Below, piece by piece: positions 1 to 38,362 of a DNA stretch of 38,362 bases (position 1 is its first letter; every line of letters starts with the position of its first letter). Location of the stretch: IMG/VR virus record IMGVR_UViG_3300044612_001141, positions 1 to 38,362 of that record. The stretch is one strand, 5' to 3'. The position numbers and the translations under genes were made by a program. Below the pieces are notes generated by a model. The model ran no database searches and was not told the DNA's origin. It was given only the letters and a program-made list of their open reading frames with translations. Source of the DNA: a virus.

Positions 1-127
1 CGGTCACCGGGGAAGGCTTCCCAGCCCGAACTGCGGTGGTATGGCGTCACGCCCGCGAGACGACCCATACGGCGGATGCAGACGCCGCTGCGGCCAGGGT
101 GGGCCGGTCCGTCGATCACTCGTAGCG
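1..127. repeat. Terminal direct repeat, left copy (circularity overlap)
   Basis: These 127 bases are identical to the last 127 bases of the window. A length of exactly 127 equals a common assembler k-mer, so this is most likely the overlap left when a circular or circularly permuted genome is assembled, giving a unit genome of 38,235 bp. It contains the beginning of a 45-aa ORF and the last codons of the secreted-protein gene, so nothing marks it as a functional terminus. Confidence 0.95.
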
Positions 128-430
128 AATCACTGCGAACCAACCGCGAGGCCCGCGTGCCACGCCTCGTTCGACAATGCGGTAGCGCCCACGCTGGGCG
201 TCCTGGTAGAAGCAGCAGCTGCGGAACGCAGCGTCCGGCGAGCTCGAGGAGAAGCCGATTCCCTCCCGACGGCCTCCAGCCCGGCCGCAATGCGCCAACA
301 CGCCGGTACGGGCCATACGCTCGGCCGCTTCCTGTGCCGACACGATCGTCGTTACCGTGATCACCTGCTCGGCCTTGGCCGTGGCAGCACAGCACGACAA
401 CGCACAAACCATCAACATTGCGAATCTCAT
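116..430 (-). CDS. Small secreted Cys-containing protein, function unknown
   Basis: This gene encodes 104 aa starting at an ATG preceded by a near-perfect ribosome site (AAGGAGGG, about 7 bases upstream). The N-terminus is a typical signal peptide: MRFAMLMVCALSCCAATAKA, with likely cleavage after AKA. The mature part is about 84 residues and has Cys at a CG and a CC pair plus many Arg, so disulfide formation outside the cytoplasm is plausible. I do not recognise a domain. It sits at the end of the Sak4/SSB early cluster. Its stop overlaps the GTG start of the next small ORF (GTGA). An exported early phage protein suggests an envelope role such as altering superinfection, but that is only inference. 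Confidence 0.75.
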   Translation of the reverse strand: MRFAMLMVCALSCCAATAKAEQVITVTTIVSAQEAAERMARTGVLAHCGRAGGRREGIGFSSSSPDAAFRSCCFYQDAQRGRYRIVERGVARGPRGWFAVIRYE

Positions 431-499
431 GTAGATCCCTCCTTGGAACCATCGAACCAGGGCAACACGCCCACCAACGTCTCGCTGTTTGTCAGTCTT

Positions 500-730
500 C
501 TAGTCGCCGGTCCAAACCGGCCCGATCCGTCCTGATCGGTCGTACTCCTGCTGGCACACTCGCTGATGCGACTCCATGAGCTTTTCCAGCCACCGCACGA
601 AGTCAGCACCGCTCAGGTGTTGGTCCACCTTTTCAGGCGGCTCGACCGCTGCGGCAATCCGCTCGGCGTTGTGTTTCAGCCATTTCCTCACGTAGCGAAC
701 GTGCCCTACGTCTGCGAGTTGGTTGCTCAT
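500..730 (-). CDS. Small hypothetical early protein (76 aa)
   Basis: The ORF starts at ATG 730 behind TAGGAG with about 6 bases spacing. The product is a soluble, charged, mostly helical-looking 76-aa protein containing WLKH and VRWLEKLMESHQR segments and no recognisable domain. It lies 9 bases downstream of the SSB-like gene and so probably belongs to the same recombination/replication operon. Function unknown. Confidence 0.7.
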   Translation of the reverse strand: MSNQLADVGHVRYVRKWLKHNAERIAAAVEPPEKVDQHLSGADFVRWLEKLMESHQRVCQQEYDRSGRIGPVWTGD

Positions 731-739
731 GTGTTGCTC

Positions 740-1297
740 CTAGAACGGGATGTCGTCGGAGCCGATCGCAGGCGACGCCGCCCGCACCTTTGCTGCCGGA
801 GTTCGTGCCGGCTTGGCGGCCTGCGGCGGCACAGGCCCAGGCAGATACTTCCTGATCACGGCCGAGACCTTGCCGGCCTTGCTCGTGTAGTGCTCGACCA
901 TGGCGATCACCACCTGGCCGAGCACAGCCTCGGGCGACACTCGCAGCGTGTTGCCGTCGGCTTCCAGGCCGATTGCCTTGGCCAACTCGGCGCCCATGTA
1001 CGGGCGGTGCTTTGGCAGGTCGTGATAGATGTGCTTGTGGGTGGCGTCGAGCTCAAGCCGCAGCTTCAGACAGATGCCGTCAGGGTTGACCTTCTCATCC
1101 GTCTTCCACTGGTTCGGGCCTACCTCGGCCGACACGATCTTCAGCCGGTGGGTGCCGACCGGGACGATGTCGTACTCCTCGGGCCTCGTGCCGTGAACGT
1201 CCTGCGTTTCGTCCATCGTCCATTCGATATCCATATCGTCTTTCATCTCCTGGTTGGGTTTTTTCTTCATCGACGCCCACGAGTCATGCCACGCCAT
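740..1297 (-). CDS. SSB-like single-stranded DNA-binding protein (Sak4 partner)
   Basis: This is a 185-aa protein ending in DDIPF, the acidic-hydrophobic tip typical of bacterial and phage SSB proteins, which docks partner proteins. The body contains a segment beginning EYDIVPVGTHRLKI and a later KSAVIRK-like strand region compatible with an OB fold of the phage DUF669-like or SSB type, followed by an Ala/Pro/Lys linker before the tip. The start at 1297 is chosen because GGAGGTGG lies about 5 bases before it; the upstream extension is Arg-rich shadow sequence. It overlaps the end of the Sak4-like gene by 14 bases. In other phages Sak4 works with a cognate SSB, so the gene pair supports the call. 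The exact OB-fold family is inferred. Confidence 0.75.
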   Translation of the reverse strand: MAWHDSWASMKKKPNQEMKDDMDIEWTMDETQDVHGTRPEEYDIVPVGTHRLKIVSAEVGPNQWKTDEKVNPDGICLKLRLELDATHKHIYHDLPKHRPYMGAELAKAIGLEADGNTLRVSPEAVLGQVVIAMVEHYTSKAGKVSAVIRKYLPGPVPPQAAKPARTPAAKVRAASPAIGSDDIPF

Positions 1298-2240
1298 TCG
1301 CCACCTCCGGCTCGATCTGCTGGTGGCGTATGGTGATTTGCTTGTCGAGCCGCGCCCGCTGAGTGGGCGACAGCTCGCCGGTCGACACAGCCTCGTCCGC
1401 CTCATCGCCGATGGTGCCGAGCTCCTCGACGGTGGCCGCGGTGTTCACGCGATCAAGCCAGCCGCCTCGGGCAGGCTGGCCGGCCCCTGTACCGCCGGTA
1501 GCGTCGGCAGTTCTTGCAGGCGTCGGCGCCGACGCCACAGGGGACGGGAGCCCGCCGGCCAGCCAGTCGGCCAGCCGTTTGCCGGTATCCACGGTGATTG
1601 GCTTGGGATCGCCAGAGAACAAGCCGGTGCGATCCTTGGACGCGACGGCAAAGTGGCCGTCGTGAACCAAGCTGAGGCAAGTCGTGAACTCGTACTCGAC
1701 GCCGTCCCTGGTCTCCGCCTTCATGCCGAGTTTCACCACTTTGGTGCGGCCACCCTCGTTCACCTGGGCGGTCTCAGTCTTGCTGCGTGTGGTCGCGATG
1801 ATGTGGGCAGACGACCGCAGCATCCTGTCGATGAACGCCCGGTGCCGCGGCGTGATCTCGCTATAGGCCGACCAGGTGTTTCCCTTGAACTTGGCCCTGG
1901 CAATCTCGTCGACCAGCTCAAGGCAGCCGCCTTTTCCGTTCCACTCGTGCGAGATGGAATCGATAATGATGCAGTCGGCTCCAGCCTGCTCGGCAGCCTC
2001 GATGGCCTCGATGTATCTCTCGGGCGTGAACGGCGGCGAAAGGTCGATCACGTCGAACGGAAGGATGGAGTCGTAGAGGTCCGACGATCCCTGTTCGGTG
2101 TCGATAACGATGACGTGCTGACAGCCAAGTCCCTTGGTAACTGTCAGGCCACCGTACGTCTTGCCTGATCCGCTTGGGCCTTCCAACAAAAGCCGCAGTT
2201 TTGTGGCACTGCGACGGGCCTTTCTGATGTTCACTGTCAT
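1284..2240 (-). CDS. Sak4-type RecA-core recombinase/annealing ATPase
   Basis: This 318-aa protein has a Walker A motif GPSGSGKT at residues 21-28, very near the N-terminus, and a Walker B-like segment CIIIDSISHEW around residues 85-95, with VIVIDTEQGS between them. This is the architecture of minimal RecA-core ATPases of phages (Sak4, AAA_24 type). The family carries out single-strand annealing or strand exchange in phage recombination and replication. The start at ATG 2240 follows AAAGGA by 7 bases; codons upstream to 2285 are possible but lack a ribosome site. The C-terminal 80 residues are Ala/Pro/Thr-rich and look like a linker plus tail. The downstream SSB-like gene overlaps it. Confidence 0.85.
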   Translation of the reverse strand: MTVNIRKARRSATKLRLLLEGPSGSGKTYGGLTVTKGLGCQHVIVIDTEQGSSDLYDSILPFDVIDLSPPFTPERYIEAIEAAEQAGADCIIIDSISHEWNGKGGCLELVDEIARAKFKGNTWSAYSEITPRHRAFIDRMLRSSAHIIATTRSKTETAQVNEGGRTKVVKLGMKAETRDGVEYEFTTCLSLVHDGHFAVASKDRTGLFSGDPKPITVDTGKRLADWLAGGLPSPVASAPTPARTADATGGTGAGQPARGGWLDRVNTAATVEELGTIGDEADEAVSTGELSPTQRARLDKQITIRHQQIEPEVANGVA

Positions 2241-2380
2241 TTCCGTGTCCTTTCGTGTTTCGCGAATCTGGAACCCGCTCCGCATCCTGCTCGGCGGGCA
2301 TTACTGTGCGTCCTTGCTTCTGGCGACTCCGTCGCCGCTCCTTCCGACCAACGGTTCCACCGCTGGCCGTTCCTGTGCGA

Positions 2381-2632
2381 TTACCAGGGCAGTACGTTGC
2401 CCTCGGGCCACGCCCGCGGGTCGACCTCGACAATGTCGGTGGAGGTCTCGACGAGCAGCTTGCCGTTGTGGTGGCCGATCACATCGCCGTCGTCGAACGA
2501 GGTATGAGGCCAGCCGGCGAGGCGGAAGGTGACTCCCGTGCCGATGGCAAAGGCTTCACAGACAGACGGGCCGACAGTGTGCTCGGGCATAGCGGCGACT
2601 GCGGCGCGGTATTCGTTTTCGTGTGGATCCAT
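2381..2632 (-). CDS. Small early protein behind operator-controlled promoter (83 aa)
   Basis: The ATG at 2632 follows TGGAG with 9 bases spacing. The product is acidic, with a C-terminal half rich in beta-type residues (DVIGHHNGKLLVETSTDIVEVDP). It has no recognised domain. It is the first gene downstream of a good sigma70-like promoter (TTGACA/TAGAAC) that overlaps a dyad operator, and a second half-conserved operator lies between promoter and start codon. It leads the Sak4/SSB operon, so it is probably an early gene. Confidence 0.7.
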   Translation of the reverse strand: MDPHENEYRAAVAAMPEHTVGPSVCEAFAIGTGVTFRLAGWPHTSFDDGDVIGHHNGKLLVETSTDIVEVDPRAWPEGNVLPW

Positions 2633-2641
2633 AACTCAACT

Positions 2642-2663
2642 CCATTTGAGATGTGGTTAAAAC
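2642..2663 (-). promoter_or_regulatory. Operator copy OL (degenerate half)
   Basis: This copy keeps the N10 core (gagatgtggt on the plus strand) and one arm (TAAAAC), but the other arm is diverged. Its centre is 33 bp, about three helical turns, from the centre of the next copy. It lies between promoter and start codon of the 83-aa gene. Confidence 0.55.
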
Positions 2664-2674
2664 TCTGGTGCGGT

Positions 2675-2703
2675 GTTCTAGGGATGTGGTTAGAACTTGT
2701 CAA
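2675..2703 (-). promoter_or_regulatory. Early promoter overlapping operator OM
   Basis: On the minus strand TTGACA (2703-2698) is followed by a 17-base spacer and TAGAAC (2680-2675), a good sigma70-type promoter. The same bases form a dyad: GTTCTA (2675-2680), 10 bases, TAGAAC (2691-2696) on the plus strand. A protein bound there would cover the spacer and -10 box, so it is expected to repress. It also overlaps the stop codon of the 50-aa gene. Confidence 0.7.
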
Positions 2704-2842
2704 CAGGGAAAATCCTCGAGGTCCACTGAAGTGTGTCTACAGCGAGAAATACCGCACGTGCCAGCTGTGAGTCGCTCCCGAGTTCCTGGCCGAGCCGGAC
2801 AAGAACGAGCGCCCTGACAAGGTCATTCCAATCAATTCGCAT
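2690..2842 (-). CDS. Small early protein (50 aa), operator directly upstream
   Basis: A 50-aa helical protein starts at ATG 2842 behind a strong GGAGGG. The sequence includes LVRALVLVRLGQELG and a short acidic/hydrophobic stretch, and ends SRIFPVDKF. No domain is recognised. The 22-bp dyad operator lies 10 bases upstream of the start, just before the ribosome site, so this gene is probably controlled by the same DNA-binding protein as the next gene. It is too short for most ORF callers with a 60-aa cutoff, but the ribosome site and operator make it credible. Confidence 0.65.
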   Translation of the reverse strand: MRIDWNDLVRALVLVRLGQELGSDSQLARAVFLAVDTLQWTSRIFPVDKF

Positions 2843-2852
2843 GCTGCCCTCC

Positions 2853-2874
2853 GTTCTAGAGATGTGGCTAGAAC
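2853..2874 (-). promoter_or_regulatory. Operator copy OR (perfect dyad)
   Basis: On the plus strand GTTCTA (2853-2858), N10 gagatgtggc, TAGAAC (2869-2874). The core matches the other two copies at most positions (AACCACATC on the minus strand), so protein contacts probably extend into the core. It lies just before the ribosome site of the 50-aa gene. A -10-like TAGAAC is present, but the -35 is weak (CGATAC or GATACA). Confidence 0.7.
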
Positions 2875-2913
2875 TGTATCGGGAGCGAGAGGCCGGCTTC
2901 TTCAGAAAATTAT

Positions 2914-3135
2914 TCAGGACGCCTGACGCTTGCGTGGCCGCCCGGTGGATGGCTTTTCCTTGGCCTTCCGCTTGACCTCGTCGAGGTCGTAGACAAGAGC
3001 GCGGTCGTGAAGGTGCCCGCACCAGAGATCACCGGCCAGGGCCAGCTGCCTGATCCGGCCCATTGTGCAGCCGTACAGGTCCGCCGCTTCACGCGTGGAG
3101 ATGTATGTCTTTTTCGGGTCAGGCTTGAATGGCAT
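2914..3135 (-). CDS. Excisionase-like HTH protein with AT-hook tail
   Basis: This 73-aa protein has a MerR/excisionase-type helix-turn-helix: TYISTREAADLYGCTMGRIRQLALAGDL (residues 10-37) followed by a wing-like VYDLDEVKRKAKEK. The C-terminus reads TGRPRKR, an AT-hook core (GRP flanked by basic residues) that would add minor-groove binding. The start at 3135 has GGAGG with 8 bases spacing; an upstream ATG at 3198 (weaker site) would add 21 residues. It lies between attP and the operator-bearing early genes, the usual position for Xis or an early regulator. It may act in excision, bind the GTTCTA dyads, or both; the sequence cannot separate these. Confidence 0.75.
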   Translation of the reverse strand: MPFKPDPKKTYISTREAADLYGCTMGRIRQLALAGDLWCGHLHDRALVYDLDEVKRKAKEKPSTGRPRKRQAS

Positions 3136-3209
3136 CTTCATGGCCTCCAGCGTATCAACGGCAGTCAACTTGCCAAGCGACCGCGATTTGCCTTTCATGT
3201 CCTCGCCCA

Positions 3210-3226
3210 CGTACGGTTCCTGTAGG
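3210..3226 (-). repeat. attP arm-type repeat, copy 1 (inverted)
   Basis: On the minus strand this reads CCTACAGGAACCGTACG, differing by one base from the plus-strand copy at 3304-3320. It lies on the other side of the tRNA-derived core. Flanking inverted repeats of this kind are typical integrase or excisionase arm sites. Confidence 0.65.
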
Positions 3227-3231
3227 CGAAC

Positions 3232-3283
3232 TACACCCCGCTGGGCTCGAACCAGCAACCTTCGGTTCCGTAGACCGATGCCC
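3232..3283 (-). other. attP: attP core: 3' half of a tRNA-Arg(ACG) gene
   Basis: On the minus strand one reads the anticodon stem TCGGT, loop CTACGGA (anticodon ACG), stem ACCGA, variable AGGTT, T-arm GCTGG-TTCGAGC-CCAGC, acceptor 3' strand GGGGTGT and discriminator A, with no encoded CCA. The 5' acceptor strand and most of the D-arm are absent, so this is not a complete tRNA gene. It is the classic attP arrangement in which integration into a host tRNA gene restores its 3' end. The neighbouring integrase supports this. Confidence 0.85.
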
Positions 3284-3298
3284 TACTGGAACCGTAGG
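3282..3298 (+). repeat. attP arm-type repeat, copy 2
   Basis: Plus strand CCTACTGGAACCGTAGG. It shares its first 15 bases with the copy at 3304-3320, which starts 22 bp (two helical turns) further on. The motif also resembles the tRNA anticodon arm itself (CTACGGAACCG) with one added T. Confidence 0.65.
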
Positions 3299-3303
3299 AA
3301 CCA

Positions 3304-3320
3304 CCTACTGGAACCGTACG
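3304..3320 (+). repeat. attP arm-type repeat, copy 3
   Basis: Plus strand CCTACTGGAACCGTACG. It is in direct orientation to copy 2 and inverted to copy 1. The rest of the gene-free stretch up to the integrase (3321-3471) holds a TTGACA at 3364-3369 without a convincing -10, and a short GCCCCA/TGGGGC hairpin at 3404-3418; nothing else was seen. Confidence 0.65.
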
Positions 3321-3471
3321 GCCAACGGTGCCGAATGTCGGACTTTCGGGTTTTGCGGGGTGTTTGACAGTCCGCCCGTCGTCAGGAGGATGACACCACC
3401 TTCCGCCCCACGATGGGGCGTGGCAGGCGTCAGAAGGGCCGCAGGCGGCAGCCCGTCTGGCACACCACCAT

Positions 3472-4410
3472 GTGCCGAAGATGTATTGCAAGGCAGGGCC
3501 GGCAACGCTCTCAGCGTATGCCGCCAACTACAACCTTCTCCGCGACGTGCGGCCGGAGACAGTCCGGCAGTACCAGATCACTGCCCGGATCTTTGAGGCG
3601 TGGGCCGGGCACCCCGTGCAGCTGGTGGAGCTCGACGAGCAGAGCGTCTCGGCGTGGCTGCGGGACTACGCGGCCTCCGGGGTCGTGCCGGAGACTGTCC
3701 GCTCGAAAAAGGTCGGCCTGCTGGCCCTATGGCGGGCCGCAGCCGACGAGGGCCTGTGCGAGCCTCCCACACGCCGTATCCGGTCCGTACGCGTGCCCTA
3801 CAAGGCTCCCACGTGCTGGACGTGGGAGGAGGTGTCCGCCCTCCTGACGGCCTGCCAGGGCCTCCAGCGGTGGCACAAGACGGGCCTCCGCCGGTCGGCT
3901 TGGTTCGACCTGGCTATCCGCATGGCTTGGGACACTGGGCTCCGTCAGGGCGATCAGTGGCGGCTGCCGGTGGCCGACATCCGACCAGACGGCGGAGTGA
4001 GCTTGGTGCAATCAAAGACCGGGCGGCCGGTAGTGTGCCAGTTGTCCGCATCGACAGTCGAGGCCCTGCGGGTGTCGCTCGAGCTCGCACCGCGGCAGCT
4101 GGTCACGCCCTGGCTGTCCAGCCACGAGACGTTCGACGATCAGTTTAAACGGCTGGTCCAGAAGGCAGGCCTCCGGCCGGGCACCTGGAAGTGGCTCAGG
4201 AGGGCCTCGGCCACCGACGTGGAGCTTCAGAGGCCCGGAGCCGCGTCGGCCCACCTGGGCCACGTGCCGGGCTCTAGGATCGCAGAGCGTAGCTACATCG
4301 ACCCGGCCCAGTTCTCACGCACCGCCACCACGCCACGCGAGCTTGTCGTGGCCGCGATTCAAAATAGGGGGGGGGGGGGGGGCAGGCTAAGGCTGGGCGA
4401 AACAGGGTAG
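3472..4410 (+). CDS. int: Tyrosine site-specific recombinase (integrase)
   Basis: This 312-aa protein is the only plus-strand gene. The N-terminal half (about 15-100) is a SAM-like core-binding domain. The catalytic domain shows R158 in TGLRQGD, K182 in QSKTGRP, box II KWLRRASAT (239-248) with R243, H261 and H264 in HLGH, and the nucleophile Y275 in RSYID. The usual His of the HxxR box is replaced by Lys240. Integrases join phage attP to a host attB; here the tRNA-Arg fragment lies just upstream. The start is GTG 3472 or ATG 3481; neither has a clear ribosome site. The last codons read through a run of 16 G, so the true C-terminus is uncertain, but all catalytic residues precede it. It ends 9 bases from the convergent Nmad1-like gene. 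Confidence 0.9.
   Translation: MPKMYCKAGPATLSAYAANYNLLRDVRPETVRQYQITARIFEAWAGHPVQLVELDEQSVSAWLRDYAASGVVPETVRSKKVGLLALWRAAADEGLCEPPTRRIRSVRVPYKAPTCWTWEEVSALLTACQGLQRWHKTGLRRSAWFDLAIRMAWDTGLRQGDQWRLPVADIRPDGGVSLVQSKTGRPVVCQLSASTVEALRVSLELAPRQLVTPWLSSHETFDDQFKRLVQKAGLRPGTWKWLRRASATDVELQRPGAASAHLGHVPGSRIAERSYIDPAQFSRTATTPRELVVAAIQNRGGGGGRLRLGETG
4367..4382 (+). repeat. G16 homopolymer at the integrase 3' end
   Basis: Sixteen consecutive G fall after the catalytic Tyr codon, in the tail of the integrase gene. As assembled, the frame adds five Gly and a short basic tail. One G fewer gives a stop within three codons; one more gives a different tail of about ten residues. It could be a slippage-prone tract or a sequencing error. 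Confidence 0.8.
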
Positions 4411-4419
4411 CGTGATGGA

Positions 4420-5133
4420 TCAAGTGTCTCGTTCTTCTCGGTGCAGCAGCAGGGCCAGCAGGCTGTACGAGGCCAGGTCGAAGAGGTTGTCCTCCAGCGA
4501 CTCGTTCTCCAGCCGGCCAGTGACGTTGTAGGTCGCCAACCTGGTGACCTTGTCGCTCAGCCGCACCATGGCCGCTTTCCAAGCTGGGATCCCGACGAAC
4601 TTGGCACCGTTGCGGATGTTTGCCAGCGGGTCGGTCCCGCTCGGGCACCCATAGTCAGAGGATTTTCTCCGGTGCATGTCCTTGATTGCGTCGCAGAGGT
4701 CGTAGAACGCTTGGCTGGTCGGGTGCACGTCCGACGTGAGCAGCGACGAGCCGAGGAACCGCTCGGCGTACTTCTCAGCAGACGCCTGCGTGATCTCGCG
4801 CCACCGCTCCGGCGCTTTGTCTTCTGGCGTGTGGCACTTGCCACCGTCGCAGCAGCCGCCAGATGTGTTTCGCATCCAGTCGGCATACTCGCCACCAGCG
4901 GCGTCGGTTTCGTCGACGCTGGGCTGGCCGGCCAGCCGGTTCTCGACGGCTGCCCGCAGCTGTGCGTTGGTGTCCTCGAGGTCCGTGATTGTCCCTTGCA
5001 TGCGTTTCCTTTCGATGATGAGTCTGGCGACATCGGCCGCCAGTGATCCTGCTGTGCCAGTCCACTGGCCTTGGTACCGATACGCTCGCTTGCGAGCCTC
5101 GGCGATGTAGTCTTCGCTCAAGTCGTAAACCAT
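4420..5133 (-). CDS. Nucleotide-modification-associated domain protein (Nmad1/DUF1599-like)
   Basis: The 237-aa product has a variable helical N-terminus (1-75), a middle segment with Cys pairs (CCDGGKC), and a C-terminal domain (about 150-235). There I see IKDMHRRKSSDYG, NIRNGAKFVGIP, VRLSDKVTRLATY and LEDNLFDLASYSLLALLL. This KxxDYG...RLxDK..R...DnLxDLaxY pattern is that of Nmad1 (DUF1599), a domain found in phages with modified nucleotides and related to MazG-like helical NTPases. Its start lies 3 bases after the stop of the metallophosphoesterase gene, with a weak ribosome site, so translation is probably coupled. Function in base modification or nucleotide metabolism is inferred from the family. 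Confidence 0.7.
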   Translation of the reverse strand: MVYDLSEDYIAEARKRAYRYQGQWTGTAGSLAADVARLIIERKRMQGTITDLEDTNAQLRAAVENRLAGQPSVDETDAAGGEYADWMRNTSGGCCDGGKCHTPEDKAPERWREITQASAEKYAERFLGSSLLTSDVHPTSQAFYDLCDAIKDMHRRKSSDYGCPSGTDPLANIRNGAKFVGIPAWKAAMVRLSDKVTRLATYNVTGRLENESLEDNLFDLASYSLLALLLHREERDT

Positions 5134-5136
5134 GCG

Positions 5137-6207
5137 TCAACGCGTCCGCAGGTCCCGGTCGCAGAACAGTGGATACGCACGCGTCACCTCGTTGCGGCCG
5201 TGGTCGATGATTGCCATGCCTTGGCATGGCCTCTCTGGTGAGGCGACCCGCTCAGCGTATGGGCTGTGTCCAATCACGCTCCCGTTCGCCACGTAGCGTG
5301 CACCACGCAGCCAGCCGAACGAGTGGTAGTGGCCAAAGATGGTCAGATTCGCCTTGCGTCCCGCATCCCACCGGGCGATGGCCTTGGAGGCCGGTAGGGC
5401 CAGTCCGTAGACGCCACCAGCGAACCGGATGGAGTGCCCATGGGTCGTGCGGACCAGGAACCCGTCGAGGTCGACGTAGCCCAGGTGGCCCTCGGCGATC
5501 TTCCATTGCACGTTTTTGTTTTTCTCCTCGCGGGCCAGCGTGAAGTACATCAACTGTTCCCAGGAGTGGTCCAGCTCGGTGGCAACGCGGTTCTTCTCGG
5601 TGCTGCGGCCGTGGTTGCCTGCGTTGGTGCAGACCACAACTTCGTCGGCGTGCTGAGCCACGTTGTCGATGAGTCCACGCAGCCGCTCGGCGATCCACCG
5701 CGTGGCGTTCATGGGCGAAAGCTGGGCCACCTCGACGCAATCCGGGTGGATGTGGCCCGTGATGTGGTCGCCGCCCAACCAGATGAGCACGCGGCGGATG
5801 TCGGCCTGGTTGCGTTCGTGGTGCAGGCAATCCAGAAACCGCTCCTCGAGCTCGGCCAGCCGGGCCTGGCATACGTCGAGCGAGTAGTCGTTTTCGCCGT
5901 TGACGGTCTCGGGAAGTACGCGCTCTTCGCAGTGCACGTCCGACAGCATGAGGATCGCCGTGGCCGAGTGCTTGGCCCGCTTCTTGCCTTTGACAACCTT
6001 GGTCAAGGCGACCGGCTGCACGCCTTGGAGCGACGATATAGCGTCGGCCCGCTCGCGTTCCCGGTCGATCTGCGACAGGGCGGCCTTGTACCGATTTCGG
6101 TACGAGGCCAGCTCTGACCGCAGCCTAGCGATCTCGGCATCGGTGGCGAGTTGTGACGCGGCGGCCAGGTCGCTGGCGACATCATCGCTCAGGCTACGTC
6201 GAGCCAT
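5137..6207 (-). CDS. Calcineurin-like metallophosphoesterase
   Basis: This 356-aa protein has all the metallophosphoesterase motifs: LSDVH (D90, H92), GGDH (D147), NAGNH (N198, H199), THGHS (H256, H258) and FGHYH (H293, H295). The first 60 residues form a charged coiled coil with RExR repeats, a feature of phage versions. The enzymes bind two metal ions and cleave phosphoesters. The phage substrate is unknown (nucleotides, DNA ends or nucleotide derivatives are possible). The ATG at 6207 follows AAGGAG. The adjacent Nmad1-like gene suggests a shared nucleotide-processing role. The region lies between tail genes and the integrase. Confidence 0.85.
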   Translation of the reverse strand: MARRSLSDDVASDLAAASQLATDAEIARLRSELASYRNRYKAALSQIDRERERADAISSLQGVQPVALTKVVKGKKRAKHSATAILMLSDVHCEERVLPETVNGENDYSLDVCQARLAELEERFLDCLHHERNQADIRRVLIWLGGDHITGHIHPDCVEVAQLSPMNATRWIAERLRGLIDNVAQHADEVVVCTNAGNHGRSTEKNRVATELDHSWEQLMYFTLAREEKNKNVQWKIAEGHLGYVDLDGFLVRTTHGHSIRFAGGVYGLALPASKAIARWDAGRKANLTIFGHYHSFGWLRGARYVANGSVIGHSPYAERVASPERPCQGMAIIDHGRNEVTRAYPLFCDRDLRTR

Positions 6208-6455
6208 GTCAGAACTCCTTGCGTCCCTATGTCAGAGATGCCACGAGCACGCAGGTTGTTGCTGATGGTGCGGGCCAACGTCTTCTTGCGGGTGCCAAGC
6301 TCGCCCGACTGCCACGCAGCCTTGATCGCACTGAGTTCGGCCAGGTGTTCCGGTGCGACTCGCTCCCACCACGAGGGCGGTCCATGCCGCACCTCAGCCA
6401 TCTCCTTGCGAACGGCGTCGAGCAGGCCGACGCCGCTTGGGCTTTTCTTCGTCAC
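6189..6455 (-). CDS. Small putative DNA-binding protein (88 aa)
   Basis: The GTG at 6455 has AGGAG with 7 bases spacing and is preferred over upstream ATGs without a site. The product contains SWWERVAPEHLAELSAI and LARTISNNLRARGISDIGTQGV, a helix-rich C-terminal half that resembles a small HTH (residues about 50-85). The end overlaps the metallophosphoesterase start by 19 bases. The family is not recognised with certainty; the HTH is inferred from the pattern. Confidence 0.6.
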   Translation of the reverse strand: MTKKSPSGVGLLDAVRKEMAEVRHGPPSWWERVAPEHLAELSAIKAAWQSGELGTRKKTLARTISNNLRARGISDIGTQGVLTWLDVA

Positions 6456-6585
6456 GCGGTTGCTCCTGTACGTGGATCCAGCCATCCTCATCAGGGATGC
6501 CGCCGCCGCCGCAATCCTCGTCATCATCAAGCTCGGGCGGCAGGATTACCGCCTCGGCTGGTGGCTTGGCTTTGGCGCGTCCCAT
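6394..6585 (-). CDS. Possible small acidic/basic linker protein (63 aa)
   Basis: ATG 6585 begins a protein with an acidic stretch (LDDDED) and a strongly basic C-terminus (KPKRRRPARRR). Its composition looks more protein-like than the other frame here, but the ribosome site is weak and it overlaps the next gene by 62 bases. It could be real, given the tight packing elsewhere, or a shadow. No function is assigned. Confidence 0.4.
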   Translation of the reverse strand: MGRAKAKPPAEAVILPPELDDDEDCGGGGIPDEDGWIHVQEQPRDEEKPKRRRPARRRSQGDG

Positions 6586-6606
6586 GCACCCAGCGTGGCA
6601 GGGCCG

Positions 6607-7056
6607 TCAAGCGACCGGACCCCACTTGCCCGCCGGGCAGGATTGGTCGGCCCAACTCAGCTTCGACACATACCCAGCCGCCCTCGACACCGGGCACCCG
6701 CACAACTGGCAGGCGTTGTCCTTGAGGTGCTCGCACGTCAGACAGATGTCGTGCCGCCTGGTGATCTCCTCGTCGCTGCACATCGGCATCCCGGCGGCGA
6801 CGTGCGAGACGGTTGCGGACGCGAAGTTCTTCACCTTGGTGAGGAACGAGGGAGCGTCGGTGCGGGCGAGGTCGGGTGGTGGTGGTGACGGCTGCGGTTC
6901 GTAGCCCGGCCTGGGCGTGCGTGGGTACGCCGGATGCTCCACGTCAATCGTCCACTCGTCGCCGTCCTGGCTGACCACGCACGGCAGCACCTCGTCGAGC
7001 GTGTAGCCACGCTCGACGCAACGGGCTGAAAGATACATTCTGTGGCAGGTAATCAT
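6607..7056 (-). CDS. Protein with C-terminal Cys4-type zinc-ribbon-like motif
   Basis: A 149-aa protein starts at ATG 7056, overlapping the previous stop as ATGA. The N-terminal part has CHRMYLSARCVERGYTLDEV, the centre is Pro-rich (about 40-65), and the C-terminal third has CLTC, CQLCGCP and SCPAGKW. The CxxC...CxxCGC...CPxGKW layout is a recurrent phage/bacterial small Cys motif likely to bind zinc. It follows a set of Cys-rich genes downstream of the fibre, so it may act in the virion or on assembly; the role is unknown. Confidence 0.7.
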   Translation of the reverse strand: MITCHRMYLSARCVERGYTLDEVLPCVVSQDGDEWTIDVEHPAYPRTPRPGYEPQPSPPPPDLARTDAPSFLTKVKNFASATVSHVAAGMPMCSDEEITRRHDICLTCEHLKDNACQLCGCPVSRAAGYVSKLSWADQSCPAGKWGPVA

Positions 7057-7532
7057 GGCAATGGATTTGGTGCTGGATAGCAAACGAACTTCTGTGAACC
7101 GCCAAGCCCGGTCTTTTCGTTCACCTCGGCGCACGACACGCACGGCGTTGTCACCCACATGCCGCCGCTCGCTTCGCAAGCTGATTGCGTGGTAACTGGA
7201 GCGCCTGCCTCGCTGCTGTATGACCGGCACTGAGGAAACGATTGCGCAGATGGAAACGAAGCGAAGCCGCCGCTCCAAACGATGTCTTTTGCGCTCCATG
7301 TGCCAGGGCCGCAGCAAAAGCCAACGCTGCCGCCGCACGTCGTCCCCACCCCCTTGAACGTCTTCCCCGTCCCTTGGCACTGGCACTGCGGCTTGACCGT
7401 GCATGCAGTGCCCTCGCAGCACGCGCCCTCCTTACATGCTTGCAGGCAGTCGGCTTCGGTGGTGTAGGTCTGTCCTATGACTGCTGAGGAAGGCCACTGG
7501 CTAACACCGTTGCTTTTTTTGCGACACGGCAT
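7053..7532 (-). CDS. Cys-rich protein (159 aa), possible virion surface component
   Basis: This protein has about 17 Cys residues, including ADCLQACKEGACCEGTACT, QCQCQGTG, FCCGPG and TPCVSCAE. The repeating Cys/Gly pattern resembles small disulfide-stabilised modules. No signal peptide is present. It sits between a fibre-region protein with a Cys-rich N-terminus and a zinc-ribbon-like protein, with ATGA coupling downstream. No clear ribosome site; its start is 9 bases after the upstream stop. A tail-tip or fibre accessory role is inferred from position only. Confidence 0.65.
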   Translation of the reverse strand: MPCRKKSNGVSQWPSSAVIGQTYTTEADCLQACKEGACCEGTACTVKPQCQCQGTGKTFKGVGTTCGGSVGFCCGPGTWSAKDIVWSGGFASFPSAQSFPQCRSYSSEAGAPVTTQSACEASGGMWVTTPCVSCAEVNEKTGLGGSQKFVCYPAPNPLP

Positions 7533-7541
7533 TTTGTGCTA

Positions 7542-8243
7542 TCAGTTGAAAGAAATGCGAATGGTAAAAGACCGCGAACCAGTCTCCATAACTGGAACCT
7601 TCGTCCCGTAAATGCCTTCCTGAAAAGCAAACGGGTACAGCGGAGACTCTCCCGAGAACGAGCCATCACTAAGAATCGCTGTGGCTCCGTAAACTATAAA
7701 GTCAGGAGGCTTTGGCGCTTCGCAAAGACGATAGTCTGCACTAAACCTTACAGAGCCAGTAGAGGAAAGCCAGATGTTACTCGCGCTGTTGGGGACGGTC
7801 GGACATCTCAGCTCTGAAAGGCTCTTGTATGTTCCGACTCCGGCATCCACGATGTTGATCATAATCGGCCAGAACATTTGAAAATCGGCCCCGAACGAAT
7901 CAACGTACAAAGAAAACCCGCCACTGCATCCAGGCGGTTGATTTGAAAAAGCAACAGAGCTGTAGTTGTTCAGCGTAATAGGAACGGTCCACGTTCCCGA
8001 ATGAGACGATCCTTTCACACCACGGGACACTCGCAAAAAGTTAAAGCCCGACGGAGGCGTCATGCTGTTCGTGAAGTGCTCTAGATAGTCCGATGCTTGT
8101 ATTGTCACTGTGGCAGTCGTAAGAGCGGACAACTGGCAGTCTTTGTCCGGGCAGCACTCCCATTCCTCCCCGCAGCACCCGCAGTTCTCTGCGAGCCGGC
8201 CATTCTTGACGATCAGCGATCCGTTTCGCGTTGCGAGTGTCAT
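7542..8243 (-). CDS. Tail-region protein with Cys-rich N-terminus
   Basis: The start is ATG 8243, overlapping the upstream stop (ATGA). The 233-aa protein begins with GSLIVKNGRLAENCGCCGEEWECC, a Cys cluster near residues 20-37, followed by a long beta-rich region (TWTVPITLNNYSSVAF, IWLSSTGSVRFSADYRL, SFTIRISF) with no recognised domain. The N-terminal NGRLAENCGCC arrangement looks familiar from environmental phage tail regions, but I cannot name a family. It lies downstream of the large fibre, so adhesin or fibre-accessory function is plausible. Confidence 0.65.
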   Translation of the reverse strand: MTLATRNGSLIVKNGRLAENCGCCGEEWECCPDKDCQLSALTTATVTIQASDYLEHFTNSMTPPSGFNFLRVSRGVKGSSHSGTWTVPITLNNYSSVAFSNQPPGCSGGFSLYVDSFGADFQMFWPIMINIVDAGVGTYKSLSELRCPTVPNSASNIWLSSTGSVRFSADYRLCEAPKPPDFIVYGATAILSDGSFSGESPLYPFAFQEGIYGTKVPVMETGSRSFTIRISFN

Positions 8244-8686
8244 GTGCAGGCCGTGGTGCCCAGCCAACGAAGGTTGCCGCCCTGAATCGTCAGCACGTGC
8301 GTGCCGGTCGCGGAATATCCGGGCTGCTGTGTCAGGTTTGGCTGGACGAGATACCACGAGGTGCCGTCTTTGGCGATCGACACATCACACGACCCAGCCG
8401 GACTCAGGCCGCACACGAGGTTCATCACGCTGGCCGTATTCGGCGTGCTCGTCACATTGCGGAACGTGACCGTCTTGCTGGCGTTGATCGCCCAATCACC
8501 CGTGAACGTGCCGACCCGGAACACCTTGGACGCCGCCCCGACACCTCGAGGACCCCACTCCAGCGGCCCGAGGTCGCGGTTCCCGGCTTCCACTTCGCGA
8601 ACGACCCGGCCGATCCGCTCAGCTGCGGGCTTCGTGAACGTCACTCGCTGCGTGCCAGCGGATGCGCCGTCGGGTTTTCTTGCCAT
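8240..8686 (-). CDS. Tail-region protein downstream of fibre (148 aa)
   Basis: The product has a basic N-terminal helix (AAERIGRVVREVEAG) and a beta-rich remainder (VFRVGTFTGDWAINASKTVTFRNV, WYLVQPNLTQQ, HVLTIQGGNLRWLG). It begins 6 bases after the fibre stop and ends in an ATGA overlap with the next gene, so it is co-translated with the fibre. No catalytic motif is seen. A structural or adhesin-accessory role is inferred from context. Confidence 0.65.
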   Translation of the reverse strand: MARKPDGASAGTQRVTFTKPAAERIGRVVREVEAGNRDLGPLEWGPRGVGAASKVFRVGTFTGDWAINASKTVTFRNVTSTPNTASVMNLVCGLSPAGSCDVSIAKDGTSWYLVQPNLTQQPGYSATGTHVLTIQGGNLRWLGTTACT

Positions 8687-8692
8687 GTGGGA

Positions 8693-10891
8693 CTACTGAA
8701 CGAGTTGGAGAGCGGCGAAGTTTCGCGAGCCACAGTCGCCGCTGTTGTCGCCAGTGAACTTCCAGCGATAGGCACGATAATTAGCTGGCGACGGGAGACT
8801 AAAGTTTGTCGTCTGCCACGCGCCGCCCCACGTCTGGCCCGCAACAGTGTGCAGCACCGTCCATGAAGACAGGTTGTCGCTGCCTTCAAATGTCCAGTTG
8901 TTCACGCCAGCCCAGTAGCTACCTCCACCGACGCCAACCGTGTAACCGCTGATGAGAGACTTCTGACCTTCTGGGAACGCATACTGCGGCGCGTCAAAAA
9001 CGCTGCTGCCACCGCACAGGTTCACGTTCTGGACGGCCCAAGAGACATTGCCGCCCTGCGCGAATACTGTCCACTTTTCGACAAAGCCAGGGTTTCTTGT
9101 GGACGATGTTAGGTCGGCGATGCCAGACGGCGACGTGTCGCCGGTCATCGCAGGGATCGCCCGGAACACGCCGCTGCTGGGCGTCACGCTACTCGATGCG
9201 GTCGAGTACGCGCCCGTACCGACGGCATTCACTGCCGCTACGCGAAAGATGTACGCCGTGCCGTTGGTCAGCCCGGTCACGGTCGCTGAAGTCGCGTCCG
9301 ACGTGCTGTCGCTGAACGTTGTCCAGGTCGAACCGCTGTTCGACGAATACTGCACGACGTAGTCCGTGATCGCATAGCCGCCTGTCTCAGAAGGTGCAGT
9401 CCACGAAACCTGAGCCTGAGCGTTGCCGGGAGTAGCGGTTACACCCGTTGGGACACCCAGCGGAGTCCATGAAGAAATCGACACGCGACGCCAGCCGGCA
9501 GGTGACTTCACGTAGAAATAGAAGCCGTCGTAGGACAGGCTGCCGTTTTCTCCTTCTGCTGAAGGGCTCACGGGAACAGACGACCACGAAATGCCGCCAC
9601 TTCCTCCAGCCGCCGCAATCGTGATCGAGCTGCTGGCGGTGCTGACGGTAACGCCCGCACCGCCGGTAATCGACACAGTGCCCGTCAGTCCGTTCAGCAC
9701 CTGCACGTAGTCGTGCGAGTGGCTGGCGGGAGCAGCTCCAACGTCTGCCGCCGAGGGCATCAAATGCACGTGGTCGGCCCGCGACGCGTCTCCGCTCGTA
9801 CCCGCCGCCGCCGTGCCCAGCGGCTGCGGCGTGGCGCTGCTCACCACGATCCCGGACGTACCGCCAGCAAACGCCACCGTGATCGACCCGGCCGCCGTGT
9901 CGCGGCTGAGCGTCATGCCAGCACCCTGGACCAGCACCGGGTCGACGATGCTGAAGCGGCTGGCCCAGCTGGCCGCCGTGCCGTCGGTCACCAGCGGCCC
10001 GGCCTTGCCGCCCTGGGCAGGCAGGCTGGTGTATCCAGTGATGTCGGCCGTGGAGTGCGTGTGTATCGACGCCGCGTAGTCGTGCGTGTGGCCGACCTGG
10101 GAGAACGCTGCCGTGAGGCCCACCACGTCGGCCGTGCTGTGCGTGTGGGCCTGCGGCGCGAACGTCGTAGGAACGCCGCTGAGGGCCGTGTAGCCAATGG
10201 TTGGGATGCGAGCGAGATCGAGCACGCCGCTGCCAATCGCCGCGGCGTCGTGCGTGTGGCTGGCTGCCGCGAACGAGCTCGAGATACCGGTGATGTCCGC
10301 CGTGCCGTGCGTATGGGCCGCAGGTGCGAAGGTAGCTGGCACGTTCTGCAGGCTCGTATACGAGCCGCTAGAGGCAACTGCGGCCAATCCGCTAACGTCG
10401 GCCACCGCCAGCGAGATCGCACCCTGGCGGCCCGCCACGCTCTGCACCGGAGCAGCGGCCGCCGCCGCAGCCGTGAACGACACAACGTCGCTGGTCGAGT
10501 GCGTGTGGGCCGATGGTGCGAACGTGGCCGGCACGTCGGCCAGGGCGGTGTATGAGATCGTCGGAATACGTGCGATGGCGAATGTGCCAGCCGTTACGTC
10601 TGCGGCCTGCAGCTGCACCGCACCCACACGCCCGGCCACCGACTGCACGGGAGCCAGGCTGGCGACAGCCGCCGTGCCGTAGCTCGCAATCGTGAACTGC
10701 GAGGCACTGGTGGAAATCGTGATGCCGTCGCCCGCCGCCAACTGAAACGTCCCGAAAGCGTTGGTTGCCGTGCCAGGAGCGACAACAAAGCCAGCCGGGC
10801 CGATGCCGCCGCCGACCTCGATCGACACGGCTGTGCCGCCCGACACGCTCACACCCGCAGCGGTGCTAGAGACAACGACGTTGATGCTCAT
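8693..10891 (-). CDS. Large tail fibre: HxH repeats, fibronectin III, discoidin-like C-terminus
   Basis: This 732-aa protein is almost certainly a receptor-binding fibre. Residues 80-300 hold imperfect repeats (SVAGRxGAxxL, ALxxVPxTFAPxAHTH). Eight HxH motifs lie at 129, 193, 212, 249, 268, 277, 374 and 391; such motifs coordinate metal in trimeric phage fibres. Residues 478-572 form a fibronectin III domain (VPTGVTATPG...VSWTAP...YVVQYSS...TGLTNGTAYIFRVAAVN). Residues about 600-732 resemble an F5/8 type C (discoidin) carbohydrate-binding domain (WTFEGSDNLSSWTVLH, YRAYRWKFTGDNSG). The start ATG 10891 overlaps the BppU-like gene (ATGA). This gene gives the best clue to host recognition, but the ligand cannot be read. 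Confidence 0.85.
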   Translation of the reverse strand: MSINVVVSSTAAGVSVSGGTAVSIEVGGGIGPAGFVVAPGTATNAFGTFQLAAGDGITISTSASQFTIASYGTAAVASLAPVQSVAGRVGAVQLQAADVTAGTFAIARIPTISYTALADVPATFAPSAHTHSTSDVVSFTAAAAAAAPVQSVAGRQGAISLAVADVSGLAAVASSGSYTSLQNVPATFAPAAHTHGTADITGISSSFAAASHTHDAAAIGSGVLDLARIPTIGYTALSGVPTTFAPQAHTHSTADVVGLTAAFSQVGHTHDYAASIHTHSTADITGYTSLPAQGGKAGPLVTDGTAASWASRFSIVDPVLVQGAGMTLSRDTAAGSITVAFAGGTSGIVVSSATPQPLGTAAAGTSGDASRADHVHLMPSAADVGAAPASHSHDYVQVLNGLTGTVSITGGAGVTVSTASSSITIAAAGGSGGISWSSVPVSPSAEGENGSLSYDGFYFYVKSPAGWRRVSISSWTPLGVPTGVTATPGNAQAQVSWTAPSETGGYAITDYVVQYSSNSGSTWTTFSDSTSDATSATVTGLTNGTAYIFRVAAVNAVGTGAYSTASSSVTPSSGVFRAIPAMTGDTSPSGIADLTSSTRNPGFVEKWTVFAQGGNVSWAVQNVNLCGGSSVFDAPQYAFPEGQKSLISGYTVGVGGGSYWAGVNNWTFEGSDNLSSWTVLHTVAGQTWGGAWQTTNFSLPSPANYRAYRWKFTGDNSGDCGSRNFAALQLVQ

Positions 10892-11253
10892 GGTGCGAAC
10901 GCTCGCAGTGTGCCAGATAGGTAGGTCCGGGTGACGAGGCCGGGCGAGACGCCACGCAGATACCAGCGGTAGGTCTGTGACGACGCCAAGGCCGAGGTCT
11001 GTAACTCAGTCAGCGAAAGGTTTAGCTGCCCGGCCGCAGCGTTGACCGTCGTGACGGCGAACGTGGCTGCTGTGGCGCCCTGCGTTGCGACGCCTGACGG
11101 GTTGGAGAACGACACGCTGGTCGAGACCTGGTAGACGATCGCCGTCCAGGTAAACCCGGTAGTGTCGATGCTCAGGTCGGCAAGCATGCCGAACTCATCG
11201 CCCACCGTGAGGGAGATATTGAGCGTGCCAGGAAGTGCGAGGAACTCTGTCAT
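10888..11253 (-). CDS. BppU-like Ig-fold protein preceding the fibre
   Basis: This 121-aa beta-rich protein shares the pattern LPGxLxxSLxxGDExG...TxxTGxTxxAxxx...NAAAGxxNxxLTExQTxAL with the 108-aa protein at 19639-19965, so the two are paralogues. The pattern resembles the N-terminal domain of baseplate upper proteins (BppU type), which anchor fibres to the tail. Each copy is immediately followed by a fibre gene with a 4-base overlap, which strongly suggests a fibre adaptor. The name is by resemblance; the pairing is seen directly. Confidence 0.7.
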   Translation of the reverse strand: MTEFLALPGTLNISLTVGDEFGMLADLSIDTTGFTWTAIVYQVSTSVSFSNPSGVATQGATAATFAVTTVNAAAGQLNLSLTELQTSALASSQTYRWYLRGVSPGLVTRTYLSGTLRAFAP

Positions 11254-11285
11254 AACGTCAACCTACTCGGTGTGTCGAAATGCTT

Positions 11286-12158
11286 TTAGAAAGGTGGCGT
11301 GCCGAACAACGGCTGAAACGCCACCTCGGAGTGGACGCGCCGGTAGAGAATGTCAGGTGCGACGCCAGGCCCTTTTAGCGAGCCGTTGGAGTTAAGCGCG
11401 ACCGGGTTGGAAGACGCGAGTTTGTCGCCGCTTTCAGCGTCAAGGACATACGCCCGTTTCTTCTGGCTGCCTTCGATGTAGTTGTATCCAACGTCCGGCA
11501 GCATCAATCGCCAGCCGCTTTGCCGAAACGCCAACTCAACCGACACGGCCCAGAACTTGAGTTCGCTGCCGTTGACTACCTCGACCTGTTGCTGGCCGCT
11601 GATGCCCTGGCATTTCCATTGGTACGGCGCTGCGCCCAGATACCCGTCTGAGTTCACTGCGTTTGTAACGCTGGCCGCGACACCGATAGGAAACACGGCG
11701 CGGTTCCCTGAGATCGTCGCCCGCAGTTCCGCCTCCTCGGTCATCGCACCCTCGAAGAAGTCAAAGGCACTGTTCATGAGCGGCCGCACGTTTCCGTTTC
11801 CGCTGCCCTCGTAGTACGCCAGGGCAGGGACGGCGGCGCCGCCAGTCGAGAATGACCAGATGTCTGCGCGGGCCAGCGGGTTCGGGTCGCTGTCCTCAGT
11901 GCCAATGGCTGGCACCTCGTAGGAATACGTGGCCTCGACATGGTACGGGTCGAGTTCGTTGACCGCGCCTTCGACGCACAGCAGGTAGCCGTACTCGGGA
12001 TGGCTGGCACCGTGGAATATCCCGATGGCGTTCAGCACTTCCTGCGTCGACGTTACGCCATTCGTCGTGCAGTGGTACTTAATCTCCGCCGTCGGCGACT
12101 CGCCAAACTTGTGCGTGAACGTTCGCGGAATTACCTCGCGGTAGGTCAGTACGGCCAT
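11286..12158 (-). CDS. Putative tail-tip/baseplate protein (290 aa)
   Basis: The gene follows the tape measure with a TAATG overlap and precedes the fibre adaptor, the place where distal tail or baseplate hub proteins lie. The product has N-terminal beta strands (MAVLTYREVIPRTFTHKFG, EIKYHCTTNG), a middle region with GYLLCVEGAVNELDPYHVEATYSYEV, and the C-terminal SEVAFQPLFGTPPF. I do not recognise the family. The call rests on position. Confidence 0.6.
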   Translation of the reverse strand: MAVLTYREVIPRTFTHKFGESPTAEIKYHCTTNGVTSTQEVLNAIGIFHGASHPEYGYLLCVEGAVNELDPYHVEATYSYEVPAIGTEDSDPNPLARADIWSFSTGGAAVPALAYYEGSGNGNVRPLMNSAFDFFEGAMTEEAELRATISGNRAVFPIGVAASVTNAVNSDGYLGAAPYQWKCQGISGQQQVEVVNGSELKFWAVSVELAFRQSGWRLMLPDVGYNYIEGSQKKRAYVLDAESGDKLASSNPVALNSNGSLKGPGVAPDILYRRVHSEVAFQPLFGTPPF

Positions 12159-15100
12159 TACGCTGCTCCCACGATGTCGACCACGCCGCCGAGCTTGCCA
12201 ATCTCAGCCTTAATCTTCTGAAGCTCGCCAAGCTGTTTCCGATACTCGGCAATCGCCGGATCTTCGCGGCCGGTCGCCAGACGCAGGAACTCGCTCACGC
12301 CCTCGCTCGTGCGTACGTCTGTCGCTTGGACGGGCTGCTGCGAAACCTGCGACAGAGCATCGAGCCGATCTGCTTCGATCTCGGCAGCACGCTCGGCGTA
12401 CTGTTCGTTCAGGTCTCGGATCTTCTCAGCCGTCTTGAGTGCGTCCTCAAAGCCAGACCGGATCGCGTCGGCTGCCTGCTCAAACGTCTCCGGGTCGATG
12501 ACCTTAGCTTCAAGGTCCGCCTCCAGCTGCGACAGCTGCTCCTGTGCAGCTGCGAACGCGTCCGGCGCAATCTCAACGCTGGCATCCGAAAACGTCTTGT
12601 CCAGCTTGTCTCGCACCGACGCTATCGCACGCTCGGCGTCCTGAGTCGAGAACCCAAACCGTGCCGTCTCTTCGGCCGCCGCCTGGGCCTGGTCGAGAAC
12701 GGCGAGACGCCGCGTAGCTGCCTGCTCGGCGGCTGCATCACCAGCGGCGCGAGCCTCGGCGATGGCCGCCTCGGTCTCCTCGACCTGCCGAGTGATAGCC
12801 AGGAGCGTGTCTGCCGCCGTCGCACCATCGCCGCCGAGACCTTGGGCAGAGATGAACGCGTCGGCCAGCTTGCGGTCGGCCTCGACGGCAGCAGCTGCGG
12901 CACGCTCGGCCGCTGCGATCTTTTCGTCGGCGGCCTTCTGTGCCGCCTCGGCAGCTTTGGCTTGGGCATCTGCTTCTTTATCCAGCGTTTCAATCTTGGC
13001 CTCAAACGCGGTCTTCTCCCGCTCTGCCATTTTCCTGGCTTCGTCAGCGGTCAGCGTGCCGTCCGCCTGCAGCTGAGCGATCTGCTCGAGCGAGTTTTGG
13101 TAGGCCAGTGCCGCATCGAATCCAGCGGCACCAAACTCTGCCGCTGCGGTAGTGGCCGCGTCGATCTCCTTGGCGAACTGCGTGGCTGCCAACGTCGGGC
13201 CGGAAATGTCTAGCTCTGGTGAAATCGGCTGCTGGACCTCAGCCGTGATGCCCAGAAAGTCTTCGGCAATCGTGAGCAAGCGGCCGACTGTGCCGCCGAT
13301 GGCGTTGGCGATCGTCGCAAAGGTGGAGGATACGCCTCCGAACACGGATGAGATTAAGGCCCCGATTGACTCAATAGAAACGTTAAGCCCAAAGAGCTTG
13401 TTAAACGCCGCCAACGTCCGGCCGACATACTCGCCAATCTGCGCGAGAGCCGTAGTGATGATCTTGGCAATGCGGGACATGGTTTCGCCAATCGCCCCGA
13501 TGTTGTCGGTGATGGCGTTCAGCGGGCTAAAGGATGCCAGCCACTCGTAGGAGGCCACCTGTGCGTCCACGAAATAGCGGACAATGTCCACGAGTTCTTC
13601 ATTGAACGCGTCTGCTAGGCCGCCCCATGCCTGCGACAAGTCACCAAGCGGAGCCAGCAAGGCACCGAGAGACCGCCCAATGCCACCTAGTATGACTCCA
13701 ACAATCTCAATGGCTGTGCCGAGGCCCGAGAGAATTGGTTCCAGCACGTCGCCAATCGGCCCTACGATCGCGTTGATGCCGCCCAAGAACTCGGCCGAGC
13801 CTTGCGCGATGCCTTCGCCCAGGCCCGCGAACGGCAATAGGAGTAGCTCGCCGAGCCGGGAACTGGCAACGCCCAGTGCGTCGATGCCTGCACCGAAATC
13901 ATCAATGCGGCCTCGGTCGATGTCAGACATAGCGCCGCCGAGCCGCTCGATGTCTTCTGCCGCCGGGCCGAGGTTGGCGAAGAACGGCAGTAAGTCCGCG
14001 CCGCTCTTGCCAAAGATCTGCATGGCAGCGGCAGTGCGTTTCGCTGGATCGTCGATGCCTTGGAGTTGCTCGCCAATCAGGCGGATCTGCTCCTCTGGGC
14101 TGAGGTTCTCCAGGTCTGTGAACGAAATGCCAAGCTTGTCGAGAGCCGCCGTCGCGGCCTTGCTTTCCTCGTCTGCACCCGCGAGCGTCTTCTGCAGCTT
14201 GCCAAAGGCGCTGCTGACAGATTCGATCGAAACGCCAGAGCGGTTGCCCGCTTCCTCCAGAAGTTGAATAAACTCGAACGACACGCCCAGCTTGTCGGCC
14301 GTGTTGCCGAGCTTCTCGACGCGGTCCTCGAGGTCGAGCAGCCCGCTGGCCACCGCGCTGGCACCAGCGGCAAACGCAGTGACCGCAGCGAGGCCGAGGC
14401 TGAAAGGATTGACTAGCCCAGCTACAGAAGAGCCAATGTTGGCAAGGCCACCCGAAAGCCCAGCACCGCCGCCGAACACCTTACCGAGGCCCTGGCCAGC
14501 TGACGATAGACCGGACAGCCGACCAGCCACATTGCCGATCGGCCCAGGCAGTGCAGACAGCACACCGCTCAACTCGTTGAACTGCATGGTGCTACCGCCA
14601 CCGCCGGAAGCGGAGGCGGCATCGAATGCAGAGGCAGACCTGGTGGCCTTGTCAAAGCTTGTCGCAGCCTTGGCAAGGGCCGCGTTGTATGTCTCCTGCG
14701 AGATGCGACCGGCGGCTAGGTGGGCGCTAAGCTCTTGGACCTCGGCGTCGTACTTCTGCTGAGGGCTTAGGTTGGCCTGCGTGATCTGAGCCGCCCTCGA
14801 CAACGCCTTGGCTCGCTCGGTCTCGGCCTTGGCAGCCTCTTCGTTGGCACCGCTGGCCTCTGCCGCGGCACGCGAGTAGGTCTCCTCGCTGATCGCTCCT
14901 TGCGCGAGCAGCTGCCCGAGCCGCTCAAGCTCAGCCGTCCGGCGCTCCTCGGCCGTGGCAACCTGGTCGGTGATCCTCGCACCTTCCGCAAACGCAGCGG
15001 CCGCCGTCTGGGCACCGCCGACAACGGCCTGCAGTTCAGCGGCGTACTCTTGGGCCGAGATCTGCCCGGTCTTCAGTGCACTGCCGAGAAAGGCAATGTC

Positions 15101-15286
15101 CGTGGCGACTTGCTGCTGGGCCGCACCGGCCGCGCCGCTTGAGGATGTGAACGAATCAAAGAGCGACGCCGCCGCCGCCGCTTGCTTGCCGAGGTTCTGC
15201 AGCTGCCTGTCGACCTGCGACAGTCCCTTGGTCATGCCGTTGGCATTGGCCGAGAACTGCACGCCGAGTCCGATTACCGTCGACAT
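12158..15286 (-). CDS. Tape measure protein
   Basis: This is the longest gene (1042 aa). Residues 1-250 are helical and Ala/Gln-rich. Hydrophobic Gly/Ala/Leu stretches lie around 285-320, 475-560 and 640-690 and could cross or contact a membrane. Residues 720-1010 are coiled coil (EAEARxxAxx repeats). Using about 0.15 nm per residue, tail length would be about 150 nm. No lysozyme or peptidase motif was seen. Overlaps of TAATG link it to the chaperone region upstream and to the tail-tip gene downstream. With no sheath gene in the window, a siphovirus tail is indicated. Confidence 0.92.
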   Translation of the reverse strand: MSTVIGLGVQFSANANGMTKGLSQVDRQLQNLGKQAAAAASLFDSFTSSSGAAGAAQQQVATDIAFLGSALKTGQISAQEYAAELQAVVGGAQTAAAAFAEGARITDQVATAEERRTAELERLGQLLAQGAISEETYSRAAAEASGANEEAAKAETERAKALSRAAQITQANLSPQQKYDAEVQELSAHLAAGRISQETYNAALAKAATSFDKATRSASAFDAASASGGGGSTMQFNELSGVLSALPGPIGNVAGRLSGLSSAGQGLGKVFGGGAGLSGGLANIGSSVAGLVNPFSLGLAAVTAFAAGASAVASGLLDLEDRVEKLGNTADKLGVSFEFIQLLEEAGNRSGVSIESVSSAFGKLQKTLAGADEESKAATAALDKLGISFTDLENLSPEEQIRLIGEQLQGIDDPAKRTAAAMQIFGKSGADLLPFFANLGPAAEDIERLGGAMSDIDRGRIDDFGAGIDALGVASSRLGELLLLPFAGLGEGIAQGSAEFLGGINAIVGPIGDVLEPILSGLGTAIEIVGVILGGIGRSLGALLAPLGDLSQAWGGLADAFNEELVDIVRYFVDAQVASYEWLASFSPLNAITDNIGAIGETMSRIAKIITTALAQIGEYVGRTLAAFNKLFGLNVSIESIGALISSVFGGVSSTFATIANAIGGTVGRLLTIAEDFLGITAEVQQPISPELDISGPTLAATQFAKEIDAATTAAAEFGAAGFDAALAYQNSLEQIAQLQADGTLTADEARKMAEREKTAFEAKIETLDKEADAQAKAAEAAQKAADEKIAAAERAAAAAVEADRKLADAFISAQGLGGDGATAADTLLAITRQVEETEAAIAEARAAGDAAAEQAATRRLAVLDQAQAAAEETARFGFSTQDAERAIASVRDKLDKTFSDASVEIAPDAFAAAQEQLSQLEADLEAKVIDPETFEQAADAIRSGFEDALKTAEKIRDLNEQYAERAAEIEADRLDALSQVSQQPVQATDVRTSEGVSEFLRLATGREDPAIAEYRKQLGELQKIKAEIGKLGGVVDIVGAA

Positions 15287-15938
15287 TATTCACCCGCCAA
15301 GTCTCGTGCCAGCTGTTCCAACGCTTCTTGAATCTGCAGTTCGTGCTGCGGGCCTTTTACTATCGGAACAAAGTCTTCGACCTTCGGTGTCCTGCCGCGT
15401 GGGCAGTACGGCGCGAGCGTCGCACTGGCCACCAGGCCCGTCTGCCGCCACGTGTCAGGGAGTGGGTGGAAGTGCCGGTGGATCGCAATCCACTCGGCAA
15501 ACTCCCGGCTGTCCATTTCCTGACACAACCGCTTGACCGTCATTCCGAGATGTGCCGCCAGACGAAACAGGAAAACACGCGTCGGGCGGACTGCTAGTTT
15601 TTTGCGAGTTCCTCCACGTCCTTGTCGCTCAGAGCGTTGTGCGCCATCGCCTTTGCAAACAGTGCGTTCAACACGGCAGCCGACTTGCCGGCCAGCAGCG
15701 GAACGTCCGCGTCAGCGAACAACCGCTGGCCCTTGGCGTCAGTCAGGCAGCGTGCCAAAAACTTCGCGCGGAAGTTTTCAACGCCCTTACCCTTGTTAAC
15801 GACCCAGTCGTTCTCGTAGCTGTCTCGCTCGCCGCATGTCATCACGCGAATAAACAAGCTGCCGCTCCACCCAGGGACATTGACCTCGAGAAGGCCTAGG
15901 TCGTCGGCTGCCAGAATCTGTTCTCTTGTTAGTGCCAT
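15286..15938 (-). CDS. Tail assembly chaperone fusion GT (programmed -1 frameshift product)
   Basis: Translation of the G gene (from ATG 15938) can slip -1 at A-AAA-AAC (15603-15597), the last two sense codons before its stop. The new frame then reads LAVRPTRVFLFRLAAHLG and runs in frame into MTVKRLCQEMDSREFAEW to the stop at 15286, giving a fusion of about 217 aa. The T part contains LFRLAAHLGMTV and MDSREFAEWIA, typical of lambda T-like and DUF4035-like tail proteins. In lambda and many siphophages the G/GT ratio is set this way and both coat the tape measure. No start codon for T is needed; the ATG at 15543 has no ribosome site. Confidence 0.85.
15594..15938 (-). CDS. Tail assembly chaperone G (short form)
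   Basis: This is the zero-frame product of 114 aa (MALTREQILAADDLGLLEVNVPGW...VEELAKN). The ELAADDLGLLEVxVPxW beginning and the position just upstream of the tape measure are typical of lambda G-like proteins. It starts 3 bases after the tail-tube-like gene stop, with GGAT as a weak ribosome site. Confidence 0.85.
   Translation of the reverse strand: MALTREQILAADDLGLLEVNVPGWSGSLFIRVMTCGERDSYENDWVVNKGKGVENFRAKFLARCLTDAKGQRLFADADVPLLAGKSAAVLNALFAKAMAHNALSDKDVEELAKN
15597..15603 (-). promoter_or_regulatory. Slippery heptamer A-AAA-AAC (-1 frameshift site)
   Basis: Minus strand codons are GCA AAA AAC TAG. The heptamer A AAA AAC fits the X XXY YYZ rule exactly in the zero frame and is followed at once by the stop codon. 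The -1 frame downstream is open for 103 codons and encodes the T domain. No strong downstream hairpin was recognised by eye. Confidence 0.88.
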
Positions 15939-15941
15939 AGT

Positions 15942-16250
15942 TCATCCAATCAGGTCGAACGTGAACGTGTAACGCGTCACATCGTTGGCAGCCGCAGTGG
16001 CTCCCTTGCCTGTGCATACTGCGTTGTATGTCAAGCTCACGCCGCCGCCGCTGATGCTGAGCGTGCCGTACTGGCCCCAATTAAAAGAACCCGGAGCGAG
16101 ACCCTCGACGCTCACGCTGCCGCCGCTGGGTGCATAGCCGCCGCTGCGACTGACGGGCATGCCGCCGCCAAGCTCCAACTGCACGCTGGTCAGCTCAGTC
16201 AGCGAAGCACCGGCAAACGAAACCGCACAGCCTTGCGAGTACGTCGCCAC
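15942..16250 (-). CDS. Small tail-tube-like protein, paralogue A (102 aa)
   Basis: The start is GTG 16250 with GGAGG at 5 bases spacing. The protein begins MATYSQGCAVSFAGASLTELTSV, matching the neighbour's MASHAQGTTLSFAGANYTVTSV, and ends in a strand YTFTFDLIG. Both proteins are beta-rich, Gly/Ser/Thr-rich and lie where major tail proteins are found (between the tail-completion gene and the chaperones). It is probably a tube or tube-decoration subunit; which paralogue forms the tube is unknown. Confidence 0.65.
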   Translation of the reverse strand: MATYSQGCAVSFAGASLTELTSVQLELGGGMPVSRSGGYAPSGGSVSVEGLAPGSFNWGQYGTLSISGGGVSLTYNAVCTGKGATAAANDVTRYTFTFDLIG

Positions 16251-16264
16251 GGAAACCTCCGTGA

Positions 16265-16633
16265 CTAGACTCGCGCGACCCGGAACGTTGCCTGGCCACG
16301 CGTGGCGTCGTTGACCGTCAGCGTGACGCTCGACGAACTGACGGTCGCGGCCGCCGAAAGCGTCAGGCCGCCAGTAATGGCCAGGGTGCCGGTGGCACCG
16401 TCAGTGATCGGCGCGGTGCCGATGTACTCGATGCTTACCTCGCGGCCCGTGTCGGTGGCGCTGCCCTTCAGCGGTCGATCCATTGTGAGCACGTTGCTGC
16501 CAGCCGATTGCCCAAGGTGCGAAACGTCGATGGTGTCGCCTGCCGACACGTCGGTCATCGAGTAGGTAACGCTCGTCACCGTGTAGTTTGCGCCAGCAAA
16601 AGAAAGCGTCGTGCCCTGAGCGTGGCTTGCCAT
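16265..16633 (-). CDS. Small tail-tube-like protein, paralogue B (122 aa)
   Basis: This 122-aa beta-rich protein (ATG 16633 after GGAG) is related to the 102-aa product of the next gene over the first 20-25 residues and in its strand pattern. It has VSHLGQS and a C-terminal TLTVNDATRGQATFRVARV. At 102-122 aa both are short for a tube protein, although small tube subunits exist. The position after the tail-completion gene supports the call of major tail protein or close relative. Confidence 0.7.
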   Translation of the reverse strand: MASHAQGTTLSFAGANYTVTSVTYSMTDVSAGDTIDVSHLGQSAGSNVLTMDRPLKGSATDTGREVSIEYIGTAPITDGATGTLAITGGLTLSAAATVSSSSVTLTVNDATRGQATFRVARV

Positions 16634-16636
16634 GAA

Positions 16637-17056
16637 TTAGTTCTCCAGCCAAAAGAGGTCGTAGGTTTGTCGAACGAGATAGAGCGAGTTTTCCGCGCCG
16701 TCGATTTCCACTAGGTCGTCGGCCTCGTCCATCAGAAGCGACTGCCGCACCTCCGTATTGTCGAGACTGCCAGCGAACCCATCCAGAACGCGGCGGCACT
16801 TGTCCGCAAGATCCCGTGCCGCCTCGTAGGTCACGCCGTAGACGTAGAGTTCGACCGAGACCTTCGGAAGGCCCACAGGCCCGCTCATCGCCATTTCACG
16901 CAGGACGCGGGCGCGCCGCCAGATGACGATCGGAAACTGGATCGGTGACGGCCCGACGTACCGCAGCGGGTAGATCCGGCCGTTTACCAACGCCTGAACG
17001 TCGGTGTCCGAAATGAGGGCGTTTCTCAGAACCGCCTCGGGAGATTTCAAAGCCAT
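16637..17056 (-). CDS. Tail completion/terminator protein (DUF3168-like)
   Basis: The 139-aa protein starts MALKSPEAVLRNALISDTDVQALVNGRIYPLRYVGP, the usual opening of DUF3168 (gp17-like) tail completion proteins, with RIYP and PIVIWRRAR following, then an EAARDLADKCRRVLDG helix and a final VRQTYDLFW strand. This family caps the tail tube at the neck. The start overlaps the HK97-gp10-like gene stop (TGATG). Confidence 0.8.
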   Translation of the reverse strand: MALKSPEAVLRNALISDTDVQALVNGRIYPLRYVGPSPIQFPIVIWRRARVLREMAMSGPVGLPKVSVELYVYGVTYEAARDLADKCRRVLDGFAGSLDNTEVRQSLLMDEADDLVEIDGAENSLYLVRQTYDLFWLEN

Positions 17057-17607
17057 CAGAACGGCCCTTGGAGTGACTTGATTTTGTCGGCCAGCTCGCG
17101 CGCGGCCTTGTCGAAAGCGTTGGTCATTTCCTCGACCATCAGCGACTCAACACGCTCGCGGGTCTGCTCCCATGCCGATCGGATTGGAGGCCGGCCGTAC
17201 GAGCCGCCGACCGGCATCTTCCCGGTCGACACCCTGCGGCCGTCCTTCGTGCGGCGGAATCGCTCTTTGGTGCCGAACTCGACGAGGCCCTGGTGGTAGC
17301 CCAGCTTTGTGTTGTCGTACGGCTCGTTCATCTTCCGGCCAGACTTGAACCCGAGGATGGCGATACCAACACCGGTTCGCGGGTACCGCTTACTCTTCAC
17401 GGCGATCGACCGCCGGAGGTTCCCGGTAGGGCCTCTCGGCGTGGCTGACTTCAGGGCCTGCAGCGTGCCGCCCTTTTCTGCGGCACGCCTCAGACCGGCG
17501 GCCATGTGCTTCGCGGCGAGGTTCTTTGGCAAAGCCTCGAACGCGTTGCGGATGCTTTCCAGCCCTGGGATGTTCGTCGTGATCCTGATGCCGACTTGTT
17601 CAGCCAT
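17056..17607 (-). CDS. HK97 gp10-like neck/tail protein
   Basis: The 183-aa product has LESIRNAFEALPKNLAAKHMAAGLRRAAEKG at the N-terminus, TPRGPTGNLRRSIAVK, and YHQGLVEFGTKERF, the motif order of HK97-gp10-like proteins, which lie between head closure and tail terminator in siphophages. The ATG at 17607 has GGAG at 7 bases and overlaps the stop of the preceding gene; the upstream extension to 17670 is rejected. Confidence 0.82.
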   Translation of the reverse strand: MAEQVGIRITTNIPGLESIRNAFEALPKNLAAKHMAAGLRRAAEKGGTLQALKSATPRGPTGNLRRSIAVKSKRYPRTGVGIAILGFKSGRKMNEPYDNTKLGYHQGLVEFGTKERFRRTKDGRRVSTGKMPVGGSYGRPPIRSAWEQTRERVESLMVEEMTNAFDKAARELADKIKSLQGPF

Positions 17608-17923
17608 TGCGACGCTCCATGCAAATGGCCTCGTGTTCGGTGCGGTGCCCGTGCTCGAGCAGGCTGGCAATCTCCAGCGTGCGGCCGCGCCACGCGAACC
17701 GCATTTGGCTAGTGAGACCAGGTAGATACCGCAGCCGTAGCCTGTGCGTCACGGTGGTTTCCTGCTGGCCTGCCGACAGGGCCTCGCGGGCCGACACGCC
17801 CTCGACGCTGGCCCACACAGCCGAGGAGTCCGACCACGCCAGCACGGTCTCGCCGAGCGCGTTAGTGCTACCGCTGGCCACCTGCACAGTCACCCGCTCG
17901 CGTAAGTCACCTGGTCGGATCAT
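17600..17923 (-). CDS. Head-tail joining (head closure) protein
   Basis: This 107-aa protein begins MIRPGDLRERVTVQ and has AVWASVEGVSAREALSAGQQE and VTHRLRLRYLPGLTSQMRFAWRGRTLEI. This is the pattern of Phage_H_T_join (SPP1 gp16-like) proteins, which close the portal after packaging. It lies in the expected order before the gp10-like gene, but is separated from the other connector genes by the inserted collagen-fibre module. Confidence 0.87.
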   Translation of the reverse strand: MIRPGDLRERVTVQVASGSTNALGETVLAWSDSSAVWASVEGVSAREALSAGQQETTVTHRLRLRYLPGLTSQMRFAWRGRTLEIASLLEHGHRTEHEAICMERRNG

Positions 17924-17930
17924 GTGGCCC

Positions 17931-18286
17931 TCATAGCTGGCTGGCTTCGACGAACGCCTGGTCGACTTGTTCTTCCGTCAGCCCGAGAGCCGCAGCGAGC
18001 GGAATTAGGAACGGGTGCGATCGCTCGACGTATGGCGCGTATGCCCACTCGACCCTGACGCTGTCCCGCTGAAGAGCGTCAGGAATTGCGTCGATGGCTG
18101 CCTCGACTGCAGCGAGCGACACGCCGTGAGCGACCAGCCACAGGCGTATCTGGCGAGCGGAGACGCTTGCCGGCACGGCTGGCGACTCAGGCTCCACGGC
18201 CTTCTGGTTGATGCCGATGACGTTGCCCGCCTCGTCACGAACTTCCCAGACACGCAGGCCGTCAAGGATGCCGAGATAGGTAGTGA

Positions 18287-18290
<4 letters not shown>
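17931..18290 (-). CDS. Fibre-associated protein of unknown function (119 aa)
   Basis: The start overlaps the collagen-like fibre stop (ATGA 18290-18287), so the two are co-translated. The product has a strand-rich N-terminus ([19 protein letters not shown]) and a helical C-terminus ([41 protein letters not shown]). A region of this type (ARQIRLxLxxxGxxxxxVExxIxxIPD) occurs in small proteins next to fibre genes in other phages and may be a fibre assembly factor or accessory; this is from memory of the pattern and uncertain. Confidence 0.6.
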
Positions 18291-19638
<1,348 letters not shown>

Positions 19639-19642
<4 letters not shown>

Positions 19643-19965
19643 CCGACTACCTCCACGAGGCCCTGCAACGCCGTACGCCGCACGCTGCCGGGTGCATCCC
19701 ACTCAAGACGCCAGCCGTACGTGCCGACCGGCAGGGCGGCTGTCTGCTGCTCCGTCAGGGCAATGTTGACGATACCGGCCGCTGCGTTGGTCAGCGTGGT
19801 CTGGAACGCCGCCACCGTGCTGCCAGTAACGAGCGACGTGATGACGGCCGACACCGTGTAGCCGGTCATCGTCGTAGGCGAGAAGTCGATGGTCGTGCCA
19901 AGCTCGTCGCCACGGCGAAGCGAGAGGCCAAGCTGGCCGGGAAGTTGTGTGTACGTGGAGCTCAT
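19639..19965 (-). CDS. BppU-like Ig-fold protein preceding the collagen-like fibre
   Basis: ATG 19965 overlaps the connector stop (ATGA). The 108-aa protein ([31 protein letters not shown]...) is a paralogue of the 121-aa protein at 10888-11253. It is coupled by GTGA to the collagen-like fibre. The same gene order (BppU-like then fibre) occurs twice in the genome, so this small protein probably anchors its fibre to the particle. Confidence 0.7.
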
Positions 19966-20573
19966 CGGTACGTTCCCCAGCGACATGAGTCGAGCAGCGA
20001 CTTCACACCAAACTCGATTTCCTTGGACACAGTGCCGGTCACGACAGACTCGCGCCGGTCGTACCAGTGAGCCACGAGCATCAGCATGGCGTGACGGATC
20101 TGCGTGGGTACGCTGCGGCCGTCCTCGCCGTACCCGCCCCACCACGTGATCACCACAGCGTTCTCGTCTCGGCGATGCACAGGCCACGCCTGGTCGAAGA
20201 GCGGGCTGATGCCGCCCGGCGTCGAGTGCCGATCGACCCGGTACTCGTTGGACGGGAACACCACCACGGCACCGCTCTCGGTCGTGTAGGTGATCGCCAC
20301 CGAAGTGACGGCATCGGCCGTGGCCATCGGCGGTCGTGGCAACTCAATGTTGTCCATGCCGTTGGGCGGGAATCCGTCCATCCGCATGGTCCACTGCGTG
20401 TGCACCAGCGAGCGGTCCAGACACTCCTCGACCCATGCTCGAGCTGCTGCCACCAGACCCATGATGTAGGTGTTGTCGGCGTCGGTGTCGACGCGCAGGT
20501 GGGCCTTGGCATCCGTGATGGTCACGGGCTCAACGACAGGCTGAGACGATCTGGTGAGGCTGCGGTACGTCAT
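19962..20573 (-). CDS. Head-tail connector protein (gp6/phiE125 gp8-like)
   Basis: This 203-aa protein has VEPVTITDAKAHLRVDTDADNTYIMGLVAAARAWVEECLDRSL at the N-terminus, which is the classical start of gp6-like adaptor proteins, and RHAMLMLVAHWYDRRE near the C-terminus, also typical. These proteins form a ring under the portal. The ATGA overlap links it to the upstream 65-aa gene. Confidence is high from the two conserved segments. Confidence 0.88.
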   Translation of the reverse strand: MTYRSLTRSSQPVVEPVTITDAKAHLRVDTDADNTYIMGLVAAARAWVEECLDRSLVHTQWTMRMDGFPPNGMDNIELPRPPMATADAVTSVAITYTTESGAVVVFPSNEYRVDRHSTPGGISPLFDQAWPVHRRDENAVVITWWGGYGEDGRSVPTQIRHAMLMLVAHWYDRRESVVTGTVSKEIEFGVKSLLDSCRWGTYR

Positions 20574-20767
20574 CGCGTGCGTTTCCTGCGTGGCGTGGCG
20601 TCGGCCGTCTTAACTGGCGTTTCGACAGCAGCGGTTTCAATCAACTGCTGTTGCTTGTCCTCGACTGCAACTTTTCGGGCGATCAGTTCAGCGGCCAGGC
20701 CGCCGGGTATGTCGACCGTCTGGCCGGAGCAATAGGAACGCCACGACCGTACAAACTTCAGTTTCAC
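20570..20767 (-). CDS. Small basic protein in head module (65 aa)
   Basis: The start is GTG 20767, overlapping the glycosyltransferase-like stop (GTGA), with AGGA at 5 bases. The sequence starts VKLKFVRSWRSYCSGQTVDIPGGLAAELIARKVA, a pattern common in short proteins found in this part of head modules in other phages (unknown function), and ends ATPRRKRTR. It may aid capsid or neck assembly; no evidence for more. Confidence 0.7.
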   Translation of the reverse strand: MKLKFVRSWRSYCSGQTVDIPGGLAAELIARKVAVEDKQQQLIETAAVETPVKTADATPRRKRTR

Positions 20768-21501
20768 GATTGTCCTACGCTCCATGCAGTTTCGGGTGCC
20801 TTGTTCGCTTTCATCCAGTCGCCCGTGTATTGGAAAACAGGCTTGCCGAGATCCCGGCCCGGCCAGGTCACGACGTACTCTCCGTGCCCGATTGACACTC
20901 GCGGCGTTACGAAAACCTTGTTGCCAGAGTCTCGCCACGTGCGCCAGAAGCCTATGTCCGAGTCCACGCGGCCATCGCCGTAGCTGCCCTGTGGGTCTGG
21001 CTCTTCCCAGAACCATGGCTTCTTCATTCGCTTGAGCGCCGCTGTCGAAATGATCGTGCATCCGAAGTGGGCGGAGTCCACTTGCTGCACAGGCTCGGCA
21101 AACCATGTGGCCGGCAGGGTGCTGGCACCGCCCTCGGGCGGATTGTCGAGCGTGCCCAAGAGCGTGAGCATCGGCCGCCCGTCTTCCCGTTTCACCTGCA
21201 GCGGCGCGAGTGCGTCACACTGGAACGCCAGAGCCATAGCGAACAGCTGCTCGATGTCCTGCCGGGAGACGAACGTGTCGTAGTCGAGCGTGATGATGTA
21301 CTCGCACTGGTCGACGAACTGTTCCATCATCCGCGTGAGCACCTGGCTCCAGAACGCACCCTGGCCGAGCGTGGGCCGGATGCCGAGCGGCATCAGGGCC
21401 TGAGCCCAGCCGAAAAGGTTGGCCAACGGGCCGAACCTCGGGCCAGACAGAATCGCTTCCGCACGGATCTCGACCTCGGTGCCGCCGACCTTGATAAGCA
21501 C
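20764..21501 (-). CDS. Glycosyltransferase-like protein inside the head module
   Basis: The start is GTG 21501, with GGAG at 7 bases spacing; a TTG at 21507 would add two codons but sits too close to the site. The 245-aa product has EYIITLDYDTFVSRQDIEQLFAMA with a DYD motif (73-75), the metal-nucleotide-sugar DxD signature of GT-A enzymes. It also has VDSDIGFWRTWRDSG and VTPRVSIGHGEYVVTWPG, resembling acceptor/catalytic segments. It lies between a terminator after the capsid gene and the connector genes. It could glycosylate the virion or a host surface structure; a structural relative without activity is also possible. Confidence 0.65.
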   Translation of the reverse strand: MLIKVGGTEVEIRAEAILSGPRFGPLANLFGWAQALMPLGIRPTLGQGAFWSQVLTRMMEQFVDQCEYIITLDYDTFVSRQDIEQLFAMALAFQCDALAPLQVKREDGRPMLTLLGTLDNPPEGGASTLPATWFAEPVQQVDSAHFGCTIISTAALKRMKKPWFWEEPDPQGSYGDGRVDSDIGFWRTWRDSGNKVFVTPRVSIGHGEYVVTWPGRDLGKPVFQYTGDWMKANKAPETAWSVGQS

Positions 21502-21518
21502 AGGCAAACTCCAAAAGA

Positions 21519-21552
21519 GAACGGGCGGTTCTCGCGTGAGAACCGCCCGTTC
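21519..21552 (-). terminator. Strong hairpin after the major capsid gene
   Basis: Perfect 15-bp stem (arms GAACGGGCGGTTCTC and its complement) with a 4-base loop, followed on the minus strand by TCTCTTTTGG. This fits a partial intrinsic terminator or mRNA-stabilising hairpin that would keep capsid transcript above downstream gene levels. The start codon of the next gene lies 18 bases beyond the stem. Confidence 0.8.
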
Positions 21553-21577
21553 AGGATTGCACTGCTGTCAAGCTGGA

Positions 21578-22915
21578 TCAGACGCCACGGAGGGCGATGA
21601 CCGGGCCGGCGACCGTCGAGCTGCCGATCGTGTGGTGGGAAATTCCCACCCGAGCGATCGCCCGGATCACGGTCTGGTCGGACAGGAAGTTGACCTGGTC
21701 GCTGCTCTGGATCTCCAGACCCGCACGGGTGCCGTAGATCGAGGAGTTGGCCAGATCGCCGTAAAGGGCCATGACCTTGCCGGTGGCATCGTCGCTGCCC
21801 GGAAGCTGGTCGGTGAACACGACCGGCGAGCCGAGGAACGTGAGGCCGAGGCCCTGCGACAGGCCGACCGAACCACCCTGGTTCAGGTCGAGGGCCTGCA
21901 TGCAGGTAGCGAAGAAGTACGGCGAGCAGTACCACTTGGCACCCGCCCGGCTGTGCTGCGGAACGGCAGCCATCATGGCGAGCAGGTTCGCCTTGGTCAC
22001 CTCGTCCGGCGTGTCACCGGCAGCGGCCACAAGCGACGCCGCGTAGTCGTAGGTCGTCACCTCGCTCGCCGTGGTGGTCTTGAGCAGACCGCCAGCGTAC
22101 GAGGTGACAATACCCGCGACAGCCGGAGCGTTGCTCGGGTTACCGAGCCACGCAGCCGCCTCCACGGCGTTGCTGATGCCGAGGGCCAGCTCAGCAGCGA
22201 TCCAGTCGGCGATCGAGACGATCGAGTCCTGGAGCAGCTCGCTGGAGACCACCACGGCGGCGCCCAGCTTCTTGGCCGTCACGGTCACCTGGCTGGCCGA
22301 GGGATCGGCCGGGGTGATCGCGGAGTTTTCCGAGATCCACCCGCCGCTCACGCCCGCAGTGCGCTTCGGGAAGAGCACCACGTCCGACGGCATCTGAACG
22401 CTGGTGGCGTTCTGCGCGAAGGCCGAGTATTGCTCGACGAGACGCAGCACGGTGCTCGACAGCACGTCGGGCACGAAGTTCGCACCGGCACCGGACGCAC
22501 CACCGAGGGCACGCACCTCGACGCCGTGGTCTTCGCACCACCGCTTGGCGTGAGCGTCGCCGCTCTTCGCCTTGAACCACATGCCCGCCTTGTAGGCGTC
22601 CTCGGCCTTGCCGAACGCACGGAGCCGACCGGAGAACGGAACCGCCTCGACGCGGGCCTGCTCGCTGCGAGCCTCGGTCGCATCAGGCGCCGGCGTGCAG
22701 CGGTCGACCACCGCCCGGAGGTTCTTGGCCGACTCGGCGACCGACTTCTCGAAGTCCACCTTCTTGGCGAGCTCACCGGCCCGCTTGTTCAGCTGCTCGA
22801 GCTCGAGGTCTCGCTCGGCGATCTTGTCGGCGTCGTCAGACTCGACAGCCCGAACGGCGTCGATGCGGTTGGCAAGGGTAACGGCTTCGTCCTGAAGCTT
22901 CTTGAGATTGTCCAT
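21578..22915 (-). CDS. HK97-family major capsid protein
   Basis: This 445-aa protein has an N-terminal coiled-coil delta-like domain (1-60, LKKLQDEAVTLANRIDAV...RAGELAKKVDFEKSV), then a linker, and the HK97 fold: DVLSSTVLRLVEQYSAFAQNATSVQMPSD, GGWISENSAITPADPSASQVTVTAKKLGAAVVVSSELLQDS and a C-terminal GKVMALYGDLANSSIYGTRAGLEIQSSDQVNFLSDQTVIRAIARVG. The N-terminal part is probably removed by the neighbouring protease. The start at 22915 has GGAGGAG 11 bases upstream; the longer frame is a shadow overlapping the small zinc-ribbon gene. Confidence 0.95.
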   Translation of the reverse strand: MDNLKKLQDEAVTLANRIDAVRAVESDDADKIAERDLELEQLNKRAGELAKKVDFEKSVAESAKNLRAVVDRCTPAPDATEARSEQARVEAVPFSGRLRAFGKAEDAYKAGMWFKAKSGDAHAKRWCEDHGVEVRALGGASGAGANFVPDVLSSTVLRLVEQYSAFAQNATSVQMPSDVVLFPKRTAGVSGGWISENSAITPADPSASQVTVTAKKLGAAVVVSSELLQDSIVSIADWIAAELALGISNAVEAAAWLGNPSNAPAVAGIVTSYAGGLLKTTTASEVTTYDYAASLVAAAGDTPDEVTKANLLAMMAAVPQHSRAGAKWYCSPYFFATCMQALDLNQGGSVGLSQGLGLTFLGSPVVFTDQLPGSDDATGKVMALYGDLANSSIYGTRAGLEIQSSDQVNFLSDQTVIRAIARVGISHHTIGSSTVAGPVIALRGV

Positions 22916-22964
22916 GTGCGGTGATTCTCCTCCGGCGGTATTGCCGATGGAGTCAACGCTACGG

Positions 22965-23135
22965 CTAGGGCCGTGGCCCCTTGCAGAACCGCACTTCGGA
23001 ATGTGTTGTTTTGACAAACGCCACGCCGCGAGCGCCGCACCTCGGACAACGAAGATACCGCTGCCGCTCGTTGCCGACCGGCCTGCTGGATCGGCACCGC
23101 AGACGCTCACCGCACTGGCACCGAACGTCAGACAT
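22965..23135 (-). CDS. Tiny zinc-ribbon protein (56 aa) between protease and capsid genes
   Basis: The gene is short and easily missed. ATG 23135 overlaps the protease stop by 8 bases, with GAGG about 8 bases upstream. The protein (MSDVRCQCGERLRCRSS... YLRCPRCGARGVAFVKTTHSEVRFCKGPRP) has CQCG near residues 6-9 and CPRCG at 30-34, a pattern of Zn ribbons such as the Com/Ogr type. The rest is Arg-rich. It may be a translational regulator, or a small assembly protein. The pattern is seen directly; the function is inferred. Confidence 0.7.
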   Translation of the reverse strand: MSDVRCQCGERLRCRSSRPVGNERQRYLRCPRCGARGVAFVKTTHSEVRFCKGPRP

Positions 23136-23799
23136 TTCGCAGCCTCAGAGTCCACGCCGCAGCGGCGTCACGGGCCAGGGAACGCACGGCCCTCTTAACC
23201 TCCACCTCGGCCTCGGCGTCGGCCTCGATAGCCACTGCCTGGGCCGCCAGCCACGCCTCATACGAGCGCTGAGCAACAACAGCAGAAGTGGCACTGCCAT
23301 AGGCTGGAACGTTTACTGGGCCGACTTCGTACAGGCCAGAAGCCTCGACGATTTCGCGGATAGCCTTGCCGTTTTCGTCAGTCGTGAACCGCTCGCCCTT
23401 CTGACTTACTGTGAATGCAAATGAGCTTCCGCGCAAATTTCGAGAACGCACGAGGGCAAGAACGTCCCGGCCGGCCGAAGTATCCGGCGGCTCTACGACG
23501 TAGGAGATTCCGCGATCATCAGCGATGATCTCAAGCGTGCCAGCAGACTCGCGGCCTAGCAGCTTGTCGCTGTTGTGGTTGTAGTAGCTGAGGATCTCTC
23601 CCTTGCCACGCTGGCGGTTCAGCACCTTGTCGAAGGAACCAGGCAATATTCGCTCCCTAAAACCGCCGAGGTCGAGGGAAAGGCGGTTGTAGGGCACCGC
23701 CAGCCCACGGATCGCTTCTCGCCCGCTGGAGCGAGTCTCAATCGTCAGCTCGCACTCAGGTGCCTCGTCTACGGTCAGGCAGCGGCGTTCAATTTCCAT
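23128..23799 (-). CDS. HK97-type prohead protease (U35)
   Basis: The 223-aa product has EAIRGLAVPYNRLSLDLGGFRERILPGSF (26-56), YYNHNSDKLLGRESAGTLEI with H75, and RSRNLRGSSFAFTV with Ser125/126. These are the His and Ser segments of the prohead protease family, which cleaves the delta domain of the capsid precursor and then itself. The start ATG 23799 is inside the portal gene end (11-base overlap) and has GAGGAGG upstream; the extension to 23853 is a shadow. Confidence 0.93.
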   Translation of the reverse strand: MEIERRCLTVDEAPECELTIETRSSGREAIRGLAVPYNRLSLDLGGFRERILPGSFDKVLNRQRGKGEILSYYNHNSDKLLGRESAGTLEIIADDRGISYVVEPPDTSAGRDVLALVRSRNLRGSSFAFTVSQKGERFTTDENGKAIREIVEASGLYEVGPVNVPAYGSATSAVVAQRSYEAWLAAQAVAIEADAEAEVEVKRAVRSLARDAAAAWTLRLRNV

Positions 23800-25078
23800 T
23801 TGTGTCGTCCTCCTCGGATTGGTCTTCGGCATCGTCGGCTGGGCTTTCCTCATCCTCGGCCGTCGGCTCGGGCATCGGCTCTGGTGCCGGTGGATCTTCG
23901 CCCACCTTGTCGAGCGTGGTCATGTTCAGCTGCACGAAGTGCTTGTCGCCTTCCGGCCCGATCGGGTTCAGGTTCTCAAGCTCACGAATCTCGTTAATCG
24001 TCATCCAGCCGTTTTGCAGGGCCGACACGTAGTACGCCGACCGGCTGGCGTGATCACCACGCAGCAGGCCGCTCACGCTGTGCTCAGCGAAGTACCGCTC
24101 GTCGTCCACGATGAGGTCACGGCTGATGGCCGCCTCCCACCGCTTGAGGTGCGGCAGCAGGCAGTGCTGGACGAACTCCGTTCCCTGCACTTCGATGTTC
24201 GAGTATGTCGAGCGAGTGAGATCCTGAATCATGTGCGGAGGAACGCGGAACGCACGGCATATCTCAATGACCTGGTACTGCCGGGTCTCAAGGAACTGCG
24301 CCGCCTCGTTGCTGCCGCTGAGCTCGTGAGCCTTCACGCCGTTCGGCAGGACCGCCGTGCGGTGTGCCCGATCCGGCCCGCGGTGCATCCGCTCCCACTG
24401 CTCCCGGAGCCGCTCCGACGCTTCGGCCGGGATCGGGTTGTCCGACTCCAGCACGATGCCTGGCCGGGCACCGTTGCCGAAGTACGTGGCACCATGGGCC
24501 TCCAACGCTTGGGCCAGGCCGATGGCATTGCGGAAAAGCTGGTACGTCGGCACCGGACGGATACCGTCCTCGGTCGTAAACCGCAGGGCAAAGATCTGAT
24601 CCTGCGAATAAATCGTCTGCCGGCCGTTCGGCTCGCGGTAGCGATACCGTACCGTGCCGTCTTCCAGACGCTCGGCCTCCATCCGCGACGAGTGCAGCGG
24701 CCACAACTCCGAGACCGCACCTCGAGCACCTGGGCGGATCTCCGCGTAGCTGGCGCCGTAATGCAGATACATGCCGGTCATCCAATCCCGAAACTCCTGC
24801 GCCGTCTGCCACGGGTTCGGCTGCATGTGCAAAAGCCGGTAGACCGGGTTTGATGCGGCCTTGGCCTTGCCGCCGTTCGGCAGCCGCTCGTAGACGTGCA
24901 GCGGCAGCGAGCTCACAGCGTCAGAGATCACGCGAATACAGGCTGTGTAGGCCGAGCAGGCCATCGACGTATCGGCTGTGACGCGGATGCCGGAGGCCGT
25001 GCGGGTGCCGCCCATGTCGTGCCACTCGATGCCACGCAGGTCGATCATCTTGAAATCGGCAGCAGCGTTTTCGCTCAT
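23789..25078 (-). CDS. HK97-family portal protein
   Basis: A 429-aa protein beginning at ATG 25078, overlapping the terminase stop (ATGA). It contains YTACIRVISDAVSSLPLHVYERLPNG, WQTAQEFRDWMTGMYLHYGASYAEI, and FRVPPHMIQDLTRSTYSNIEVQGTEFVQHCLLPHLKRWE, the hallmarks of the HK97 portal family. The acidic C-terminal tail is unconserved. It forms the dodecameric DNA entry ring and receives the terminase. Confidence 0.95.
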   Translation of the reverse strand: MSENAAADFKMIDLRGIEWHDMGGTRTASGIRVTADTSMACSAYTACIRVISDAVSSLPLHVYERLPNGGKAKAASNPVYRLLHMQPNPWQTAQEFRDWMTGMYLHYGASYAEIRPGARGAVSELWPLHSSRMEAERLEDGTVRYRYREPNGRQTIYSQDQIFALRFTTEDGIRPVPTYQLFRNAIGLAQALEAHGATYFGNGARPGIVLESDNPIPAEASERLREQWERMHRGPDRAHRTAVLPNGVKAHELSGSNEAAQFLETRQYQVIEICRAFRVPPHMIQDLTRSTYSNIEVQGTEFVQHCLLPHLKRWEAAISRDLIVDDERYFAEHSVSGLLRGDHASRSAYYVSALQNGWMTINEIRELENLNPIGPEGDKHFVQLNMTTLDKVGEDPPAPEPMPEPTAEDEESPADDAEDQSEEDDTNGN

Positions 25079-26676
25079 AGCGTGATGATGTCCCAGGATT
25101 GGTCGGGTGGCGTCGTGGTAGCTACGGCATGCAGTCCGAGAGCCATGACCAGCGACACAATGCCGTCGATACGCTCGGTGCTTTTGGCCTTGCTTGGCTT
25201 GATGTTGCCCTGGTGGTCCGACTGCACAGCCACGTTTCCGGCCATCCACGACAGCACCGGATGGTTCGCGTGGCGAATACGCTCCGACAGCACAAGGTTT
25301 TCCAGTTGCTTGCTCGGGCTCGACATCGAGCCATAGCCCTGCCCAAATCCTGTCACTTGGAGGCCATCTCCTTGCAGTTGTGTTGCCAGCTGCGTGGCGT
25401 TCCAGCGGTCGATACCCACCTGCCGGATGTTGAACTTCTGCGACAGTTCGACGATGTCTCGCCGGATCACGTCGTAGTCGGTGACGTTGCCATCCGTGGC
25501 CCGGATGTACCCGTCGCGAATCCAGCCGATGTAGTCCACCTTGTCCCGCTGCGTCCGCTCGGCAGCGTTCTCCTGCGGCACCCAAAACCACGGCATCACG
25601 TCGAACGAGCCGTCGTCGGCCTGACTCACAAGCACCAGGGCGCTGAGGTCGTACGTGGTTGCAAGGTCGAGGCCCGCGTACCACTCCCGCTGCTCGAGGT
25701 CGGGTGACAGCGGCCCGCCGCACTTGGCCCATGTGTCAGGCGAGATCCACCGCACGTCCTGCGTTGTCCAGACGTTGAGCCTGTAGCGAAGGAACGCGTT
25801 GAGCTTGGAGGGCGACTGCTCGGCCTCGCGGGCATCGGCTGCGAACGACTCCACCGTGATCGTCTCGCCCAGCGACGGGTTGGCCTTGTGCCAAGTCTTC
25901 GACGCTTTCCAATCGTCCTCCGGCGCCGCAGCGTAGATACACCCGAAGAAGGCCGGGTCGACGGTCGGGTCGGCGATGCACCGCTCAGCGTAGGCGTGCT
26001 GTTCCCAGCAGATGCTCTTGCGGTCGTAGCCGGCCGTCGTGATCGACAGCAGCAGCGGCGAGCGTCTGGCCGCACCGCCGTACCGCAGGGCATCCCACAG
26101 GCGACGGTCCCGCTGGGCGTGGAGCTCGTCGAAGAGCAGGGCGTGGATGTTCAGGCCCTCGGCCCTGAACGCATCGGCCGACAGCACGCGATAGAACGAG
26201 TTGCTGGCCTTATGGACGATCGTCTTCCGGCTGTCGATCACCTCGAGGTGCCGCGACAACGCAGGCGATGCCCGAACCATCGACGCCGCTTCACGGTAGA
26301 TGATGCCTGCCTGCTCGCGATCGCAGGCCGCGCCGTAGACCTCGGCACCCGGCTCCGAGTCAAAAGCGGTCATGTACAACGCAATGCCAGCGAGCGTCGT
26401 GCTCTTGCCTTGCTTCTTCGGAAGTTCGATGTACCCGACGCGGTGCTTCCGTGTGCCGTCCGGGTGCAGCCGGCCGAAGAGCTCACGCATTACGTGATGC
26501 TGCCACGGCAAGAGCTTGAACGGCTTGCCAGCGTTCTGCCCTTTGCTGTGGCGAAGGATCTTCTCGAAGAAGTGAACAACACGCTCGTACTTGGCCTGGC
26601 CCTCTTTGCAGAGATCAGGCGCCGTGGAGCTTGAAGAAGTCTTCGACTTCGTCGGTCGGCTTTTCTTGCTTGGCAC
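25075..26676 (-). CDS. terL: Terminase large subunit
   Basis: This 533-aa motor has Walker A-like LPKKQGKS (85-92), Walker B LLFDE (180-184), and a nuclease domain with D337 in GLDLATTYD, D423 in GIDRWN and the C-terminal RIDGIVSLVMAL. The protein packages DNA into the prohead and cuts concatemers. The start is GTG 26676 with AGGA upstream, overlapping the small subunit by 62 bases; no later start codon exists until well inside the ATPase domain. The family is that of HK97-like portal phages. Confidence 0.95.
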   Translation of the reverse strand: MPSKKSRPTKSKTSSSSTAPDLCKEGQAKYERVVHFFEKILRHSKGQNAGKPFKLLPWQHHVMRELFGRLHPDGTRKHRVGYIELPKKQGKSTTLAGIALYMTAFDSEPGAEVYGAACDREQAGIIYREAASMVRASPALSRHLEVIDSRKTIVHKASNSFYRVLSADAFRAEGLNIHALLFDELHAQRDRRLWDALRYGGAARRSPLLLSITTAGYDRKSICWEQHAYAERCIADPTVDPAFFGCIYAAAPEDDWKASKTWHKANPSLGETITVESFAADAREAEQSPSKLNAFLRYRLNVWTTQDVRWISPDTWAKCGGPLSPDLEQREWYAGLDLATTYDLSALVLVSQADDGSFDVMPWFWVPQENAAERTQRDKVDYIGWIRDGYIRATDGNVTDYDVIRRDIVELSQKFNIRQVGIDRWNATQLATQLQGDGLQVTGFGQGYGSMSSPSKQLENLVLSERIRHANHPVLSWMAGNVAVQSDHQGNIKPSKAKSTERIDGIVSLVMALGLHAVATTTPPDQSWDIITL

Positions 26677-27085
26677 CTAGCCGCGTCCTGCTGGTAGGAG
26701 TCAATCCAAACTCGCCCATTAGCGAAGCCTGCAGGCTCACTAATCCTCGATATAGCGGCCCGGCCGGGTTCGGTTTCACGCCGCCAAGGTCCGTCCTCAT
26801 GACCGGACCAGTGGCACGCAGCTCGAGCAGACACGCCTGCGAAGCAGCGTACACCTCGCACAAAGTCGCCAAGGCTTCGCCGTCGGCCAGAGTCAACGTG
26901 CCGAGCTCCAAGAGAAGCAGCACAAACTCGTTCCACTTCTCGACTGCGAGCGGCTCGACGAGCAGTCGCTTCGGCATCGGCGGCGAGCCCACCGGCGCCG
27001 GAAGGTCCGGCCGAATCTTCCGCTTGCCAGGGTTGCCAGCCAGCTTTTTCACAGAGGCCGGTGTCGGCCTGCGTCCCTTCGGCAT
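26615..27085 (-). CDS. terS: Terminase small subunit (P27 family)
   Basis: The 156-aa protein starts MPKGRRPTPASVKKLAGNPGKRKI; the KKLAGNPGKR signature identifies P27-type small subunits. Helical segments follow (AVEKWNEFVLLLLELGTLTLADGEALATLCEVYAASQACLLEL). It recognises packaging DNA and guides the large subunit. ATG 27085 is chosen; an upstream ATG at 27100 is possible. A 32-bp dyad element lies just before the gene and may be its binding site. Confidence 0.9.
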   Translation of the reverse strand: MPKGRRPTPASVKKLAGNPGKRKIRPDLPAPVGSPPMPKRLLVEPLAVEKWNEFVLLLLELGTLTLADGEALATLCEVYAASQACLLELRATGPVMRTDLGGVKPNPAGPLYRGLVSLQASLMGEFGLTPTSRTRLGAKQEKPTDEVEDFFKLHGA

Positions 27086-27097
27086 GCGACTACCCCA

Positions 27098-27129
27098 CAA
27101 ATTGCCGGGAAAAACGTCGTTTCAATTTG
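27098..27129. other. AT-rich nested dyad before terS (possible cos/TerS site)
   Basis: CAAATTG (27098-27104) and CAATTTG (27123-27129) are inverted repeats enclosing AAACG-T-CGTTT (27112-27122). The block is AT-rich in a GC-rich genome and lies in the 62-bp gap between HNH and terS, where cos sites occur in HNH-TerS-TerL phages. It could instead be a promoter operator. No direct proof of a nick site is visible. Confidence 0.4.
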
Positions 27130-27147
27130 CGGCCGCGCGCTCCGAGG

Positions 27148-27513
27148 TTACGACCGTGGTTCGCCAGATCGCACCCCCCCGTGGTGGGAGGCACCCTCCC
27201 CCCTCCGCGACGGCGGGCGCTCGCGGATGGTCTTGCGTGAGTGACACGAGCGACATCGGCACGCGCCGTTGTTCACGTCGTACCGCAGGTCGGGCCGTTG
27301 ACTCACCGGGACGATGTGGTCCGCGTGGTTGGCCTGGTCAATGCGTCCACAGTCCACGCATGCCCAAGAGTCGCGCGTGAGCACGGCTTGCCGCCACTTG
27401 CGATGGCGCTGGTCTGTGTATCCACGCACCGAGGCGCTCGGCCTGGTGCTATCGTCACGCGTGTGACGCGTACGTAGTCGCGGCGGCCTATGCGTGGGCA
27501 TCCTGCTGGGCAT
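27148..27513 (-). CDS. HNH endonuclease (packaging-linked)
   Basis: The 121-aa protein has WRQAVLTRDSWACVDCG, ANHADHIVPVSQRPDL and NNGACRCRSCHSRKT: a Cys4 HNH fold with the catalytic HADHI segment. In HK97-like cos phages an HNH protein next to the terminase is needed for DNA cutting and packaging. The ATG at 27513 overlaps the upstream stop (TGATG); ATG 27501 is an alternative. The Arg-rich ends fit DNA binding. Confidence 0.88.
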   Translation of the reverse strand: MPSRMPTHRPPRLRTRHTRDDSTRPSASVRGYTDQRHRKWRQAVLTRDSWACVDCGRIDQANHADHIVPVSQRPDLRYDVNNGACRCRSCHSRKTIRERPPSRRGEGASHHGGVRSGEPRS

Positions 27514-27791
27514 CAGTTCTTTGTCTCAGCGTCCGTAGATGTCGCACTCGACACATACCCGCTCTCACCTGAGCGTGGCTGCAACGCGTACAGCAAACGC
27601 GTCTGCTCGCCAAGTGCCTTAGAGATGTCTTTTTGCGTGTCGCCCAGCTGCTCGAGGAACTTGGTGTGGGCCTGCACGAGAGGCAGGAGGACATCCTGCC
27701 GCAGCATCCAGCCGCAGGCTACCGCAACCAGTACAGGAAAGCCCCATCGCTCGATGATGGTGGCCAGCGTGGCTTTTACTTCGTCGCTCAT
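27513..27791 (-). CDS. Holin-like small membrane protein (92 aa)
   Basis: One membrane helix (about 17-34, GFPVLVAVACGWMLRQDV), then a long amphipathic coiled-coil-like segment (LVQAHTKFLEQLGDTQKDISKALGEQTRLLYAL). The size, topology and place just downstream of other membrane genes and the papain-like peptidase fit a holin or antiholin. The start overlaps the upstream stop (ATGA). The holin call rests on context and topology only. Confidence 0.6.
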   Translation of the reverse strand: MSDEVKATLATIIERWGFPVLVAVACGWMLRQDVLLPLVQAHTKFLEQLGDTQKDISKALGEQTRLLYALQPRSGESGYVSSATSTDAETKN

Positions 27792-28147
27792 TTGGTTAGC
27801 TCATGCCTCATAACGATGAGAAATGCCCGATTGGCTCGCTGCTCAAGCCACCATTCCAGGATCTTCTGGACGATCAATGACACAAGGCCTTGCAGCAGGA
27901 ACGCCCACAGCATGCCATAGGAGGCCGAGTCGGCATTGGAGCAGGCCTGATGCAGTCGCTTCACTGAACGCTCGATATCGGCGGCCACGATTGCTCGCTC
28001 CTCATCCGATGCAGCCGCGTTCATGTAGTCAGTGGGCCATGCCTCAATTGTGAGCTGCACCAAGTCGTTGACCGTGGAGCGTCCGGCGAGAAGCCGCCGG
28101 GCTGGCAAGGAACGCCACACGTGCTTTTGCAGGCCGTCGAGATTCAT
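27788..28147 (-). CDS. Membrane-anchored protein (119 aa)
   Basis: ATG 28147 overlaps the lipoprotein stop (ATGA). The soluble N-terminal half (MNLDGLQKHVWRSLPARRLLAG..., EERAIVAADIERSVKRLHQA) is followed by a hydrophobic helix near residues 80-103 (YGMLWAFLLQGLVSLIVQKILEWWL). It lies in the putative lysis cassette. It may be a holin partner or spanin-like protein; no motif decides. Confidence 0.55.
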   Translation of the reverse strand: MNLDGLQKHVWRSLPARRLLAGRSTVNDLVQLTIEAWPTDYMNAAASDEERAIVAADIERSVKRLHQACSNADSASYGMLWAFLLQGLVSLIVQKILEWWLEQRANRAFLIVMRHELTK

Positions 28148-28389
28148 CGTTTTCCGGTTCCTTTGCACTCTGGGCACTGAATCTTCACGGTGCCGTCTCC
28201 GATGATGCCTGTGCCGTTGCAGTTATCGCACTTGCCAGAGGGCTTTGGTGCAGGCGTTGGCGTGATCTGCGAACGCAGACGCACAACGGCGTATGCCGTC
28301 TCACACGCGAGGTCTGCGTACATGCCGCTTCGATCGGCAGCAGTGCCGCAGCCGGCCAGGCAGAGCACGAGAAGGCCAGCCCACCTCAT
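28144..28389 (-). CDS. Lipoprotein with DnaJ-type Cys motif (81 aa)
   Basis: ATG 28389 overlaps the peptidase stop (ATGA). The N-terminus MRWAGLLVLCLAGC is a lipoprotein signal with lipobox LAGC, so Cys14 would be lipidated. The C-terminus has CDNCNGTG and CPECKGTG, two CxxCxGxG units as in the DnaJ zinc finger. Small lipoproteins in lysis cassettes can be outer spanins, but a zinc-binding C-terminus is not typical of them. Function unknown. Confidence 0.75.
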   Translation of the reverse strand: MRWAGLLVLCLAGCGTAADRSGMYADLACETAYAVVRLRSQITPTPAPKPSGKCDNCNGTGIIGDGTVKIQCPECKGTGKR

Positions 28390-29306
28390 AGCGCTACTCC
28401 GGTCCAATTGGGCATCCTGGACGCCTGGAAGCCGCTGTATCCCGCGTATGCGTACGAGTCACGGCCCGACAGCATCTTGTCGCAGACGGCAGCGTCGATC
28501 CAAAAGCTGCACGCCTTGACCTCTTCCGGGATGTTCTCCGGGAAGTGCTTGCCGACCGTGTTGGACCTTCCCCACGAATTGAAACAGAGCAGACCCGGCC
28601 GCTTGCCCCAGCGCAGGCCGCCAAGCGTCATGCAATGCCACCAGACGCCGCCGGGCTTGCAAAACCCATCGTCATCTCGGCTCATCGAGAAGCCCTGGCC
28701 ACTGCAGACCACGACCGGGTATCCGTTAGCGATCGCCTTGGCAGCCTCGACAAACGATGTGGCCAGCGTGGTTTCGCTGCAACGTCGCAAGGACGCGAAC
28801 CGCTCAAGCTCATTCGGCACACCATCACGGCCCCACTCACGCTCTCTTGCCGAGGAGTGCGAGTCGATCCGAGTGCCGCCGTAGTCCTGGCCGTAGTGCA
28901 GACAGCCCAGGTCGCGAACGGTCTTGGCAGCGTGAAACCCGGTGCTGCCGTCGCCGCCGTTGTTCACCTTCTGCCCGCGGGCCTCGACCCGGCTGAACCC
29001 GTAGATGCTCGCCTCTACAGTCCGGCCGCCCCACTGCTCGGACTCGCGCCGCCAGTGGATGTCGCAGGCCGCCAGCATGTCGATACCGAGAGCCGCACCC
29101 CAGCCAACACATGACCCGACGTTGCCCTGGCTGCCACGCTTCCACGAGGGCATGCACTTCAGCAGCGACTCGTACAAGAAAACGTCTGTCTTCTCGTCGG
29201 TTGTCAGGTCAGGCCCGGCCTGTGCGAGCGTGGGCCGCGCAAGCGACGAGACAAACGCCTCGGCGCCTGCTGGATCTGGATCGTAGCCAAAGGCGGCAGC
29301 TGCCAT
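28386..29306 (-). CDS. Papain-like (C1-type) cysteine peptidase, possible lysis enzyme
   Basis: The 306-aa protein shows the papain catalytic layout: Q60 (oxyanion) exactly six residues before C66 in SQGNVGSCVGWGAA, H224 in GGVWWHCMTL, and N243 in CFNSWGRS. The start has AAAGGG upstream. It lies among membrane proteins, a lipoprotein and a holin-like gene, so a peptidoglycan peptidase (endolysin) role is attractive because no other endolysin was found. It could also process virion proteins. The peptidase fold is well supported; the substrate is inferred. Confidence 0.75.
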   Translation of the reverse strand: MAAAAFGYDPDPAGAEAFVSSLARPTLAQAGPDLTTDEKTDVFLYESLLKCMPSWKRGSQGNVGSCVGWGAALGIDMLAACDIHWRRESEQWGGRTVEASIYGFSRVEARGQKVNNGGDGSTGFHAAKTVRDLGCLHYGQDYGGTRIDSHSSAREREWGRDGVPNELERFASLRRCSETTLATSFVEAAKAIANGYPVVVCSGQGFSMSRDDDGFCKPGGVWWHCMTLGGLRWGKRPGLLCFNSWGRSNTVGKHFPENIPEEVKACSFWIDAAVCDKMLSGRDSYAYAGYSGFQASRMPNWTGVAL

Positions 29307-29309
29307 GTG

Positions 29310-29780
29310 TCACCCTTTGGCGATTCCAGCCCATGCGATCGCCCGGCAAACCTCGACATACGCCTTACGCACGTCGGCGTCGACCGGCTTGACCTCGAGC
29401 GACAGGACCGATTCCATGGCCGTCTCGACCGCTGTACGCAGGCCGTCGTACGCTCCCGGCTTGTGCTCGCCAATGCGTCGCCAGCCGATGTCCAGAGCAA
29501 GGATGGTGAACGCCCGCAGGCTGCGGGTATCTGTGAACACAACGTCGGTGGCCACGGCATCGCCGGCCACCACAACGGCCGCCTTCTCCCACAGCTGCTG
29601 CCACAGCAGCTTGTCGCCAATCGGTGCAGACCTCAGGGCTTCCACGACAGGCGTAACAAGGCGTTGCATATCGTCACGAGGTGTTTCAACTGCTGGCGGT
29701 GCCAGGCTCTTTACGGGCGGCAGTCCGCCAACGGCAATGGCCGCCAACGCAATCGCCACAGCAAACCGGAGCGCAGTCAT
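29310..29780 (-). CDS. Signal-anchored protein of unknown function (156 aa)
   Basis: ATG 29780 overlaps the upstream stop (ATGA). The N-terminus MTALRFAVAIALAAIAVGGL is a signal peptide or anchor. The rest is helical (LLWQQLWEKAAVVV, RAFTILALDIGWRRIGEHKPGAYDGLRTAVETAM, ADVRKAYVEVCRAIAWAGI). It belongs to the membrane-protein cluster around the peptidase, so a role in lysis or the envelope is possible. No domain is recognised. Confidence 0.65.
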   Translation of the reverse strand: MTALRFAVAIALAAIAVGGLPPVKSLAPPAVETPRDDMQRLVTPVVEALRSAPIGDKLLWQQLWEKAAVVVAGDAVATDVVFTDTRSLRAFTILALDIGWRRIGEHKPGAYDGLRTAVETAMESVLSLEVKPVDADVRKAYVEVCRAIAWAGIAKG

Positions 29781-30049
29781 TTGGAGCCCTTGCCATTGCG
29801 AAGCATCACGTCGAGCAGCTGCTGGCACAGTGCCACGCCGTCTTCCATGCCGACGGCCCGCATTTTGTTGGCCAGGTCAAGGACCACACGCATTTCGCCG
29901 AGTCCGACCGAGGAGGCTGCGGCGGGCTCTTCGGCTTTGAGCGTTCGTGCCCAGGCATAGGCTTTACGTAGTCCAGCCATGATTGCTGGCGCAGCAACAA
30001 GACCCACAGCCGCCAGCCCGGCAACAAGTCGAATAGCGGCATCGTTCAT
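29777..30049 (-). CDS. Small membrane protein (90 aa)
   Basis: ATG 30049 overlaps the upstream stop. A hydrophobic N-terminal helix (IRLVAGLAAVGLVAAPAIMAGL, residues about 6-27) precedes a charged, helical tail (EMRVVLDLANKMRAVGMEDGVALCQQLLDVML). It could be a holin or anti-holin but nothing specific is visible. Confidence 0.6.
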   Translation of the reverse strand: MNDAAIRLVAGLAAVGLVAAPAIMAGLRKAYAWARTLKAEEPAAASSVGLGEMRVVLDLANKMRAVGMEDGVALCQQLLDVMLRNGKGSK

Positions 30050-30348
30050 CGCTTGAGCGCCTCCGCCTGCAGCAGGCACCACCGAACCATTGCCTCGCCC
30101 TCGGCTGTCCGCAGAACGGCTGCCAGATGCCGAATGAACTCGTCGTCCGCCCTACTGTTTGTCTTGGACGCGATCCACTCGCAAGCGTCGGCGACGATCA
30201 GACCGCGTTTAAACGGGTCCGACTCTTGGGCGAACCGCTGGCCGTAGCCGATGAGCGGCGCGTACGCCTGCACGAGTGCGATCTTCTGCCAGATGGACAG
30301 GCTTTCGCCGTACTCTGCCGCTTCCGCGGCTGTCAGTTCGAAACTCAT
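30046..30348 (-). CDS. Helical hypothetical protein (100 aa)
   Basis: ATG 30348 has GGAGGTG upstream; the longer frame to 30675 is a shadow. The product is all-helical and acidic (ELTAAEAAEYGESLSIWQKIALVQAYAPLIGYGQRFAQESDPFKRGLIVADACEWIAS). No domain is recognised. It couples by ATGA to the small membrane protein gene. Confidence 0.65.
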   Translation of the reverse strand: MSFELTAAEAAEYGESLSIWQKIALVQAYAPLIGYGQRFAQESDPFKRGLIVADACEWIASKTNSRADDEFIRHLAAVLRTAEGEAMVRWCLLQAEALKR

Positions 30349-30362
30349 GCGGGCACCTCCAC

Positions 30363-30722
30363 CTACCAATCTGGCTCTAGCCCGGCCATGTCTTGCAGTT
30401 CGGCTGGCACTTCGCAGGATTTCAGCTGAAAGCCCTGCCGCTTCACCACACGCCGCTCGTGCTCCGTGGCATCGTCCCAGGCTGCCCTGATCCGGCTGGT
30501 GGCGTCCCGGATCTCTGCCGGCGTCGGGTCGCGTTGCTCGCTTCTTTTTGGCTTGAACCGAAAACGCCTGTCGTGCCGAGGAGCGAGCGGCACGACAGAC
30601 TTCAGCCGGATGAGCTGGTCTTTGCTGATCGTCCAATGCGTGCAGATCGCCACCATGGCTGAGTGCGAGTCCCACTGCACCCGCAGGAGGTTCAGATCAA
30701 TCCTCGCCGTGTTGCCCGCCAT
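30363..30722 (-). CDS. GcrA-like HTH regulator (119 aa)
   Basis: The 119-aa protein has LLRVQWDSHSAMVAICTHWTISKDQLIRLKSVVPLAPRHDRRFRFKP, resembling the N-terminal DNA-binding segment of GcrA-type proteins (W..H..M..I......SKDQLIRLK..), and DPTPAEIRDATSRIRAAWDDATEHERRVV after it. The start at 30722 has GAGGTGG and overlaps the end of the glycosyltransferase-like gene by 26 bases. A role in late-gene control is possible. The family resemblance is moderate. Confidence 0.6.
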   Translation of the reverse strand: MAGNTARIDLNLLRVQWDSHSAMVAICTHWTISKDQLIRLKSVVPLAPRHDRRFRFKPKRSEQRDPTPAEIRDATSRIRAAWDDATEHERRVVKRQGFQLKSCEVPAELQDMAGLEPDW

Positions 30723-31584
30723 CGAGCCACCTCATGACGCACCTCTGCGACGGGTTCAGATACAACCCAAGCCCGGTCGCCTTGGCGATGCTCTCGTGGA
30801 ACGGAACGTGCTCGCAGTCGGCGCCGTCGTAGGTTCCCGCCAAGTACGCGTCGGTGCGGTAGATGCACAGGCCGCCCATCGCACTACACACAGGCACAGG
30901 TGGGCTGCCCACCGGAGGCAGCCAGTGGTGCTTCCAACCGCCAACGCCGTTCGTGTAGTCATCCCAGTAGGAGTTCAGCCGGAGTGCCCAGCAGTCGTAG
31001 TGCAGCCACGCAGCAATCGGCCGGGTGTGGCCCTCGGCGTTCGTCTCGTAGGCCGGATGCTGTAGCAGCGACACGCTGGCCATGCCGTAGCATTCCGGCA
31101 TTTCACGCAGCCACCCAAAGCCGTTCAGCACGCCCTCGGGTAGCCAGCCGCCCCAGGCGTCGAGGTCAATCACCACAACGTAGTCGGAGTCAGCGGCGCA
31201 ATCCCAGACCCACCGCTGGCAGGCCGTGCGGTACTCGGCGAGGGCCTCGGTGCGGCGGCCCGCAAACTCTGTGGAGAACTGCTGACGGCCGAGCCGCTGG
31301 CTCGTGAACGTGGCTTGGCGGTGCTTGCGGCAGAAGTCGGCGAGCACCTGGTCGGTACCATCCTCGTTGTCGTTGGTCTCGATGTGCAGCTGCCACGACC
31401 TGGCCGAGGCGCCAAGCATGGCGACACGCTCCAGATTGACCTCCAGAGGCCCCGCACAGTTGCGGGCGAGGCCGACGATTGCGATCCGGCTGTCGTGCAG
31501 CTCCTGCTCGCCGGCCGACACCATCTCGGCAAAGTCAGCCTCGAACGGCCCGACGGGCATCAACAGGTGCTTCGGGAGCTTCAC
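30697..31584 (-). CDS. Second glycosyltransferase-like protein
   Basis: The start is GTG 31584, overlapping rusA's stop (GTGA). The 295-aa protein has SRIAIVGLARNCAGPLEVNLERV near 32-54, and SDYVVVIDLDAWGG with a DLD motif at 140-142, the DxD of GT-A enzymes, then long segments with GMASVSLLQHPAYE, HYDCWALR and AMGGLCIYRTDAYL. It resembles glycosyltransferases that act on surface glycans. It is not close in sequence to the head-module gene. The substrate is unknown. Confidence 0.7.
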   Translation of the reverse strand: MKLPKHLLMPVGPFEADFAEMVSAGEQELHDSRIAIVGLARNCAGPLEVNLERVAMLGASARSWQLHIETNDNEDGTDQVLADFCRKHRQATFTSQRLGRQQFSTEFAGRRTEALAEYRTACQRWVWDCAADSDYVVVIDLDAWGGWLPEGVLNGFGWLREMPECYGMASVSLLQHPAYETNAEGHTRPIAAWLHYDCWALRLNSYWDDYTNGVGGWKHHWLPPVGSPPVPVCSAMGGLCIYRTDAYLAGTYDGADCEHVPFHESIAKATGLGLYLNPSQRCVMRWLDGGQHGED

Positions 31585-31979
31585 GTCACACGCACGGTGG
31601 TACGTGCCTCCGTGCCGTAGCTCTTCTCGATCACGAGCCGCCGCACCTGTTTGTCGTTGCCGATGATTGGGCCGATAGCATCCAGAACGGCTTTCGCGAC
31701 ATTGTCCACGTCCGGCAGCGGTGCCTCTGGTGCCGTTGGTTTCAAGCCTTTTTTGTTCGCGTGCGACTTGGGCCGGACGAACACGGCGTCGATCACGACC
31801 TCGACCGTGGCGGTAGTGGGCCGCAGGCCAGCATCGATCGCGGCGAGCTGCAGCGCCTTGCGGTACGCGTGGACAGCGTGACCTTTCTCGACGTAGGCGT
31901 GCGGGAACTTGCCGCGAGTCGTAATCTTTGCCCGAGGCTGCGGGACCGGCTCGCCTGGAACGCTAAACGTGATGGACAT
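31581..31979 (-). CDS. rusA: RusA-type Holliday junction resolvase
   Basis: This 132-aa protein has SVPGEPVPQPRAK at the N-terminus and LPDVDNVAKAVLDAIGP.IGNDKQV with Asp90, Asp92, Lys96 and Asp109, the acidic metal-binding set of RusA. The enzyme resolves four-way junctions during phage recombination. The ribosome site is weak (GGCGG). It lies behind a 322-bp gene-poor stretch with dyads, so it may have its own promoter. Confidence 0.9.
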   Translation of the reverse strand: MSITFSVPGEPVPQPRAKITTRGKFPHAYVEKGHAVHAYRKALQLAAIDAGLRPTTATVEVVIDAVFVRPKSHANKKGLKPTAPEAPLPDVDNVAKAVLDAIGPIIGNDKQVRRLVIEKSYGTEARTTVRVT

Positions 31980-32033
31980 GCCGCCGATATTGGCGGCCGT
32001 GTCAAGCTAAGCGGGCCAACAGCAAGCGGCGGT

Positions 32034-32079
32034 GTGACAAAACCTAGGCTCTTGTTTCTTACGACCGAGGTTTTGTCAC
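32034..32079. promoter_or_regulatory. 12-bp inverted repeat upstream of rusA
   Basis: GTGACAAAACCT (32034-32045) and AGGTTTTGTCAC (32068-32079) are perfect inverted arms with a 22-base spacer. They lie 55 bp before the rusA start. Arm size and spacing suit a protein-bound operator or a hairpin in the leader. Confidence 0.5.
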
Positions 32080-32278
32080 GCTTCACGCCCTCGCCACAAT
32101 GCACAGCGTCGCCCGGCGGGACGGCAGCGGACTGATAAACCGTGTCGCCCACACCCGCCGGGCGGCCGTTGATCGTCGCGGCTGACACCACCAGCAGCGT
32201 TTCCAGCGTCCCGACTCATAGTAGTGTTCGTGCGTTTTTCGTCGCTTTTCCGTCGTTTCTGGGATACGTTCGGGGATC

Positions 32279-32297
32279 GTGTCGCTGCACGCGACAC
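32279..32297. promoter_or_regulatory. GTGTCGC-N5-GCGACAC dyad
   Basis: A perfect 7-bp inverted repeat with a 5-base centre, directly behind the stop codon of the 132-aa gene on the minus strand. No T-run follows, so an operator is more likely than a terminator. Confidence 0.4.
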
Positions 32298-32301
32298 TAC
32301 C

Positions 32302-32700
32302 CTAGCTCAGTGTAGGGTGCGTCTGCGGTGTACTGCGCAGTCTCTCCAGCAGCGAGCGGAGCGTGTTGGCTGTCTGGTCGTCTGGCACATACGCAGTCCG
32401 CAGCCTCGCCTCGGCGCGATAGATCGCCTCCCGCTCCTCGGCGGTGAGCGTGGCGTCCACCGTCACCGTCACGCTGCCGTCCTGCACCGACAACGTGGCG
32501 TCTTGATCGGCGATGCGGCGGATGGCGGTGTGGAGTCGCTCGATCTCATCGCGGGCAGCGGACGTGCAGGCACGCTGCACCTCAATCTCGGTCGCCGCCG
32601 CCTCGAACAACGGGCCGCAGTGAGCGAGGTGCAGGCCACGCCAATGGCGGAGGCGGGAAACAATGTCGCCCTCGTAGGCGGCTGGATCGATGGTGTTCAC
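32302..32700 (-). CDS. LTxEER-type small phage protein, copy 1 (132 aa)
   Basis: The start is GTG 32700, overlapping the stop of copy 2 (GTGA). The protein is helical; its C-terminal part LTAEEREAIYRAEARL... TANTLRSLLERLRSTP matches that of the 212-aa neighbour (LTDEERAAIIWCVELL... DALRSLLERLK). No function is known. The pair seems to have arisen by duplication. Confidence 0.65.
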   Translation of the reverse strand: MNTIDPAAYEGDIVSRLRHWRGLHLAHCGPLFEAAATEIEVQRACTSAARDEIERLHTAIRRIADQDATLSVQDGSVTVTVDATLTAEEREAIYRAEARLRTAYVPDDQTANTLRSLLERLRSTPQTHPTLS

Positions 32701-33335
32701 TTCAGTCTCTCTAGCAGCGAGCGGAGAGCGTCGCCCTTACTGGATTCCAATTCATCCAGCAGCTCCACGCACCAGATAATCGCCGCCCGCTCCTCGTCGG
32801 TGAGCGTGGGCGAGCACGCCACCGGCTCCTGTTTCATATCAAATACGCCACGTTTTTCGTCGTTTTCCCGATACGAGTTGGGCAATGTACCCTCGCCCTG
32901 CAAGCTACCCTCGCACGGTGTAGCGTGCGTGGCGGGTGTAGCGTCGGCGGGTTCGATAGGCTGCAACCTATCAAATTGCCGCAGCCGCTCGATCTCTTGC
33001 GCCATCGCATTGGCATATTTCACGCCGCACCCAGCTTCGCCTGCGGGCCATGTGGGCTTAAGGCCAGTGCGTTCCCATGCGGCTTCGATGGCGATCTCGT
33101 CTTCGGGCCACAACGCAGGGAAGGCTTTCGCTTCCGGCACAGCGTCATGATTTGTTCGCTCCCGCTCGCGGAGCATGGCGTCGGCATAGGCTGCTGCTAT
33201 GCGAACGTATTGGCTCATCGCCTGTTCTGGCGCGATGGAGCGTGAAAGCAGCCCCGTCAACGCCGCTGCGGCGAACGTGTCGCGGAGATCGACACGAGAT
33301 GGCGACGTGTCGCCGTTCGTGGGGTGTTGCGTCAT
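32697..33335 (-). CDS. LTxEER-type phage protein, copy 2 (212 aa)
   Basis: Residues 15-65 (DLRDTFAAAALTGLLSRSIAPEQAMSQYVRIAAAYADAML) form a conserved small helical domain known from many phages. A low-complexity linker with THATP, EGSLQGEGT and RENDEKR follows. The C-terminal 45 residues carry the LTDEERAAI... LRSLLERL motif shared with the next gene. It starts 4 bases after the clamp gene stop. Function unknown. Confidence 0.7.
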   Translation of the reverse strand: MTQHPTNGDTSPSRVDLRDTFAAAALTGLLSRSIAPEQAMSQYVRIAAAYADAMLRERERTNHDAVPEAKAFPALWPEDEIAIEAAWERTGLKPTWPAGEAGCGVKYANAMAQEIERLRQFDRLQPIEPADATPATHATPCEGSLQGEGTLPNSYRENDEKRGVFDMKQEPVACSPTLTDEERAAIIWCVELLDELESSKGDALRSLLERLK

Positions 33336-33339
33336 GTCG

Positions 33340-34443
33340 TCACTCCGCCAGCGGCATGATCACGCCGTGAACGTCGCCGCACTTGAGCCGCACGGCATCG
33401 CCCGGCTTCGCGGCCTGAATCTCCACATCCGGCTCGCTGTCCTTGGCCAAGCCAGCCAGGAAGTCGAGCAGGAACTTCGGGTCGAGCTTCACTGTGGCAG
33501 CGTGGCCGAACTCCACGATGTCGCACGTGACGCTAGACTCGCCAGCCTCGCTGCTCTGAGCGTGGAGGTGCAGGCCCTGCTGAGAGAACGAGAAGTCCAC
33601 GCCCTTGCTTGACTCGCTCGTGGTGATGGCCGCGGCCCGCGTGGCATCAGCCAGCAGCCCACGGCTCACAGTCGTCGCCTTGGTCGAGTTCTTCGGGAAC
33701 ACATCTCGCCACCTCGGGAACCGGCCTTCGACAAGCCGGGCCGTCACCACGGTCGACCCGATGGTACAGACCAGCGTGTTCGTGCTCGCCTCGAGCTCCA
33801 CGAGCTCCTCGCCGCCGGCCTCCTTGGCAATCTCGGCCAATAGCTTGGCCACCCGTTGCGGAATCAACGTCTCGGAGTCATCGACGGCCAGGTCGTGCTC
33901 GGCCTCGGCCATGGTGAGCCGCCGGCCGTCTGTGGCCACTACAGAGACCTTATCGCCCTTGACCTCGACCATCACGCCACCCAGTGCGTACCGGGTGCTT
34001 TTCATGTCGCAGGCTTCCACCACGGCATGCACCAGGCCGGCGAACTGGTCCGCTGGTAGCTTGATCCGGTTGGTCGCGTTCTCGGCCGTCATGGTCGGGA
34101 ACTCGGCCGGATCTTCCGTCGGCAGCGTCCAGGAGCCTCGCTTGGTCGCCAGAACGCAGCTGGTGTCCTGCGGCGTGATGGTGATCTCGTCGTCACGGCA
34201 CTCGGTCAGGATCGACCAGACCCGTGCGAACGGGAGCAAGAGCGCCGGGCCGTCGAACGGCACGGCCGCCGTCACCTGCACCTCGAGGTCGGTGCCGACC
34301 ACTTGGCCGCCCGAGATCAGCACGCTGCGGAGAATCGGCCGCGGCGTGCGGTCAGTCACCGCGCTTTTCACGCTCGAAAATGCCGCCTTGAGCGCCGCGA
34401 CGCTCAACACGATGCCATTGCGATTTTTGGTAGTCGTACCCAT
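33340..34443 (-). CDS. dnaN: Phage-encoded DNA polymerase III beta subunit (sliding clamp)
   Basis: The 367-aa protein has the three-domain clamp pattern: LKAAFSSVKSAVTDRTPRPILRSVLISGGQVVGTDLEVQV, GLVHAVVEACDMKSTRYALGGVMVEVKGDKVSVVATDGRRLTMAE (the typical TDGRRL box), and the C-terminal PKFLLDFLAGL and GVIMPL. It would encircle DNA and hold a polymerase. No polymerase gene is in the window, so it probably serves host Pol III or phage accessory factors. ATG 34443 follows AAAGGA at 8 bases. Confidence 0.93.
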   Translation of the reverse strand: MGTTTKNRNGIVLSVAALKAAFSSVKSAVTDRTPRPILRSVLISGGQVVGTDLEVQVTAAVPFDGPALLLPFARVWSILTECRDDEITITPQDTSCVLATKRGSWTLPTEDPAEFPTMTAENATNRIKLPADQFAGLVHAVVEACDMKSTRYALGGVMVEVKGDKVSVVATDGRRLTMAEAEHDLAVDDSETLIPQRVAKLLAEIAKEAGGEELVELEASTNTLVCTIGSTVVTARLVEGRFPRWRDVFPKNSTKATTVSRGLLADATRAAAITTSESSKGVDFSFSQQGLHLHAQSSEAGESSVTCDIVEFGHAATVKLDPKFLLDFLAGLAKDSEPDVEIQAAKPGDAVRLKCGDVHGVIMPLAE

Positions 34444-34552
34444 GTGAAGAATCCTTTCGCTTGAGGGACGCACCCACGGCGATGCCGAGGGCAAAAGTCA
34501 ATCCGTTGACCAGAACACCAGTAGCTAGAAACACTGCGTTTTCGACAGTCAT
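34352..34552 (-). CDS. Small membrane protein overlapping dnaN (66 aa)
   Basis: ATG 34552 overlaps the LexA-domain gene stop (ATGA), which suggests a real gene. The N-terminus (AVFLATGVLVNGLTFALGIAVGASLKRK) is one membrane helix followed by positive residues. The last third (about 30 codons) lies in the other frame across the first 92 bases of dnaN, an unusually long overlap, and its sequence may be unconstrained there. Confidence 0.55.
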   Translation of the reverse strand: MTVENAVFLATGVLVNGLTFALGIAVGASLKRKDSSHGYDYQKSQWHRVERRGAQGGIFEREKRGD

Positions 34553-34788
34553 GCGTTCACCTTGATCCCACGCACCGCGTGAGGTTTGCGGCTGATCCAG
34601 CCTTTTTTCTCCAAGGCGTCCAAGTGCACAGTTACGCCGTGCGGCGATTTGATCGACAACGCTGTGGCGATCTCCCGCACGGTCGGCGAATAGAGCTCGA
34701 TGTTCGCCACGATGAACTCGTAAACCTGCTGTTGCCGCGCTGTCAGCGGCGTTTTCTCTGCCGTGGTCATTTGCTGCTCCTGCGTCAT
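34549..34788 (-). CDS. LexA-type winged-helix DNA-binding domain without protease
   Basis: The 79-aa protein is nearly all a LexA N-terminal domain: LTARQQQVYEFIVANIELYSPTVREIATALSIKSPHGVTVHLDALEKKGWISRKPHAVRGIKV. The catalytic Ser/Lys cleavage domain of LexA is absent, so it would not self-cleave in DNA damage. The start at 34788 has GAGGTG at 5 bases; ATG 34770 also has a good site. It could bind SOS-type or phage operators. Confidence 0.85.
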   Translation of the reverse strand: MTQEQQMTTAEKTPLTARQQQVYEFIVANIELYSPTVREIATALSIKSPHGVTVHLDALEKKGWISRKPHAVRGIKVNA

Positions 34789-35009
34789 GGTGTCACCTCG
34801 TTCAACAATTTCGTGGCCGTCTCCTGGCACAGCGTGTCGCCTTGGGCAAGGTCGAACGCGTGCGGGAAATGCTTGAGCAGCCGCCGGGCCTCCTGCCGGA
34901 CGACCGCAGGGATGCCCTTGAGACCGTCCGGCCCGTACGGACTGGACAGCCGGACGAGGAACGCACGCGTCCAGACGATCGCGGCAGTTCGCTCAGATGG
35001 CATAGTCAT
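34785..35009 (-). CDS. BPSL0761-like small protein (74 aa)
   Basis: The sequence MTMPSERTAAIVWTRAFLVRLSS... IPAVVRQEARRLLKHFPHAFDL fits the BPSL0761-type family found in phages and bacterial genomes (MTMPxERTxAV..TREFL..L....P..VRxEAxxLLRHYP..xDL). Its function is unknown. ATG 35009 has AAGGAGG and overlaps the replication gene stop (ATGA). Confidence 0.75.
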   Translation of the reverse strand: MTMPSERTAAIVWTRAFLVRLSSPYGPDGLKGIPAVVRQEARRLLKHFPHAFDLAQGDTLCQETATKLLNEVTP

Positions 35010-35854
35010 GTGGTGACCTCCTTGCGCAATTGGTTGACCATCTTCCGCCGCGTGTACTCAAAGTCGTCGGCGTCCTTGCCCTTGAATCCCTCGGCCGGTG
35101 GCTTCTCGTCTGGCGATCGGTAGCCGCCCGCAGGCCGCTGCTCCCGTGGGTTGTCGAACTGGCCGCCGAGCACCTTGTCGACGAAGCCTGGAGCCAGCAG
35201 CTGCGGAAGCGTTACCGGGTCGCGGAAGTAGCGGCACCTCGGCAGGGCGTCGATGGCCGCCAGGGCCTTCTCGAACCAGCCCTCCTCGGCCAGACGGTCG
35301 GCCACCTTGTCCGGCGGCGCCGGTAGCTTCCACGGTCGGCCAGTGCCGGTAGCCCAAGCCTTCCGTAGCGTCTCCCAGCCCGCCGGTTCCTCCTGAGAAA
35401 GCGCAGCGCTCCCGTGGGAAGAAGAAGAATTTCTATCTCTTCTATCTCTTCTATCTGGTGCGCCGGATCGCACGGGTGCGTGCGCTTGAGCGCACGCGGT
35501 AGTGCGCCCACGCGCACCAGAGGCCCGAGAAGCGTGCAAAGCCCGTGATTTTGCGGCCTGCGAGAACCGACGCTCCCATCCGGGGATCGCCACAGTTCCG
35601 TTCTCCGCGTCAATCACCAGCCAGCCCACTTCCTGGACCGCCAACCAGAACGCCTCGTCGCCGCCACAGATCCGGCCGAGGAGCCGCACTGACATCCGGG
35701 CGGTGCCGTCTGCACTGTTCAGCGAGGCCCAGCCCCAGAGCATGAGGAGCCGCCCGACGACCTGGTCGACCGGCAAACCGGTCGAGTCGACGAGCTCGAG
35801 CACCTCGGGCTTCTGGGGCAGGCAAACGTCGTATGGAACCCACTCACCGGCCAT
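35006..35854 (-). CDS. Replication initiator/replisome organiser containing the origin
   Basis: The 282-aa protein has an N-terminal winged-helix-like domain (MAGEWVPYDVCLPQKPEVLELVDSTGLPVDQVVGRLLMLWGWASLNSADG... VGWLVIDAENGTVAIPGWERRFSQ, residues 1-100), typical of phage O-like or DnaD-like initiators. A low-complexity middle (RASGARGRTTACAQAH... DRRDRRDRNSSSS) is encoded by the iterons and 9-bp repeats, as in lambda O. The C-terminal part (about 150-282) probably loads or contacts a helicase. ATG 35854 overlaps the methyltransferase stop by 11 bases with GGAGG upstream. Confidence 0.8.
   Translation of the reverse strand: MAGEWVPYDVCLPQKPEVLELVDSTGLPVDQVVGRLLMLWGWASLNSADGTARMSVRLLGRICGGDEAFWLAVQEVGWLVIDAENGTVAIPGWERRFSQAAKSRALHASRASGARGRTTACAQAHAPVRSGAPDRRDRRDRNSSSSHGSAALSQEEPAGWETLRKAWATGTGRPWKLPAPPDKVADRLAEEGWFEKALAAIDALPRCRYFRDPVTLPQLLAPGFVDKVLGGQFDNPREQRPAGGYRSPDEKPPAEGFKGKDADDFEYTRRKMVNQLRKEVTT
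35431..35457. repeat. AT-rich 9-bp tandem repeat beside the iterons (possible DNA-unwinding element)
   Basis: TTCTATCTC occurs twice and TTCTATCTG once, head to tail, with AT-rich bases also at 35421-35430. It is a clear composition dip in a GC-rich genome and abuts the iterons on one side, as a DNA-unwinding element would. Confidence 0.7.
35458..35517. other. ori: Replication origin iterons (three 16-bp dyads at 22-bp period)
   Basis: Three sites GTGCGCCGGATCGCAC (35458-35473), GTGCGCTTGAGCGCAC (35480-35495) and GTGCGCCCACGCGCAC (35502-35517), each separated by 6 bases. Their centres are exactly 22 bp apart (about two helical turns). Each is a dyad GTGCGC-N4-(G/T)CGCAC. They lie in the middle of the putative initiator gene, next to an AT-rich repeat: the layout of lambda ori. 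Confidence 0.8.
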
Positions 35855-37229
35855 CCGTGGCCTCCGTGGCTCCAAAGACGCGAGCGATCGACCCCTCGTG
35901 GGCCTTCTTGTCGATCTCGCAGGCGATGCACCTGCGATTCATCTGACGAGCCACCAGCGCCGTAGTCCCCCCACCAGAAAACGGCTCAAAGATCAGATCG
36001 TTTACGTTTGTAAAAATGTCGATCAGCTTCTCGACACCGTCTGCACTCTGCTGCCATTCGTGTGCGTCTTTCTCGACCTTCTCTCCCTCAATCACGTCGA
36101 TGAAATAGCGTTCGTGAGCCTGCACTTTTTGGCCGGCCGGCACGTTCTGAAACACAAGGATCGGCTTGTATTTCGTGTTCACCCTTCTCGGGTGAATTGT
36201 CGGCATGACGGTCTGCATGAATACGATCTGCCAGTAGAACGACAGGTGCTCCCCCATCCTCGCCATGCACTGATCCAGGTGCAGCTTGCCGCTGTAGGCA
36301 ATGCACAATCCGTGAGGCTTAAGAATTCGTGCCGCCACCTCAGAGAGCTGCGACCAGCAGCCGATGAATTCGTGAGGGTACGGCGGATCGGTGATAATGA
36401 TGTCTACGCTGCCATCCGGTATGTCCTTAGCAATCTCCACAAAATCACCAAGCCGCACCTCGACCAGCTCGTCCTTTGCCGTCTTCACCTTTCGCGCGGC
36501 CTTTTCGTTCCGCAGTTCGCGAATGGCCGCCTTTACTGACGTGCATGAATCGCCTTCATTGGTCAGCTTCTTCCAGACGGCCGCCGCGTCCTCGTCAGAC
36601 AGGCCGTATGCCTTGCCTGCCTTCTTGCCTGCCTCATAGGTGCCTGGCCGCTTGCCAAGATCAATCACGTCAGCCATCCGCAGTTTCCGCCCCCTGACTG
36701 TCTCGCCGTCGCGGATGAACTCGCTTTCCCGCAGCTCGTCTCGCATCAAGCCAAGAAGCGATGTCAGGCGGTCGATCGCCGACGCGTAGGCCCCGGCACG
36801 CTCAACGGTGGCGCGGCCCACGCCGAGCTCGTCGGCTACGGCCTGGCAGGTCTTCCCTGAAAAGTCCTCATTTTGAGGACTTTTCTCTGGCCTTCCGTGT
36901 GGCATCTTCCGCTGGTTGTATACCTGGCCGATCAGGTCCGCAGCGGCCTCCTTCGACAGGTTCCGCCGGCCAAGCTGATGCCGCAGCATCCAATCAATCA
37001 CCGCCTGCCTGTTTTCAAACGACATCCGCGTCGTTTTGTATTGAACGCCGAGCCGGTCGCAGATGGCCTTCCTGTTGTGGCCGTCAACCAGCACGTCGTC
37101 CTTGCCGTCTCGAGACCATACGACCAGAGGGTCTCGGCATCCTTCGGCCGAGATACTCGCCTCAAGGGCAGCCAGCTCGCCCGGCTTCAGTTTTGGTATG
37201 CGGGCCTCAAATTCCTTGTCAATCTTCAT
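35844..37229 (-). CDS. ParB-like/DNA methyltransferase fusion
   Basis: The 461-aa protein has an N-terminal ParB/sulfiredoxin-like domain (KLKPGELAALEASISAEGCRDPLVV, VLVDGHNRKAICDRLG with the DGHNR box at 49-53), an HTH-like middle (QAVADELGVGRATVERAGAYASAIDRL), and a C-terminal N6-adenine/N4-cytosine methyltransferase: DPPYPHEF (281-288) then EPFSGGGTTALVARQMNRRCIACEID (415-440), the beta-class motif order. It is probably a phage DNA methyltransferase; the ParB domain may give ATP/CTP-related DNA contacts. AAGGAG precedes ATG 37229; the start overlaps the next stop (ATGA). Confidence 0.9.
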   Translation of the reverse strand: MKIDKEFEARIPKLKPGELAALEASISAEGCRDPLVVWSRDGKDDVLVDGHNRKAICDRLGVQYKTTRMSFENRQAVIDWMLRHQLGRRNLSKEAAADLIGQVYNQRKMPHGRPEKSPQNEDFSGKTCQAVADELGVGRATVERAGAYASAIDRLTSLLGLMRDELRESEFIRDGETVRGRKLRMADVIDLGKRPGTYEAGKKAGKAYGLSDEDAAAVWKKLTNEGDSCTSVKAAIRELRNEKAARKVKTAKDELVEVRLGDFVEIAKDIPDGSVDIIITDPPYPHEFIGCWSQLSEVAARILKPHGLCIAYSGKLHLDQCMARMGEHLSFYWQIVFMQTVMPTIHPRRVNTKYKPILVFQNVPAGQKVQAHERYFIDVIEGEKVEKDAHEWQQSADGVEKLIDIFTNVNDLIFEPFSGGGTTALVARQMNRRCIACEIDKKAHEGSIARVFGATEATDGR

Positions 37230-37867
37230 ATCGCGGCTCCTTGCGTGTTCATCCATTCCGTAACGGTCCCAACAATCACCTCAGTAAATTCATCCTCCGA
37301 AAAGCAAATGATCCCGGCGTCGTTGTCCAACGAGATGACACTGATCGGAGGGCCGAATCTGTTTGGCTGCGTTTCAGCGCGAGGATTAAATCTGTCGGAG
37401 AAGATGTGTGAAGCGGGGACAACAAGGCAGGCTTGCCGCGAGACAAACGTGGTCTGGCCGCTCGCGTCCGCGATTGGCGACGAATAGCCGACCCAAAATC
37501 CAGGCCTTCCGGCTGCGTAGGCCTTGTGCAGTTCGCGGACCTTAGAACTGAATCGCCCGCGACCGTTTTCGTTGTTCTCGAAGACGGCGAACGGCCTGTA
37601 CGGCACGTTTATCTTTCGATACGGCCACGCGCCGCCCTGCCATTGTGTTTTCCTCTCCAGGTCGAGAACGCCAATCTCTTCTCCGTCGAGTGTGATCCTC
37701 GCGTCGATCTTGAACTTTGCGGCGTCACGCTCTGATGTCGGGCGGTTGTTCACAGTCATCTGGAGGTATCGCCCCTGCAGATTGAATCCGACCATGAGTC
37801 GCGACGAAAACGCTGCGTAGGCCTTGAACTCCATGTGCTGGGGGGTCTTCATGTCTTCAATGTTCAT
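37226..37867 (-). CDS. Putative PD-(D/E)XK nuclease-like protein beside the methyltransferase
   Basis: The 213-aa protein is unrecognised by name. It contains FKID55ARITLDGEEIGVLDLE71RK73, a D...ExK arrangement as in PD-(D/E)XK nucleases, in a strand-helix-strand context (residues 50-75), and WPYRKINVPYRPF after it. It sits just before the methyltransferase with an ATGA overlap. It could be a cognate restriction endonuclease, a DNA-processing nuclease, or neither. ATG 37867 has GGAGG at 5 bases. Confidence 0.6.
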   Translation of the reverse strand: MNIEDMKTPQHMEFKAYAAFSSRLMVGFNLQGRYLQMTVNNRPTSERDAAKFKIDARITLDGEEIGVLDLERKTQWQGGAWPYRKINVPYRPFAVFENNENGRGRFSSKVRELHKAYAAGRPGFWVGYSSPIADASGQTTFVSRQACLVVPASHIFSDRFNPRAETQPNRFGPPISVISLDNDAGIICFSEDEFTEVIVGTVTEWMNTQGAAI

Positions 37868-38184
37868 GCACACCTCCATTCCCTCTCGCCCCTACCGCTC
37901 GAGCTCGTCACCGTCCTGCCCGTCTCGACGATCCTGCCAGCCTTGGCCAGTTCGTTGATCCGCTTGTTGACCTGGTGCGGCAGCAGCCCGCACCGTGCCG
38001 CGATCCCGCTGGCCCCAGCCGGGCCGTCGAGCAGTGCCGCGAGGATCTGCCGCTGGTGCCTTGTCGCCAGCCCGCCGGCCTGCGCGGCCGCCGCGTGCGA
38101 TGTAGCCGGGTCTGACGACCTGGCTGCGCCGAACAGCGGCAGCCCCTCTTCGATCGGTGGCGTGATGTAATGCGGTCTGATCAT
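37864..38184 (-). CDS. Winged-helix DNA-binding protein (106 aa)
   Basis: Residues 40-95 (RHQRQILAALLDGPAGASGIAARCGLLPHQVNKRINELAKAGRIVETGRTVTSSSGR) form a MarR-like winged helix: HTH plus wing. The N-terminal part has ARSSDPATSHAAAAQAGG, a segment found in many phage proteins of this type. It may be an early transcription regulator. AGGAG lies 8 bases before ATG 38184. Confidence 0.8.
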   Translation of the reverse strand: MIRPHYITPPIEEGLPLFGAARSSDPATSHAAAAQAGGLATRHQRQILAALLDGPAGASGIAARCGLLPHQVNKRINELAKAGRIVETGRTVTSSSGRGEREWRCA

Positions 38185-38216
38185 CTGCGTGGCTCCTGGC
38201 GTTTGTATTGGCCCGG

Positions 38217-38354
38217 TTACGCCGGGCAGGCGGCTCGGTCACCGGGGAAGGCTTCCCAGCCCGAACTGCGGTGGTATGGCGTCACGCCCGCGAGACGACC
38301 CATACGGCGGATGCAGACGCCGCTGCGGCCAGGGTGGGCCGGTCCGTCGATCAC
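38217..38354 (-). CDS. Tiny ORF across the contig junction (45 aa)
   Basis: The GTG at 38354 overlaps the stop of the secreted-protein gene (GTGA), the same coupling used all over the genome. The frame VIDGPAHPGRSGVCIRRMGRLAGVTPYHRSS... ends at TAA 38217. It falls in the 127-bp repeat, so half of it also lies at 1-119. No domain is seen. It is easily lost in linear annotation. The gene could be real or chance. Confidence 0.4.
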   Translation of the reverse strand: MIDGPAHPGRSGVCIRRMGRLAGVTPYHRSSGWEAFPGDRAACPA

Positions 38355-38362
38355 TCGTAGCG
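38236..38362. repeat. Terminal direct repeat, right copy
   Basis: Identical to bases 1-127. Together the copies show that the contig joins head to tail. It includes the distal 119 bases of the tiny ORF and the last bases of the secreted-protein gene. Confidence 0.95.

What the first reader, a model, noticed from the sequence alone, without database searches (positions are those of the whole stretch)
35420..35517. Lambda-like replication origin inside the initiator gene
Three dyads GTGCGC-N4-(G/T)CGCAC occur at an exact 22-bp period and abut three 9-bp AT-rich repeats. The layout of iterons in the initiator gene with adjacent unwinding element matches lambda ori although the sequences differ. 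It predicts the N-terminal winged helix of the host gene product as iteron binder.
Basis: partly seen in the sequence, partly recalled or inferred. Interest (0 to 1): 0.75.

Follow-up and report, generated by a model that had tools for sequence, protein, structure and literature searches.

The report
Phage replication origin inside initiator gene
This phage gene carries its own replication start site: three spaced DNA palindromes and an easily melted stretch lie inside the gene for the protein that most likely binds them, and in hundreds of related phages the palindrome sequence changes in step with two amino acids encoded just before it.

Summary
Three GTGCGC-N4-GCGCAC dyads at 35458, 35480 and 35502 lie exactly 22 bp apart and abut three 9-bp AT-rich repeats (35431-35457). 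They sit inside gene 35006-35854(-), a PHROG_2509 'replication initiation protein'. The AT-rich block holds the lowest-GC 36-mer of the 38,362-bp record. The replication-origin reading is strongly supported by comparison, not by experiment. Among 275 distinct relatives, 92% have repeated half-sites at the same codons, and 92% of nonredundant linkers carry a purine-rich tract right after. Rac YdaU, TL-2011b, CP2 and PAN70 share the layout. Half-sites fall on an 11-bp helical phase. Residues 107 and 111 alone predict the iteron class across lineages (79%, against 6% from winged-helix similarity). Helix codons plus iterons are replaced as a ~100-bp block between conserved flanks. Verdict: genuine gene-embedded origin, new variant of a known kind, with a testable initiator-iteron recognition code.

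The parts
35006..35854 (-). Initiator gene (282 aa), PHROG_2509 / YdaU-like replication initiation protein
   Evidence: PHROGs E 3.7e-21; 79 IMG/VR relatives; tblastn to Rac ydaU, TL-2011b, CP2, PAN70
35579..35854 (-). Codons 1-92: winged-helix domain; acidic (5 K/R, 12 D/E), probably the assembly/dimer scaffold
   Evidence: AlphaFold2 pLDDT about 95; charge count; invariant W5, W40, W78
35489..35560 (-). Codons 99-122: basic specificity helix. Invariant K102, R104, R110; specificity residues H107 (35534-35536) and A111 (35522-35524). Its 3' codons overlap the first iteron.
35502..35517 (.). Iteron 1 in gene order: GTGCGCGTGGGCGCAC on the gene strand
35480..35495 (.). Iteron 2: GTGCGCTCAAGCGCAC on the gene strand
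35458..35473 (.). Iteron 3: GTGCGATCCGGCGCAC on the gene strand (one arm mismatch), next to the unwinding element
35419..35457 (-). DNA unwinding element: three 9-bp repeats (GATAGAAGA-type on the gene strand, 35431-35457) plus AAATTCTTC extension; purine-rich on the gene strand; lowest-GC 36-mer of the record
35006..35377 (-). Codons 160-282: C-terminal domain, presumed helicase/loader recruitment (inferred; in TL-2011b this part is a Pfam DnaT domain)
   Evidence: no Pfam hit for the window protein; DnaT PF17948 1.1e-18 in the TL-2011b relative
33340..34494 (-). Phage-encoded sliding clamp (DnaN/beta) downstream of the initiator: replication-module context
   Evidence: Pfam DNA_pol3_beta domains, PHROG_947 1.2e-51
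35844..37256 (-). ParB-like/N6-N4 DNA methylase gene immediately upstream, overlapping the initiator start (context)
   Evidence: PF01555 5.6e-16, PHROG_67

Best explanation
Interval 35419-35517 is the phage's replication origin, embedded in the gene of its own initiator. Dimers of the initiator bind the three dyads, which lie on one face of the helix (22 bp, about two turns). Recognition is by the basic helix just after the winged helix: invariant K102/R104/R110 contact the constant part and backbone, and residues 107 and 111 read the variable bases (H107/A111 for GTGCGC). Cooperative assembly, scaffolded by the winged-helix domain, strains and melts the abutting AT-rich purine/pyrimidine-asymmetric element. 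The C-terminal domain then recruits the replicative helicase, directly or through a DnaC/DnaT-type factor. Because the specificity helix and its iterons are encoded within about 110 bp, they can be exchanged together, which changes origin specificity in one step. Shown: layout, conservation, phasing, DUE composition, covariation, cassette replacement. Inferred: binding, melting, helicase loading, and the identity of the base-contacting residues.
For: Initiator annotation. Predicted-structure neighbours are phage 'replisome organizer', 'replication initiator' and 'primosomal protein' models. In 275 distinct relatives an NNN-CG half-site occurs 3 or more times in the linker in 92% (35% elsewhere in the same genes) and 4 or more times in 71% (9%). 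Same-orientation half-sites are 11n +/-1 bp apart in 280 of 339 cases, 28% expected. A purine-rich tract follows in 134 of 145 nonredundant linkers, against 53 of 1105 windows elsewhere in the genes. The DUE is the lowest-GC 36-mer of the record. Rac ydaU, TL-2011b, CP2 and PAN70 carry TAACG-type dyads plus purine tract at the same codons, and Rac has a known origin, oriJ (PMC3945230). Residues 111 and 107 are the two columns most informative about half-site class. In pairs under 50% identical in the winged helix, residue 107 is identical in 211/260 same-class and 83/2093 different-class pairs; residue 111 in 220/260 and 124/2093. Cross-lineage prediction 50.8/64 from these two residues, 4/64 from winged-helix similarity, random column pairs median 6.6, maximum 27.3. 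In close pairs of different class, DNA identity is e.g. 92% / 46% / 93% for codons 1-104 / helix+iterons / purine tract (L020 vs L024).
Against: No experimental binding, melting or replication data. No GC-skew sign change at the site. No read coverage available. The tree-based sign test has only 2-7 independent pairs and cannot reach significance, although the pairs for TAA, TCA and GTC classes go the expected way. H107 is not needed for every GTGCG-class member (L291, L373 have A107, though A111 is kept), so the code is two-position and degenerate. No recognisable helicase or loader was found among the window genes tested, and the C-terminal domain has no family match.
Confidence: 0.86

Rival explanations
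1. The array is an origin, but covariation of helix residues with iterons is only linkage: a DNA block is exchanged as a whole and the helix residues hitchhike, while another surface binds the DNA.
For: The helix codons are directly adjacent to the iterons, and the block is replaced as a unit between conserved flanks.
Against: Same-class pairs under 50% winged-helix identity keep residues 107/111 identical in 81-85% of cases while the variable helix positions as a whole agree at only 41%: selective retention, not block copying. K102/R104/R110 are invariant in 90 diverse sequences. The winged helix is acidic.
Confidence: 0.15
2. The dyads are an operator for a repressor or autoregulator, and the AT-rich block is incidental.
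For: Dyads bound by a winged-helix protein are typical of operators.
Against: They lie mid-gene rather than at a promoter, almost always just 5' of a purine-rich tract (134/145); the dyad class is linked to the host gene's own product; the same layout occurs in Rac ydaU.
Confidence: 0.04
3. The dyads act as RNA hairpins (attenuator or translational control) in the mRNA.
For: GC-rich inverted repeats would fold in RNA.
Against: Isolated same-orientation half-sites also keep the 11-bp helical phase, which RNA hairpins do not need; the sequence switches with two amino acids of the protein; the purine tract is not a U-run terminator on the gene strand.
Confidence: 0.02
4. It is a codon-level by-product of a low-complexity protein linker.
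For: The region encodes a disordered linker (pLDDT below 50).
Against: The 22-bp period puts the copies in three frames, so the peptide has no repeat; synonymous recoding rarely makes the array (14/20,000); rare AGA codons occur only in the DUE.
Confidence: 0.01

Closest known systems
Bacteriophage lambda O protein and ori-lambda
   Same: Origin inside the initiator gene at nearly the same place (iterons at nt 349-433 of O; here nt 338-397), four 18-bp dyad-like iterons 20-24 bp apart, followed on the 3' side by a purine-rich AT-rich tract on the coding strand; initiator binds iterons, AT-rich tract melts (PMC7466680).
   Different: No detectable homology to O (hhalign probability 0.5% and 0.2%); different half-site family (NNN-CG), exact 22-bp spacing, and no lambda P-type partner seen.
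YdaU / PHROG_2509 'replication initiation protein' of Rac, TL-2011b, Xanthomonas CP2, Pseudomonas PAN70
   Same: Homologous N-terminal domain (hhalign 99.5%), same specificity helix, dyads and purine tract at the same codons.
   Different: TAACG-type instead of GTGCG half-sites; different C-terminal domains (DnaT in TL-2011b) and, in Rac and PAN70, a DnaC-like gene next door.
DnaD/DnaT-type phage replisome organizers and DUF1376 proteins
   Same: Predicted fold neighbours include 'replisome organizer', DnaD-like and DUF1376 models.
   Different: No Pfam match of the window protein to DnaD, DnaT or DUF1376; relation is by predicted fold only.
Geminivirus Rep and its iterons (analogy only)
   Same: Iterons of close relatives differ and must match the cognate Rep (PMC12548392 abstract).
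   Different: Unrelated circular ssDNA viruses; their iterons lie upstream of the rep gene, not inside it.

Membership tests
PHROG_2509 / YdaU-like phage replication initiators | N-terminal domain homologous to the profile | tested here: met
   E 3.7e-21 over residues 1-154; A1 vs A3 99.5%
PHROG_2509 / YdaU-like phage replication initiators | K-x-R-x5-R basic helix after the winged helix | tested here: met
   K102, R104, R110 invariant in 90 sequences including the window
PHROG_2509 / YdaU-like phage replication initiators | Iteron array followed by purine-rich tract right after the helix codons | tested here: met
   found here to be general in the family
PHROG_2509 / YdaU-like phage replication initiators | Acts as replication initiator in vivo | not testable with these tools
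   needs a mini-replicon assay
Lambda O family | Sequence homology to lambda O | tested here: not met
   hhalign 0.5%, 0.2%; no Pfam hit
Lambda O family | Iterons inside the initiator gene with adjacent AT-rich unwinding region | tested here: met
   (shared layout: works like, not membership)
Lambda O family | Adjacent P-type helicase loader gene | tested here: inconclusive
   next gene is an unmatched 74-aa ORF; no loader family found among the genes tested
Plasmid iteron initiators (RepE/pi/RepA) | Rep_3-type double winged-helix initiator binding 22-bp direct-repeat iterons outside the gene | tested here: not met
   no Pfam match; single winged helix; array inside the gene
DnaD/DnaT primosomal proteins | DnaD or DnaT domain | tested here: not met
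   absent in the window protein, present in the TL-2011b relative

The most novel reading that the evidence does not exclude
A widespread phage initiator family carries a portable origin-specificity cassette of about 110 bp: the codons of one DNA-reading helix followed directly by that helix's own binding sites. Two helix residues (107 and 111) form a readable code for the iteron half-site, and phages repeatedly switch origin specificity by replacing the cassette between constant flanks (18 class changes on the winged-helix tree of 80 sequences).
Probability: 0.68. Interest if true: 0.76.

Novelty: new variant of a known kind. Interest (0 to 1): 0.66.

Why it matters
Gene-embedded origins are known from lambda, but this locates the origin of a very large, poorly studied phage/prophage family (YdaU/PHROG_2509; at least 590 IMG/VR places, and prophages in gamma- and betaproteobacteria, Planctomycetes and Verrucomicrobia) from sequence alone. 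It gives a concrete, cheaply testable recognition code for how initiators choose their origin, and would allow origin and replication-compatibility typing of phages in metagenomes. It also suggests why origins sit inside initiator genes: specificity and target travel together.

Tried and rejected
Direct homology with lambda O: rejected. DNA-level relatives of the window in named phages: none. Window-type initiator in 84,980 bacterial/archaeal species genomes: none confirmed. Profile search of a diverse alignment in genome contigs failed for lack of conserved stretches. Family search over 663 genomes (class of the Limnohabitans locus, phylum of a Planctomycetes locus) gave only 5 carriers, so the viral collection was used instead. 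PDB sequence and fold searches gave only weak, non-significant matches, many of them winged-helix regulators. GC skew as origin marker: uninformative. Automated half-site calling first miscounted GCG because GCGC overlaps itself; GCG was excluded afterwards. A regex gene finder missed divergent members and was replaced by fixed tblastn starts. Tree-based independent-pairs test has too few pairs. Ten literature searches in the held library found no description of an origin in ydaU/PHROG_2509 or of this code; the subscription papers on oriJ are not held, so priority is not settled.

Full report
OBSERVATION. Gene 35006-35854(-) contains, on the plus strand, GTGCGC-N4-(G/T)CGCAC dyads at 35458-35473, 35480-35495 and 35502-35517, start to start exactly 22 bp, abutting three 9-bp repeats TTCTATCT(C/G) at 35431-35457. 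It is the only triple of 22-bp-spaced dyads in the 38,362-bp record; 14 of 20,000 synonymous recodings of the gene reach it. The lowest-GC 36-mer of the record starts at 35419. All five AGA codons of the gene are in this block, while AGA is 6 of 287 Arg codons in nine other genes. Because 22 is not a multiple of three, the copies are read in three frames and the peptide (ARGRTTACAQAHAPVRSGAPD) shows no repeat: selection is on DNA.

CONTEXT. The record is an IMG/VR virus record with terminase, portal, major head, tail, integrase, exonuclease, Sak4-like, RusA, HNH and DnaN genes, i.e. probably a temperate tailed phage. The gene itself matches PHROG_2509 and PHROG_9474 'replication initiation protein' (3.7e-21 and 4.3e-14). 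Downstream lie a 74-aa ORF and a sliding clamp; upstream a ParB-like/N6-N4 methylase. In relatives the commonest neighbours are a small wHTH protein (29/48 loci) and RusA (34/48).

RELATIVES. Of 79 IMG/VR relatives, nearly all that are long enough show an array at the same codons followed by a purine-rich AGAGA..GATAGA tract. Among 62 analysed the best period is 22 bp in 51 and 23 in 11, but the dyad sequence differs: GTGCGC, GGGCGC, ACGCGC, CTGCGC, CGGCGC and others. tblastn links the N-terminal domain to Rac ydaU, TL-2011b, CP2 and PAN70. These carry TAACG-type dyads and a purine tract such as AGAGGAAGAGGAAGATATA in the same place. The TL-2011b C-terminus is a DnaT domain, and Rac and PAN70 have a DnaC-like gene next door. 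Further scans gave prophages in Pseudomonas, Burkholderiales, Enterobacterales, Planctomycetes, Akkermansia and others and at least 590 IMG/VR places.

GENERALITY. In 275 distinct genes, an NNN-CG half-site is repeated 3 or more times in the linker in 92% and 4 or more in 71%, against 35% and 9% for windows elsewhere in the same genes. Same-orientation half-sites are spaced mostly at 11, 12, 22, 23, 34-36 and 44-45 bp; 280 of 339 are within one base of 11n, 28% expected. Opposed half-sites have class-fixed CG-CG distances (8 for GTG/CTG, 7 for GGG/ACG, 9 or 20 for TAA/TCA). A purine-rich tract follows in 134 of 145 nonredundant linkers, against 53 of 1105 control windows; the pyrimidine version occurs in 10. 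This is the anatomy of an origin: phased initiator sites plus adjacent unwinding element. Rac is known to carry an origin, oriJ (PMC3945230); whether its mapped location is ydaU could not be checked in the held library.

WHAT READS THE ITERONS. AlphaFold2 on 90 diverse sequences gives a confident winged helix (residues 16-89) followed by a separate helix 99-122 (pLDDT about 70). The only invariant columns are W5, W40, W78 and K102, R104, R110. Residues 1-92 are acidic (5 K/R, 12 D/E), residues 93-125 basic (7 to 1). Within the window's clade, class information jumps from 0.05 of the entropy at residues 91-104 to 0.42 at 105-114 and falls again in the C-terminal domain. Across 80 nonredundant sequences the two most informative columns of the domain are 111 and 107. 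T107/V111 goes with TAACG, A/S/G107 and K/Q111 with TCACG, K107/Q111 with AGACG, E/D107 and K111 with GTCCG, A/S107 and H111 with GGGCG, E107/N111 with ACGCG, H107/A111 with GTGCG. In pairs less than 50% identical in the winged helix, residue 107 is the same in 211/260 same-class but 83/2093 different-class pairs, residue 111 in 220/260 and 124/2093. Using only relatives below 40% winged-helix identity, residues 107+111 predict the class in 50.8/64, winged-helix similarity in 4/64, random pairs of winged-helix columns in a median of 6.6 and at most 27.3.

CASSETTE. The winged-helix tree needs 7 class changes among 43 rows of the window's clade, with 2-3 per class forced by well-supported branches, and 18 among 80 diverse rows. 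In close pairs of different class, DNA identity is 76-92% in codons 1-104, 39-47% in helix+iterons and 87-98% in the purine tract; a same-class pair keeps 72% in the middle. So specificity helix and iterons are replaced together between constant flanks. Block hitchhiking alone does not explain why distant same-class pairs agree at 107/111 but not along the rest of the helix.

MECHANISM. Shown: layout, phasing, DUE, conservation, covariation, replacement. Inferred: dimers bind each dyad through the basic helix, cooperative assembly melts the purine-rich AT block, and the C-terminal domain recruits the helicase (DnaT/DnaC-type in relatives, unknown here). No GC-skew sign change occurs at the site; coverage could not be tested.

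COMPARISON. Lambda ori has the same plan (iterons at nt 349-433 of O, purine-rich AT tract on the coding strand), but O is not detectably homologous. It works like lambda ori; it is a member of the YdaU/PHROG_2509 initiators, not of the O family. Fold neighbours are phage replisome organizers, DnaD-like and DUF1376 proteins. Known kind: gene-embedded iteron origin. What appears new, as far as the held literature shows (ten searches, no description found), is its generality in this family, the reading helix encoded next to its own target, and the two-residue code.

Noticed in passing
33340-34494 (-): Phage-encoded DNA polymerase III beta clamp (all three Pfam beta domains) just downstream of the initiator; found in only 7 of 48 relatives with long flanks.
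   Followed up: partly
35844-37256 (-): ParB-like N-terminus fused to an N6/N4 DNA methylase, overlapping the initiator start by 11 bp. Iterons of this class contain GCGC, so methylation of the origin is conceivable but untested.
   Followed up: no
4367-4382: Run of 16 G near the end of the integrase-like ORF 3472-4410: possible slippage/phase-variation site or assembly error.
   Followed up: no
L072 / L345 linker: GTCCG-class origins use 11-bp direct repeats (TGTCCGACTTT TGTCCGACAAA TGTCC) rather than closely opposed dyads, so the initiator may bind as head-to-tail monomers in this class.
   Followed up: partly
L282 and L259 linkers: Linkers that mix two half-site classes (TCACG and GTCCG/other), possibly intermediates of a specificity switch.
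   Followed up: no
NC_015459.1 (Pusillimonas, 41 kb, L403) and CP088505.1 (E. coli, 52 kb, L404): Circular records listed as plasmids carry this initiator; in the Pusillimonas record phage genes are nearby and the next gene is an ATP-binding protein. Possible phage-plasmids replicating from this origin.
   Followed up: partly
18287-19702 (-): Collagen-like tail fibre protein with tandem repeats.
   Followed up: no
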